Of a stretch of DNA of 64,000 bases, positions 1-64,000 are shown one piece after another. The notes beneath the pieces were generated by a model. It saw only the letters and a list, made by a program, of their open reading frames with translations, had not been told where the DNA came from and made no database searches. Origin of the DNA: Ianthella basta (Eukaryota > Porifera > Demospongiae > Verongiida > Ianthellidae); contig OZ025868.1 of NCBI GenBank assembly GCA_964019415.1, forward strand, positions 10,415,143 through 10,479,142. Direction: 5' to 3'. Positions within the stretch are counted from its first letter, which is position 1, and the number at the start of each line of letters is the position of its first letter. The translations under genes and the position numbers were made by a program.

Positions 1-582
1 TCTGCGCACGCTCCTATGCTGCCAATACAAAAGAAGAACCCCAACCGTTGTTCGCGAACTCCTCCCGCGAACGTCGACGAAAAGCGCCCAAACGTTCCCA
101 GCCGTCGTATGCTGTACCTCACATCAATATAAGGTGGTAGACGTGCTAACATAAGCTGCTACCAAGGAGGGCGTGGCGATAATCCAGGATGAACCGACCG
201 TCAGCCATCTTGGATCTTGGAAGAAAGTATGCCGTATCCTAGGCGTTCACGCAGGTTCGAGGATTACACCCAAGCTAGCGCGATGCCGAAGCTGAGAAAA
301 AGGAAAGGGGGGTTGTCTCACACAGAAACCATCAGCTTCTTACCACTATCCGTTGTTTGTGTACGGTGATCTTCCATGTAAATTGCATGCACACATGGTA
401 GGTCAGTCACACTGACATCACCAGGCCAGCCTGGACTATCCTTTGCCAGAGCATGCATGACCAGCCAGTGCATTACCAGCTGGGGCCTGAGTAGCAATGG
501 CATTACCAGCCTGTGTCCGACCAGCTGGCATACGCCGAGCACGCGGAGAGACCTGCCCGAAGGGCGGGTCTGTCCGCTATAT
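1..582. repeat. Long direct repeat, copy 1 of 3
   Basis: This block recurs about 798-800 bp downstream, at 797-1353, with few differences. Its 3' part (from about 397, starting GGTAGGTCAGTCACACTGAC) recurs a third time at 1715-1896. Copies 1 and 3 both end at GGGCGGGTCTGTCCGCT and then diverge into unrelated AT-rich sequence, so that point is probably a true element end. No coding potential or transposase is visible. It could be a tandemly duplicated non-autonomous element or a segmental duplication; the 5' end may lie outside the window. Confidence 0.75.
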
Positions 583-796
583 AATTATAAAGAGGTAATG
601 AGCAGAACGGTTGTCCGCGAAGTGCTCCCGCGAGCGGCCACCAATTGAGACCAAACTTTCCCAGATTATGGACGCCACACCCGGTCTCGATCTAAGGGTG
701 GCGACGTGCGCGAAGAAGCTCCTGTCGAGGAGCACGCGGCGAAAAACCTCTGAACGACCGACCGCCATCGTGGATTTACTGAGAAAATATACGGTT

Positions 797-1353
797 TTCC
801 GGGCACGCTCCTATGCTGCCAATACAAAAGAGGAGCCCCAACCGTTGTTCGTGAACTCCTCCCGCGAACGTCGACGAAACGTGTCCAAACGTTTCCAGCT
901 GTCGCACGCTGTACCCCATCTCACTATAAAGTGGTAGAGGTGCTGAAATAAGCTGCTGCCAAGGAGCGCGCGACGAAAGCCCAGAATGAACCGACCGCCG
1001 GCCATCTTGGTGGAAGAAAGTATGCCGTATCCTTGGTGTTCGCGCAGGTGCGAGGATTACATCCAAGCTAGCGCGATGCCGAAGCGGAGCAAAAAGAAAG
1101 GGGGAGTCGTCTCACACACAGGAACCGTAAGCTTCTTACAACTATCCGTTGTTTGTCTATGGTGATCTTCCATGTAAATTGCATGCACACATTGTAGGTC
1201 AGTCACACTGACATCACCAGGCCAGCCTGGACTATCCTTTGCCAGAGCATGCATGACCAGTCAGTGCATTACTAGCTGGGGCCTGAGTAGCAATGGCACT
1301 ACCAGCCTGTGTCCGACCAGCTGGCATATGCTGAGCACATGGAGAGACCTGCC
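797..1353. repeat. Long direct repeat, copy 2 of 3
   Basis: This matches 1-582 at a near-constant offset of about 800 bp, beginning at GCACGCTCCTATGCTGCC. It diverges after AGAGACCTGCCC near 1353, where copies 1 and 3 continue for about 25 bp more. The copy is therefore truncated at its 3' end. Confidence 0.75.
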
Positions 1354-1443
1354 CTTATGTACCTGGTGGTAAGACCAGGAATGTTGTTTATAGAGAAGTA
1401 CTATAGCTAAAGGGTGTGTAAAAATGTTTCCTCCAAAAACAAG

Positions 1444-1650
1444 GGCAGATGTAGGGATGGTGCAGTGCGTACCTGCAAGGTATGGCAAAACTACCTGGCA
1501 GAAAAACCGTAGTAACAAGGAGGAGGGCCGGTCCATGCAAAGAGAGGGGGCAGTTGGCCCATGCAACAAAGAGGAGGGCCGATCCATGCAAAACCCAGGT
1601 CATTAACATGCGCTGACTTTGAATACATTTTCACCATCCCTACATCTGCC
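1444..1650. mobile_element. Short MITE with 19-bp perfect terminal inverted repeats
   Basis: The left end GGCAGATGTAGGGATGGTG (1444-1462) is the exact reverse complement of 1632-1650. The 207-bp interior contains a degenerate duplication of AGGAGGGCCGRTCCATGCAA (about 1517-1535 and 1570-1590). There is no coding capacity. The target duplication is not obvious, so the superfamily is unknown. It lies between copies 2 and 3 of the long direct repeat. Confidence 0.6.
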
Positions 1651-1709
1651 AACATTTTGCTGCATTGTATTGTACATTATATAGCTTTATATTGCAGAAA
1701 GTCTGCATG

Positions 1710-1896
1710 GACATGGTAGGTCAGTCACACTGACATCACCTGGCCAGCCTGGACTATCCTTTGCCAGAGCATGCATGACCAGCCAGTGCATTACTAGCTG
1801 GGGCCTGAGTAGCAATGGCATTACCAGCCTGTGTCCGACCAGCTGGCATACGCCGAGCACGCGGAGAGACCTGCCCGAAGGGCGGGTCTGTCCGCT
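1710..1896. repeat. Long direct repeat, copy 3 of 3 (3' portion only)
   Basis: This copy contains only the 3' part of the repeat, from ACATGGTAGGTCAGTC to GGGTCTGTCCGCT. It shares its 3' boundary with copy 1 and lacks the first 390 bp or so. Such 5' truncation with a fixed 3' end is what retroposition can produce, but no tail or target duplication is visible. Confidence 0.7.
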
Positions 1897-2329
1897 AGTA
1901 ATGAAATATAATATAATATTGGTGACCCAAGCATCTGCGAAAATAAAAACTGTGAAAAATTTGGCAACCCTCCATCTGCGAAAGATTAGTCCGCGAATAG
2001 TTTGAGCATATACGGTAGAGGGAAATCTTATGGGGAGATGCTTGGAGAGTAGCATGCTCAAGCCAACAATTGGTTTAAATGTAGTTTAATCTTGGTTGAA
2101 CGTAGTTAATGGCAAAGCTCGGGAGCGTCACCACACGGCATCAAACGTAAGCATATAATGTGCACGAGTGGCATCAGCAATCAGCTCTGCAGATGCGCTG
2201 CCCTTGCCCTTGTAGATGGGATGGTCGAACAGCTACCTGTTGTCTCAGCGGCTGGTAACTCCCGAATTTGCCCCTTAGGGGCCCGTAGCTACCTTTGCAG
2301 CTCACCCACATACGCTCCCCAAGTTGCCC

Positions 2330-2580
2330 AAGTGGGGCAAGCTGGAGCATGCGCCCCAAGCGGGGCTAGTCGGAGAATTCGCCCCAAGTGGGGCTAGATG
2401 GTGAACATGCCCCAAGTGGGCTAGTCGGAGAACATGCCACAAGCGGGGCTGGCCTGGGCTCAGGCCCCAAGTGGGGTTAGCTGGTGCCCCCGGCAGGGCA
2501 AAGGCTGGGCATGCACCCCCAACAGGGAAGGACTGCATGGGCAAGCGCCCCCGGCGGGGTAAGCTTGCTCGCAAACGGCA
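2330..2580. repeat. GC-rich imperfect tandem repeat
   Basis: About nine degenerate units of roughly 27 bp are built on GCCCCAAGTGGGGCTAG, each with an internal palindrome (CCCCAAGTGGGG or CCCCGGCGGGG). It sits immediately upstream of a decayed gag-like reading frame and may be its low-complexity proline/glycine-rich 5' part. Confidence 0.6.
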
Positions 2581-3230
2581 ATCTATACACAACCAGCTCA
2601 ATATCCAGCGGGCACATATACATACCACCTAGGTTGCATCCTGCAGGGTACCCAGTTACATTCTGGTGGGTCTGCATATAATCAGTACTCCCTTTAAAGT
2701 CCAGACAGAGGTTCCGGAAGCAGTTCGCCAGGCATACCCCAGGCTAGCTACACTCTCTGCGACCCCTCTGGAGGAGACTCTTGCCCTGCCAAATTCAGGT
2801 CTCCCCCCCCCCCCCCCCCCCCATCCCATCCCAGGACACATGGTGCAGGCCATCAAGGCCAGGAAGTACATGAATCTAGCAGACTTGCTTCCGGAAGCAC
2901 TTCAGGAAAGGCAGTTCGATGACGCGGGGGAGATTATGGGGCTGAGAGGAAGAGGTACTCTATCTACACTACTCTAGACTGGTCGGTGGCCTTTGCAACA
3001 TACATGTCCGTGTCCTCATACTTTGACCCTTCCCATGCCTTCTCCCTATCGCCTTACCATTCCATTATCTTGAATTTGGCTAGGGATGTGGGCGGACAGG
3101 CCGGGCTCCATTATGACACACTGTTCTGCCAGGCAGCAGCTATTAATTCCAGCCTAGATTGAAGCAGGCGAGAGCAATACATATGGCTTGCAGCCACGGC
3201 ATCGGCCTATGGGAGCACATGCCTTGCAGC
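2560..3230 (+). pseudogene. Decayed DIRS-like gag/ORF1 remnant
   Basis: The plus strand reads through a Pro-rich segment into IPGHMVQAIKARKYMNLADL at about 2825-2890. A frame change near 2965 then gives a second block, with DWSVAFATYMSVSSYF, YHSIILNLARDVGG and LDWKQARAI, at about 2975-3180. The order (short conserved helix, then a W...F..Y block, then an R.VGG..W/LHYD block) resembles the first ORF of DIRS-type retrotransposons common in sponges and cnidarians. That family assignment is from memory of the pattern and is moderate at best. The poly-C run at 2805-2822 and at least one frameshift show it is inactive. No reverse transcriptase or tyrosine recombinase follows. Confidence 0.4.
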
Positions 3231-3234
3231 ATGT

Positions 3235-3778
3235 GGCCCCAGGGGGTCCTCGTCACAGCAGTAACTTTACTAATCACCAGGCTATGACTGGCAGCACAGC
3301 CCGCAATTTTTTCTCTGAAGCTGCAAGCACATCATTCCCTAAGCCATCAACTTTTCCTTTTATGTGGACATGGGATGCCGGTCAAACAGTACCCCTGAAG
3401 CCATCTTATTCTTGTATTGTGTCGTCCAATTTACTGGGTACTAATAGCAATCTGCATTCTCGATTGTTGGTATGCATGCCATATTATATGGAGGGCCATA
3501 ATATTATAATATTCTATTTCCCAGGTAGGCTCAGCCCTTACAATTAACATGTTGGTTCACAGTTCTCTGTGATACAAGGATAAATAGGATGTTTCTCTTC
3601 CAGCTGGGGCCCCCAAAGGGGGATGGGTCTGCCCCAGGTGTGACCTTGGAATTATATTAGCTGTTGCCTAGGGACCAGTAAAAAGGTCAGAGGTCAAAGG
3701 TTACACATTCACAGTGTAAAGGTGGCACATGGGTGGGGCCCACACCTTAAACACCAAGCATGGTTCTGGCGTAGCTGG
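3235..3778. other. No gene recognised
   Basis: This stretch follows the gag-like remnant and contains only short open frames with no conserved motif. It includes two short GGGGCCC-type palindromes near 3605-3625 and 3735-3745. I see no terminal repeats that would define an element. Confidence 0.5.
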
Positions 3779-4184
3779 GTACTATCAGGGTAGGGAGTCT
3801 CAGGGAGTTCAGACTCAGATCTGCCAAAAAGTGCAACAAGATCGCACTACCTGTTTGGGTAGGTCAGACACCTCAGAAGTATGAACAGCGCTTCCTTACT
3901 TGTACAACAGTCTTCTGCATGCAGTGATACTTCCTAGGTATCTGCAGGGCTACTAGCAATTGCTTAAAAACCAATTTTCTGAGGCAAAAAAGTTGTTCGA
4001 AATCAGCTTCACTGCAGTTGTCCACATTGAACCTTGGTCCCTTTTCTCTCTTAGGAGGGAACGAAAGCTGAAGATAAAGGAACTGTAGTTCTTCTTCTTT
4101 GCTAACTGTCGACAATTCAGAATGGTTCCCAATCATGGTAAGCAGATCCAGAACTTCTCCCGCCTCACTTCTCACTTCTGCCAT
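3779..4184 (-). pseudogene. PIF/Harbinger nuclease, N-terminal fragment
   Basis: On the minus strand an ATG at 4184 opens a frame starting MAEVRSEAGEVLDLL. It continues through RFNVDNCSEADFEQLF and LLVALQIPRKYHCMQ to about 3900. After a one-frame shift it reads ALFILLRCLTYPNR, a TAG stop, then CDLVALFGRSESEL to about 3780. The block with LLRRLAYPNRW, DL and FGRS is the conserved region preceding the DDE nuclease in HARBI1-like proteins, so the TAG probably replaces a Trp codon. The catalytic domain (VDGTH, second Asp, Glu) is absent. It is a truncated, shifted relic. Confidence 0.6.
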
Positions 4185-4295
4185 TTTGTCGTCAGACGTT
4201 ATCGTTAGCTGCACTTAACTAAAGTCGGTTTACTTCAGTGATGCGTGTGACGGGTGACCTAAGTCTGCGGTTTCCCGGAAGCCACAGAAGTCTGC

Positions 4296-5135
4296 CTAAT
4301 GTGGGCTGGGTGTGTTACAGCTAATAAGGCTCACTATTCCCCTCACCCTAGAACCTGGTATTGGACCAAAGGTAACATTACCCCCACCCTCCATCTATCA
4401 TTTGCTCTTTAATTTACTTTCCTGCTTGTACATTATTACCGTATGGCTGATTGGCGGATTGCCGATTTGGCGGATTGCTGAAATTTGTGTATTTGGTGGA
4501 ATTTACTTTGGCGGTTTGGCAAAGCCTGTGCCATAATGATATTCATAGCAAAATGGCTAATCCGGACGAACAGAGCTAGATTGCTGAAGAGTCTCTGAGG
4601 AGTACATGCGCTGTTGTTTGACCATAATCAGATTATTTTCATTCCAATCCTTAGCTGTTCTCAGAAATGCAGCAACGTACAAAGGCTTTCAAGCCTCCTT
4701 TTGGCAAATCTGCTGACGCTCGCCCCAAGCCTGTGACCTCGCACACAGTTGTACGGCTCCAATGCAGAAGCAAAGAACAGCCTGCCGAAATCTGCTGCAG
4801 TAAGTTACCGACAATGATCTCAATGTCAGTCTTCACAGCGAACAGATAAGTTCGGATAGCCTTCAGCTTCCTCATGCTCTTCTTCCACCTCCGGTGTGCA
4901 AAACTCTTTGGAAACGTGGTGTCCTCACGCTGCTGTCCGTTGTGAACTCCATGCTGACGATTAATCTATAGGCCTGGCACAACCAGGCTTGTTAAGCGGG
5001 AAAACTATATGATTCCACAAAATTTGGCGGAAGAAATATTGGCGGATTGCTCTCAAAACCGCCAATCCGCCAAAATTCCCGGCCATACGATATGTAACTT
5101 TACTTCTTAGCTGTAACACACCCAGCCCACATTAG
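4296..5135. mobile_element. Non-autonomous element with 29-bp inverted ends (outer of a nested pair)
   Basis: The left end CTAATGTGGGCTGGGTGTGT... (4296-4324) is the reverse complement of 5107-5135 over 29 bases with no mismatch. A second inverted-repeat element lies inside it. No transposase frame is present and no clear target duplication is visible. Confidence 0.6.
4437..5092. mobile_element. Inner inverted-repeat element with GGCGGATT-rich ends
   Basis: The left end TACCGTATGGC followed by repeated TTGGCGGATTGCCG mirrors the right end AATCCGCC...CCGGCCATACGATA near 5058-5092. Subterminal copies of GGCGGATT in both orientations are typical of transposase-binding sites. The flanks begin with TA/TA, which would fit a TA-inserting element but could be chance. 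It is non-coding and nested within 4296-5135. Confidence 0.5.
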
Positions 5136-5416
5136 ACCACATTAGGACATCACCTATCATTACATCATCACAGTTATTGCAAATAGCTAATCCACTCCTT
5201 ACAGTTGTCTATCCCAGGTTTTGTAACTCAACCAATCAGATTTCAGTATTTTGTGTACTAGAGAGTCTTTGTTGTTATTGCCCCTAACGTTATAAATAGC
5301 CGCCTCTCACCTCACCCCTTATACTGTACGCAGTTGACAAAGACCTCCGGGTAGAAAGTCCTGCATTTGATTTATCATTATCAGTTGTGCCTTGCTCAAG
5401 AATCTCGTATCAGCGA

Positions 5417-5467
5417 ATTCTTAAGGATTTACACATTCAGTGTTTGGCGTACGCTAAGGGCGTAGAG
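5417..5467 (+). repeat. 51-bp segment shared in inverted orientation with 58769-58819
   Basis: About 51 bases starting ATTCTTAAGGATTTACACAT reappear with a few changes as the reverse complement at 58769-58819. Here the segment lies just upstream of a LINE reverse-transcriptase remnant and reads LKDLHIQCLAYAKGV on the plus strand. It is probably part of a larger, mostly unrecognisable dispersed element. Confidence 0.5.
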
Positions 5468-5544
5468 AGATTTACATACAGGGCTCATACTCAGTCCCAT
5501 CCAATCATCACTTCAGCTCTGTCTGGACCTTACAAATCTCTGGC

Positions 5545-6250
5545 TCCAAAGGAATGGTGAAGATAAATGCTGCGAAGACAAAGTCAATGCTGATTTATTC
5601 CAGGAAAAGACTGTGGATGGCAACCTAACACTGAAGGGTGATGATTGAACTGTTGAGTGTGTTCGGTGCTTCAAATTTCTTTAGAATTGTAGTCAATGGC
5701 ACTTGGATTGATCATATTGACATGATGTGTAAGAAGGTCTCTCATAGTCTGAACTTGCTTCGTCGGCTCTCTTGGTTTCTGCTTCAACCCCTACTGCTTC
5801 TTTTTCTCAAGTCATACATTCTTCCCCACTTTGACTACTGTGATATTATTTGAATCAGATGTACTAAACTTGAGTCCCTTTGCCATGAATCCTTGCTGAA
5901 CTTTGCTTGCTGCACTGTTCTTCATAGATGTAAACACTCTTCTGCTACTGCTGCTTACCGTGAATGTGGTCTGTCCACCTTGCCTTCCAGAATAAATTAC
6001 CATCTCGCACAGACTGTCTTCTAGTGCCTCCATTACCTTTGTCTATCAAAACTTACTCAGCTTCTCTCCTCTCCCAGCTCCTCCTACCACACTCGGTCTT
6101 CCTCTTCCTCTCAACTGAACCTTCTAGCAACCAAATCATCTTCTGGTCAAAGGGCGTTCAGCTTTGTCGGTGCCTCTATGTGGAGATCACTCCCACCCAC
6201 CACTGGCAGATAAGTGACTTCCGAGCCTTCTCAGCAAAGTGTGAAGTTCT
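5545..6250 (+). pseudogene. Decayed non-LTR (CR1/Jockey-like) reverse transcriptase, C-terminal part
   Basis: Reading across frames on the plus strand gives INAAKTKSMLIYSR, then VNGTWIDHIDMMCKKVSHSL, LKSYILPHFDYCDII, then CHESLLNFACCTVLH, and finally the end block RAFSFVGASMWRSLP near 6155-6190. This matches the thumb and C-terminal region of CR1/Jockey-group LINE proteins, including the hallmark SFVG..MWRSLP tail. The FADD catalytic motif should lie upstream and is not recognisable. Several stops and frameshifts make it inactive. It is 5' truncated, as most LINE copies are. Confidence 0.7.
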
Positions 6251-6538
6251 TCTAATTAACTGACTTTTACTATTGGCATGTGCTTGATCTAACCCTGCTA
6301 AATTGTTGTCACTTCTTTCATATTTTGCACGCTTACATTATTGCAATTTAATCTTTATACTGCACAAATGACTCAAAATTGAAAAAATGATTGATTCTCA
6401 TTTTTTTTGTTTTCAATTTTCTCTCTTTTCTGTCTTGTACTCTTCTTTTCTCAGGTTACTGGGTGCCTGTAGGAATAGCCTGTGACCAAAGGCTTCCCAG
6501 TCTAAATATATGATATTTGATACCTGATACTCAAAACG

Positions 6539-6640
6539 CATAGGCGTAGGAACCATGGGGGCAAGTGCCCCCACAGCTTCTTACCAGTGGGTGCATTGCC
6601 CTCCTCCCCCACCCCCCTCCCCCCTAGGAAAGTAGCTGTC
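6539..6640 (+). mobile_element. Isolated terminus of the CATAGGCGTAGGAACC element family
   Basis: The sequence CATAGGCGTAGGAACCATGG followed by GGGGC/GCCCCC palindromic sequence matches the left end of the complete element at 24372-24973. I cannot find the matching right end downstream, so this copy is truncated or its far end has decayed. Confidence 0.5.
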
Positions 6641-8419
6641 AGAAAAATTGCCAGAATGCCTTCTATAAGGTTTGATCCAAGTACAAATAACCAACTTGCA
6701 ACATTCAGGAGCTCAAGTGTATTAAGGACAGGTGCCGATGTATTGCGCAATAATTTAGCATGCTCTGGAAAGTGCTCGTTTTCGCTTCTGCAGACTGGCT
6801 TTGCTTATCTTCTTCTTTCTGACAGTAGATGAATGGTATAGTGATGATTGTCTAGAAAATTGTGAAGATGTGGAGAAGTCTTTACCCCAAAAAGCTCCGC
6901 ATTGTTGTACCCGTTTTTTTGAACAAAAACGGAAAACATGCATAGGAAGGCTACTTCATCGGCATATCATTTTTGCATTTTCCGCACCAACTCACTGTGT
7001 TCTATCATCTGACCACAGTGCTTCTCTCTGTGATTCGCCTACACCGAGTTATTGCCATTTTGGCATCAAATGGAAGTACTTTTCAAGTACAAAACAGCGT
7101 GTAACTTCACCATCAGATCCTCTGGAAACAAGCACCCTGGTCAAAATGCCTCATACATTACTTCCTACCGCTAAAGAGTTCGAACAGCTCTCTGCAAGGC
7201 CTTCCTCCTATGCGCGTCAGGCACACTTCCGAAGAAAGCTACGTAGAACTAAAAGCCGCCATTTCTACGTACATTTCTCACGTGACTGTGTATATTAACT
7301 GTACATACAGGTCACGCGAACAGGAAGTTTGTATTATATTCGTTTACATAGCTGTCCGTGTTATGTAAACAAAGGGGCGTACCTTTCACAGGAAGCGCAG
7401 CAGCTGGGTGCCAGGCCTTAATGCGCCTGAGAGGTTTGCAAGAATGCCAATAGCTCTAAATGCTTATTGGTAAATAGCCAATTGGATTGCCGAACGTGCA
7501 TAAACTGTAAATGTAATGTATACGCATAAATGCATTTGCAGTGACTGTTCTTGATGATTCTGTACCGAACAGCCTTCACTCCTTCGCAGTGACTGGTTTC
7601 ATAAAGTTCTAAAGTCTTCACCACCCCTACCTTGTAGCCATCAGTTGTACGCTCCGTCAGACTTGAATACAGAGTCACAGCCTAATGTGTTTATGCATAT
7701 GCATCACGTTTACAGTTTACGTGTGTTCTGCAATCTGATTGGCCCAACCGGTGGATCATGAAAGTCAGATCCTGCACGAAAACGTAATACAAGTGAAGCT
7801 AGACCCTCCTTCTGCTAGGTGGATTGGCTTGCCCCCAGACTACAAGTAAGCGTTAAGGACGCCATTTTAGCCAATCAGTGACGTCATAAGAATGGCCACC
7901 CAGTGCACAATTTATTACCTTCATCCATTGCTATTGCTTCTTCTGCTACAGTAGCAGTACTACAGTAGTAGAAGTTGCACTTTCAGGTGTGACTTTAGTC
8001 TAAGGAGAGGTTCAGTAATTGAAAGGACAGGAATAAATGACAATTCGAAGCTGTAGATAAGAACTAGCCTGGGATGCAATAAAAGAGGCTTAAAATGCAT
8101 GAAATACGCCTCTATGTTTAGAATTTACCTGGGTGTGGATGCCTTAAAATCAGCCTTCCTCTTTACAAATTCCTATACGTAGATCTGCCATGGGTATAGT
8201 CAGGCATTGACTTCTTATGTGATGCCTGAATACCCTGGGCTATAAGGGATCTTTCCGAAACTGACCACGTTGATCAAAATTCTGCCCCCACAATGTAAAA
8301 CATCTCCTACAACAATGAAACATACAGGTGTACCTGAAGAAACATATGGCCGTAAAATGGCTACGGGTCATATATACGTATGCCCGTTGAATGTTAACTT
8401 TTTATAGGATGTATCAATG
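6641..8419. other. Unassigned sequence, no gene supported
   Basis: This stretch holds one open frame on the plus strand (6801-7298, 165 codons) with no recognisable domain, signal peptide or composition bias that would support a protein. The rest is AT-rich with no repeats shared elsewhere in the window that I could see. It may include host intergenic or intronic sequence. Confidence 0.4.
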
Positions 8420-9040
8420 GCTTGTATTGAACAAATCCTGTGTGCATTCCTAAACTGTCTCTTGTGTCCATGTATTATGGCGCTTGAGATATACACCCTT
8501 GCTACAAATGCACTAATCTAAATAACCTAAATAATACAGGGAAGCAATGAAGGTTGGCAGCAGGATAAGTATTCAGAATGCCTATGAACTATGAGAACAG
8601 TAATTATGCTTGATTCCCAGCAGTGCCACCTTTCTTTCATGCTCTTTGCAATTTCAAAGGTCTATGGATGGTAAAGGGCCTGATTGTATCTGTTTGGACA
8701 TGATTACCATTGGTCTAGGAACATATGGGGAGTACATTCCACTGGGCTCCCCACTACTGTGATTACACTCTTAATTCCACACAAACGGGGCCTTGATCCT
8801 TGTACCATGCCCTTGCAAGTGACCTCAACTTCAGCGATCATATGATTAATCTCATACATATAGAGGTCTGGCTAGAGGATTGAATCACCTCTAGCAAGAT
8901 GACAATAAAAGAGAAAAATTCCACATTAACTATGTACCTCACATAGCAACTGCATGCACCTTGTTAACTGTGCCAAAATGCAGGTTGTACTTCGATCGCC
9001 ATAGCAACAGGATGGATGTGTACTGATAACTCACTCACAA
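8420..9040. repeat. Duplicated segment, copy 1 (paired with 11000-11488)
   Basis: Long stretches match 11000-11488, for example ATACACCCTTG.TACAAATGCAC, ATTCAGAATGCCTAT, and GCACCTT..TAACTGTGCCAA. Insertions and deletions of up to about 100 bp separate the copies. In copy 2 the segment ends at an exon 3' splice boundary of an Ig-domain exon. In copy 1 the equivalent point (ACTCACTCAC, 9029-9038) is followed directly by an HCE insertion. This is probably a local duplication of intron plus exon edge. Confidence 0.7.
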
Positions 9041-9204
9041 AACAAGTATTTCGAGTTAAAAAACTTGTGGGGCTGCCACCCCAAACTTGAAATACTTGCT
9101 TCCTTCAGTTGCAGCTCTGTCACTCACAACAGGTAGAATTGTGTCATATACCTCAGTAACCTCAGCACACATACACCACTGTCAGCAGACACATGACACA
9201 CATG

Positions 9205-9297
<93 letters not shown>

Positions 9298-10070
9298 ACA
9301 CACACACCACACACACAAGCACAGAGAAACCTCCAGCACAGACACATGACTACTTACAGCATATACATTTACAATGAGTATTCACAGAAACGTAATGTAC
9401 CAAGGAACCTACAGACGAGAGTAGCTAGCATTCTGTGATGGCAAAAGCTACGTATGTAGTTTGCTACAGCGCAGTACGCGTGGGCCAGATTCTGAAGAGC
9501 ATTTAGAAGGGCAACTGTGCGAGATAAGCTTTCCAACGCTACAGACGGTTGAAGAATGTTAGCATGTACATATCGCGGCGCTCACCAGTGTCTACGTTAC
9601 TCCTGTCATGTGTTCCAGTCGGCAGAGGAAAGTCCTCCAAGGTATGCGTGGCCATTCTCGAAGAAGGCGCGGGTGAAGTCGATGACCTGTTGGGCGCTGT
9701 CTCGAAGCTGTCTCTTTGCCTGTTGGCCACAAGTGCTGTAGGAGTCTGTTCCACGATCAGTGGCGGAAGAGAACGTCCAAATTTTTGCTAAGACGTTTAG
9801 ACGCCGGTTTTCAAAGTCCCTTGGCCTCCCACACAGTCCATTTCTGGCCAAATAAAATGGCCGACAATATAAATTCTCTATACTCAATACTACGCCCAAT
9901 ACATTCAATATAAATGTAAGCATTGACGTACAACCGTAAGTTCGCGTATTATATATATATCTATATATACAGTGCAAGTATGTATCTATCTATATATATA
10001 TCTGTAACATGAAGCCATACAAAAATGTCCATTTGAAAAAAATATAGGGGCTGCCTGTGGCAGCCCCTAA
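9041..10070 (+). mobile_element. HCE element copy A (hairpin-ended, CA-microsatellite bearing)
   Basis: The 5' end is a 55-nt hairpin: CAAGTATTTCGAGTT pairs with AACTTGAAATACTTG, enclosing a GGGG...CCCC inner stem. A conserved 0.15-kb block follows, then (CA)n at about 9209-9316, then about 0.55 kb of conserved non-coding sequence, a TATA-rich stretch, and a 3' hairpin GGGGCTGCC-TGT-GGCAGCCCC followed by TAA (10048-10070). The same order is found in copies at 14482, 25756, 34199 and 45763. There is no coding capacity and no target duplication is apparent; the target is A-rich. A Helitron/Helentron-type (HINE/DINE-like) non-autonomous element is the best fit but is not proven. Confidence 0.75.
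9209..9316. repeat. (CA)n microsatellite inside HCE copy A
   Basis: A CA dinucleotide run of about 80 uninterrupted bases plus short impure extensions. It occupies the same internal position in other HCE copies, so it is part of the element and not a secondary insertion. The poly-His/Thr and poly-Cys/Val reading frames over it are artefacts. Confidence 0.95.
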
Positions 10071-10797
10071 AAACAAGTGTGGACTGGCTGCCTCCCAGAT
10101 GAACTCAAAAGTACATCTCATTGCAAGCAGGCAAACTGCAGCAGAGTGCAAGTCAACAGAGCCATCTTCAAACCACACCAGAAGGCAGATGCAGCTATGG
10201 AGCCTCCTGACCACAGCTCATCAGGACTGTCAAACGGAGGGTCACAGCAGCCAACAACACCACATGCATGGAGAGCTGCAGACAACTTGTGGTGCAGGGC
10301 GATCTCTTCTGCCTACACCAAACTGCCCACTCTGCTCCAGTCACCAGACTCTCCTGCATGTGCTGAGCCACTGCCCGGTGGCCCTCCAGAACAGAGGGTA
10401 CAATCAGAGGCACGATGCTGTTCTGGAGCAGCTGCACCAGTTTGCTAACAGCCACGCCAACCCCGAGCAGCAAGTCACTGTGGGCCTCCCCAACCGGGAG
10501 TACTTCTTCCCTGCCTCCTTTGCCGTCACAGACAGCCGTCCAGACATGATCATCTGGAGCCAGTCCTCCATTCAGCATCAGCATCATGTACTATTTTGCC
10601 CATCATGTCACCCTTTGGACTCATGGTTGCCTTCAGTTTGCTTGGTCAACATGTTTTTTTACCCTCATCATCTGTCATCTATCATTATCACCTCCACTTG
10701 TTATTCATCATTCTATGCCACCACATGCTATTTTGACAGTGTAAAGTGCTTTTTATGCCACTTACTGATGAAGGTAGCCGATGATTGCTATTGAAAT
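10071..10797 (+). pseudogene. R2-like LINE remnant (CCHC knuckle and endonuclease start)
   Basis: The frame from about 10071 carries CPLCSSHQTLLHVLSHC, a C-X2-C-X7-H-X4-C motif, and downstream SFAVTDSRPDMIIWS. This is the arrangement of the C-terminal zinc knuckle followed by the restriction-like endonuclease of R2/NeSL-type LINEs (the RPD portion of the PD-D/ExK core). The expected distal D..K region does not follow; the frame runs on into low-conservation Ser/His-rich sequence to the stop at 10792-10794. An AATAAA lies at 10836-10841. The reverse-transcriptase part is missing, so it is 5' truncated. It starts exactly where HCE copy A ends. Confidence 0.6.
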
Positions 10798-10999
10798 GTC
10801 TAAAGAAATTGTGAATTCTGGCTAGTGTGAACAAAAATAAAGCATGGATACCTTTTCTAGCCACTCAGACCTTTACAAGATTTACATGATGTAAGATTGC
10901 GACAGCACCAGAATCAAAGAATAGATGACAGACAACACAAAGTTATGAACACAAAGATAACTTGACGTCACATGATTTGAACGAACTTCAATATACTTG

Positions 11000-11488
11000 A
11001 GCTTGTACTGAACAATTTTGTGTGTGTCATATTAAAATCCTAAACTCTTTCTCATGTCCATTTGTTGTGCTGCTCGAGCTATACACCCTTGTTACAAATG
11101 CACAAATTTAAACAATACAAATAATATACTTTAAGTGAAGCAATGAAGGCTGCAGCAGGATGAGCATTCAGAATGCCTATAAACTATGAGAATAGTAATT
11201 GTGCTTGATTCCCAGCAATGCCACTTTTCTTTCATGCCCTTTGCAATTTCAAAGGTCTATGGACGGCTATGGCTCTAATTATGTCTGTGATTGGACACAA
11301 TTACTATTGGTCATAGGACCATAAGTGAGTGCCTTCCATCAGGCTCTCTATCACTGTGATTACAGTCATAATTCCACATTAATGCACCTTGCAATGCATG
11401 CACCTTACTAACTGTGCCAAAATGCAGGTTTACTTTGATCACCCTATCAACAGAATCTATGATGGATGTGTACTACTATTTCACTCAC
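11000..11488. repeat. Duplicated segment, copy 2 (intron next to Ig exon)
   Basis: This is the partner of 8420-9040. It ends at 11488 with TCACTCAC, which on the minus strand is the GTGAGTGA splice donor of the Ig-like exon at 11489-11803. It is therefore probably intronic, and its paralogue at 8420-9040 implies a duplication of this part of the gene. Confidence 0.65.
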
Positions 11489-11803
11489 CAACGGGAGTCA
11501 AACAGCCTTGTCTGCTTGTGACTGGTCCAGAGCCAGTAGTGAATAGACACTGAAAACATGTTCTATTTGTGACCTCCGAACTGTTCACAGTAAGGGTGGA
11601 CTCAGCACCCCCCCCTTGGGTTATGAAGGGGCCAGTACTCATACTGGAGGCGATAGTTTGATCCATCATCGTGGCAAGTCCACTTACCTGCCAGTTCGGA
11701 GCAATATCATTGTTGCCACTGTACTGGCATCTTACAGTGAACATAGTTCGGACTTCTTCCTCTGCACAATATGGTACATCCTGGGGTACTGTACTGTTGA
11801 ACG
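11489..11803 (-). CDS. Immunoglobulin-like domain exon of a host gene
   Basis: The minus strand has TTTTCTGTCTGCAG before 11803 and GTGAGTGA after 11489, good acceptor and donor sites around a 315-nt exon. It is open throughout and begins and ends in phase 1 (a symmetric 1-1 exon), as Ig-domain exons typically do. The peptide has VRCQYSG, a Trp about 10 residues later (APNWQ), a STLTV strand and TCFQC. The spacing of the two Cys residues and the Trp fits an Ig fold, and NST and NRT are potential N-glycosylation sites. A GTAAGT inside the exon (after PNWQ) could act as an alternative donor. Probably an extracellular or cell-surface protein; other exons are not identified nearby. Confidence 0.6.
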
Positions 11804-12246
11804 CTGCAGACAGAAAATTAAAAATCATATCATAATTATGGGATTCAACATACAATGACTACATATAATATACTAACAGTGAAACACTAAATTACAGATA
11901 AGGTATTACCATAGTTAAAAACTGAAAAAAGGCTGACAAGAAAACTCAAACTCACTAAAGTAGTGCACATTGAAGTCTTTGCAAAGGTGTCTTACTACAA
12001 TGCACGAGATGTCTGGTTGCTTGTTTGTGTTTCATACTAATAACCCTGCTGGGTGGATAGTATGGAAAATGGTCATGTTGGTTCAGGGTCTGGAGGCCAT
12101 GTTCTCAGGGGATAGGAACGCGCCCAACAGATCATCAGCTAGACCCCACGTTGTTCGCAATAAAGGCCACCCGCCACGAAGGATATTACTCTGCTGCCTC
12201 AGACACGTACAGGAGTAAGGTAGAAGCTGGTGAACACTGTCATCTG
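11804..12246. other. No feature recognised (probable intron)
   Basis: AT-rich sequence directly upstream, on the minus strand, of the Ig exon acceptor, then a segment without coding or repeat signal. It is most simply intron sequence of the same gene. Confidence 0.35.
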
Positions 12247-12345
12247 TGTACGCTACAATTTGCTAGCATTCTATAATGTTGAAAAGATTAACGCACACAG
12301 TTAGCCTTCTAAATGCTCTTCAGAATGGCGTGCGCGTATTGTGCG
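12247..12345 (-). mobile_element. HCE internal fragment, reverse orientation
   Basis: TGTTGAAAAGATTAACGCAC to GTGCGCTAGCAAAC aligns with the reverse complement of the conserved HCE block that reads GTTTGCTACAGCGCAGTACG...AAGCTTTTCAACGCTAC in the full copies. Neither terminal hairpin is present, so this is a decayed fragment. Confidence 0.65.
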
Positions 12346-12429
12346 CTAGCAAACTACCTTTTGCCAGGACAGGACACAGGCAACTGTGGGTTCTTGTTTG
12401 CTTTGTGTATCTGCAGATATTCACTGTAA

Positions 12430-12935
12430 GTACATCTGTACTAGTCTCTCGTAGCCAGACTGCTTCTCCCCTCCATTTTATATTATGACGTCATTGGTCG
12501 GGGAGAAGGGTCTGGTACATTGCCTATGCACCGCTTGTGCAGAGACCCCCCGGAACTAGGGGGTGATGATTGCATTCTACGCCCACGTGTAACCAGGCAA
12601 CCGCCCGCCCACAACTATCAGTGTTGCACAAGCCATGGCAACGAAGGCCATGATTCACTTGGCGCTGAGTTTTTAGCCTTTGCAGTTTGAGCGATTTCGC
12701 TAGGCAAAGCCTTTCGTAGCAGCCTGCTACACGCCGATCGAGTCGTAGCCTTCATTGCCACGGCTGGCGAAACACCGGTAGTTGTGGGCGGGTGGTTGCC
12801 TGGTAACACATTAGCGTAGAATGCAATTATTACCCCCTAATTCTGGGGGGGGTCTCTGCACAAGCGGCGCATAGGCAATGTACCAGACCCTTTCCCCTGG
12901 AAAGCGGTCTGGCTGTGCGAGAGTACATCTGTACT
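12430..12935. mobile_element. Foldback element with 13-bp flanking direct repeat
   Basis: The element (12443-12922) is a near-complete palindrome. The left arm 12443-12617 (CTCTCGTAGCCAGAC...) is mirrored by 12770-12922 (...GTCTGGCTGTGCGAGA), and the 150-bp centre is itself partly palindromic (GCCATGGCAACGAAGGC versus GCCTTCATTGCCACGGC). It is flanked on both sides by GTACATCTGTACT (12430-12442 and 12923-12935). A 13-bp duplication is long for a DNA transposon; a shorter true duplication plus chance or shared bases is possible. Non-coding. Confidence 0.7.
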
Positions 12936-12972
12936 GTGAGCACTCGTGTGTCCGTCTGTGTGCTTGAGCTTA

Positions 12973-13824
12973 CGCATGTGGGACATGACCGCTGCTGGCT
13001 CAATTTGTTTTAGCGTGAACCGTGCGGTTTCATCGCATTCTTTGGCATTACCGTGGTTACGCATGTGACAGCGTGTGATGTGCGCGTGATTCGCAAGACG
13101 AATTGTATAACAACGCGGAAATCGAAGAACAAATCTGCTTCAATCGCGAAGCTAGTCGTTCCTGCTTGCAGCTAGACATTTACGCACGGCTTTAATATGG
13201 TTACGCTGTCATTCGCCAAAGCTCCACTCCAAGTGTTACGACATTTTAACGGGGAAGTCACGTGACAATGGCTGCCAGTGAAACTGGCAACGAGTCTTCT
13301 CAGCAAATCTTCGTGTGGCAAGTGAGCTTGTGGCACTGACGCACGACGAAGGTTGATTACGAAAGACAAGAAAAAGATCTAACTTTTCCATGTGAGCACT
13401 TTCGATCAGATGCTTCTGCGAAGAGTTATAAGGTGCGCAACTTTTGGGGGGTGGGAGAGAAGTTAAGTTTATCGATGTAACTTTGCAGCGGAGTTAGTTA
13501 TGAAAAGCGCTCACATGGAAAAGTTAGAGTGATTGATTGCCTATTGGCCCATACCCTTCGTTTCTAATTCAGCCTCTTTCTCACTTGCCACAACGATGAT
13601 ATGTGCTATTTTACCGTAGTCACTAACAGCGCTGTATCTCGGAATAGAGAACGATTATTCACTATTTGTAAGCACACGTTTGTAGCACAAAGACAGGGGT
13701 TCAGATTGATGCCAAGTTCGCACAATTCGGGCCCAATCTGGCAGAGTAAGGGAAGAGAATACGGAAGGTCAAAATTGGCCTGCACGGAAGCCATATGTTT
13801 ACATATGGACATGTCCCACATGCG
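12973..13824. mobile_element. MITE family CGCATGTGGG, copy 1
   Basis: The ends CGCATGTGGGACATGACC and GGACATGTCCCACATGCG are inverted repeats with one mismatch in 18, flanked by TA on both sides. A second copy at 31547-32388 shares the interior at high identity. Copy 1 has extra sequence around 13380-13530 bounded by TAACTTTTCCATGTGAGC and its reverse complement, suggesting another small insertion that copy 2 lacks or lost. No protein-coding capacity. Confidence 0.75.
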
Positions 13825-13837
13825 TACTCTGTGCATG

Positions 13838-13905
13838 TGTGTGTGAGTGTGTGTCAGTGTAGCATGTGTGTGTGTGTGGTGAGTGTGTGGTTTATTGGGT
13901 GTGGG
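13838..13905. repeat. (TG)n-rich low-complexity stretch
   Basis: Imperfect TGTG repeats directly follow the right end of the MITE at 12973-13824. No further structure is seen before the hAT-type MITE at 14026. Confidence 0.8.
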
Positions 13906-14017
13906 AGTGGTATGGGGTGTCTGTGTGGTATGGCCATGGGTGTGACAACTGCAGTAGGGAACAAAGGAGTATGTATGTTAAATAGGGGCAGCCATGACTC
14001 AAATAAACATTTGCTTC

Positions 14018-14428
14018 CTACACACTAGGGGTCGAACGAATAACCGAATAGTCGAATATTTGTTCGGTAGCCTAATATTCAAAGGAGAATTTTATTCGTT
14101 TGGATATTGGTGACGCTTGATGACATCATAAAAATGGCCGCTGACCACATAAAACTCGTTTTGCTCATGAATCAGTTAATATCTACAGAACAAAACACCT
14201 ATCTTTTATGGATTATGCAGAGACTGCAGAAAAATGCTTTCTGTCAGGTCAGATTCGCCCGTTCTGCTCTTCATCCGACTTTCTCCTCCCATTTCCGGTA
14301 ATTGCTCCACAGAAAACGGCCATATTTGGTAATCACTTCCGGTGGAACGAATATTCGAATATTCATTCATTGGAAGCAATGAATAGTCGAACTTGAAATA
14401 GAGTATTTGTTCGACCCTTACTACGCAC
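14018..14428. mobile_element. hAT-type MITE with 8-bp target duplication
   Basis: The element spans 14026-14420 (395 bp), beginning TAGGGGTCGAACGAATA and ending ATTTGTTCGACCCTTA, an inverted pair. The flanks CTACACAC (14018-14025) and CTACGCAC (14421-14428) match at 7 of 8 bases, the duplication length of hAT insertions. Subterminal TTCGAATATTCG motifs in both orientations may be transposase-binding sites. The TAGGGGT terminus resembles that of the complete hAT at 41916-44373, but the interiors differ, so that transposase is not necessarily its source. Confidence 0.75.
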
Positions 14429-14481
14429 GTACTTGTATACAACACTCGTAATAAATACACATACATACATAACTAACTAAA

Positions 14482-14689
14482 CAAGTATTTCGAGTTAAAA
14501 ACTCGTGGGGCTGCCGCCCCAACTTGAAATACTTGCTGCCTTCGGTCAGCCAATCTACTCACAATAGGTAAACATGACATTGTGTCATACACCTCAGTAA
14601 CCTCAGCACACACACACACACACACACCACTGCACACACCACACACACTGCACACACCACACACACACCACATACACACACACTGCACA

Positions 14690-14754
<65 letters not shown>

Positions 14755-15523
14755 ACACACACCACACCACACATACACACAACACACATACACAAAGAAA
14801 TCTTCAGCAAAGACAGACACATGACTGCTTACAGCACATGCATTTACAGTGAGCATTTACAGAAACATAATGTACCAAGGAACCCACAGTAGCGAGAGTA
14901 GCTAGTGTTCTGTGATGGCAAAAGCTACGTACGTATGCTACAGTGCAGTACGCGTGGGCCAGGTTCTGAAGAGCATTTAGAAGGCAACACTGCGAGCTAA
15001 GCTTTTCAACGCTACAAACGGTTGAAGAATGTTAGCGTCAACATATCACGAAGCTCACCAGTTTCTAAGTTACTCCTGTCATGTGTTCCAGGCGGCGGAG
15101 TGAAGTCCTCCGAGGCGGGCGCAGCCACTATTGAAGAAGGCGCCGAGCGAAGTCTATGACCTGTTGGGCGGTGTCTCTAAGCTGTCTCTTTGCCCGTCGA
15201 CCAGACGTGCTGTAGGAGTCTGTTCCAGGATCAGAGGCGGAAGAGAACGTCCAAAGTTTCGCTAAGACGTCGTTTAGAAGCCGGTTTTCAAAGTCCTTGG
15301 CTTCGCACATGGACCACTTCCGTCTGAATAAAATGGCCGACAATATAAATTCCCTATACTCAATACTTTGCCCAATACATTCAATATAAATGTAAGCATT
15401 GACGTACAACCGTAGTTTCGCGTATTATATATATATATATATATATATATCGTTCCGTAACAAGAAGCCATACGAAAATGTCAATTTGAAAACAATATAG
15501 GGGCTGCCGCAGGCAGTCCCTAA
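14482..15523 (+). mobile_element. HCE element copy B
   Basis: A full copy with 5' hairpin (AACAAGTATTTCGAGTTAAA...), a degenerate CA tract (14610-14800), the conserved block, a (TA)n run at about 15425-15450, and the 3' hairpin GGGGCTGCCGCAGGCAGTCCC ending near 15523. Its 3' end abuts a decayed BEN-domain gene on the minus strand exactly within the conserved LAREAF region. Confidence 0.75.
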
Positions 15524-16506
15524 TAAAGGCTTCCCTAGCCAATTTTGAAGTAAGGACACCACTTTTGCACTCTGTCTGCAGTGAAGAGTACTTCTGGAAG
15601 ACTTCAGGGACACTTTTGAGTACTGCTCTGTTAATCTCTGAAGAAGGAAGTTTGACAATACTTGCAGTCCTTGGGGGAATGGCTATGGGTAGTGGTGTCG
15701 CCGTGTTTGTTACAGATTCGGAATCAGCATTACTAGGAGTTTCTGGCACTTCAGATGGCTGACAGCTGCCCAGGTGGCAGAGACGCTGATGTATCTGATG
15801 TGTGAGGCTGTTCAGCACTGGTATCATTGGCAACTGCTTGATGGCCATGCTCCACTTTAATCGTTCTCTGTCTCTGTTGTTGAGCAAGATCTCCTGTCTT
15901 TCTTCAAGCTGTCCACAGAACTGCTCATCTTTATCACAGTCTGCAGCAAAAGTTCAAGTTTGCACATCTCATCCATCTTCTGTGCTGCCATGTCAAATTT
16001 GGTGAAGTTGAGGATGTCCCATGTTGGTTCTGCAGGGGCCTTTTTGCTGCTGGTGTTCTTTTTAGGCTGTTTATTTTCGCCGTCCATAGCATTGATGTCT
16101 GTCTTCTTCATTTGCTGATATGACTGGTCTTCCACAATATTGGTATCCAAATCAGCCAATGCCACATGTATCTCTTGGAGGCTGCGGAAGGTGAATGTAC
16201 GGCTGGAGGCTCTGGGATGTTCAGCACCTGGTAAGGAAGGCGATCCTGTATGCGAGTTATTGGGGGGAAAGTAGCAATTGTAAGCTTTAGATTGCTCGAT
16301 ACGGTGCTGTTAGTGTTCCTCAGTTACATTACGTACCCAGCTCCATGATCAACACTGTGTGTTCTTTCCTGCCAATGCGCACTTGGAAGCACTGGCTGAA
16401 AACAGGTTGACGGGGCAGTGATGTTGGCGAGTGCTACAACACTTGAGCCGTCCTCTTCTTCCCAATACACGAGTGTGTGATCATCTGTATAGGGATATAC
16501 GCACAC
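15524..16506 (-). pseudogene. Decayed BEN-domain gene, truncated by HCE copy B
   Basis: On the minus strand, a first exon (about 16337-16506) carries YPYTDDHTLVYWEEEDGSS, ending at a GTACGT donor. A second exon starts after TTACCAG near 16227 with a Lys-rich linker (KKNTSSKKAPAEP) and a predicted helical stretch (DMAAQKMDEMCKLELLLQ). A frame change follows, then SSEINRAVLKSVPEVFQKYS and ECKSGVLTSKLAREAF, the first half of a BEN domain, where HCE copy B begins. The D.LVYW N-terminal block recurs in the other three BEN copies. BEN proteins bind DNA or chromatin; this copy is clearly inactive. Confidence 0.6.
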
Positions 16507-17230
16507 GCTCTAGTGTGACCACATGCAGCTACAAAACAAGTACATAGGGTAGCTTCTTTCGCTAAGTATGCACATACACTTCTTCTTGTGCTGCTTTCTT
16601 GCCAACTGAAACTCATCCTGTATTTACAGCAGACTTTAGCGGGACAACCTCAGATATCACACTAGATTGACACACCTTCAGAGGGTCATACATTTTGAGC
16701 GGAAATACTAGACTTCTTTCCTACGCACGTACTTGCTTGGGTGTAATTCGGTAAGGGTGTAATATGGTAAGGGCGTAGAAAGGCTATGGGAAACAAATTT
16801 ACAGGTGCGAACATAGGGGCATAGTATGCTAACATTCTTCTGCAATGTACTGCACTTTGTAAGGTTTTCTACAGGAGGCAAAGACAGAGACAGCCTGAGT
16901 GAGGGTTCTGAACATAGCCAAATCATAAAGACATACGTACGTATGCCAGATGATGGAAATAAACGGCTCAAGATATGGTGAATTATTAAACCATCATACA
17001 CATCATGCACAAAGTAACAGCAGAGTCTAGAAAAATGTACAAGCTAGAGCTCTGTGTTCTCCATGCACTTTATTTTTGGCACACCTCATCGGCAGCGTAG
17101 TGCATCTCTTTGTAGAGACAGGCACTGAAGCAAAAACTTTGCTCAAGATCTGCGATTCCAAGAGCATAGTCAAACCGAAGTCAGTGAATCGATTGCGGTG
17201 AAACTGCTTGGAACCATTTTCAGCATGAAC
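16507..17230. other. No feature recognised
   Basis: No repeat shared with the rest of the window and no supported reading frame. The upstream region of the BEN gene would lie at its left edge. Confidence 0.4.
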
Positions 17231-17234
17231 ACTC

Positions 17235-18003
17235 TGAATATTGCAAACCTGCAATGCCACCTTTGAAAGGTTATTAGAGTCAGCCCCAGATGAAAGGTCG
17301 CAGGCCCGCCTTGGGGTGGCACACAGAAGAGAGTCAGGGGCCTGGCTGAATGCTCTACCTCTCTCAGCCATCGGGCTTAGGTTGGATGGTGACACTATCC
17401 GGGTTGCTACGGGCCTTCGCTTGGGGGTCCCACTATGCCTCCCTCACGTGTGCCAACACTGTGGTACCAGTGTAGACAGTCTTGGTACCCACGGTCTCAG
17501 CTGTTGCAAGAGCCAGGGTCACCAACCCTGACATGCCAGTGTCAATGGTCTAATCTAAAGGCACCTGCCGTCGGCTGGGATCCCCACCCAGCTGGAACCC
17601 ACAGGGGTATGCCGATCGGACAGCAAGTGTCCGGATGGTGCCTCCATCACACCCTGGAAGCGGGGTCGCGCGTTAGTTTGGGACGTGATGTGTCCCGACA
17701 CTTTTGCCTCCTCCCATCTTGGACTGTCAGTGAGAGAGGCTGGCCCGGTGGCTTCCCAGGCAGAGCAGCACAAGAACAGGAAGTATGCAGAGCTGCTCGT
17801 GAGCCACCATTTTGTCCCCATTGCTATTGAGACCAGTGGAGTGTTTGGCCCAGAAGCTGCTGCCTTCTTCAAAGACTTGGGCCATCGACTGACAGCACAG
17901 TCAGGGGACCCATCGTCGTACACCTATCTGGTCCATACAACGAGGCAACACTGCAGCAGTGCTGGGCACGGCGAGGCCCTCCTCCCCTGCAGCAAGCAAT
18001 TGT
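17235..18003 (+). pseudogene. Retroelement polyprotein C-terminus with PD-(D/E)xK-like motif
   Basis: One frame, broken by two stops near 17530-17555, reads RRESGAWLNALPLSAIGLRL, then the Cys/His cluster CQHCGTSVDSLGTHGLSC, then (past the stops) CPDGAS...RGRALVWDVMCPDT, then HFVPIAIETSGVFGPEA and FFKDLGHRL. The PDG...VWDVxxPD pattern looks like a restriction-like endonuclease core, and this whole block is widespread in invertebrate retroelement pol C-termini. I recognise the block but am unsure of the exact clade. The reverse transcriptase is missing and the frame runs into the foldback hairpin at 17987. Confidence 0.55.
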
Positions 18004-18094
18004 AAGCTTGCCTAAGGGCATGCCATTGAATTGAGAGTGCATGGAAAGAAATTCAATGGCATGCCCTTAGGCAAGTTACAATTGCTTGCTGCAG
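17987..18094. repeat. 46-bp-arm hairpin (CTGCAGCAAGCAATTG...)
   Basis: CTGCAGCAAGCAATTGTAAG...GCCATTGAATT (17987-18032) pairs with its near-exact reverse complement ending CAATTGCTTGCTGCAG (18094), leaving a 16-17 nt loop. The same hairpin recurs at 49825-49932, and half of it at about 26490-26560. It marks the start, or the centre, of foldback-family copies. Confidence 0.8.
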
Positions 18095-19064
18095 TGTGCA
18101 TTCCAATGGCAGCGGTACAGGTTCTGACCGGCTGTAACTTGGTGGTCTTTTTCAATGACCAACTAGCGCAGATACTCTACTGGCACATGTGGTGGTGGCT
18201 ACTGTAACTTGCCCTGGTGGTCTTTTTCTATGACCAACTGACGCAGATACTCCACTGGCACAGGTGGTGGTGGCTGCGATATTGTAACTTGCACTGTGTG
18301 GTGGTGGTGGCGGTGGTGTTTTTTTCTAGAGCAATGGCGCATATACTGAATGCATGCATTGAAACTTGCACTGTGTTGTGGTGGTGGCGGTCGTTTCATC
18401 TAGGAATGCATGTGGTGGCCGTAATATTGTAACTTGCACTGTGTGGTGGTGGTAGTAGTATATGGTAGCAGCACCTGATGTGCATGGTGGTCTGTTTTCT
18501 TTCAGCTGTAGCACATAATGTACTACTCATTGCAACTTCCACTGTGGTGGTGATGGTGGTTGTATTTATCTATTGGTGGTATAGTAGCTGAATATTGTGG
18601 CTGGATAGTTGTGAGCAAGTGTACATGTGGGTGCTGTTCTGCTCCAGCATAGCAGCAAATGCCTACAAATTGGTGCCAAAAGGTGATTGTTCAAAACATT
18701 GCCTCCATTTTGTGACTAATTAAGCAATCCTGCTAATGACATGAGCAAATGGGCCATCTAACTATGCCCACTTGGATGTGTCCACCAAGTTTCATGTCTC
18801 AACGAGCCCAGTTGCATTAATATACAAAATACCACTATGCATCAATATAAATGCGCCATACATTAAGTGTTCTCCTATGTGCATTTATATTAGCATTTTG
18901 CTGGCTGCTTGTAGAAGAATAAAGACTTAATTAAAAATTCAATCTCATTTAAAAGTCTTAAAATCTCCCATACTTCAAAGCCATACCTACCACATGTTCA
19001 TGAGGGCTGCCAACCCCCTTGGGAATTATTTATTTATTTATATTATATTATTTACTCAGATTAG
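18095..19064 (+). repeat. Foldback/satellite family, copy 1
   Basis: This begins with tandem units of about 75 bp (GTAACTTGCACTGGTGGTCT, TTTTTCTATGACCAACT, GCAGATACTCTACTGGCACA, GTGGTGGTGGCTAC) at 18130-18320. A GTGGTGGTGG-rich segment, a unique-looking segment (18540-18960) and an AT-rich end TTATATTATTTACTCAGATTAG follow. Other copies lie at 22105-25755 (an inverted pair), 26488-26860 and 48896-50247. No coding capacity. The LINE at 19065 is inserted in its AT-rich end. Confidence 0.75.
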
Positions 19065-22000
19065 AATGGTCGATTGGCGCTAAAAAATGGCGGAAGGCAG
19101 CTGCGCTGGGTGATGGTCATAGACAGCCTGCCAGCAAACTAAGGACGGTGAAAGATGAGCGCTAAGAACTATGATAGTGATTTAGTGAGTGATATAAGTA
19201 GATTCGGGTGTTGGAATGTAAGAACGTTGAACGGAAGGGAGCAGGAGCTGGTCGCTGAAATGAAGAAGTATCGGCTGGAGGTGTTGGGTGTCAGTGAAGC
19301 GAAAGTGAGAGGAAACGGTATGAGGATGATTGGGGATACTACGTGCGTGTATTCGGGCGTGCAGACAGGTAGAGCGAAAGCGGGTGTGGCGATTTTGCTG
19401 TCAGAAAGATTCGGTCGGTTTTTGAAGGAATGGAGGTGTGTAGACGAACGAATTGTGATGATACGGTTGAAGATAGAGGGCATGTGGGTGTCTGTGGTGC
19501 AAGTATACGCGCCCACCGAGGACTGTAGCGATGCTAGCAAGGATGAGTTTTACTTGAGGCTGCAAGAGACTGTTGGAAGAGTGGTGAGTGGTGACTTATT
19601 GGTTGTGATGGGAGACATGAATGCTAGAGTGGGTGATGATACAAGTATCTGGGGTGAAGTCCTTGGTAGGTATGGTGAGGAAGTGTGCAATGAGAATGGG
19701 AGGAGACTGCTGCAGTTTTGTAATGAGTACAATCTGTGGATTTCTAACACATGGTTCCCACACAAAAGAATCCATAAGTACACTTGGGAATGTAGAGGCA
19801 GAGGGCTCAGGTCCCTTATTGACTACTTCTTGGTGGGAAAGGAGGCTAGGAAGCAGGTAATGGATGTCAAGGCAGTGAGGGGGGCAGAAATAGGAAGTGA
19901 CCATTACCTAGTGTTGATGAAGATAAAGCTGAAGGCTAGGAGAGTGAAGAACAGTAGTCAAGTGAGGGGGAGACAGAAGATTAAAATTCACAATTTGAAG
20001 GATGATAGGGTGAGAAGAGAATACCAGGCAGTGATTGCTGAACTGTATGAGGAAGCTAGAGCTGGTGGGTGTGCATCAGGAAAGGATGTTGAATTGGCAT
20101 GGAAGGAGTTGAAAGAAGGTATAGTGGGGGCGGCAACGAAGGTGTGTGGGACAATGAGGGGGAGAAGTGGACAGGTAAAGAGAACAAGATGGTGGAATGA
20201 GGAGGTGAAGAGTGCAGTGCAAAAGAAGAAAGTACTGTATAAGCGGCTGCTGGACACTGGCAATGTAGAAGCTAGGCAAAGGTACAATGAGGCAAAGCTA
20301 GAGGCAAGGAAATTAGTCAGAAAGGCTAAAAATGATGAGTGGGTGCAGTTTGGGAAGGAATTGGAGAAGGATGCAAAAGGCAATCAGCCACGTTTTTGGG
20401 CTAGGGTGAATGGAAACAGGATGACAAAGGAGAGTATGACTCGCATTAATGGTAAGAATGGTCAAGTATTGTCAGAGGGGGCTGAAGTCATCGGCAGGTG
20501 GAAAGAGCACTTTGAAGAGTTATTCCATGAAGTGGGAGAGCCCCTCTCAGACACACAGTGTAGTGAGGCAATGCAGGAGGATGATATGGGAATAATGAAG
20601 GAGGAAGTGAGAAATGGGGTGAAGAGGCTTAAGATGAGAAAGGCACCTGGTATTTGTGGGATTCTGCCTGAGATGTTAAAAGCAGGGGGTGAAGTGGTGA
20701 TAGAGTGGATGGCTGATGTATTCAATTTGGTGTGGAGAGTGGGGGTAGCCCCTGGAGACTGGAAGAATGCAGTGGTAGTACCAGTCCACAAGAAAGGAAG
20801 CAGACTGGAGTGTGCAAACTACAGAGGAATTAGTCTAATGAGTATTGTTGGTAAGGTGTTTGCGAGGGTATTGAATGAGCGGGTGAAGATGGCAACAGTT
20901 GACAAAGTGATGGACGAGCAAGGAGGTTTCAGAACTGGCAGGGGGTGCAATGACCAAATTTTTGCAGTCAAGCAAATTGTGGAGAAAACCATTGAGAAAG
21001 ATAAGAAAACATACATGGCTTTTGTGGATCTGGAAAAGGCATATGACAATGTAAGCAGGGAAAAGTTGTGGAAAGTGCTATATGCTTATGGGGTGAAAGG
21101 GAGGCTGTTAAGGGCAATTCAGGCACTGTATGTCAACGGAAGGGCCAAGGTGAAAGTTGGGGAAATGGAATCAGAGTTGTTTGAGGTGCATAGAGGTGTG
21201 AGGCAGGGTTGCACTCTCTCACCATGGCTCTTTAATGTGTTTATCGACAGCGTGACGAGGGAGGCAAGAAGGCAGTTTCTGAGGGAGGTGAAGTTGTCAA
21301 CTGGTGATGTAGGGCTACTCCTTTTTGCGGATGACATGGTGGTAATGGCAGAATCAGTGGAAGGGCTACAGCACAATTTACAGGTGATGAGTGATGTGCT
21401 GAGCAGGTGGGAGCTGAGGGTGAATTGGAGAAAGACTAAAGTGATGAGGATTGCAAGGAAGAGAGAGGAATGTGAAGTCAAAATTGATGAAGAGGTAATA
21501 GAACAGGTAGATGCAATGAAGTACTTGGGTGTGATGATTAGTAGTGATGGGAGAATGGAGAAGGAAGTAGAGGCAAGGATTGGGGGTGCAACACGGGTGA
21601 TCGGAGGGTTGAATGATGTAGTACTGAGAAGGAAGGAATTGAGCATGAGCACTAAGCTGAAAGTAGTGAATGCCACAGTGATGCCAACATTATTGTACGG
21701 TTGTGAGACGTGGACTCTATCTAAGCAGCAGCAATTGAAAGTGCAGGCCACCCAGATGAAGGTGTTGAGGCAGATCGAAGGTGTGACTAGGTTGGATCGG
21801 ATGAGAAATGTAGACATTAGGGAGAAGTTGAGACAAGAAAGTGTTTTGGATGCAGTGAAGAGAAGGCAGGAGAAGTGGAGGGTTAGACTGGAAGAAATGA
21901 GCAATGAGAGGTTAACAAAGAAAGTTTTTGTTGGAGAGATGGAGGGGAAGAGACCAAGAGGAAGACCACGCTCAAGATGGACAGATAATTTTAAATAGCT

Positions 22001-22104
22001 TCTATATCGTATAACTAACTACTTGCCATGCTAACATATCAGTGTATAAGTATAGGGATGACCTCCAGTATTGGAGATGTATCCATTTTGGTTATTGAAT
22101 TGAT
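19065..22104 (+). mobile_element. Full-length RTE-like LINE with target duplication
   Basis: The element has a 90-bp 5' leader, one long ORF and a 106-bp 3' end without poly-A. It is flanked by ATTATTTACTCAGATTAG (19047-19064) and ATTATTTACTTTAGATTAG (22105-22123), a near-identical 18-19 bp repeat. That sequence occurs once at the equivalent place in other satellite copies, so it is a genuine target duplication. Downstream the satellite resumes (GTGGTGTACATTGTAACTTG). A single-ORF LINE with an APE endonuclease and no poly-A fits the RTE group. Confidence 0.75.
19155..21998 (+). CDS. LINE polyprotein: APE-type endonuclease plus reverse transcriptase
   Basis: An uninterrupted 947-codon frame from an ATG. 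Residues about 15-255 form an endonuclease/exonuclease/phosphatase domain with FGCWNVRTLN, catalytic-type Glu in SEAKVRG (E48), GDMNARVG, and the closing GSDHYLV (H250). A basic linker follows. The reverse transcriptase spans about 545-830, with EQGGFRTGRGCNDQI, AFVDLEKAYD, GVRQGCTLSPWLFN and FADD (D726, D727). The C-terminal region has YGCETWTL and ends in the basic block KRPRGRPRSRWTD. All catalytic motifs are present and there is no stop, so it may be functional. Such ORFs are sometimes annotated as craniofacial development protein 2-like; that host name would be misleading here. Confidence 0.92.
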   Translation: MSAKNYDSDLVSDISRFGCWNVRTLNGREQELVAEMKKYRLEVLGVSEAKVRGNGMRMIGDTTCVYSGVQTGRAKAGVAILLSERFGRFLKEWRCVDERIVMIRLKIEGMWVSVVQVYAPTEDCSDASKDEFYLRLQETVGRVVSGDLLVVMGDMNARVGDDTSIWGEVLGRYGEEVCNENGRRLLQFCNEYNLWISNTWFPHKRIHKYTWECRGRGLRSLIDYFLVGKEARKQVMDVKAVRGAEIGSDHYLVLMKIKLKARRVKNSSQVRGRQKIKIHNLKDDRVRREYQAVIAELYEEARAGGCASGKDVELAWKELKEGIVGAATKVCGTMRGRSGQVKRTRWWNEEVKSAVQKKKVLYKRLLDTGNVEARQRYNEAKLEARKLVRKAKNDEWVQFGKELEKDAKGNQPRFWARVNGNRMTKESMTRINGKNGQVLSEGAEVIGRWKEHFEELFHEVGEPLSDTQCSEAMQEDDMGIMKEEVRNGVKRLKMRKAPGICGILPEMLKAGGEVVIEWMADVFNLVWRVGVAPGDWKNAVVVPVHKKGSRLECANYRGISLMSIVGKVFARVLNERVKMATVDKVMDEQGGFRTGRGCNDQIFAVKQIVEKTIEKDKKTYMAFVDLEKAYDNVSREKLWKVLYAYGVKGRLLRAIQALYVNGRAKVKVGEMESELFEVHRGVRQGCTLSPWLFNVFIDSVTREARRQFLREVKLSTGDVGLLLFADDMVVMAESVEGLQHNLQVMSDVLSRWELRVNWRKTKVMRIARKREECEVKIDEEVIEQVDAMKYLGVMISSDGRMEKEVEARIGGATRVIGGLNDVVLRRKELSMSTKLKVVNATVMPTLLYGCETWTLSKQQQLKVQATQMKVLRQIEGVTRLDRMRNVDIREKLRQESVLDAVKRRQEKWRVRLEEMSNERLTKKVFVGEMEGKRPRGRPRSRWTDNFK

Positions 22105-22978
22105 ATTATTTACTTTAGATTAGTGGTGTACATTGTAACTTGCACTGTATATATTATTTACTTTAAATTAGTGGTGTATATTGTAACCTGCACTGTATAA
22201 ATCAACTAGCGCAGAAACTCTATTGGCACATGTGGTGGTGGCTACTGTAACTTGCACTGGTGGTCTTTTTCTATGACCAACTGCCACAGATACTCTTCTG
22301 GCACAGGTGGTGGTGGCTGCGATATTGTAACTTGCACTGTGTGGTGGTGGTGGCGGTGGTGTTTTTTCTAGAGCAATGGTGCATATACTGAATGCATGCA
22401 TTGTAACTTGCACTGTGTGGTGGTGGTGGTGGTCATTTTCATCTAGGAATGCATGTGGTGGTCATAATATTGTAACTTGCACTGTGTGGTGGTGGTAGTA
22501 GTATGTGGTAGCAGCGCCTAATGTGGTGGTCTGTTTTCTTGCAGCTGTAGCACATAATGTACTGCTCATTGCAACTTCCACTGTGGTGGTGGTGATGGTG
22601 GTTGTATTTATCTATTGGTGGTACAGTAGCTGGATATTGTGGCTGGATAGTTGTGAGCAGGTGTGCATGTGGGTGCTGCTCTGCTCCAGCATAGCGGCAA
22701 ATGCCTACAATTGGTGTCAAAATGTGATTGTTCAAAACAACGCCTCCATTTTGTGACTAATTAAGCAATCCTGCTAATGACATGAGCAAATGGGCCATCT
22801 AACTATGTCCACTTAGTATCACAACTTAGCGATACTGGGTTGGTGGGATATGCAATGAACCTCACTTTTCTTGGCCATTTTGCGACTAATTAAGAAATCC
22901 TGCTAATGACATGAACAGTCGGATTATCTGGCTAGGTCCACCAAGAGTCATGACTGAGCGGGCCTGGCTGGTTGAATA

Positions 22979-23742
22979 GAGAGTTTTAGATTGCCATTTA
23001 CGCCTAATGTCAAACGTGAAAACGTCACTAAACGTCACTAAATATCACGTGATCCCACGTTCACGTTAAGCTCTCGCGTATCCGTGCCACGTTTTTAACG
23101 GCTAGACCCCTTGCTAGCCGTAAGAATTTTGGTCGCCGTGCTTTTTGCCCTTGCTAGCCGTAAGAATTTTGGTCGCCGCGCTTTTTGCTCTTCTTTGTTT
23201 GTTTGCCGTTCTGTGAGTTGAATTGTGTACAATAACGTCTTGTGCAGCTATTCGAATGCCATTTACGTGGGATCCGAAGTCTTTCGCAGAGTAAAACTGC
23301 GTTATATGAGAGATGGTAAGTCTTGCGCTAACTTCGTTGTTCCTAGCCTTTTTCTGTGCAGGATTTCTCACTGGATGCCTTCAATCAGGTAGCCAGTGCC
23401 TTGGCAAGATGTTGCTAATTGCCCAGCAAAAGGTTCAAGTCGTTTTCGTCGCTGTTGACTCAAAGAGTCGGGGCTGCTATTTTCGTACATGGTCTCTTCC
23501 AGACTTCCTTGGAATGGAAAGACGAATGTGTGTCACTTCTAACAGTGCAGTCTACGGCTGAACAAACCTGAGTTTTGCCTCCATTCCAACTTTTGGACCC
23601 TGTAATCTTGTCGTACGTACGTACTTCTTTACACTCCAATCTAAAGTTACTTTTCTTCCATGCCTATGTGTACGTGAACGTGTAACGTGGTGACGTCACA
23701 CGGACGTTTGAGGTTAGGCGTATACGGCAATCTAAAACTCTC
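22979..23742. mobile_element. TA-flanked MITE in left arm of the palindrome
   Basis: The ends GAGAGTTTTAGATTGCC and GGCAATCTAAAACTCTC are a perfect 17-bp inverted pair that continues with mismatches for about 30 bp, and TA lies on both sides. The matching position in the right arm (about 25140) reads TGAATATATCATACACC in complement without the insertion. The interior contains a 27-bp tandem duplication (CTTGCTAGCCGTAAGAATTTTGGTCGCCG, twice at about 23110-23180) and a possible splice donor (GATGGTAAGT) near 23315, but no transposase. TA target and short ends suggest Tc1/mariner-type mobilisation. Confidence 0.7.
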
Positions 23743-24366
23743 TAATAAATCATACACCTCACATATGTCGGCCATTTTGAGACTAATTAAGAAATCCTGC
23801 TAATAACATAGGAAGGTGGACCACTTGGACGTGTCCACCAAGTTCCACATCTCAACGAGCCCAGTTGCATTAATATACAACATACCACTATGCATCAATA
23901 TAAATGTGCCCTACATTAAGTGTTCTCCTATGTGCATTTATATTAGCATTTTGCAGGCTGCTTGTAGAAGAATGAAGACTTAATTAAAAATTCCGTCTCA
24001 TTTAAAAGTCTTAAAATCTCCCATACTTCAAAGCCATACCTACCACATGTTCATGAGGGCCGCCAACCCCCCTTGGGAGTTATTTATACAGTGCAAGTTA
24101 CAATATACACCACTAATCTATAGTAAATAATATAAATACAGTGCAAGTTACAATATACACCACTAATCTAAAGTAAATAATATAATATAATATAAATAAA
24201 TAAATAATTCCCAGGGGGTTGGCAGTCCTCATGAACATGTGCTAGGTATGGCTTTGAAGTATGGGAGATTTTAAGACTTTTAAATGAGATGGAATATTTA
24301 ATTAAGTCTTCATTCTTCTATAAGCAGCCTGCAAAATGCTAATATAAATGCACATAGGAGGACACT

Positions 24367-24978
24367 TAATGCATAGGCGTAGGAACCATGGGGGCCGTGG
24401 GGGCCATGGCCCCCCCAGATTTCACAAGGGGGGGACCAGGCCCCCATAGATGTTTAGCCCTGGCTCACCTCTGCAATCTTTGATCAGTAAATGCTATTAA
24501 ATGCTCAGGCCATCTCACCAAAGTATACAGAAAGATTCCGCAGCATTTTCGTTCGGATCTATATCCAACAAAACCTGTTGTTCAAAATTCTGGTTTAGTG
24601 GTTTGCTTGGAAGCCATTTTACTGGTTGCGCAATTGACACGTGACCTGAATATGAATATAATATCCTACCGCGCTATAATATTTGTTTGTCTCAGCAATC
24701 TCTCCTAAGTTTTCTGGAAAAGCCAGCAAAGAGAAGAAAAATCAATGCAACCAACAGGTGGCATTGCTTTTGGCATCATAGCTGTTAATGAAATGTAAAT
24801 TACTAATAGAGGAGTATGCAGATCTGTAACTGAGCTCATGGGGTTTGCACTCTCATTCCCTACTAAATTTACATAGCCTCAAAAAATTTTTCGCTCGCTT
24901 TGCTCGCGAATCTACCTCTGGTGTACCTGCTATCTTCGGCCCCCCTAGTTTTGAAAGTGTTCCTATGCCCCTGTAATG
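24367..24978. mobile_element. hAT-like MITE with 5-bp TAATG duplication in right arm of the palindrome
   Basis: The element (24372-24973, 602 bp) starts CATAGGCGTAGGAACC and ends GTTCCTATGCCCCTG, an imperfect inverted pair. TAATG flanks both sides (24367-24371 and 24974-24978). Related uninterrupted sequence at 49065-49085 reads ACACTTAATGTATGG, with TAATG once, confirming insertion and duplication. CA/TG-ended CAGGGGC-type termini are typical of hAT elements, although most duplicate 8 bp. Near the left end is a strong GGGGGCC/GGCCCCC palindrome. Confidence 0.75.
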
Positions 24979-25755
24979 TATGGGGCATTTATATTGATGC
25001 ATAGTGGTATCTTGTATATTAATGCAAATGGGCTTGTTGAGATGTGAAACTTGGTGGACACGTTCAGTCCACCTTCTTATGTTATTAGCAGGATTTCTTT
25101 ATTAGTCTCACAATGGCCAACATATGTGAGGTGTATGATATATTCAATCAGCTAGGCCCACTCAGTCATGACACTTGGTGGACCTAGCCAGATAATCCGA
25201 CTGTTTATGTCATTAACAGGATTTCTTAATTAGTCGCAAAATGGCCGAGAAAAGTGAGGTTCATTGCATATCCCACCAACCCAGTCCCGCAAAGTAGTGA
25301 TACTAGGTGGACATAGTTAGATGGCCCATTTGCTCATGTCATTAGCAGGATTGCTTAATTAGTCACAAAATGGAGGCGTTGTTTTGAACAATCACATTTT
25401 GACACCAATTGTAGGCATTTGCCGCTATGCTGGAGCAGAGCAGCACCCACATATACACTTGCTCACAACTATTCAGCCACAATATCCAGCTACTGTACCA
25501 CCAATAGATAAATACAACCACCATCACCACCACCACAGTGGAAGTTGTAATGAGTAGTATATTATGTGCTAGAGCTGCAAGAAAACAGACCACCACATTA
25601 GGCGCTGCTACCACATACTACTACCACCACAACACAGTGCAAGCTACAATATTACGGCCACCATATGCATTCCTAGATGGAAATGACTGCCACCACCACC
25701 GCCACACAGTGCAAATTACAATGCATACATTCAGTATATGCACCATTGCTCTAGA

Positions 25756-25881
25756 AACAAGTATTTCGAGTTAAAAACTCGTGGGGCTGCCGCCCAACTG
25801 GAAATACTTGCTCCCTTCGGTCGCAGCTCTATCACTCACAATAGATAAACATGACATTCACACCACTATCACCAGACACGA

Positions 25882-25954
<73 letters not shown>

Positions 25955-26490
25955 GCACACATGCACACACATGCACACACGCACACACATGCACAGAGAA
26001 ATCTCCAGCAACAACAGACACATGACTGCTTATATCACATGCATTTACAATGAGTAATTACAGACACATAATGTACCAAGGAACCTACAGTCGCCAGAGT
26101 AGCTAGTGGTCTGTGATGGCAAAAGCTACGTACGTTTGCTACAGCGCAGTACGCGTGGGCCAGGTTCTGAAGAGCATTCAGAAGGGCAACCGTGTGAGTT
26201 AAGCTTTTCAACGCTACAAATGGTTGAAGAATGTTAGGGTCTATATATCACGGCGTTCACCAGTTTCTACGTTGCTCCTGTCATGTGTTCCAGGCGGCGG
26301 AGTGAAGTCCTCCGAGGCGGGCGCGGCCATTATCGAAGAAGGCGTGGGGCGACGTCGATGACCTGTTGGGCGCTGTCTCGAAGCTGTGTCTTTGCCCGTC
26401 GACCAGAAGTGCTGTAGGGGTCTGTTCCAGGATCAGAGGCGGAAGAAAATGTCCAAAGTTCGCTAAGACGTCGTTTAGAAGCTGGTTTTC
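25756..26490 (+). mobile_element. HCE element copy C, 3' truncated
   Basis: 5' hairpin, CA tract (25885-25995) and conserved block are present. The copy breaks off at GCTGGTTTTC (26490) and passes into the centre of the foldback hairpin (CATGCCATTGAATTGAGAG). It inserted into foldback sequence at CTCTAGAA, which is uninterrupted at about 22360 and 50190. The missing 3' end indicates a later deletion. Confidence 0.75.
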
Positions 26491-26840
26491 CATGCCATTG
26501 AATTGAGAGTGCATGGGAAGAAATTCAATGGCATGCCCTTAGGCAAGTTATAAATGCTTGCTGCAGCGTGCATTCCAATGGCAGAGGTGCAGGTTCTGAC
26601 CGGCTGTAACTTGCATGTGCTGGCCCGGAGCCACTGTAACTTGCACTGGTGGTCTTTTTCAATGACCAACTAGCGCAGATACTCTACTGGCACATGTGGT
26701 GGTGGCTACTGTAACTTGCACTGGTGGTCTTTTTCTATGACCAACTGACGCAGATACTCTACTGGCACAGGTGGTGGTATTTATTTATTTATTTATTTAT
26801 ATTATTTACTTTAGATTAGTGGTGTATATTGTAACTTGCA

Positions 26841-26887
<47 letters not shown>

Positions 26888-26892
26888 ATACT
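26491..26892 (+). repeat. Foldback-family fragment and (TA)n
   Basis: Half of the CTGCAGCAAGC hairpin (to about 26565) is followed by three 75-bp satellite units (26605-26780), the AT-rich end TTTATATTATTTACTTTAGATTAGTGGTGTATATTGTAACTTG, and a (TA)n tract at 26846-26892. Confidence 0.7.
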
Positions 26893-27130
26893 ATATTGCT
26901 GAAAATATTGCAAACTACCGCATAGAAACTGCAGACTACTGTACGTACTGTCTTTGTGGGTACCAGATCACCGCTCCATTACGATACTACGGGTACGCAT
27001 ACAGATACGGAATGGGTATGAATGTGGACGTAATCGAAGCTATGTATGATGTTGATACGGGTCAAGCTACAGGCATAGTATAACAACGTACATGCTGTAG
27101 TACAGAGTGCAATAGAAGCGCTAACGTTTT

Positions 27131-27996
27131 GGGGCGCCAAAGGCGCCCCTATATTGTTTTCAGATTTAGGTATTAGTATGGCTTAATGTTTGTATATATA
27201 TATTTGTCATTTTGCAAATGGCGGCGCTCATGTCATTCTTACAAAGCTTAAAATCATCTCTAATGGCGTTTCGCCGTATCTTAATCGAACGAAATGTGTT
27301 CAAGAAGATGTGTTAATAGAGTGATACTCATAAAAAGCCTAACGAAAGACTCTTCTGCGAGACATGGCTACAATTATCACTGACGGACATCGTAAAATGG
27401 CTGCACTCGACTCTCTCTGTTTGATAGGCTCATAATCATCTTTCTTCGTATTTCTCCGTGTATCCAAAGAGGGCAAAGTCTTTCTTGAACACATTTAAGT
27501 AATTGTGTTGTAGTAGAGAGCTTATCTAGCTATTCTCCTGCGAGGTACAGCCCCAAATACAACAGAGATCAAACCACCCGTTGGCCCGTGAGAGACAAAT
27601 TGAATCATGGTATTACCACTTAGGGTAGCGTTTTTAGCCAGCCCACTCCTCCTCCAGGCGCAAAGCAACATGTATATCCTCATTCAGAATGTTATGTAGA
27701 TCAAAAAGCATCAGCAAAGCATTTTGACAGTTTGGTAGCTAGGGGTGCTTTCACTGGATGACTTCCTGGTCTGGGGACTTGAAACTTTGCAACCCCAGCA
27801 GTCTATGGCATAGTGATGTGTAGTGCATTGCAAAAAGTAATTGCCCCCTTTCATAGTGAAGTATCTTTCAGACCAGCAGCAATGCTGCATACCCAACTGT
27901 CAGAACTATTGAACATACACAGGGAAGTTGTTAGCAAGTAGTTCCGGTTCAGGGGCGCCCCGGCGCCCCACGAGTTTTTAACTTGAAATACTTGTT
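27131..27996 (-). mobile_element. HCE-related element F: same ends, different interior
   Basis: On the minus strand it starts AACAAGTATTTCAAGTTAAA with the inner hairpin GGGGCGCCGGGGCGCCCC (27950-27996), and ends AAACAATATAGGGGCGCC-TTT-GGCGCCCC (27131-27160). Both ends are clearly of the HCE type, but the 0.75-kb interior has no CA tract and no similarity to the HCE core. An interior frame (27711-27896, minus) is Cys/His-rich (QHCCWSERYF, CWGCKVSS) but unrecognised. Shared ends with exchanged interiors are common in rolling-circle elements. Confidence 0.65.
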
Positions 27997-28725
27997 GTGC
28001 ATTCCTGACCTAAAGCGAGCCTCAGAAGATCCCAGAGAGCAGAGAGTCTTCATATTGCTGGATAAACTTTGAGACACCGACTGTAGTGGGACTGTGTCCT
28101 TCAGTCCAGCAGTGGGCAATTTCTGCTTATCTATTCCCCAAATGCTGGTAGTAGAGAGCCCTCTGCTTCTCCTAATCCGAAACAAGATCGTAGAGACTTC
28201 AGAGATGAAGAGTGAAGGCAACCAGCGCAACACATGCAAGAATAACAGTCGCAACAATGCCAGAAACAAATTCAGAAAGCTAGCTGATCACTTTTACCCT
28301 TCATGAAGAAGATTTAAAGGGCTAAGTAATCATTTCTGTGATTGACACCTTCAAACCATAGTAATTCCTTATGGGCTTTCGTTAAGTAAGGGCGCATGTA
28401 TGGGCATACGTACGACTACTTATGGGGTAACTTGCACGCATGCGTATGCCCGTAGATGGTAACTTCTATCTTCAATGTACCATTTGATGTAGTACTCTAC
28501 AATGGAAGAGTGCAAAATGGGCACCCCCCCCCCCCCCCCCCCCCTCCCAGTTGGTCATTGGAAGTTTGAAGCGCACATGCCACATGCTAAAGGTGAGTGC
28601 ATATAAACTGCAAACTACATCTACCCTCAGTTCTCAGGTCATATATATTCACAGTACACCACTTAACAGTAATTTATTGTTGGTTGCCATGGCGACACCA
28701 GAAACATCCTAGCAAAACACTGAGA
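27997..28725. other. Unassigned sequence with poly-C run
   Basis: No gene or shared repeat recognised. A run of about 19 C bases at 28526-28544 is present. CpG-containing CGTACG motifs near 28405 are isolated. Confidence 0.4.
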
Positions 28726-28880
28726 TACTGTCTATTTACGGTTGCTTGGAACACCTATGAATTAGGCATTTCACGTGCTAGTCATTCGGACCAATGAAAT
28801 TCGATGACATCGTAAAAGAGTGCGTATTTGAATGACGCAAACGATTTTAAAATGTCTGTTCCTTACTCAGTGGACTTGTG

Positions 28881-29819
28881 ATGGAGAATCCTGTGGCTTT
28901 ATCTGTACGACAAATTGTCGTACAGAAGTATTCGTGTAGGTTAAGTGTCAGCCTATCGACAGTGTGCAGGATTGTTAATCTGTACAACAGAATGGATCAC
29001 GTATTGCCTCAGCCACAACAGCGCGGACATTGCCGTCTTCTTGGGAGCCGGGAAGAGGACGTCCTCATGGAATGCCTGTTGGAAGATCCAGGAATATACC
29101 TAAACGAACTCCAGCACAAGCTGTATCAACGTGCTGCTGTACTTGCCAGCCTTCCAACCATTTGCAATACAATACGTCATCTGGGGTACACTTGTAAGAG
29201 AATTCGGCATGTTGTGCAAGCTCAAGATGTGATGAGAAGAGCTGAGTTCATGGCTGAAATGTCCTGTCTACAAGCAGATATGATGATATGGATAGATGAG
29301 ACTGGCTCAGACCATAGAGTATCATCATGTTGCTTTGGCTATCACCTAAGGGGGCTTACACCAACTGACACTGTCCTGTCAATTCGTGGAGAATGCCTTT
29401 CAGCTGTGGTAGCAATGTGTACCAGAGGAATTGAGGACATTGACATTTGTGAGGGCACTACAAATGGCGAAAAATTTGCACATTTTTTGGAGAGATGCAT
29501 TGTGCCAATATTACAGCCATTCAATGGCAGTAATCTTAGGTCAATAGTTGTTCTTGATAATGCATCAATTCACCACATTGAGAGAATACAACATCTGATT
29601 GGTGCTACTGGAGCACTCATCCGTTATCTACCACCATATAGCCCAGATTTAAACCCAATTGAAGAATTGTTCGCACAAGTCAAACAGTTCTTGAGGGGGA
29701 ACCACCTGGCTTACCACTGTGCATCAGAGCCCAGAGTAATGCTGATGGCTGCCTTTAACTCTGTAGAACCTGTGGACTGTCTGAATTACATAGAACATGC
29801 TGGCTACATGTTTGAATGA
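28881..29819 (+). CDS. IS630-type DD34E transposase
   Basis: A single 312-codon frame from the ATG at 28881; an in-frame GTG just upstream is not needed. The N-terminal 60 residues contain helix-turn-helix-like sequence (SVRQIVVQKYS, SVSLSTVCRIVNLY). The DDE core has WIDETGSD (D139), VVLDNASIHH (D226) and YSPDLNPIEELF (E261), with 34 residues between the second Asp and Glu. It would cut and join at TA sites using the flanking inverted repeats. No stops or frameshifts, so it may be active. The N-terminal DNA-binding region is slightly short for the family, so an additional upstream exon is possible. Confidence 0.88.
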   Translation: MENPVALSVRQIVVQKYSCRLSVSLSTVCRIVNLYNRMDHVLPQPQQRGHCRLLGSREEDVLMECLLEDPGIYLNELQHKLYQRAAVLASLPTICNTIRHLGYTCKRIRHVVQAQDVMRRAEFMAEMSCLQADMMIWIDETGSDHRVSSCCFGYHLRGLTPTDTVLSIRGECLSAVVAMCTRGIEDIDICEGTTNGEKFAHFLERCIVPILQPFNGSNLRSIVVLDNASIHHIERIQHLIGATGALIRYLPPYSPDLNPIEELFAQVKQFLRGNHLAYHCASEPRVMLMAAFNSVEPVDCLNYIEHAGYMFE

Positions 29820-30171
29820 ACACTTATATTCCACTTGTAATTGATCATGCATGATACTGTTAATTCAGTGATGAATCTGCACGGCTATAAAATCGTGCAA
29901 TGCATATACACTAGCTGCATGAGTTATGAATGAGATGATTATCATGTAATTCATTGAATTGAATGGAGCACAATACATGGAACAAAGCATATTAACTTCT
30001 GTAACAGTAAATGTTATGCATGCATGGTAAAAGGGAAACAAAACAATGCAACACAACACAAACATTACATCAAGCTATATAATTATTCACAAACAAATGA
30101 CATTGACTCTTTTGCATGAATAACACAATAGCAGCATACAGACAATACTATAGACCTATCAGTGAGTATCT

Positions 30172-31421
30172 CTAGTTCAACACATCCAATTGCTTAAGCA
30201 ATGAGCTGCATCTCTTTTCAAACTGGTCAACTGTAATGGCACCCTTCTCAAACATTGCATGCGCCAACTGTAAATTCTGCAGCAGCTTTCCTTGAAGGTC
30301 GATCCTCCTTTCTGGGGACACTGCAGTGTGTACATGTTTAGTTGGAGTGCAACTTGGGTCATCAGATGTGGGTTTCTGCGCTGCAGTCACACTGTTGGCT
30401 AGTTTCGTGGAAGGCCATTGTCATTGCTTCAGTACCTTGTCTTGGATTTTTGACCCTGTCTTGTGGCTGCTTCCAAATTGAGCCAAGTGGGGGTTCCTCG
30501 AGGCTGGTGTGCTTTTGCTGACAATTACTTCAGCCCATAATTTGCATTGCATTTTGGTGTACTTGTCACCATGCTTCTTCTTCAACTCATTGGCAATGCC
30601 GTCAACGATTTCCGCTCTGAATTCTACAGAATTCACTGCCTTCTTTCGCTTGGCAACAGGAGGTGCATCGTCCTCGTTCTCCTCCTCTTCCTCCTTGTTA
30701 CCATAGCATCACAAATACCTGCCTTCTTTAGCAACCTGGCACAATTTCTCTTTAAACTCATCATTCCTTGGAAAGCTCATCCATGTATTGCCTTCATAGT
30801 AGCCAACTTCAAAGTTTAGATCAAAATGCACAACGTTCTTTCCAACCTTGTCAAATATCACCTTGCGCAGCTCTTTCTCACTGTCTACACTTGTGAGAAC
30901 ATCAATCTGAAAAACCTTATACTCCCCCTTCTTAGCTGGATTAATCATTTTTAAAGTACTGTATGCCCATTAGATGAAGATGCACCGTCACTGTGGCTTA
31001 CTTGCAAAGTAGATGGCGCCGCACCGTGGGTCCCTTGTGAAGATGGCACCGCAACTTGTGAAGATGGCACCGCACCGCGGGTCCCTTGTGAAGATGGCAC
31101 CGCAACTTGTGAAGATGGCGTCGCACCGTGGGTCCCTTGTGAAGATGGTGCCATAACTTGCGAAGATGGCGCTGCACCGTGGGTCCCTTGTGAAGATGGT
31201 GCCGCAACGTGGGTCCCTTGTGAAGATGGTGCCGCAACGTGGGTCCCTTGTGCAGATGACGCCGCACCGTGGGTCCCTTGTGAATATGGCGCCGCGCCGT
31301 GGGTCCCTTGTGAAGATGGTGCCACAACTTGTGAAGATGACACCGTATGGGCCACTTGCGAAGATGGCGCTGCTTGGTTGTTGGTGGTTGTGGTAACGTT
31401 AATTACTGGGGGTGTCGACAT
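30172..31421 (-). CDS. Accessory gene of the IS630-type transposon, probably multi-exon
   Basis: Minus-strand coding segments run in one direction across several frames, implying introns. ATG at 31421 starts MSTPPVINVTTTTNNQ and an SSQGTHGAA repeat region (31050-31400). Then come IDVLTSVDSEKELRKVIFDK and FEVGYYEGNTWMSFP (30709-30948). A KEEEEENEDDAPPVAKRKK acidic-to-basic stretch follows, with RAEIVDGIANELKKKHGDKY and MQCKLWAEVIVSKSTP (30421-30690). The last segment, RIDLQGKLLQNLQLAHAMFE and ITVDQFEKRCSSLLKQLD (30172-30330), is a short helical pair. This kind of C-terminus recurs, as I remember it, in uncharacterised sponge proteins. The function is unknown; a nuclear, DNA-binding accessory role is inference. 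Exact splice sites are not determined. Confidence 0.55.
31020..31365. repeat. Coding minisatellite in the accessory gene
   Basis: About ten units of 30 or 51 bp built from CCGTGGGTCCCTTGTGAAGATGG-like sequence encode SSQGTHGAAP repeats on the minus strand. Unit sizes are multiples of three, so the frame is kept, which argues that the gene was under coding constraint when the array expanded. Confidence 0.75.
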
Positions 31422-31546
31422 GACTGTCAATAGACGTAAAAGAAGCAACTGTTCTGGAGCGAGACAAACTAGAATCTTCCATGACTGATCCAACCATTCA
31501 ACCAACTAGGGGTAACTGCAGACCACAAACTGGCACGTGCACCGAA

Positions 31547-32388
31547 CGCATGTGGGACATGTCCGCTGCTAGCTCTATTTGCTTATTTTAGCGTGAACCG
31601 TGTGGTTTCATCACATTTTTCGGCGTTACTGTGGTTACGCATGTGACAGCGTGTGATGTGCGCGTGATTCGCAAAGCAAATTGTACAACAATGCGGAAAT
31701 CGAAGCACAAATCTGCTTCAATCGCAAAGCTAGTCGTTCCTGCTGGCAGCTAGACATTTATGCACGGCTTTGATACAGTTACACTGTCATTCGCCAAAGC
31801 TTCACTCCAAGTGTTACGACATTTTAACAGGGTGTCACAGGGAAGTCACGTGACAATGGCTGCCCGTGAAGCTGGCAACGAGTCTTCTCAGCAAATCTTC
31901 ATGTGGCAAGTGAGCTTGTGGCACTGACGCACGACGAAGGCTGATTGCGAAAGGCAAGAAAAAATCTAACTTTTATGCTTCTGTGAAGAGTTATAAGGTG
32001 TGCAACTTTTGGGGGGTGGGAGAGAAGTTACGTTTATCGATGTAACTTTGCAGCGGATTTAGTTAGGAAAAGCGCTTACATTGAAAAGTTAGAGTGATTG
32101 ATTGCGTATTAGCCCATACCCTCCGTTTCTCATTCAGCCTCTTTCTCACTTGCCACAATGACAATTTGTGCTATTTTACCGTAGTCACTAACAGCGCTAT
32201 ATCTTGGAATAGAGAACGATTATTCACTATTTGTAAGCACACGTTTGTACCACAAGGATAGGGGTTCAGATTGATGCCAAGTTTGCACAATTCGGGCCTA
32301 ATCTGGCAAAGAAAGGGAAGAGAATACAGAAGTCACAATCGGCCTGCACGGAAGACATATGTTTGCATATGGACATGTCCCACATGCG
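31547..32388. mobile_element. MITE family CGCATGTGGG, copy 2, nested in the IS630-type transposon
   Basis: Perfect 18-bp inverted ends CGCATGTGGGACATGTCC and GGACATGTCCCACATGCG; the interior aligns with 12973-13824 throughout except an approximately 50-bp deletion near 31970. It is flanked by AA on each side, whereas copy 1 is flanked by TA. Its position just upstream of the accessory gene's ATG could affect expression of that gene. Confidence 0.75.
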
Positions 32389-32496
32389 AAAGCACGCTTT
32401 GACATCATCAAATTTCATTGGTCCGAATGACTAGCACGTGAAATGCCTAATTCATAGGCATTCCAAGCAACCATAAATAGACAGTATATATACTAG

Positions 32497-32593
32497 TTAC
32501 TACACGCTCTCAATGGCGTATTGCAATTACTGCACTCGCCCTCAGGTCTCGTGCAGTAAAATACACAATACGCCATTGAGAGTGTGTAGTAAG
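32497..32593. repeat. 27-bp-arm hairpin beside the IS630-type transposon end
   Basis: TTACTACACGCTCTCAATGG...TATTG (32497-32523) pairs with CAATACGCCATTGAGAGTGTGTAGTAA ending at 32593. Inner segments ATTGCAATTACTGCAC and GTGCAGTAAAATACACAAT extend the fold. It starts 12 bp outside the transposon end. It is non-coding and the family is unknown. Confidence 0.65.
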
Positions 32594-32683
32594 TGGTTTA
32601 TCGCAATGTAATAGCCCTAAGAAAGTGCGTTACTTTTCAAACCTTAGCCCGCTTTTTAGCTTCTTGCCTGCAGTTGCAGTACT

Positions 32684-33251
32684 ATGGCTAAGTGTACCTG
32701 TTCCAAGACCTCTAGGTGCAAGGAGAACCAGGCACCAAGCAAGCGATTCCATTTTGACATGGAAGATGACGATTTTCAAGAACTAAGCAAAAGATTCGTT
32801 CCACCTAACACAGTTGCTGATACGCGCAAGTGTGTCCACCTGTTCCAGCACTGGGCTAAAGATAGGAATGCCCGTTTTCCCGAGGACAAAGTTCCCAACG
32901 ATCTCTTATTGACGGACGACTCCAGAACTTTTCCCGGTGGTTGTGTAAATTTTGCACCGAGATACGCAAGGTGGGTGGGACTCACTATCCCCCACGTACC
33001 ATCCAGCACTACCTTCTTGGTATCCAGCGCCACATCAGAGCCTGCAAGGAGAGCCGCATTAACCTTTTGACTGACAGTGAATTCAGTTGTTTGCGCAAGT
33101 TGGTTGACGCTTTGTACCACAAGCTCCATTCCGAAGACATTGGCTGTTCTGTGAGCCACACCGAGACACTCACAGATGAAGATGAAGAAAAGCTATGGCA
33201 GTCCGGTGTTCTCAATCCTGATACTCCACAAGGCCTACTAAATTGCGTATA
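32684..33251 (+). pseudogene. Crypton-like/ZMYM-type tyrosine recombinase, N-terminal part
   Basis: The first frame from ATG 32684 reads MAKCTCSKTSRCKENQ and on through KCVHLFQHWAKDRNA. A one-base frame change near 32925-32940 leads to CKFCTEIRKVGGTHYPPRTI, YLLGIQRHIRACKES, FSCLRKLVDALYHKL and DEEKLWQSGVLNPDTPQGLL, ending at TAG 33250. This is the N-terminal core-binding-like domain found in Crypton-derived proteins (QRICH1/ZMYM type). The catalytic R..H-x-x-R..Y half is missing. The frameshift and truncation make it inactive. Confidence 0.6.
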
Positions 33252-34198
33252 GAGGACCTTTCCGACATCGACATCAAGGAATTTCTAGAGTCTTAAACAC
33301 TTTGTGCTGCCCTTCCTAGTCTAGTGCTTGCCTTGCTGTACTTGACCTTTGTAACTGCTGATTGAACTTGTGTTTACTTTGACAGCCATATATGGAGAAT
33401 GCGTGGGAAGGTGGGAATGTGTTCCCGCCTTAAAGCCATATATGGAGGTGTTAAAGGCGCTTACATGGTTACTGCAGTGCTGGTAACCCTACCTGCACAC
33501 CGGTGCCTTTGATGTACGACGTCATCATGCAATAAATTATATATACCCCAGCTAGCCAGGTTATAAATTTACCAGGAGCTCTGGGCTCTTATACTAAGCC
33601 AATCCGCTTCATGTCCAAAGTTTACTTTACTTTAAAATTGTTGTTCATTTTGTGTGTATGCTATGTTCATGTAAGAAAGGAGTAGTGGATGTGAAATCAT
33701 TAAGCAAGAAATGCCGGGAAGTGGCCATTTCTCTACTGAAACAACATGTTTCCGTTGCTGCACAGTACTGCAACAAGCCAAAGCGTTTCCATGCAAGCAG
33801 GGCATTCTCGATTCACACTTACAGTGCCTGCCTCGTCTCCATCTTGTAGCTAGGGCTCAGTAAAGTCTGGCGTATGTAGCTACTTACTGCGAACCTAAAT
33901 GTTCAGAGACCCAAGACGTCGAAATGTCCTTCTTGAAGTCAAAATAGCCGCACGTATATTTACTACGTTCCTCTGGCCGTGGCGAGAACAAGAGCTGCAA
34001 GCCCTTCTACAAAAGAATCCTTCTGAGCTCTTGCGCATTCCTTCTGATCCGCTACATGCTTGGCAACAAAATGTTCAAGGGTTCAGCGAATCGACTACGT
34101 CTTTCTTAACGTTTGAAAACAATATGCCAATTATAGTACACCAAGCCAGCACATATGCTTCTTATTTCACTCAGCCTCAGGTGCCCTTGTGCATTGTA
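33252..34198. other. Unassigned sequence
   Basis: Contains a duplicated GCCATATATGGAG motif (33390 and 33434) and two short plus frames (33652-33849, 33899-34204) without recognisable domains. The second ends where HCE copy D begins. Confidence 0.4.
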
Positions 34199-34405
34199 AA
34201 ATAAGTATTTCGAGTTAAAAAACTCATGGGGCGTCGGGGCGTCCCTGAACTACTTGCCTAATTGTTATTTTAAGGTAACTAATTGATCACGCCATTTAGC
34301 ATCACCTCAGCATTAGTAAGGTGACCCCAGGATGCAAGAAACAGAAGTCTAAGGAAGGTCAAAAGGATGAATAGGCTAAGCAATAGAGGCACACACACCA
34401 CACAC

Positions 34406-34496
<91 letters not shown>

Positions 34497-34946
34497 ACAC
34501 ACGCACATACACAGAGAAATCTCCAGCACAGACAGACACATGACTGCTTACAATACATGCATTTACAGTGAGTACAGAAACACAATGTACCAAGGAACCC
34601 ACAGTCGTGAGAGTAGCTAGTGTTCTGTGATAGCAAAAGCTACGTACGCTGTTTGCTACAGCGCAGTACACGTGGGCCAGGTTCTGAAGAGCATTTTGAA
34701 GGGCAACTGTAAGCGCTAAGCTTTTCAACACTACAGACGGCTGAAACATGTTAGCGTGTACATATCAAGGCGCTCACCAGTTTCTACGTTACTCCTGTCA
34801 TGTGTTCTAGGCGGCTAAGTGAAGTCCTCCACGGCAGGCGTGGCCATTATCGAAGAAGGCTCAGGGTGAAGTCGATGAACTGTTGGGTGCTGTCTCGAAG
34901 CTGTTACTTTGCCTGCCGACCAGAAGTCTGTTCCATGATTAGTGGC
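34199..34946 (+). mobile_element. HCE element copy D, mixed 5' end, 3' truncated
   Basis: The 5' hairpin reads AAGTATTTCGAGTTAAAAAA with the inner stem GGGGCGTCGGGGCGTCCC, the form closest to element F. The downstream part (CA tract 34391-34505 and conserved block) is standard HCE. An unusual segment (34260-34385) separates the two. It ends inside the conserved block at GATTAGTGGC, near 34946. Confidence 0.65.
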
Positions 34947-34959
34947 AACCACTCCGAGT

Positions 34960-35345
34960 GCAGGTAGAGTGCTTGTGCTATATATACACCACCACCACTA
35001 CCACCGCACAGTGCAAGTTGCAATCTGTGCATGCAGTAAATGCGCCAGTACTTATATGAACAAGGCCACCAGTGCAAGTTGCCAAGAGTAACCACCACAC
35101 GTGCAAGTAGAGTGTTTGCGCTAGTTGATGGAAGGAATAACATTACCAGTGCATGTTGCTGAAGGTCAGGGGACCGGGCACCAGCATCAATTGGCATGCA
35201 GTGGGAGACCACTATGAATGCAAGTACAGTGTTGGTGCTAGTCGAATGGCACAAGTTGGAGCAGGATGCAGCAACAGGTATGCAACTTGCACTTGGGCAG
35301 AACACGGTTCACATGGTGCCCAAGTGCAAGTTGCACTGGTCACGC
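34960..35345. repeat. Degenerate CAAGTTGC/CAAGTTAC satellite
   Basis: GTGCAAGTTGC or GTGCAAGTAG recurs every 40-75 bp with CCACCA-rich and GTTGGTGCTAGT segments, so it is a diverged relative of the 75-bp units of the foldback family. The inverted sequences CAACTTGCACTTGGGC and GCCCAAGTGCAAGTTGC at 35280-35337 form a small hairpin. Confidence 0.6.
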
Positions 35346-35775
35346 GAAAGACTACTACGGTTGTGCATCCTTTTTTGCTACACGTAGTGCGTAATCAGTT
35401 AAAGTTGTGGCAGGGTTGGGGCACCTCAGCCGTAGAACGTGTTGCATACGGGTAAATGTCTGTGTGCAGGTATTCCTTTGCACACGTATATGCAAGTCAT
35501 GATCCCCTAGTACTCTGGTAGCTCGTGTGTCAGACTTCGTTTAGACGTACAATTGTTCCCACTACGGAAAGAGAATTTGGGGCAAGCATTGTGGTTATCA
35601 CCTCATCAGACTCACCCACGCATGTTTGTTTAACATAAACATTATGCTAATCAGAGTCACCCACACATATGTACTTTTGTAACATAATCACAGCTATGAA
35701 GCTGTGAATTGACTGGACAGCATTGCAGCTCGGCTTTCTTGCACTGTGCACACATGAAAGCCAAGGTTAAAGCAC

Positions 35776-36037
35776 GTGCACGCATGCACACGCACACACA
35801 CCACACACACGCGCGCACACACGCACACACACCACACATGCACACACACCACACACACATCACATACACATGCACACTGCACACACACACGCACACCACA
35901 CACACCACACGCACACACATACACCACACAACATGCATACACACACACACAAGCACACCACACACACACACCAAACACACACACCACACACACACAAACG
36001 CACGCACACATACACCACACGCACACACAACATACGG
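35776..36037. repeat. Impure CA-rich tract
   Basis: About 260 bp of (CA) repeats with frequent CACCACA, GCAC and ATACA interruptions. Its right flank GTACATGTCACAAGTAA (36037-36054) recurs inverted beside the CA tract that begins at 39786. Confidence 0.9.
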
Positions 36038-36099
36038 TACATGTCACAAGTAACTATAATTTTTCCACAGGCCCGCCGCGCTTGGTATCCGCGTATAGC

Positions 36100-36200
36100 T
36101 GAGCGGCAAGTCGTTGGTTACCATGAACGCCCTGCGGAATGCTCACTTGGCACCCTCAGAGTGCTCACTTTGCACCCGCAGAGTGCTCACTTGGCGTCCG
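36100..36200. repeat. Short tandem repeat GAGTGCTCACTTGGCACCC
   Basis: Three to four imperfect 24-bp units (GGAATGCTCACTTGGCACCCT, CAGAGTGCTCACTTTGCACCC, CAGAGTGCTCACTTGGCGTCC) lie at about 36135-36200. Confidence 0.7.
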
Positions 36201-36332
36201 TGGAGAGAGAACTTGGCACCCATGTACGTACGTACGCACGTAGTACTTTACTTGGCTCCCCCCGGAGAGAGAAAACTTGCGTACGATGCTGTACGTAGTT
36301 CGCGATCACAACGAAATCGGTTTATCTGTGTA

Positions 36333-36440
36333 TGACAGGACGCTCTCGTAATCCCGAATCATCAGCAGACCATGTGTTCCAGCAGCTGTCTAGCCCCGAC
36401 ATCTTTTCGACTCCGCGCGCAAGAGACGAATCGATACGGT
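36333..36440. repeat. Direct repeat left of the Tc1/BEN block (paired with 39425-39515)
   Basis: GCTCTCGTAATCCCGAATCA...CGCGCAAGAGACGAATCG aligns in direct orientation with 39428-39510 at moderate identity. The two copies bracket the region holding the Tc1-like transposase and the decayed BEN gene. Confidence 0.55.
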
Positions 36441-36691
36441 ATCCGACTAGTGCTGGCGCTGGCACCCGCTTGTGAGTATATAGCTTAGGTGTCAGGGATT
36501 ATGGTTCACCGCAATGTTTATACATAACAGCGCAATGTTTATTTAACAATGCAAAAGGTCAAGTGTCATCCAATCATAACAAATATTCAATGAAGCAATA
36601 CACTCGCAACACACTGAGTCACAAATTTAACATTATATTACATTAGCACACACAGTAAACTGTTCTTCCTTAGAATAAGATACATAGTTCA

Positions 36692-37726
36692 TCAGTGTCC
36701 TGAAGGGCGTCCCTCTTCCTGGACGACAATGGGCATGACCTTTTGCAAGTGGTCGATGTACTTGGCACATAGCTCAGGTGTTAGCTTGCTCCAATATGTC
36801 TTGATACCTTCCTTCAGCTGTGGACGGTTCCTCGGCTTGTACTTGTCCCGAAGATATGTCTTCATGGATCCCCAACCTTTTTCAATGGGATTCAGATCGG
36901 GGCTTTCAGCCGGACTCTTCCACCAGGTGATGCCATTCTGCAGAAAGAAACTCTGAATGTATTTGCTTGTGTGCTTAGGATCGTTATCCTGGTAGAGTCG
37001 GTGGCCATCTGGATATGTCTTCCTGACAAAGGGCACAAGAGAGGCTGAAAGGATGTCACCATACTTTGTGGCATTCATTATCCCACCAAACATGACCAGG
37101 TGAGTTGCTCCCCGCTTTGAAATTCCACCCCAGACATGAATTTTTGGTGTGTGTTTGTGCTTGTATTTAAGCTTTCTTGGGGTCTTCTTCTTTTGGAAGC
37201 ACTTCCTGCGGTGGCTCTCCAGTTGAAAAGTGGACTCGTCTGTGAATATGACATTTTCAAAACGCTCATTCTCATCCAAGCACTGTTTACACCATGCAAG
37301 TCTCTTCTCCTTGTTGGGATCACGAATTGCCTGACAATATCTTGCCGTAGTGAATGTCCAACCAAGTTTATTGCGCAGCCTAGCATTGGTTCTTGTACCA
37401 TACTTCACATTCTCTGCACCAAACTTCTTCTTTAGGATGTCCTTCAAGGAAGAAGCAGTCAGCTCGTCATCATGGGTCATCGCGTCAGCGATGCAGCGGT
37501 AATGGGCTTCAGGTACTTTCGTCGGAGGCCCACTCCTTGGACGGTCACACACACTGCCTGTTGCACACCATCTAGAAATTGTGTTCCCAACTGTCTTGTG
37601 AGTGGCAATAATCCCTTCCAAGGCCAGGTCTCTCTTAATCACTGCAATCGTTGCTTTGTGTCTAGATTGGGCCCATAGCGCAACAGCTCTTTCTCTCTGG
37701 TAGTTCATTAAAGGCATCTTCTCCAT
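36692..37726 (-). CDS. Tc1-like DD34E transposase
   Basis: An intact 344-codon frame from ATG 37726. The N-terminal 65 residues look like a homeo-like helix-turn-helix pair ending in DRPRSGPPTK, the linker typical of Tc1 proteins. The core has IFTDESTF (D163), HVWGGIS, YQDNDPKHTS (D247) and ESPDLNPIEKGW (E282), giving DD34E spacing. No stop or frameshift interrupts it, so it may be functional. I could not find matching terminal inverted repeats around it: the left side (36480-36690) shows none, and the right side has only the palindrome at 37836-37905. It is transcribed divergently from the BEN gene at 38051. Confidence 0.88.
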   Translation of the reverse strand: MEKMPLMNYQRERAVALWAQSRHKATIAVIKRDLALEGIIATHKTVGNTISRWCATGSVCDRPRSGPPTKVPEAHYRCIADAMTHDDELTASSLKDILKKKFGAENVKYGTRTNARLRNKLGWTFTTARYCQAIRDPNKEKRLAWCKQCLDENERFENVIFTDESTFQLESHRRKCFQKKKTPRKLKYKHKHTPKIHVWGGISKRGATHLVMFGGIMNATKYGDILSASLVPFVRKTYPDGHRLYQDNDPKHTSKYIQSFFLQNGITWWKSPAESPDLNPIEKGWGSMKTYLRDKYKPRNRPQLKEGIKTYWSKLTPELCAKYIDHLQKVMPIVVQEEGRPSGH

Positions 37727-37835
37727 CAGTCACACTTGCAAACCAAAGTTGGTGAATCACACAATCAATCATTTAATTCTTATACTATTAGGGAGGATAC
37801 CTTTGAACAAATTTCAGCCAATCAGATTACCGTTA

Positions 37836-37905
37836 AATATTATACACTTTGGTCCGTTTGGATACGGACCGAAGTGTAATATTAAATGGTAATTTGATTG
37901 GCGAA
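37836..37905. repeat. Palindrome between Tc1-like transposase and BEN gene
   Basis: ATTACCGTTAAATATTATAC + ACTTTGGTCCG is mirrored across TTTGGATA by CGGACCGAAGTGTAATATT + AAATGGTAAT, and the mirror extends into CCAATCAGATTA/TAATTTGATTGG. It could be two element ends abutting head to head, or a symmetric divergent promoter region. It lies 110 bp from the transposase ATG and 146 bp from the BEN gene ATG. Confidence 0.6.
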
Positions 37906-38050
37906 ACTCACCTGCGTAATAATCTTGCACCTCGAGTGTGTTTGCTATAAACACGTAGCCGTTCCAACTTGATTCACCATATCTGGTTTCAGCTTCGAGT
38001 TCGATCCTGCCCTTTGCGAGTCAGTCAAGTCAGTCAGTCAGTCAGTCGAG

Positions 38051-39113
38051 ATGGAAAAGTTGCTTGTGCGGTGGAGCGATGGAAGGTCCAAGGGGACAAC
38101 CTCTTTGGTTAAGAGAAGCGCAATCAAGAAGGGCACCATTGCGGTCGGGGAGAAAGTCGTGGTTGCGTGGGGTAAGACAAAGAGGACTTTCAACGCAGAA
38201 ATAGTTGATGTCAACGGTGGAGTTCGCTCAAGACAAGATGCCAGCAATGGAGAGCCATTTGTGTTCGAGCTGGCAGCCCCAGCATCTCCAACTCAGGCCA
38301 TGGACCTTCCAAGTGCTACACCTACGCCTGTACTCCAGGATCAGCAAGAGGACAGAATCGTCGCCGCTCTCGTGGACAAGCTAGACTTGCTTGTGGACGC
38401 TGTTTCCAGAGTGGAAGCTTGGCTGTGCCGACTACAGACACTAGAAGAAGAAGTGACAGCTCTAAAGGAGGAAGTCAGGGAAAGGTGCATTCATCCCCAG
38501 TCCTCGGAGCTGCAGCCCAACATTATACCAGAGCCTGAACCTCAGTCCTTGGAGGAAGAGCCCTCACCGCCAGCGCTACAGCCCTGCATCCCACCAGCTC
38601 CATATCCGTCCTTGGAGTACCCGCCCTTACCGCCTTCACTGCAGCCCTGCTTCCCAACAGCTCCTCTACCGCCTCAGGAGATGTCAACCCCAGGACCAAT
38701 GCCTTACCGGCACGCCTGAGACAACTGCCCAGACACCCAGATGGCCCCTATTGTACTGCAAGACGTCTCTACTCAGGCTAATATGGCTACCCCCCCTGTC
38801 GGCTGCTACACCATTTCCAACGACGTGATGACCCTCGCCTTACAGAGTTGTCGCTCAAGATGAAACCTGGCCGGTCAGCTGGCCACCAGGGTGTTTACAA
38901 TGAGGGAGAAGATGAGCAGCAACTGTCGTGGAAAACAGGGAAAGTCGCCATTGGATCAAGGGAAGCTACTAACCATCTTCACAGCACTTCCCGCTGCAAC
39001 GACTGGAAACTCAGCAGAGTGCCGATAAAGATATGCGAAATGCAGTGGATGAGGTGTGCAGAAAGACAAGAACGATGGCTGCAGCTGAACCTGAAAACGT
39101 GACTTATACATAG
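38051..39113 (+). pseudogene. Decayed BEN-domain gene
   Basis: One plus-strand frame runs from ATG 38051 with the N-terminal block EKLLVRWSDGRSKGTTS...GEKVVVAWGKTKR. A coiled-coil-like segment (LVDKLDLLVDAVSRVEAWL, EEEVTALKEEVRER), a Pro/Gln-rich linker, and then a BEN domain follow: NLAGQLATRVFTMREKM, SNCRGKQGKSPLDQGKL. The frame is broken by TGA at 38717, TGA at about 38861 inside the BEN start (both fit CGA to TGA change) and a one-base shift near 39027. After the shift DMRNAVDEVCRKTRTMA completes the domain, ending at TAG 39111-39113. BEN domains bind DNA or chromatin. No intron is needed, which suggests a processed or intronless copy. Confidence 0.7.
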
Positions 39114-39424
39114 TTTCTTGTTACTTGTACTTTTTTTACTTGTATGGTGCATGACTACTTTTCTGTACGGTATGACAGTTTCTCATGGTTATTGAAATTT
39201 TAAAATGTTGGTATATTGGTATGAGTTACTATGTTTTTTCGCCATCATATTGAATTATGAACTTACCTAGCCCTCACTCCGGCTGTCTCAGTCTCGAATC
39301 GTCGTCTTTGCCTTCTTCCAAAAGCGTCTAGAGCAAATACCATGCACGCATATGTATGTACGTAGTAGTCTATACGCACATATACGTACATATATATCAG
39401 AACGAGATATCCAGCGTTGCCCTT

Positions 39425-39515
39425 CTGCTCTCGTAACTCCAAATCGTCAGCAGACCTTGTGTTGTAGCGGCCGTCTCCAGCAATGCCATCTTCGCGCAAG
39501 AGTCGAATCGGTTCC
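39425..39515. repeat. Direct repeat right of the Tc1/BEN block (paired with 36333-36440)
   Basis: GCTCTCGTAACTCCAAATCG to GCGCAAGAGTCGAATCG aligns with 36338-36430. A third, weaker relative is GTCTCGAATCGTCGTCTTTG at 39287. Confidence 0.5.
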
Positions 39516-39602
39516 ATGAGCTCCATCGTACGTACGTACGAGCCACGTAGCGCTACAGGCAGGCACTTCAGCGAAAAGCGTCTACGATTTCGCTTGTGTG
39601 GC

Positions 39603-39690
39603 CACTCCGCAGTCAGGGCACACGCTCCGCAGTCATGGCACACACGCTCCGCAGACAGGGCGTACACGCTCCGCAGACTGCTCATGCTCG
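39603..39690. repeat. Tandem repeat CACACGCTCCGCAGACAGGG
   Basis: About four units of 22-25 bp (CACTCCGCAGTCAGGGCACA, CGCTCCGCAGTCATGGCACAC, ACGCTCCGCAGACAGGGCGTAC, ACGCTCCGCAGACTGCTC). Confidence 0.75.
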
Positions 39691-39785
39691 CTCGGCGGAA
39701 ATTTTTGCTAACGTTCACCGACTACCGCGCTGGCCAACCGCGAAGTTTAGCGGAAAAATTCTACTTACTTGTGACATGTACTGTA

Positions 39786-40455
<670 letters not shown>

Positions 40456-40618
40456 TATACTACATATGCACACATATATACACACAGCCCCAACTACACT
40501 TTGCACATGATCACTTGCAGCTTGCACTTCAATAATATAGTATGTATATACAGGAGAGTATATAGGCACATGATTGAATATGAATAACATAGCAAAACAA
40601 TAAAAAAAGCAGCGTACG

Positions 40619-41852
40619 TTAACATTTGTTTCTAAGCTTCTTGCATGCTCGGCCTATTGCATCCTGAGCAGTCACCCATTTCCTTTCAAATTCTTCTGGG
40701 CAGCTCCAAAACCTTGGGAACTGGTTGAACTATGTTACTTTCAACATATTTAACTCAGCTTGAGGTAGAGCAGGCAAGCCCTGCCAGCCTCTTGGTGTGC
40801 ATTGCTTTAAGATGTCGTTACCAAAGAATGCTGCTAGTCTAGCAAATTTGACTGCAAGAACTCCAATCTTGCTTTCTGTCAGCAAGTCTGGGTATTTCTG
40901 GATGACTTCCTGGGTTGTCAGCAAAACCTCCCTGGCAATCTCCGACAATGACAATTCTGTGTACTTTGTACTCACAGCAGCAATGGTCCTTGGCAAACAT
41001 GAAGCTGTTGCAGGTGATACATCAGTGTGCATAAGATGGCCCTGTACCTATGCAGGTGGTGGCTCAACTAAGACTGTTAATGCATGTGGTGGCAGGGTCA
41101 TCTCATCTGAAAGCTCTGCATCTTGAGGGCACATCATGATGTGTTCATGCAGTCGGCTTCCGATCTGCTGCACCTCATTCTGCAACATAGCTATTCTGTC
41201 ATCCAGCCGTTTAAGTATGTTTGTCATTAGACAGATGCTTTCTAGCAGTTCCAAGTGTGTGTTCTTGGAGGCTTCCTTCATGCTCCTATCATGAGCACCA
41301 CATTCCAAAATCTCCCCAGTTGAAGGTTGACTCTCTTGGGACCTGTCTTCTTCTGTTGCAGGCTGATTCCCTTTTGAGTCTCCGGTCTTGCGTTTCTTCT
41401 TCTGCTTGTCAGGGGTGTACTCATCTATTACTGCCAGAGCAGTGCGATGCGGTTCATTGGTGGGTCCACGTTTCCTTGTTGGTGTGTCAGTTTCACCACT
41501 GCCTGCATTCTCAGTCATGGTTGTTGCCACACCCTCCTGCGATATCTCAAGCGTTCCTTCCAAAAATTGTTCCTCCAGGTGCAGCATTCTTCTCTTCGAT
41601 CCTGTAAAGGTTGTCACAACCGTGAATAGATTGATTAACGTAATACGTTAGACACGATATATATTTTTATAGGAAATACGCGCGTAGTATGCAACACACC
41701 TATATTGACTGCCACTCCCTGAAAGGACTGCGACCGAGCACAGGAGGGCAAGGATGGATGATGTTCTTGACGAAAAGAACGGTAGTGCAGTCCTCGCCAG
41801 GCCAGTACACGAGTACGTGGTCGTCTATGGGCAAAGGGTACAGACCAAACAT
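40619..41852 (-). pseudogene. BEN-domain gene with in-frame stops
   Basis: On the minus strand the first block (ATG 41852) reads MFGLYPLPIDDHVLVYWPGE and continues to about 41690. A second block begins after TTTACAG (about 41609) with a Lys/Arg-rich linker (DKQKKKRKTGDSKGNQ), a helical stretch (LMTNILKRLDDRIAMLQNEV) and then the BEN domain: LTESKIGVLAVKFARLAAFF, GNDILKQCTPRGWQGLPAL, FPRFWSCPEEFERKW and DAIGRACKKLRNK, ending at TAA 40619. In-frame TAG codons at 41046-41048 (likely from CAG) and 40729-40731 interrupt it. The exon-1 donor is unclear because TAG lies in frame before GTGTGT. The complete BEN domain makes this the best-preserved family member here. Confidence 0.7.
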
Positions 41853-41907
41853 TGTTTATAGCCATGCTAATGAAACGTTCCAGACAGAGTGGACCAACTT
41901 GCTCGAT

Positions 41908-44381
41908 CTTCGAAATAGGGGTGCGCGATTTAATCGATTTCGACGATTAATCGATGATCTGTCCATGAATTGAGTATAATCGCGAGGGTAAATCCCAAAT
42001 CGATTAATTGCGCAATTGCTTCTGTGACGCAATAACGTGTCATTCGTAGTGCGAAATTGGTGCGAAACTCCTTTTCTGTGTTTCGGAATGGCCGAGTGCG
42101 ACGGGAACCTAGTTCAAGCAGCGAATCTACTTCCTCTAAAGAATTCTACAAGCAAGGTGTGGAAGTTCTTCGGCTTCAGGCATGAGAGTGGAGTCATCAC
42201 GGACCACAGCCACGTAAGTCGATGACGGATCCTGTTTTCCATACTGCGTATCCAGCGAACGAACTAGCTTTTCCTTCTCCCCAGCGCATGTCTCTGCAGT
42301 TAGATAATCTTAGCCTTTAGTGTAAGTAAAAGTAGTAGCATCGTTTTATCTGCACGTTTTCATGCATGCATCCACTCACCGTTTATGTACGTATACGACT
42401 GCATTATCTTCAGGTGATATGCGCTGTTGGTGGCTGTGGCGCAGTTTTAAAGTATTGTGGAAACACAACGAACCTTGCCTCACATCTTAAGTCTCAACAT
42501 CTGCAAGAATTTTTGCGAGCAGGCTTTGGCAGTGTGGTGAAGAAGCCGGAAGCTGTTCAGCATAAGCAGCTTCAGTCTCCAGGCCAAGTGAAGCTCACTG
42601 ATGCTTTCAATGCGACCACAAAATTGCCTCACTCAAGCAAGAGGGCGAAGGAACTGACTGATGCTATCGGTTACTTTATTGCAAAGGACATGCAGCCAGT
42701 CAGTGTGGTACAAGGTGTTGGCTTTCAGCATATGGTGAATCACCTTGAGCCACGATTTCAGATTCCACACCGAAAGACGTTCATGGATCGAGTGCTCCCC
42801 AGTCTGTACCTGAAGGTGAAGGAGACAGTATTGCCCTGCATTGCTGCTGCAGACTGCTTTGCTATTACTGCAGACTGCTGGACAAGTCGTGCCAATGAAG
42901 CATACATTGGTGTCACATTCCACACCATTACAAAAGAATGGGAGATTCAGCACTTTGTTCTGGAAAATCAAGAGCTTCCAGAACAGCACACAGCTGCAAA
43001 CATTGCAGAAGCCATGAAGAATGTCCTTGCCCATTGGAAGCTAGATTCATCCAAGCTCTCTGGTGCCACTGTTGACAATGCTGCCAATATCCAGAAGGCT
43101 ATGACTGACATCCTGTCCTGGAAATGCCTAGGTTGCTTTGGGCACACAGTCAACTTGTGTGTGAAAGCAGGACTAAGGCAGCGCCAAGTTGAAACAGCTC
43201 TGGCACGCTGCTCTCGCCTGGTTGCATTCTTTCGTAAATCGTCAAGGGCTACACATATCCTTGGTGTCAAACAAGAAGCACTAGACAAGCCAAAGCATAA
43301 ACTGCTTCAGGAAGTGGACACTCGGTGGAACTCCACATATGACATGATTGAGCGTGTGATGGAGCAAGTACCCATTTGTGCCACACTAATTGAGATGAAG
43401 CGAATGGATCTCATACCAAAAGACACAGAGTGCAGGCTGTTGGAAGAGATTCTGCAGGTACTAAAGCCTTTCAAAGATGTGACAGTGCAGGTGTCAGCAG
43501 AAAGGTATGTGACAACCTCTGCAATTCGGCCACTCATTCACCACCTCACACAAAAGGCCCTGCAAGTGGGAGATGCTGACACATCAGTCATTAAAGCCAT
43601 GAAACGAGAAATGGCCAAGAATCTGGAATTGAGATACCAGGAGCCAATTGTCAAGGAAATGCTTGACTTTGCCTGCTTTGCAGACCCCAGATTCAAAAGC
43701 ATGCCATTTTTGGATGCAAATGAGAGAGATGCACTTCATGAAGACTTTGTGGCTGAGGTAATGATGTATGTCTTTCCAGATGGGCAGGAGGATGAAAATT
43801 TGGATTCTGATGGAGAACAGGCAGACCAGGAGCCTCCTTCAAAGAAGCCAAAGACAGGACTTGAACTGCTCTTAGGTGACATGTTCACCAAGCCATCGAA
43901 AAAGGCACGAATGTCCATCCGAGAAAAGGCAGAGGAGGAGATGCAAATGTACATTCAAGAGCCTTCTCCATCTGTGGATAGTAATGTATTGCAATGGTGG
44001 AAAGAAAACTGCAGCCGCTTCCCTGCTATTGCTGAAGTGGCACGAAGGCGACTGTGTGTACCAGCTACCAGTACACCATCAGAAAGGTTGTTCTCAAAGG
44101 CTGGATGCATCATTAACTCTAAGCGAGCAGCTTTGGATGCAGATAATGCTTCTATGTTATCTTTTTTGGCTGGGAACTTGCCATAGACAGTATTAGACAC
44201 ATGTATTTGTAGAGTTTTGTATCATGCTATCATATTGTTCATGAGACACTGTTTTACACATGTATATATCTGTCAGTTGCAAGATTGCCAATTAATCGAT
44301 TAATCGTGATACTTCATAGGCAATAATCGGCATTAATCGTGATTCCACATTTTTTGATAATCGCACACCCCTACTTCGAAA
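41908..44381 (+). mobile_element. Complete hAT transposon with perfect 8-bp target duplication
   Basis: The element is 41916-44373 (2458 bp). It begins TAGGGGTGCGCGATT and ends AATCGCACACCCCTA, inverted repeats with one mismatch in 15. CTTCGAAA flanks both ends exactly (41908-41915 and 44374-44381). Subterminal regions are dense in AATCGATT/ATTAATCG motifs on both sides, probable transposase-binding sites. It contains one two-exon transposase gene. It inserted just upstream of the BEN gene at 40619-41852. Confidence 0.92.
42088..44186 (+). CDS. hAT transposase, two exons (42088-42213, 42414-44186)
   Basis: Exon 1 starts at ATG 42088 and ends CACAGCCAC|GTAAGT. The 200-bp intron ends TTATCTTCAG, and exon 2 continues in phase 0 to TAG 44186, giving 632 residues. 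Splicing assembles a BED zinc finger: KVWKFFGF in exon 1, CAVGGC and HLKSQH in exon 2. The catalytic core has TADCWTS (D196) and GATVDNAAN (D263); the Glu of TPSERLFS (E599) is the presumed third residue. The C-terminal hATC dimerisation block (VLQWWKENCSRFPAIAEVAR to AGCIINSKRAALDADNASML) is complete. It catalyses cut-and-paste movement of the surrounding element. No disruptions are visible, so it is probably functional. Starting at 42366 would lose half the zinc finger. Confidence 0.92.
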
Positions 44382-44564
44382 GCTTTCTGTGCTAAACGAA
44401 CGCTCATGGTTTCTTCTGCGGGCTCACAGTCACAGCAGAACTCTTTCTTCGTCTGAGATACTCAAGGTAATACCTCCGCAGCCCAATTCCCTAGATAAAT
44501 ACTTGCGTCACAACGAAGGTGTAATTCGCAGGTATGCGCCAGATGTTTACGCCGTTCATACCCG

Positions 44565-44700
44565 TACTACGACTTGTTGTATGCTCGTACTCGTACTTGT
44601 ACGTTCGTACCTGTAGCTGTAGTACGCTCGTACTCGTACCCCTGGTACGCTCGTACCTGAACCCGTAGTACGCTCGTACTCATACTCGTACATACGAGCG
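44565..44700. repeat. Minisatellite of CGTACTCGTAC units
   Basis: Degenerate units of 18-30 bp built from GTACGCTCGTACTCGTACC and variants with CTGTAG or CTGGTAC. GTAC palindromes are frequent. No coding role is apparent. Confidence 0.8.
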
Positions 44701-45762
44701 TCGGACGGTAACTATATTATGACACGTACTGTACCCTATCACCATTTGTCTCACATATGTGAATGTGGAAGTCAGTGGTGGTGATGAAGCACTTGTAAGA
44801 AAACTTGCCTTCAGTGGTGGATGCGCCAGTGGTTATTGAAGAAATACAAGGTGCACACACACTGAAACTGTGTGTGGTGTCAATTGCTATATCTATGCAT
44901 GTGAAATTCCACCATAGCTAAAGTCTATGGTGCAATACACACTATGGAAAGCTGTAGCGTACAGGCACATACACAATGAGCTGGGAGGTTCTTTCTTTCA
45001 CTGGATCAGGCAAGCACAGCACAGCGTTACCCCAGAAGAGCCTTCATCCAGTCGAGCATATTGACTTGCGGCAGGCCAACATGCGTGTGAGCGCTCTCCT
45101 GCTTACCATATACGCATCTGGGTGGAAACGTCCCATGTGCACGTTTGACTAATGGTTGAAGCTGGCACTACGGCAGCGTTTCTTGGAACACTTCCTCAAG
45201 GCTCTGCCTCCACAGAGGCTGTGTGTCTTCCCAGTACCCATTGACTCGCTGTCTTCGCACAGTAGGCACTCAGAATCGTCTAGAAACCCTCTCATGCTCG
45301 CGTAACCACCAAATCATGAGGGGCCCTTGGTGCTTACACACAGGTCCTGCCAATTTGTGCCAAATAGAAGCATGCGCGGTGGCCCTTTCTTCCTGCCAGC
45401 CGCTTCAAGGGGGTCTTTGAGGTACGAAAGGCGACGTCACGAAACAAACCCTACATTTTGGATAGACTAGGGTGTGACGTTTGCGTGACGTCACAATAAA
45501 ACATCACAATTCCATGACGTCACACTAAATTGTCAGCCTTCTAATTGAACAGCAGAGTCTTTAATCACTAATCCCTGCTGAGTGCACTGCCTCATCGGCC
45601 ACTTGCACTTGCCTACGAAGTTTCGTGAGCATTAGCCGGATTTTCATATTGAATTATCATAACACCCACTATCAGTATAAATGTGCTATAGCAATGATAT
45701 GGGGCTATGGCATTTTATATTTGCAATTTGGTGCCACCTTGCACGTAAACAAAGGCATAATT
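44701..45762. other. Unassigned sequence
   Basis: No recognisable repeat family or gene. TGACGTCA-type motifs cluster at 45430-45530 (GTGACGTCACAA, ATGACGTCACAC); these resemble cAMP-response-like sites but could be chance in repetitive sequence. Confidence 0.35.
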
Positions 45763-46640
45763 AACAAGTATTTCGAGTTAAAAAACTCGTGGGGCTGTCG
45801 CCCCAACTTGAAATACTTGCTCCCTTTGGTCGCTGCTCTGTCACTCATGATTGGTAACACATGACATTGTGTCATACACCTCAGTGACAGTACACATACA
45901 CCACTAGTCACCAGACATAGCTACATGACACACACACACACACACACACACACTGGCCACACACACATCACACACAACACACACACCACACATGCACAGA
46001 GAAATCTCCAGCAAAGACAGACACATGACTGCTTATGGCACATGCATTTACCGTAAATATTCACAGAAATATAATGTACCAAGGAACCCACAGTCGCCAG
46101 AGTAGCTAGTGGTCTGTGATGGCAAAAGCTACGTACGTTTGCTACAGTGCAGTACGCGTGGGCCAGGCTCTGAAGAGCATTCAGAAGGGCAACCGTGCAA
46201 GTTAAGCTTTTCAACGCTACAAACAGTTGAAGAATGTTAGCGTCTACATATCACGGCGTTCACCAGTTTCTACGTTGCTCCTGTCATGTGTTCCAGACGG
46301 CGGAGTGAAGTCCTCTGAGGCGGGCGCGGCCATTATCGAAGAAGGCGCGGGGTGAAGTCGATGACCTGTTGGGCGGTGTCTCGAAGCTGTGTCTTTGCCC
46401 ATCGACCAGAAGTGCTGTAGAGGTCTGTTCCAGGATCAGAGGCGGAAGAAAATGTCCAAAGTTCGCTAAGACGTCGTTTAGAAGCCGGTTTTTAAAGTCC
46501 CTTGGCCTCGCACACGGTCCACTTCCGGCCGAATAAAATGGCCGACAATATAAATTCCCTATACCCAATACTTCACCCAATACATTCAATATAAATGTAA
46601 GCATTGACATACAACCGTAGGTTGGCGTATTATATATATA
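45763..46640 (+). mobile_element. HCE element copy E, 3' hairpin missing
   Basis: Standard 5' hairpin with GGGGCTGTCGCCCC inner stem, short CA tract (45929-45999), and the conserved block through CAATATAAATGTAAGCATTG. At the TATA-rich stretch it passes into CAGTGCAAGTTACAATATAC foldback/satellite sequence and the 3' hairpin is lost. Confidence 0.75.
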
Positions 46641-46790
46641 CAGTGCAAGTTACAATATACACCACTAATCTAAAGTAAATAATATAATATAATATAATAT
46701 AAATAAATACAGTGCAAGTAACAATATACATCACTAATCTAAATAAATATATAATATAATATAATATAAATAAATAATATAATTCACAGA
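46641..46790. repeat. AT-rich CAGTGCAAGTTACAATATACACCACTAATCT units
   Basis: Two units of the foldback-family AT-rich end in reverse orientation with (TATAA)n spacers. A related sequence, ending in a similar TTCACAGA.ACTA.AGAGG.TGCT segment, occurs at 60285-60350, so these may be ends of a distinct element. Confidence 0.55.
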
Positions 46791-47149
46791 GGCTATAGAG
46801 GATGCTGCGGACAAGTACTCAGTATGCATACAAACTATGAAGAAGTTAATGGATTTTAAATTGAATAGATTTCTCAATTAGGCTTTCGGCCTTGTGCAAA
46901 TTGCAGTCAAACAGCAAATATAAATTCGCCTAGAATAATACATAATGTATAGCGTATTTATACAGATACATAGTGTAGTGTTAGTTGAAATATAGGTGTA
47001 AGCAGATTATCACAAAACTTGGTGGACATGGCCAGGTGGTTCACCAGTCTATATCATTAGCAGCATTTCTTAATTAGTGCCAGAATGCCAAATATACAGG
47101 GCAAAAATCAAATAATGACACCCAATTAGCAGGAATGTGTCACCTTTGC
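46791..47149. other. Unassigned sequence
   Basis: AT-rich; contains a decayed AAACTTGGTGGACATGG.CCAGG...TCATTAGCAG.ATTTCTTAATTAGT stretch at about 47015-47080 that is also present in the foldback family (for example 25060-25110). Confidence 0.45.
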
Positions 47150-47230
47150 ATTAACCAAGGCCCACACAGTCTAGTGTGATTGCTTAACAATCCAAAGTTC
47201 CAGGTTCAAATCCTACTACAGCCACTTTTT
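47150..47230 (+). repeat. Possible tRNA-derived SINE relic
   Basis: GTTCCAGGTTCAAATCCTAC (47196-47215) contains a good RNA polymerase III B-box match (GGTTCAAATCC), followed by a TTTTT terminator at 47227. A possible A box near TAGTGTGATTG is weak, and the acceptor and T stems do not pair, so this is not a functional tRNA gene. Confidence 0.3.
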
Positions 47231-47415
47231 AACTTTTCTTTTATCTTAGCTGTTTGTTTGCCTACCAATCTTTAGCATTGTCACATGCTTTTTTCTGCAC
47301 CAATAGCATGACACAGTGGTGGATGCATGTAATCAACCCATCCATTACTATGTAAAGGTAAACTGGCTAGACTTGCTGTAGCAGGTAAACCCACTGAAGG
47401 GATCACTCATGCATG

Positions 47416-47621
<206 letters not shown>

Positions 47622-47679
47622 GCTAGACCACTACCATATAGGGTCACTATACCATATCCGTCCACCACCTCCACACCCA

Positions 47680-48895
47680 AACTTCACAGTGCAAGTAACA
47701 ATGGGACTACCACATGTGATAGTAGAGTAAATGTGGTAGTTGGAGGTAGAAAAAGACTACCAGTGCAAGTAACAGAGGGTTAGAACCACATATGCCAATA
47801 GAGTAAATGCACTAGCTGGTGGCAGAATTGACCAACAGCACAAGTAGCAGAGGGTTAGGACCACATGTAACTAGCTATATTATATCTCTATAGTATGCAA
47901 TTATATGTAGTTTAGTTCTCAAGGACTGTAGAACTTCTGGTATATACGTGTGTAGCTATACGTTGTATGTTGTACTTTGAAGAATTGATCATTTTTCTGA
48001 GATTAGAAAAAATGTATAATACCACCGCCACATACAGCCACCACCACCACCCCCACCACACAGTGCAAGTAACAATGGGACCACCACATGTGGCAGTAGA
48101 GTAAATGTGGTAGTTGGAGATAGAAAAAGACCACCAGTGCAAGTAACAGAGTGCAGAACCACGTGTGCCAGTAGAGTGAATGCACTAGTTGGTGGCAGAA
48201 AAGACCACCAGCACAAGTAACAAAGCCCATTTAATGTCTATAATAGAAGAAGTACCAAATGCTGCTGCCCTTGTGCAAGTAACAATTGCTTCCTGCATCG
48301 GGCACTCCAATGGTGCTCGTGCTTGTCCTGACCCTCTGTAACTTGCGCTGGTAGTCTTTTCCACCACCAAGTAATTGGGTGGGGTTTGGGGGTGCTGGTT
48401 GGCTAGAGTACAAGGTACAAGGTTCAAGAGCCAGAGATTATGGGATGTCAATGGATCGCACCCAGGCCATGGCGGCAGGATTTTCAGTGACTGCACCCCC
48501 TAACAACAAACATTGCCCACTGAACACAAATTTAAACTGATTCACTCTGACTGACGAAATTGCTTGTGTATAAGTCTGTGTCTATTGTGGGCTGCTCGCT
48601 AAAGGGATTCCCCTAATGCATGCTAATAACATTACTGATTCCAATTCCGATTACCATTTGTTTACTCTGAGGGCACATGTGGTCCTGACCCTTTGTTACT
48701 TGTGCTGGTGGTCTTTTCTGCCACCAACTAGTGCATTCACTCTACTGGCACACGTGGTTCTGCACTCTGTTACTTGCACTGGTGGTCTTTTTCTATCTCC
48801 AACTACCACATTTACTCTACTGCCACATGTGGTGGTCCCATTGTTACTTGCACTGTGTGGTGGTGGTGGTGGTGGTGGTTGTACGTGGCTGTGGT
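47680..48895. repeat. Foldback satellite variant with near-perfect 205-bp inverted arms
   Basis: The left arm 48019-48225 and right arm 48691-48894 are inverted copies with very few differences (for example ATGTGGCAGTAGAGTAAATG and CATTTACTCTACTGCCACAT), separated by a 465-bp spacer. Each arm contains two to three approximately 75-bp units (CAGTGCAAGTAACA, GTAGAGTRAATG, GTTGGWGRYAGAAAA). Additional units precede it at 47688-47860. High arm identity suggests recent formation or ongoing conversion. Non-coding. Confidence 0.8.
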
Positions 48896-50247
48896 ATAAA
48901 TAAATAAATAATTCCCAGGAGGGTTGGCGGCCCTCATGAACATATGCTAAGTATGGCTTTGAAGTATGGGAGATTTGAAGACTTTTAAATGAGACGGAAT
49001 TTTTAATTAAGTCTTCATTCTTCTACAAGCAGCCTGCAAAATGCTAATATAAATGCACATAGGAGAACACTTAATGTATGGTGCATTTATATTGATGCAT
49101 TGTGGTATCTTGTATGTTAATGCAACTCGGCTCGTTGAGACATGAAACTTGGTGTTCATGTCATTAGCAGGATTTCTTAATTAGTCACAAAATGCCCGAG
49201 AAAAGCGAGGTTCAATGCATATCCCACCTACCCGGCCCCGCTAAGTCTTGATACTAAGTGGACATAGTTAGATGGCCCATTTGCTCATGTCATTAGCAGG
49301 ATTGCTTAATTAGTCACAAAATGGAGGCAATGTTTTGAACAATCACATTTTGGCACCAATTTGTAGGCATTTGCTGCTATGCTGGAGCAGAGCAGCACCC
49401 ACATATACACTTGCTCACAACTATCCAGCCACAATATTCAGCTACTATACCACCAATAGATAAATACAACCACCATCACCACCACAGCGGAAGTTGCAAT
49501 GAGTAGTATATTATGTGCTACAGCTGAAAGAAAACAGACCACCATGCACATCAGGTGCTGCTACCATACACTACTACCACCACCACACAGTGCAAGTTAC
49601 AATATCGCAGCCACCACCACCTGTGCCAGTAGAGTATCTGCGTCAGTTGGTCATAGAAAAAGACCACTAGTGCAAGTTACAGTAGCCACCACCACATGTG
49701 CCAGTAGAGTATCTGTGCTAGTTGTTCATTGAAAAAGACCACCAGTGCAAGTTACAGTGGCTCCGGGACAGCACATGCAAGTTACAGCCGGTCAGAACCT
49801 GCACCGCTGCCATTGGAATGCACACTGCAGCAAGCAATTGTAACTTGCCTAAGGGCATGCCATTGAATTTCTTCCCATGCACTCTCAATTCAATGGCATG
49901 CCCTTAGGCAAGCTTACAATTGCTTGCTGCAGCGTGCATTCCAATGGCAGCGGTGCAGGTTCTGACCGGCTGTAACTTGCATGTGCTGGCCCGGAGCCAC
50001 TGTAACTTGCACTGGTGGTCTTTTTCAATGACCAACTAGCGCAGATACTCTACTGGCACATGTGGTGGTGGCTACTGTAACTTGCACTAGTGGTCTTTTT
50101 CTATGACCAACTGACGCAGATACTCTACTGGCACAGGTGGTGGTGGCTGCAATATTGTAACTTGCACTGTGTGGTGGTGGTGGCGTTTTTTTCTAGAGCA
50201 ATGGCGGATATACTGAATGCATGCATTGAAACTTGCACAGTGTGGTG
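48896..50247. repeat. Foldback family, inverted pair around the central hairpin
   Basis: The left half (48896-49825, reverse orientation) and right half (49932-50247, forward) carry the same 75-bp units and GTGGTGGTGG segment on either side of the hairpin at 49825-49932. The left half extends through the full family sequence to AATAAATAATTCCCAGG.GGGTTGG. The right half is short because HCE 3' sequence follows at about 50248. Confidence 0.75.
49825..49932. repeat. Central hairpin of the foldback family, second copy
   Basis: Same sequence as 17987-18094 with the arms exchanged: CTGCAGCAAGCAATTGTAAC at left and CAATTGCTTGCTGCAG at right, loop TCTTCCCATGCACTCTC. Confidence 0.8.
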
Positions 50248-50332
50248 GTATATACATATATATATCCGTAACATGAAGCCATATGAAAACGTCAATTTAA
50301 AACCAATATAGGGGCTACCTGTGGCAGCCCCT
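50248..50332 (+). mobile_element. HCE 3' end fragment
   Basis: TATATATCCGTAACATGAAG, then AACCAATATAGGGGCTACC-TGT-GGCAGCCCCTAA, matches the last 80 bp of HCE copies A and B, including the 3' hairpin with one unpaired position. The rest of the element is missing. Confidence 0.75.
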
Positions 50333-50492
50333 AAAAAATCTGTAATATTCAAAATCGTTACATTTCCCTTAAGTTTGTCATCTTACCAGTAGTCTGTGTC
50401 CAAGATATTACAAGAGCAATGCATGAGGTCAATTAAGCTTCATTCTAGGTAGGTAACTACCTAAAAGTAAAGAAAGCAAAGATAGAACTTAC

Positions 50493-50583
50493 CAATCTGT
50501 GCATCTGAAGACTGAGCCAAACCCAAAAAGATTAGTGACATCACTAAAACAAAGTCAACTCCTGGTGACTTTATTTCATCCAT
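50493..50583 (-). CDS. Possible first exon of a secreted protein (signal peptide)
   Basis: Minus-strand ATG at 50583 opens 30 codons ending at a GTAAGT donor (50492) in phase 1. An internal in-frame ATG gives MSLIFLGLAQSSDAQI, a hydrophobic core followed by small residues, as in a signal peptide with cleavage near the Ala/Ser residues. The phase-1 donor is compatible with phase 1-1 extracellular-domain exons such as the Ig exon at 11489-11803 on the same strand. The 39-kb distance makes a link speculative. No transcript evidence; it could be chance. Confidence 0.35.
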
Positions 50584-53139
50584 ATTCACCTGCCGAGCAT
50601 AAGGGAAATATACATCACAATATTAGCCAGTACATGAGGCAAAATTGCATCAAAATCTCTCAGACAAACCAGGTTTTACTCAGCTGTGTGTGGTGCTCTT
50701 TAGCTAGCTATATATAGCTACTTCAAATTGCAGCAGTTCACTACTGAAAGAGAAACAATTTCATATCTGACACACTGTCATGTTCGGAGACTAAGAATAG
50801 GTGTGCTTCATGACACCATTAAGAACAAAGTGTCCCAGGACAAAGGATCTACAGTGTGGTGAATAATGAGGAAGATAGTGGAAAGTTCAGCAATATCATG
50901 TCACTAGTGGAGGCTTTCTGAATAGTGCAATGTCTCAGACGAAATTTTGCAACTTTTATCTGGTATTAATGTAGTGTGCAACTGTATGTACATATGTACT
51001 ATACCTGCGCACCATCAACTTTTAAAAGGATATACCGTATATAAATACTGACAGATCAACTCCATGTAATATGTACATCTGGCTACCTTCTGCAAAGGAA
51101 ACAAAGCCATTTGATTTGCCATAGCCTCACACATCCAGGCCAAGGCTAGACCCTTAAAGGTGACAGTCCTCCGTGGAACGAGAGGTGATTAGCAGATAAT
51201 TGCTCCCACTTTAGCATGATGTTAGGCAGTTCAAGATGGAAAGGAGAGTAAAACAAGACGAACCTCCAATTCTCCATAAAATATATAGAAATGTGGAGAA
51301 TATACTGGTGTATCAGATTCAGTTCCTGTACTTTGGGCAGAAAAGTTGCACACTCGCAACAGTGGGTACCAGGTTGTCTCTCTTGCCTCAATAACTATCT
51401 GCAAATGGACCCATTTGTAGTTGTAACTACACTGTACAGGCACCGGTACTTAACCTATAGTAAAATCGCATGCTTGTAGGGATTTACTATGGCTCGAAGG
51501 TGTCTATCACAGAAATGATTACTTAGCCTCTTGATGCTAGTCATGAAGGAGTATAAGTGGTCAGCTAACTTACCAACTTTGTTCCAGGCATTATTGTGTA
51601 ATTCCTGGGTGTTTCCTACACCTAGTCTCTGGACTCGGCTACGACTGCATTTCAGATCACGAGAAGCAGCATACTCTCCAGTATTGGTATTTAGGGAAGA
51701 GCTCAGTAGTAATTACCCACTGCTGGACCAAAAGACACACTACAACTACAATTAATGTTTCAAACTTTACCACATTCAACAGGATATACAAAAAGGGACC
51801 ACTTGGAGCTAACTCACAATTTACGCTTGATAAGCTTCCAACTTTACAGCTCTTTGCTAGCGCATTCCATTACTGAGATATGCTTGGGCAAATGACGAGC
51901 ATTATGTTTTCGAGAAACGGCATTGAAACATTTACTTTCTGTAAAACCGCAACATTCCGTATACTGCCGTGTTACAAATGATGTCATCACAAGCATGGCT
52001 AAGTTACCGAATGCTGCAGTGACTTCACAGCCATCCACATAATGTGGGTAAAACTTTGGATGCATGCAGCCTCACCGAACTGTGACAGACTCTTTCTGGA
52101 AGGCGTCCTGCACGAGTGTAATGGCGCTCAGCTGGACTCTTGGCTTGTCTAACTCTGGAGCTGCCCAGATCTACAACCATCAAGACAAAGAGGGGTGGAC
52201 ACACTTAACTCAGACCTGTTAGTCAAACTTGAAGGATTTTCAGAGCATTGCTGCACTTGTGAGATGGTACGGTGAATGCAAAGCTTATCAATGAAGCAGT
52301 TGTCTTTTGTTGGCTGAGCCCACAAATTCCTCACATGTGTGCTCATAGCGCAACTAATATATTTACCAGTGAGCTGTCCTTGTATCTCTGCATATGTAAC
52401 GGGATGTTGTCCATGTTACACTTCCGGTATAGCCTGCATACCAACAACCTGACTGCCACCAGAAGGTGTTTGGCCCTCGTTTGAGATGCAGGAAAGGACT
52501 ATGGGTTTCAAACTTTGCAAGAAGGTAGGGGTTACACTGTAGGTTGTAATAATATTATAATCTGTGAGTGTGCGAAATTGCGAGTTTGTCCCTATATAAA
52601 CATGTTTGTATAGCCATATAAGGTCCCTTTGCGCAAATTCAGTCATATACGAAGAATAAAAAAAACATTCTTTTGTAGACCATCTAAGGCTCACGTTATG
52701 TATGCCAGGAATGCCCAGGCAGTTAGCACTTATATCGCACCCCATACTATGGCCTGTACATAGCTTATTACGCTCATAGCTTGATCTGTATCAATACCAT
52801 ACAAAGTGTTAATTATGTCCATATCCATGCCAATATCACATCCATAGTACAGTGCCTTTTCTTCTGTGTACGTACCTAACTAAAGGATCAGTTTACCAGG
52901 TTAGCCAGGGCATCCAGAAACAGCAGTCACTACCAAATGTCAAACTGTGTTACTGACAGATCTGATGTACACAGCTAACTTTCTTAATGTTGAATTGGGT
53001 GTTACTGTTTGCCCAGTGGAGAACGCTGGCTAAATGGTATCCTAAAAGATATTACAGCTGTTTGATTTTCATCGTATTTGAAGTTGTATTATGTTGTAGA
53101 GTGTTTAAATATCAGTTAATATCCACTGGGTCCACTTTC
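50584..53139. other. Repeat-poor region without a confidently assigned gene
   Basis: None of the window's repeat families are recognisable here, so it may be host sequence. Several consensus-like donors occur on the minus strand (for example AAAGTTG|GTAAGTTAGC at 51574), and short minus-strand frames at 51231-51443 and 51844-52065 are Cys-containing. I recognise no domain. Confidence 0.35.
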
Positions 53140-53474
53140 ACACTTGATCACTTTAGGTAACACTTTCGACAGGTGATTGATGATTTTGTGACGTCAACTG
53201 TTTCCCAATAAGAAAGAATTCCTTGAATGAGTTCTTCTTTGCTTCTTGGTTTTGCCTCTCGCCTCAAGTGCTCCTTCAATTTATGCCAAAGATTCTCGAT
53301 TGGGTTACAATCTGGAGACTCTGGTGGGGTACACCACCAGTTGACTCCATTATCAATGAAAACTGTTGTGCCTGGGCAAATGTATTTTTGGGGTCGTTGT
53401 CTTGGATGAATCCGTGCCCATTTGGATAAAGTTTCTCAATCATTGGCAGAAGTGCTTGCTCCAGTATGCCAATA
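53140..53474 (-). pseudogene. Tc1-like transposase, C-terminal part (split gene)
   Basis: On the minus strand, after the Harbinger insertion: PIGILEQALLPMIEKLYPNG, FIQDNDPKNTFAQAQQF, a frame change, then DNGVNWWCTPPESPDCNPIE and LKEHLRREAKPRSKEEL, ending near 53140. This holds the second catalytic Asp (QDNDP) and Glu (NPIE) of a Tc1-type DDE domain. The N-terminal part lies at 55247-55806. Confidence 0.75.
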
Positions 53475-53650
53475 GGCGTGTCCACACGGAATGCGCTTCG
53501 AATGCGCATTGGAATTCTTTCCAGTTAAGTCGGTTCTGCCAATGCGAATCGAGTAGAAAATCGCGTCCACACTCCCAAACCCGAATGCGCATGGGACAGC
53601 AAAATTGCGCGCGTATTGTCACGTGTTTCTACATTGTGTGACGCGTCAAA

Positions 53651-54590
53651 ATGGCGTTAGCGAACTCGGAGTTGTTGTTGTTGGCATGCTTGCTTTGGAA
53701 GTTTATCCTCCATATGCAGCGGCAGCATTTTCGGAGGGAGAGGCAGCGTAGACGCATCTTCAGCAAACGTGCGCGTGCTCTACGATATCGAATTTTTCTC
53801 AGGAGGCGGATGCAGCGACGAAGGTACGTAGCTAGCTACGGAATATGCGTAAGAGACTACACGCAAACATCTGTCCTACAGGCCTAGGCTGTAGACTGCC
53901 TCAATGCATGCCATTTATTGTCGTAGCTCACCTGAGCTAGTCGGCATGCATATATTAGGGTATACTTGTACTTGCAGGATTTGCAATGCACTGGTTTTGG
54001 AGTGTGCGCGACCATATCTCAGTGATCGTACTGTCTGGTGCCAGGAGAAGAGTCTAGAATGGTGGACAAAGATTTCACGCGGTTTGGTGGACGAGAGCTG
54101 GTGGCTAAATAATTTGAGGATGACGCGTAATACTTTTAAGTACCTGTGTCGTGAGGTTGGTCCTTTCATCAGTAAGAAGACAACTCAGATGAGAGAACCC
54201 ATTAGTGTGGAGAGGAGGGTGGCTGTAACTATATGGCGACTAGCGGAGTTATTTGAACACTAGCGGAGTTATTTGGTCTTGGGCACTCAACAGTTGGTGC
54301 AATTGTTTTGGAAACCTGTGAAGCAATTGCCCAGCACCTCCTCAGAAGGTATGTTAGGTTTCCACAAGGTCAGGCACTAACAAATGTAGTTAATAGATTT
54401 GATGCTAGGTGTGGTTTCCCACAGGCTGCTGGTGCAGTGGATGGGACCCACATACCTATTATTCGACCCCAGGACAATCCCACTGACTACTATAATCGGA
54501 AAGGGTTTCATTCGGTTTTGATGCAGGCAGTGGTGGATCACCAGGGGATATTCACAGACATATACATTGGTTGGCCTGGGAGGGTTCACT
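53651..54590 (+). pseudogene. Harbinger (HARBI1-like) nuclease, broken
   Basis: Exon 1 (53651-53823, MALANSELLLLACLLWKF...) splices at AAG|GTACGT to CAG|GATTTGC (53978), in frame. Exon 2 continues with LEWWTKISRGLVDESWWLNN and FKYLCREVGPFI. At 54241-54276 a 20-bp tandem duplication of CTAGCGGAGTTATTTGAACA shifts the frame. The restored frame reads LGHSTVGAIVLETCEAIAQH, AAGAVDGTHIPI (first catalytic Asp), DYYNRKGFHSV and FTDIYIGWPGRVH, then stops matching at the deletion junction. The second half of the DDE domain is gone, so it cannot be active. Confidence 0.75.
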
Positions 54591-55118
54591 TGAGGGACCA
54601 TCACCTGAGGGGCTCCCACTCCCTCCACTTCCTGAGTGACTGCCACTCCCACTGCCACGCGAGGAACTCCCACTCCCACCTCCATTTTCTTCTCCATCTT
54701 CGACTTCATCTTCTTCATTATCAGTAGTGGCCTCTTCACTGTCATCTGCAGTCACTCCAGGCCTGTCTAATGGAGGTGCGGAATTGGAGCTAGCCCTGGA
54801 CAGCAGATTCACCGGTTGTGTGGCTGGCCTGGTTCCCAGAACACCATCGATTATGGAATAGAATGGAAAATCGGCTCTGCCTCGACCACTCCTCCTATTA
54901 GAGTCTCTTAGCTTTCTGTATGTGGCAGTGAGGTTCTTTATCTTCACCCTACACTGCTCCCACGTCCTGATGAAGCCCAACGCAGCAAGGTCCTGCTGCA
55001 AACGCTGAAAAATCGGCTTGTTCCGTTTAGCGCTGTCCAATTGGCGCTGTACGGTGATGTCCCCCCACAGATTCAGCAGTGCTGTAGTCTCCGCGAACGA
55101 CCAAAACGAGCCAGCCAT
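54552..55118 (-). CDS. Harbinger Myb/SANT-like DNA-binding protein, C-terminus replaced
   Basis: ATG at 55118 opens 188 codons. Residues 1-85 form a trihelix/Myb-SANT-like domain with FWSFAETTALLNLWGD, KNKPIFQRLQQDLAALGF-type sequence and TWEQCRVKIKNLTATYRKLR. A long acidic and Ser/Gly-rich tail follows (EEATTDNEEDEVEDGEENGG, SGSGSHSGSGGSGSPSG). The last dozen residues are read from antisense of the nuclease gene, so the true C-terminus is lost at the deletion junction. In the family this protein binds the transposon ends and recruits the nuclease. The DNA-binding domain itself is intact. Confidence 0.7.
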   Translation of the reverse strand: MAGSFWSFAETTALLNLWGDITVQRQLDSAKRNKPIFQRLQQDLAALGFIRTWEQCRVKIKNLTATYRKLRDSNRRSGRGRADFPFYSIIDGVLGTRPATQPVNLLSRASSNSAPPLDRPGVTADDSEEATTDNEEDEVEDGEENGGGSGSSSRGSGSGSHSGSGGSGSPSGDGPSSEPSQANQCICL

Positions 55119-55246
55119 CTTGTTACTTTTCGTGCGCTCTTAAACCGAACCGAATTGACCGGATTCGAATCTACCTAGGTAGGTGGATCGACTTATGCGA
55201 ATCAAAATTCGTATCGTTCGAATGCGCATTCCATGTGGACACAACC

Positions 55247-55806
55247 GATTCAAATACCAGATCTGCCTTTCTTGCTGGGCTTGTATCTAGGTTTCAGGCC
55301 TGACTTAGTACAGGAGAATCTCCGAGGAGTCTCTGTTTGAACAGTGGTTTCGTCAGAGAAAATGGCATTCAAGAAGTCATCTCCTTTGCTCTTTCTAGCC
55401 CATTCCTGTCTTTTGCCTTTGTTGACCTCATGTATTATCTGGCAATATGCACTACCACGGCATGTCCACCCAAACCCAGTGCGGCATTTAAGTGCAGTGG
55501 TTTCTCGCACATGATGGCCATTCTCTGCTAGCATTTTCTGTAGTTCCTTTGCCGTTGTCTCGTCATCTTCTGTCATGTTCTCATCAACCAATCTCCTTAC
55601 TTCAGCAGTTATCTTTGATTTGCTACCTGAGCCCTCCTGTCTGCCAAAAGTACCACTTGCAATGTACTTCTTCAGAAACTTCTGAATTCCTTATCTTGAG
55701 GCTGGTAGAATTCCTTTGTTAGGATTCTGGTGATTGCAGGTGCCCTGCATCCATCACGAGACACAGAATCAATCTTCCGCTGCTTGTATTCGCTGTAATT
55801 TGCCAT
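55247..55806 (-). pseudogene. Tc1-like transposase, N-terminal part (split gene)
   Basis: From ATG 55806 the minus strand reads MANYSEYKQRKIDSVSRDGC, AITRILTKEFYQPQD, a one-base shift near 55688, KKYIASGTFGRQEGSGSKSK, VDENMTEDDETTAKELQKML, GFGWTCRGSAYCQIIHEVNK and NAIFSDETTVQTETPRR (first catalytic Asp). It ends in KPSKKGRSGI at the Harbinger element. A piece (the HVWAGI region) also appears deleted. The rest is at 53140-53474. Confidence 0.75.
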
Positions 55807-55884
55807 ATGTAACTCTCACACAAAATCAACTGACTCTCTCCACTTGCAAAATGAAATATGCACCTGTACGCAGCACATTCGGCT

Positions 55885-56035
55885 CGTAGCAACGCAGGTC
55901 CAACTTCGCTGGAAGTTTGCTCCAACTTTACTCTATCTTGATCTAACTTCGCTCAAAGTTTGCTCCAACTTCGCTCGTAGTTCGCTCCAACTTTGCATGA
56001 ACTATGGGCGAAGTTCGCGAAGAACGAAGTTCGCA
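55885..56035. repeat. Degenerate tandem repeat of AACTTCGCTCGAAGTTTGCTCC
   Basis: Six or more 20-24-bp units of the form CTCCAACTTCGCTCRAAGTTTG. A similar array in inverse orientation is present at 58140-58260, on the other side of the BEN gene. Confidence 0.7.
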
Positions 56036-56800
56036 TGGAAACATTTTCCCGCACCTACTGTACATGAACACGCTGACAAGAAGCTCATCAGTAAGTCTGT
56101 TTGGAAGGTGTGAGCTAGGCAACCATCATATTGAATTCAAATTTTCGGAGATGGCTACAGCAGACATTATAACAGTTGAAGCACAGGAACAATACAGGGT
56201 CCCAGTGTTCCTACTTGTGCATTGTACATGTCCTTGTTCAGGCTGTCCACGTTCATTAGTGTGTATGTGCTCATTTGCCCTTGTTTCAATGCATCTGCTT
56301 GATGCTGTTTCCAAGTTTGCCTATTTTGCTTTGCTTGCTGACATGTATTACATGCCGTTCAGGACAGCGTCAGCTTTCTGTGATGACTTGTGTTATGTCT
56401 AGATCTCGTTCACATATACTACAGCTTCTCTATTGACCTGTGCAATATGAGAATTTCACCTGTGTGATATTGATATCACACAGGTCAAACTTCACCTACT
56501 ATCCCTGGCCTCTTAACTGATATGTGATTTCTCGACCCATGGTAGCCATGATAACTGGTATACTGTAGTTAAAAACTTACATTATTAATGAACAGAATTA
56601 ATGTACGTACATCTGCAGTTGTGTACTGTATTGTGCTACATCATCCTACATGCATATTATACTGGTATATAATACATGCATGCATGCATGTGTATGTACA
56701 AAGAGCAGAGTACACTGGTGTTACATGGGAATAAAAGATAATACCTATATACAGTAGTTGTAAATAGCGTTGTGTACTTAGGAGATGCATATGGTAGCTT
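56036..56800. other. Unassigned sequence
   Basis: No gene recognised. A short perfect palindrome, GACCTGTG..ATATGAGAATTTCACCTGTGTGATATTGATATCACACAGGTC-type, lies at 56435-56485, and GCATGCATGCATG runs occur near 56675. Confidence 0.4.
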
Positions 56801-57961
56801 TCAAATGGCAATGAAACGCTTCTGCCACAATGGCTCGAACTCTACCAGGTTATCAAAGTGGTAAATTTCATAAAATCTCGCCTTCATCTCTTTCAATTAA
56901 TCTTTGTCAAGCCCGGACACAGTACTTGTGCACATCACATCTTCCCCAAAGTAGCTGTCTCTTGCTAGTTTGACTGCCAGATGACCAGCCTTGGTTACAA
57001 ACTCCAGAAGTTTGCTGTTTGTACCAATGACATCAGCAGCAGATTTCAGTTGACTTGGAGCACGAGCTGGAGTGTTGGAGAGCTGGGGTGTTACAGACTG
57101 TCTTGCTGATGATAAATTGGTAACATCATGAAGGATCTCCCTTGGAAAGACTTCCTCGGCTGGTGATGGATGGCATTCTTCTGATCTTCTACCTGTAGTT
57201 CCTGTAGGACCTGCTGCTGTGCTTACCAGGTTTTCAAGTTTAGCTTGCAACTCGATTAACTTACCAGCTTGGGCGTCTTGTATTGCTTGCATTATGGCAA
57301 ACTGTTCACTAAAATAGCTCTCAACACTTTGCAGAGTCATTTGCGCTGTCTGCATCCTATAGGATAGTTATTCGAGTATGGTAGGCTCAGGTTAATTGGA
57401 ATCAGGTAAAGTGCTTTGAACAGGTACTGGTGAAGGCTCGCCATGTTGCTCGTCTAAGTCACATTTATCTGTGACACAAAGTATTGTCATCTTTCTTCCC
57501 TTCTCCTTCTTGCCTTCAGTTGTCATTTTCCCCTTCCCATTCTAGTCTTCAATTGTCTTTCTTCTCTTGGCTGGTGGTGTACTTTCATCATCATCCTTAT
57601 CATTCTTCTCTACATGGATCTCCTTCTCCTTCTTTAGGTCATTCTTGCTGCCAGTTCCCATAGTAGTGGCTCAAAATATACTTCCCCCCATTTTACATTT
57701 GCCTTGCATCCTTTCTGTGGGTTCGATGGTTCCACAACTTGTGAAAGTTTCACAATTAAGGTCAATCCTTTTTCATCCCAATGGACCAGAACATGAGAGC
57801 CTAAAGGAGTTTATAAATGTGGTTGAATACACTAAACTTCCATGAGCAGAAGCCAGAAAGTTAACAATCTAATGCTAATAGCCTGCAAGAAACAGAGTAG
57901 TACCTTTTGCTTGAGTATCTTCCTCTCTCTGCATCACTCGACTTGAAGTTGCCTTAGCCAT
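56801..57961 (-). pseudogene. Decayed BEN-domain gene
   Basis: Minus strand. Exon 1 (57904-57961, MAKATSSRVMQREEDTQAK) ends at a GTACTA donor. Exon 2 starts after CTTTAG at 57800 with SHVLVHWDEKGLTLIVKLSQ, the N-terminal block shared with the other BEN copies. A Lys/Glu-rich linker with frame changes follows. The C-terminal part (57355 down) has a helical QTAQMTLQSVESYFSEQFAI segment and a BEN domain: TNSKLLEFVTKAGHLAVKLA, RDSYFGEDVMCTSTVSGLD, a TAA stop near 56912, then LKEMKARFYEIYHFDNLVEF and EPLWQKRFIAI ending at 56801. It is inactive as read. Confidence 0.65.
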
Positions 57962-58139
57962 TCACAAACACTTTCTGCTGCTGCTTGAACTCTTCTCAAA
58001 TATACTCAGATGACAGATTGCACCTCCAGCTCGTGTAAAATCCCTCCTGTTAGCATTCAAAATTTCACAAACTTTGTAGTTGGTCACGCGACGTCATTAG
58101 ACCAAGCTTACATACGTTCACCAGGCCCAAAGTTGGATC

Positions 58140-58330
58140 AAACTTAGAGCTAAATTTAATCAGAGTTTAAGAGAAGTTGTATCACGGTTCGAGCAAAGTT
58201 GTATCAAAGTTCAAGCGAAGATCGAGCAAACTTTGAGCAAAATTGAACGGAATTCCGAGCGTTTTTTTTTTTTTTTTTGCGAAGTTTGCTTCAAAGTGGA
58301 AACATTTTTCCGTGCCTACCATACCTTTGT
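58140..58330. repeat. Inverse-orientation AAGTTTGAGC repeat and poly-T
   Basis: Units such as GAGCAAAGTTGTATCAAAGTT and GAGCAAACTTTGAGCAAAATTG are inverse to those at 55885-56035, followed by a 19-base poly-T (58263-58281). The segment GTGGAAACATTTTTCCGTGCCTAC (58297 on) repeats ATGGAAACATTTTCCCGCACCTAC (56035 on) in direct orientation. Confidence 0.6.
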
Positions 58331-58604
58331 TGAGCCAGTGGATCTGAAAATCTTCTCCTTTCAGCTGCAGGCAATGACCACTCGACATCAGTTGTTTGCA
58401 CGGAAGTGCTCTAATAAATTGTCCACAAGCTTCCATGAGTCTTCTTCCAATCAGCACACTCTGTGTGGTGCCATTCTCTTCTGCTGTAGCAGCTTGTTGA
58501 AATATTCGAGCAGGAACATTGGAACTCTCACTGAAGAGGCCACACAGTGGTATGACACTAACAAAGGACCTTGATGCAAAGAGTTCCAGTGCATAATCTT
58601 CTAT
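58312..58604 (-). CDS. Exon-like open stretch of unknown function
   Basis: The minus strand is open from a possible acceptor (GGCATTTTAG|TTATAG, about 58604) to a possible donor (CAACAAAG|GTATGG, about 58312). The peptide has a balanced composition: SFVSVIPLCGLFSESSNVPA, RRLMEACGQFIRALP, SSGHCLQLKGEDFQIHWLN. It looks like conserved protein sequence but I recognise no family. It could be a host exon or part of an unrecognised element; repeats overlap its 3' boundary. Confidence 0.35.
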
Positions 58605-58904
58605 AACTAAAATGCCAACTAGGCAAAGGACCACTTATGTCACACGCAGGGTACAGTACATTCTATAAAAAGTTAACAGTCTACGGGCATAGTACGAACA
58701 ACCGGTAGCCATGCTATGGCCGTACATTTCTTCAGTCATGCCTGTATGTTATGCCAGTGCGTAAACTGCTCTACGCCCTAAGTGTGCGCCAAACACTGAA
58801 GGTGTAAATCCTTAGGAATCATCACCGAATGTGCCAAAGTGTTCAGTTCTCTGGGTTATATTCTGAGTTGTTGCTTTTTGTGTTGCTTCTGATCTACCGC
58901 GCGT

Positions 58905-59959
58905 GTTTCAGCATGCCTACATGCACACGCGAAATGCAATCAAGCGCCTCAGACAGGGCTCCTACCAACTCCACCAACAGCCATTGTTGTTACCATTGTC
59001 ACCAGCTTGGTCATGTGCAGCGGAACTGCCCTCTGTTCAGAAGGTGTTTTGCATGTGGTTGACAGGGCCATCTGGCCAAGGATTGTTGTTCGGGAAACGT
59101 GAAAGGGATGCCTCAGGCGGGGTGGGGGCATCCCCAGCCACAGTAAGGCCCCACCATACAGTTGTCGCTGCTGCACGGTCAAGTGCAATGACGGAGCAGG
59201 GTAGGGTGGGGGACACAGAGGTAGAGGGGCATCCATATCCAGGAGGATACAGCCACACGATTGCCGGGATCACAACTGGTAAGTGAAGCCAGCATACATG
59301 TAGTGTCGGCAACCGGATAAACTATTCCTGTGCTAGGTCGTGTCCCCTTACCCGTTCAGGTAGGGCCTATTGAGGTTGAGCACTCCTTGGTGGCAGTGCA
59401 GTCCCTGATCACCTCTGTAATCTTAGGGATTGACTTTTTGCATGCACATGGCCTTATCTTAGATTTTACCACCACACCAGTGCATGTTACCACACAACCT
59501 GTTCCAGACAACACCCTAAAGGAAAGTGATCAGCAAAGTCCTCTCTATGCAGCGAGGAAGACGAAAGCCAGGGTGTGTGTTATTCAGGAAACAGACGGGC
59601 TTTCAGAAGAAGCCATAGATGACTGCACAATTTCTACATTTGGTGAGTCCAGCCAGTATGACATGCCATCATGCACCACAGCCAGGTTTTCCTCTGTTCT
59701 GGACGAGTACCATCTCCGTTTGTGATACACCAGGACAAACCAAGATGGCTGAACATTTTATCCCCACTACCAGTTCACCAATCAAGATTCCACGGCATAG
59801 GATACCGGCTAACTAACGAATCGAGGTCGAGGATCAGCTTCAACAGATGCTGGCAACCGGTATCATTGAAGAGAGTTCAAGCCCTTGGATGGCCCCCATG
59901 GTTTTTGTTCGTAAGAAGTCGGGAGATCTGCGATTGTGTGCTGACTATCAGGAGCTTAA
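58905..59959 (+). pseudogene. Gypsy-type retroelement, gag to RT start (decayed)
   Basis: The plus strand encodes two CCHC knuckles (CYHCHQLGHVQRNC and CFACG-stop-QGHLAKDC, 58985-59090). A degraded stretch follows, then a protease C-terminal half (VLGRVPLPVQVGPIEVEHS, VILGIDFLHAHGLILDF; 59325-59470), and the reverse-transcriptase N-terminus (QLQQMLATGIIEESSSPWM, VFVRKKSGDLRLCADYQEL; 59835-59959). Several stops and frame changes disrupt it. The protease active-site DTG is not recognisable. RT breaks off at GAGCTTAA where a TTAA-specific transposon is inserted and resumes at 62638. No 5' LTR boundary could be assigned. Confidence 0.8.
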
Positions 59960-60839
59960 AGTGCCACTGACATGCAAAATTTTTATTTCAGCAAACAATA
60001 GTCTAGTATTAATGAACAACTGCCATGGTGGTCATAAGTGCTTCTAATGCCTGCAATAGGGAGAAATTCGACAATAAAGTTGCCAAAAGGCGTCATTTTT
60101 CTATTAATGACGTAACAAAATATACCGCTTCCGGAAATTCTTGTGACGTCACAAGGGGAACGAAGAAGATGTTCCAGGGTCGAGAACACATAGACTGTTG
60201 TGTCTTGCAGCAATTTACCGTTGGGCAAACACGATTTGCTTAGTTTTGAAGGCAGATTGACAGCATGACTATTGTGTGCTATATACAGTGCAAGTAACAA
60301 TATATTGCAGTAATCTAATATAATATAATTCACAGACACTACAGAGGGTGCTAGATATAGCAAATACATTATGGTATAGCTAGCTATATAGTGAAACCTG
60401 TAGGACAGTCTTCTGTGGACCAGTTATATGCCTGTAATCAGCTGTAGATGGATGCATTGCAGTCTGTCTGAGATGTTGTGGTGTTTGTGTTGTACTAGAG
60501 AGGCTGGCTGCTTCACATCAGTAAACTGAGATGGCTGGCAATTAAATATGCAATTGCAAGGTAGATGACCCTGGACAGGAGGTCAGCCTCTCCTATTCTG
60601 CTACACAGGGTAGTTATAACATGAAGCCTCTACTTTGGGTGAAAGGCGTAGATAACTACTAAATTTTGATCTTTAGCACATTTAGAGGAAGAAGTATGTG
60701 ATGTCATCAGTGACATCACCAGTGATGTCATATGATGTCATCATGTACATACACCAACCTCACACAATCACAGAAGCAGCAGAGCTACCCACATTCACAT
60801 TTTACAGTAGCAGTATTACAGGAAAGGAAGAAGGATGAG

Positions 60840-60945
60840 AAGAAGACTAGCACTCAGTTAGAGTGCTTATACACAGACCAGCACTCCACTAGAGTGCTTA
60901 CACAGCAGACAAGCACTTGGCTACAGTGCTCACACAACAGTCTTT
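60840..60945. repeat. Tandem repeat AGCACTC.NCTAGAGTGCTTACACA
   Basis: Three units of about 30 bp (CTAGCACTCAGTTAGAGTGC, ACCAGCACTCCACTAGAGTGC, ACAAGCACTTGGCTACAGTGC), each containing a small AGCACT/AGTGCT palindrome. Confidence 0.7.
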
Positions 60946-61009
60946 GCCTAATGAAGTTATTCTCTGTATTCCAGTATTTATCTTCAGCAATTATCGCGTT
61001 GGTACTGAG

Positions 61010-61255
61010 TACGCGTGGAGCGAGACAGCGCGTGGAATGAGAAAGCGTTTGTAGAGTGAAGCAGCGCGTCGAATGAGACTGCGTGTTGAGTTACATACGA
61101 AGCGCGTAGAGTGAGGCAGTGCGTGGAGAGAGGCCGCGCGTAGTCAGGTGTAGCCGTTAGGCAGCGCATGGAGAGAGGCCATGCACAGACTGAGGCTGCA
61201 TGTGGAGTGAGACACAGTGTGAATTGAGGCTGTATGATGAGTTAGGGAGCATGTA
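61010..61255. repeat. Minisatellite GCGCGTRGAGTGAGRCA
   Basis: Ten or more degenerate units of 17-24 bp (GCGTGGAGCGAGACA, GCGCGTGGAATGAGAAA, GCGCGTAGAGTGAGGCA, GTGCGTGGAGAGAGGCC) lie inside the nested TA-flanked element. Confidence 0.8.
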
Positions 61256-62214
61256 GTGCAGCACACATGGATGCACCCCAACGTACCTTCACTAAATCAT
61301 ACTCTTCAGTTCTGTGGGCCTGAGCCGCCTGACAACAATAACAGATAACGTCCTCGATCTGCTGCACTTTGGTTGACGAGCCGCGTCCTGACATCCGTTT
61401 AACACATTGCCATTCGATAACTTATAGTGACGTTTGTTGACGTCATCACAATGGCCGGCTTGTTGCTCAGGGAATTTTGTATAAAAAAACGGCATACCTA
61501 GAGCTCCTTCTCGGTGAGTGTCCTGCGCATCATCGTGTTTAGTAGTAAATGTACCTTCATATACGACTGAGAACAGAAGTGTACCGTAAATTGCATTCGA
61601 ACGCGTGAATTGTGGCAAAATTTCTACCGAAAAGGTGTTTTTCTTTATATTCTCTATAAACAGACGCATATATCCCCAGTTCTCAGTCGATTCTGAAGCT
61701 TTACATTCCCCTACACTTACCAGTGCAACTACGCATGTTTCAGGCGTCATCTAGATATGCCGGTTTTGCTCTGAATGTCGGCGAGTATACCATTTTCAAC
61801 ACTATCAAACATCGTTATCCAAGCCTTTGCGCTGATGGACTTTTCCGATAAAGCTAAGATCATACTTTATTATCCTGCCAATCTTTATTCTTAGAGTCAT
61901 TCAGAGAGCGAAAATATAACGTTTCAAAAAGGTGCAAAGTTAGCGGCCATATTAGCAGTTTCATGTTATAACTACCCTGTGTAAGGTATGCAGATTATAA
62001 GGCTGTCTTCGCCTGTAAATTTGCTGAGAACCCATTGGTCATTTGCTCCCATGCATTCTGATTGGGTTGAGGTTGCATTCCTCCATCATCTCCCACTTCC
62101 TGAAGGTTTTTGGAGTGTTTGGGTTGGCTGAGGCCCTCTTGAAAATCACTGCTGCTTCCATTGGCAGTTCAACGTGTGGACATCGACTGGATAACTGAAT
62201 GAGATTGTTTTCAA

Positions 62215-62375
62215 CTCACATCGTTTGCAATTGAGGCGAATACGACAATATTCCTTCCATCATTGAGCTTAGGACTCCGGATTCTTGGGTAATATGAAAA
62301 GGCTGAACTTTCCATTTCTTCTCCTATTGCACCCAGCAACAATATAGTGTTCAGATATGTCGCTGGAGACGATTT
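62215..62375 (-). pseudogene. THAP-like zinc-finger fragment in the TTAA transposon
   Basis: The minus strand reads HYIVAGCNRRRNGKFSLFIL then PKNPES, two stops, and WKEYCRIRLN before a GTGAGT donor-like site. The pattern (GC..R....F..FPK.P..R..W) resembles the first half of a THAP domain, which Kolobok and P-type transposases carry at the N-terminus. Two stops and the missing C-x2-H half make this tentative. Confidence 0.35.
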
Positions 62376-62637
62376 GCGAACGTTTCTAAGCCCAATAGCG
62401 CACAAATAGGGCACAAATTTGCATTTTACCGTATGTTACACTATGAAATCGTTCCCTTTGTGACTCATCAATAAAATGGCCAACTTTCAGCACGGCCTTC
62501 ACCGGAAGATGTGGATTATTGCGGATTTTCACCAACTTGTGCGCAAATGCATCAATTCTGATTGTCACCAATGATTCTAACTAAACAGACTGCATCCGTT
62601 AATCAAATAAAAATTTTGCATGTCAGTGGCACTTTAA

Positions 62638-64000
62638 CAAGAGAACTGTGAAAGATGCATACCCTTTGCCCAGGCCTGATGAGGCACAGGATCGTTTGGC
62701 AGGATCAGCCATGTATTCCACATTGAATTTGCGGAATGGGTATTGGCGGCTACCAATACACGAAGAGGACCGACTGAATACAGCTTTCTCCCCAGGCCCT
62801 GGACTTGGACTGTTCCAGTTTTGTTGAAGCCTTTCGGCCTATCAAGCACACCATCATCGTTTCAGCGTCTTACGGACACAGTTTGTCATGGGCTGCCCTA
62901 TGTTACAACCTATCTATGTGTTGATACACTCTGCCAACAATGGGGACCATGAGAAGCACCTCCGAGAAGTGTTTCACCGTCTCACCCAAGCCGGACTCAC
63001 TGTGCGAGGGAAGAAATGCCGCATTGAAATGTCCCAAGTTGCATAACCTGGCCACCTGTTCTCCCCAGAAAGGATGGAGCCGGACCCATAGAAGATTGAT
63101 GCAGTCAAGGAGTGGAACACACCCACCAATGTCAGTGGCCTACTCAGCTTTCTGGGACTTGCCTCTTACTATCGCTGGTACATACAGGGGTTCGCGGACA
63201 TCGCTGCCCCCCCTACACCACCTCACATCAAAGGGGGTTGCCTTCCATTGGGACAGTACCTGCCAATCTGCATTTGAGCAATTGAAGGTGGAGCTCACGA
63301 AGACCCCTGTTCTAGCTTTTCCTGACTTCAGTCAGGCAGCTGCTCCATTTCATCTGCAAATAGATGCCACTGCAGTAGGAATTGGTGCAGTTTTGGAACA
63401 GGATGGCCATGGGATAGCCTACGCTAGTCGTGTCCTCTTCGGAGCGCAACTACAGCATTATCCAGAGTGAGTGTCTGGTAGTGGTGTATGCCCTCAAGCA
63501 ATTCAGGCACTACTTACTGGGACGTCATTTCATTGTGCTAACTGACCATGCCCTGTTGCTCTGGTTGTCTGCTCAGAAGATGGTGGGTATGCTTGTTGGT
63601 TGGGCCTTGGCCATGCAGAAGTCCTTCATAATGCAGTACCAGAAGGGTAAGGACAATGGGAATGCTGAATGGGAATGCCCTATCTCAACGGTCGCAGCCA
63701 GACAGTTACAGTTTCTGCTGTGTCGGCTACCAATCTGGATGACATTCAACAGAACAAGTTGGACAATCCTGTCATATTAGTGATTTGTAAGGCCCTGCAT
63801 GCCTCGTCTCTCCACCGACGAGCCAAGCATGGCGCAAGCCCCCGCTGTCCCGGTATTGTCAATTGTGGCCTCAACTGATGATGAGGGATGGGATTGTCTA
63901 CCGGAATTACACACCTGGTCCATCCTGTTTCTGTCACGGTCCCTCTTGTTCCAGTTGCATTGCAGCCTTTGTTTCTTGCTCAGTGTCATGTCTCCCTGAA
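62638..64000 (+). pseudogene. Gypsy-type retroelement, RT to integrase start (decayed, runs off the window)
   Basis: RT resumes with KRTVKDAYPLPRPDEAQDRL and YWRLPIHEEDRLNTAFSPGP. The catalytic box is changed (VTTYLCVDTL where YLDDVL is expected), so RT is inactive. It continues with HLREVFHRLTQAGLTVRGKK, NVSGLLSFLGLASYYRWYI, then RNase H (LQIDATAVGIGAVLEQDGH; after a shift ECLVVVYALKQFRHYLLGRH and VLTDHALLLWLSAQKM; 63240-63650). The last 250 bases (LWPQLMMRDGIVYRNYTPGP, 63850-63925) are the start of the integrase. Multiple stops and shifts occur; the 3' LTR would lie beyond 64000. Confidence 0.85.

Follow-up and report, generated by a model that had tools for sequence, protein, structure and literature searches.

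The hairpin-ended elements (HCE) that recur in a 64,000-nt stretch of the Ianthella basta genome (the window, C1:10415143-10479142 of a 209-Mb, 96-contig assembly) are a new family of an already known kind, very probably non-autonomous Helitron2/Helentron elements (HINEs), and lie in the orientation opposite to that assumed in a preliminary description made from the letters alone. They have a characteristic end anatomy, sharp boundaries in an A/T target, empty counterpart sites, ends of matching type and a CA-bearing interior with no long ORF; the one unexpected feature of this otherwise known kind is a terminal palindrome that flips. The preliminary description had guessed at a Helentron-associated (HINE-like) identity, and the guess gained support once the element was turned round, because the hairpin first read as 3′ is the 5′ palindromic subTIR and the hairpin region first read as 5′ is the 3′ subTIR with its stem-loop. 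Below, 5′ and 3′ refer to transposon orientation, and reader-5′ and reader-3′ to the earlier one. One DNA strand of such an element would be peeled off as a single-stranded or circular intermediate, by a presumed enzyme in a presumed rolling-circle step, and the intermediate would be inserted into T-rich sites without target duplication.

HCE repeats are a genuine dispersed family. The reader-5′ end motif had 631 exact matches in the genome (reversed control, 0) and a looser form had 786 (control, 0), and the reader-3′ palindrome with perfect arms had 271 matches for the A type and 310 for the B type (controls, 0 in both cases). A DNA search of the genome returned at least 76 matches, a lower bound with 40 of 1844 candidates scored. 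The loci followed up were selected and are not a random sample, L001-L030 having been picked by likeness to copy 1 and L031-L060 being the first matches on C1. Copy 1 had the architecture proposed for it, with hairpins, CA tract, core, TA-rich stretch and reader-3′ hairpin at 9043-10068 (Table 1), and the further copies and fragments were recovered by BLAST in the window, at 14472-15523, 45763-46640, 25755-26490 and 34390-34946 and at 12120-12357 and 50256-50334, respectively. Five large copies had been said to share the full architecture; both ends are kept only in those at 9043 and 14482 (minus strand), and the others are partial. Matches for copies 3 (25758) and 5 (45765) end at 26490 and 46640, short of the reader-3′ hairpin, and copy 4, made up of the BLAST core at 34390-34946 and a piece resembling an end at 34198-34232, likewise stops matching copy 1 before that hairpin. 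The earlier list was incomplete, as a whole family B copy (27129-27994) had been overlooked. Elsewhere on C1, two right ends that share a 12-nt flank lie 1045 bp from each other (L041 and L042, C1:1816233-1817307), which suggests a tandem copy. The window also holds another set of long inverted and direct repeats (17987-19042, 22103-26896 and 47674-50197; motif ACTTGCACTG, 75-bp tandem units) and a 30/51-bp tandem array at 31011-31339 (AGATGGCGCCGCACCGTGGGTCCCTTGTGA).

Table 1. HCE copies in the window and the parts of copy 1 (strand gives the proposed transposon orientation)
Feature	Position	Strand	Description
Family A copy 1	9043..10068	-	CAAG...CCCCT on + strand; both ends present
3′ terminal stem-loop region (copy 1)	9043..9068	-	Terminal CAAGTATTT/AAATACTTG; long inverted repeat with 9084-9098
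3′ subTIR (copy 1)	9069..9077	-	GGGGCTGCC on +, GGCAGCCCC in transposon orientation; inverted relative to 5′ subTIR
CA microsatellite (copy 1)	9211..9317	.	GT in transposon orientation; carried by family A
Conserved non-coding core (copy 1)	9399..9930	.	Ends approximate; median pairwise identity of 30 cores 96.2%
TA-rich stretch (copy 1)	9948..9998	.	Microsatellite just inside 5′ subTIR
5′ palindromic subTIR (copy 1)	10045..10069	-	TAGGGGCTGCC TGT GGCAGCCCCTA; A/T run of insertion site outward
Old core fragment	12120..12357	+ (BLAST match on minus strand)	71% identical
Family A copy 2	14482..15521	-	Both ends present; 5′ palindrome loop flipped (GCA)
Family A copy 3	25758..26490	-	5′ part (transposon orientation) lost
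Complete family B copy	27129..27994	+	Sister family without CA tract, in opposite orientation; ends at C1:10443107 and C1:10442273
Copy 4	34198..34977	-	Family-B-like right end, CA tract, A-like core; left end lost
Family A copy 5	45765..46640	-	Left end (transposon orientation) lost
Terminal fragment with 5′ palindrome	50256..50334	-	GGGGCTACC TGT GGCAGCCCC; found by BLAST

In transposon orientation, the element has AGGGGCTGCC/GGCAGCCCC at one side and ACTTG at the other, and its reverse-complemented ends read TTTTTAGGGGCTGCC-GCA-GGCAGCCCCTATATTG...GGGGCGGCAGCCCC.ACGAGTTTTTAACTCGAAATACTTG-TT, with GCA at the loop position. As in HINEs, a palindromic subTIR lies a few nucleotides from the 5′ terminus, found with perfect arms at the 271 A-type and 310 B-type sites, and a typical A-type 5′ end folds at -13.3 kcal/mol (DNA parameters). 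The same subTIR recurs inverted near the 3′ terminus, as GGCAGCCCC in family A, at a distance of about 25 nt (26-27 nt where more A are present), and as GGCGCCCC in family B; its type matched that of the 5′ end in 37/37 complete copies. A short stem-loop just inside the 3′ terminus is present as well: CGAGTT-TTT-AACTCG, about 9 nt from the 3′ end, is contained in most listed forms of the 631-site motif and is typical of the copies, copy 1 having one of the CGAGTT..AACTCG arms mutated, and the minimum-energy fold at this end favours a longer enclosing stem over the short one. Hairpins at both ends, which the preliminary description regarded as unusual, are in fact a published Helitron2 trait. 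A canonical Helitron1 (5′ TC, 3′ CTRR plus hairpin, insertion between A and T) was considered and rejected, as the ends TTTTTAGGGG and ACTTG(TT) and the A/T-run target do not fit. Near the 5′ end, a run of at least four TA/AT units was found in the last 160 bases of 28/32 A and 4/5 B complete copies. The positions 9021-10090 held no long ORF, only short overlapping ones, the longest that falls fully inside the element having 123 aa, which lends no support to a coding core; a comparison of 4 loci (14,307 bases) with Rfam yielded 0 matches at the gathering score.

Boundaries were sharp and coincided among copies; the preliminary description had named boundaries that fail to coincide as an observation against the family. 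At 60 distinct reader-5′ ends (L001-L060 and the window), the base before CAAG was A in 60/60 and the next one out was A in 59/60, and beyond these two the flanks were mixed. Of 39 distinct reader-3′ ends, 33 had T directly after GCCCC, five had A and one had C; the two positions that follow were A in 39/39, and exactly five A came after the optional T at 27/39. The T-rich HINE target, with at least TT on both sides, is thus found in 59/60 and 39/39 flanks; the two extra A could belong to the element or to a duplication. In the 37 complete copies, the exact direct repeats on either side of the element measured 1 nt in one, 2 nt in 19, 3 nt in 8, 4 nt in 6 and 5 nt in 3, lengths that follow from the A runs at the insertion sites, and no target duplication longer than the A run was found in 37/37. 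Y1-type single-stranded transposons (IS200/IS605-like elements and replitrons) also recognise hairpins at both ends. A non-autonomous element of that type would suit the hairpins near both ends and the absence of a long target duplication, but the combination of a palindromic 5′ subTIR, an inverted 3′ subTIR, a separate 3′ stem-loop and a TT target matches what the available passages on Helitron2 and HINEs describe, and a Y1 origin is very unlikely.

Empty sites of the form CAGCAG-AAAAA-GTATAG were found at L017:3325-3535, L030:1229-1435 and L003:2538-2660 (with GCACAG), the copy of this host repeat at L017:3446-3751 reading AATAA. Occupied sites read CAGCAG-AA[element]AAAAA, and the same site holds a family A element in L030 and a family B element in L037. 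A further site, in L019, has AA+AAAAA when occupied vs ACCAA in a paralogue; the junction alignment of L019/L021 is unclean, and the pair was excluded from the empty-site count. An A copy nested in the end loop of another A copy (L010/L012) is flanked by 4+5 A, and its empty counterparts have 7 A (L013 and L019) or 6 A (the window copy at 45763 and L047). L010, L012 and L046 have an HCE inserted in the T/A-rich loop that belongs to the end hairpin of a further copy; the element thus offers its own target. The net gain beyond CAAG...CCCCT is two bases (three if the host of the nested copy had 6 A), and these extra A are either T's of the element's own or a 2-bp duplication. The latter would be expected if HCE were a cut-and-paste MITE that duplicates a 2-bp AA/TT target, and the gain of two A at empty sites would speak for this; published Helentrons carry their own T's at their boundaries, according to passages of PMC4067079, and give the same gain. 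The preliminary description had counted ordinary TIRs with target duplications against its proposal, and a 2-bp duplication is possible; the extreme ends, CAAGTATTTC vs TTTTTAGGGG, are not inverted repeats of each other and the only flanking repeats are A runs of 1-5 nt, which leaves a MITE extremely unlikely and the HINE reading preferred.

Two families can be told apart, A with GGGGCTGCC palindromes and a CA tract and B with GGGGCGCC palindromes and no CA tract. Their interiors differ, and 67 bp can be aligned at each end, with 82% and 88% identity (L037 vs the A copy in L026). A script recognised 37 complete copies, of which 32 had A-type and 5 had B-type palindromes at both ends and 0 were mixed; this set lacks L060, which is B at both ends and carries an additional C, and copies whose ends are altered in other ways. 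Beyond it, a mixed case was found in the truncated copy 4, the end of which reads GGGGCGTC... at 34198, family-B-like and ahead of an A-like core; the stretch 34198-34513, with its B-like right end, CA tract and A-like core, may be chimeric or represent a third subfamily. In the first 13.47 Mb of C1, 20/25 B pairs under 2 kb spanned 773-864 bp between motif starts, and 12 A pairs spanned 818-1372 bp, with one at 2000. At about bases 803-1205 of the B copy in L037 there is an insert that ends in GCCCGCCGAAGGCGGGCGCCCTGCTAG and resembles a canonical Helitron1 3′ end; pieces related to it occur in L062, L066, L069, L070 and L082.

A run of at least 10 CA units was present in 32/32 complete A copies and 0/5 complete B copies, which bears out the earlier claim that the family disperses CA tracts and makes it a concrete case of a CA microsatellite carried to many sites. 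The accompanying claim, that the family explains much of the CA content of the window, held for the number of arrays and failed for their length: TRF found 9 CA/TG arrays (1763 bp) in the window, and HCE copies hold 5/9 of the arrays and 591 bp, one third of the bases. The three longest CA arrays outside HCE (35787, 39785 and 47416) matched copy 1 by BLAST only in the CA tract. HCE spreads CA tracts, yet does not account for most CA bases of the window.

The 5′ terminal palindrome occurs in both loop orientations. Among 33 A-type ends, the 3-nt loop was TGC in 23, GCA in 5, TGT in 2, ACA in 1 and GAG in 2 (with a shorter arm). Genome-wide, flipped loops (GCA plus ACA) were found at 71/271 A-type ends with perfect arms, and 27 of these 271 ends comprised 18 TGC, 4 TGT, 3 GCA, 1 ACA and 1 GGT. 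In family B, the flipped loop GAA was found at 18/310 ends, the loops of the other 292 being uncounted; L037, L054, L055 and L060 have TTC, and the window copy has TTT. The two loop orientations are represented among the palindromes at 10045-10069 and 15493-15521 in the window and those of L022, L025, L030 and other copies. Opposite loops were carried by copies with identical 536-537-bp cores (L022 vs L030; L025 vs L017 and vs the first copy of L002), and the outer flanks of these pairs differ, marking separate insertions. On a tree of 30 cores (0.373 changes per site in total; bootstrap values unsettled), five separate changes are required to account for the five flipped copies; ends that lack a full core, namely L050 (ACA) and the two with GAG, are absent from it. 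A step from TGC to GCA takes three base changes or one inversion, and the inverted pairs TGC/GCA, TGT/ACA and, in family B, TTC/GAA were all seen. Because the first two pairs could share one inversion together with a point change, flip origins are put at at least two (A and B). At the other end, the 6-bp palindrome had 0 flipped genome sites vs 631, and the inner hairpin loop was flipped in none of the A copies (TGCC 37, TGCT 1 and TGTC 1) and none of the B copies (AG 11 and GG 1, a number too small to tell); flipping was therefore seen at one end only.

Flips could arise in transposition, if a hairpin intermediate can be nicked or copied in two alternative ways, in ordinary replication, by template switching at a perfect palindrome, or by conversion between two source lineages. 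We tentatively consider it possible that the tip flips at a high rate, the folded hairpin being copied or nicked in either of two ways in each round of transposition. If so, tip orientation would be a trace left by a hairpin intermediate, in analogy with parvovirus flip and flop, and such an intermediate would also explain that both palindrome arms change together between A and B. It is rather unlikely that the flips go back to two old source lineages, one per loop orientation, between which gene conversion has exchanged tips. Gene conversion is common among near-identical copies in general, and the tree covers only 30 of several hundred copies, but the flipped tips are five separate single copies on that tree, opposite tips are found between separate insertions with identical cores and different flanks, and all three inverted pairs occur, with at least two origins across A and B. 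Parvovirus terminal hairpins occur in flip and flop orientations, and the HCE tip palindrome is like them in having two loop orientations; unlike them, HCE flips at one end only and has a 3-nt loop, with no evidence of hairpin-capped ends. A limited literature search that included passages of PMC4067079 and PMC5148889 returned no report of flipped tips, and the passages on Helentron transposition in these two sources do not state the fate of the 5′ end; identical-core copies with opposite tips could be a countable trace of that fate at each jump.

An autonomous partner would be expected to share these ends and to encode a Rep-helicase, together with an endonuclease if it is a Helentron. The preliminary description had suggested looking for a Rep/helicase partner with the same ends, and the outcome was partial: Rep and PIF1 are present in the genome (49 profile matches for Rep, PF14214, and 45 for PIF1, PF05970) and HCE 5′ ends lie upstream of some Rep loci, and no gene bracketed by both ends was found. 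On C1 and C2, 3/16 Rep loci had an HCE-type 5′ end at most 10 kb upstream in the predicted orientation. The opposite orientation gave 0 loci upstream and 1 downstream, and the predicted orientation gave 0 downstream. In 20,000 circular shifts (157 listed 5′-type ends on C1 and C2, a few sites listed twice, vs the 16 Rep loci), the mean was 0.37 loci (P = 0.005 for at least 3), and among loci with both Rep and PIF1, 2/5 had an upstream 5′ end (P = 0.006; C1:11120025, with a PIF1 match 10.6 kb away, was not counted as such), P values that are at most suggestive, two loci having been spotted before the test and four configurations and one distance having been examined. The two qualifying Rep-PIF1 loci, C1:10514876 and C2:8993644, have broken frames and are decayed candidates for the autonomous partner; the third qualifying Rep locus, C2:7604605, had no PIF1 match nearby. 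Downstream of C1:10514876, the nearest 25 kb held no right end, and around C2:8993644 the CAAGTT variant of the right end, the only variant listed completely, was absent.

No convincing HCE end was found in 20 Rep loci or in the roughly 1.5 kb that flank them on either side, the one weak match (5 mismatches) being in L075, and the parts read of the flanks of two Rep loci with long ORFs (L076 on C4 and L078 on C14) held no HCE ends. On C1, with right ends listed up to 13.47 Mb, 0/63 end pairs spanned a Rep match; the long pairs (7-18 kb, 11/63), which contain none, are by a rough estimate about as frequent as chance pairing. The right end at C1:7514025, 15 kb from the Rep locus L079, was dropped, its orientation being opposite to that expected. 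In L083 (C4:6797000-6799626), the L076 Rep-helicase frame contains GDVEYNPGP in frame, upstream of the Rep domain, which we take to be a 2A-like motif.

As a HINE family HCE is ordinary, one more rolling-circle element spreading short repeats. It resembles HINE-Mo of mites and Cg_HINE of oyster, as described in passages of PMC4067079 and PMC7492417, in having a palindromic subTIR, or a subTIR plus a complementary inverted repeat, near the 5′ end and a palindrome with an inverted subTIR at the 3′ end, in its T-rich target, with TT or more on either side, in lacking coding capacity and in carrying internal microsatellites. In the mite HINEs, passages of PMC4067079 give distances of 2-4 nt (5′ terminus) and 38-60 nt (3′ terminus) for the palindromic subTIRs and of 8-35 nt from the 3′ terminus for a palindrome, with T-rich targets, at least two T at each end of an insertion and no evidence of target site modification; the 3′ subTIR of HCE, in contrast, is closer to the terminus, at about 25 nt. 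In PMC7492417, the left flank of HINEs is described as holding a microsatellite together with the 5′ subTIR, whereas HCE has its long CA/GT tract towards the 3′ half, plus the short TA-rich stretch by the 5′ subTIR, and, unlike those HINEs, family A has no satellite-like central repeats that we could see. The likeness to DINE-1/INE-1 of Drosophila, by the passages in PMC4067079, is one of HINE-type architecture with a microsatellite, by description and not by core sequence. With the Helitron2 elements of Fusarium (FoHeli1/2), as characterised in passages of PMC5148889, HCE shares hairpins at both termini, the 5′ one with a 3-nt loop, and an asymmetric terminal inverted repeat that in turn belongs to a hairpin; FoHeli1/2 are autonomous and insert between TNAT and T, whereas HCE has no long ORF and inserts in A/T runs.
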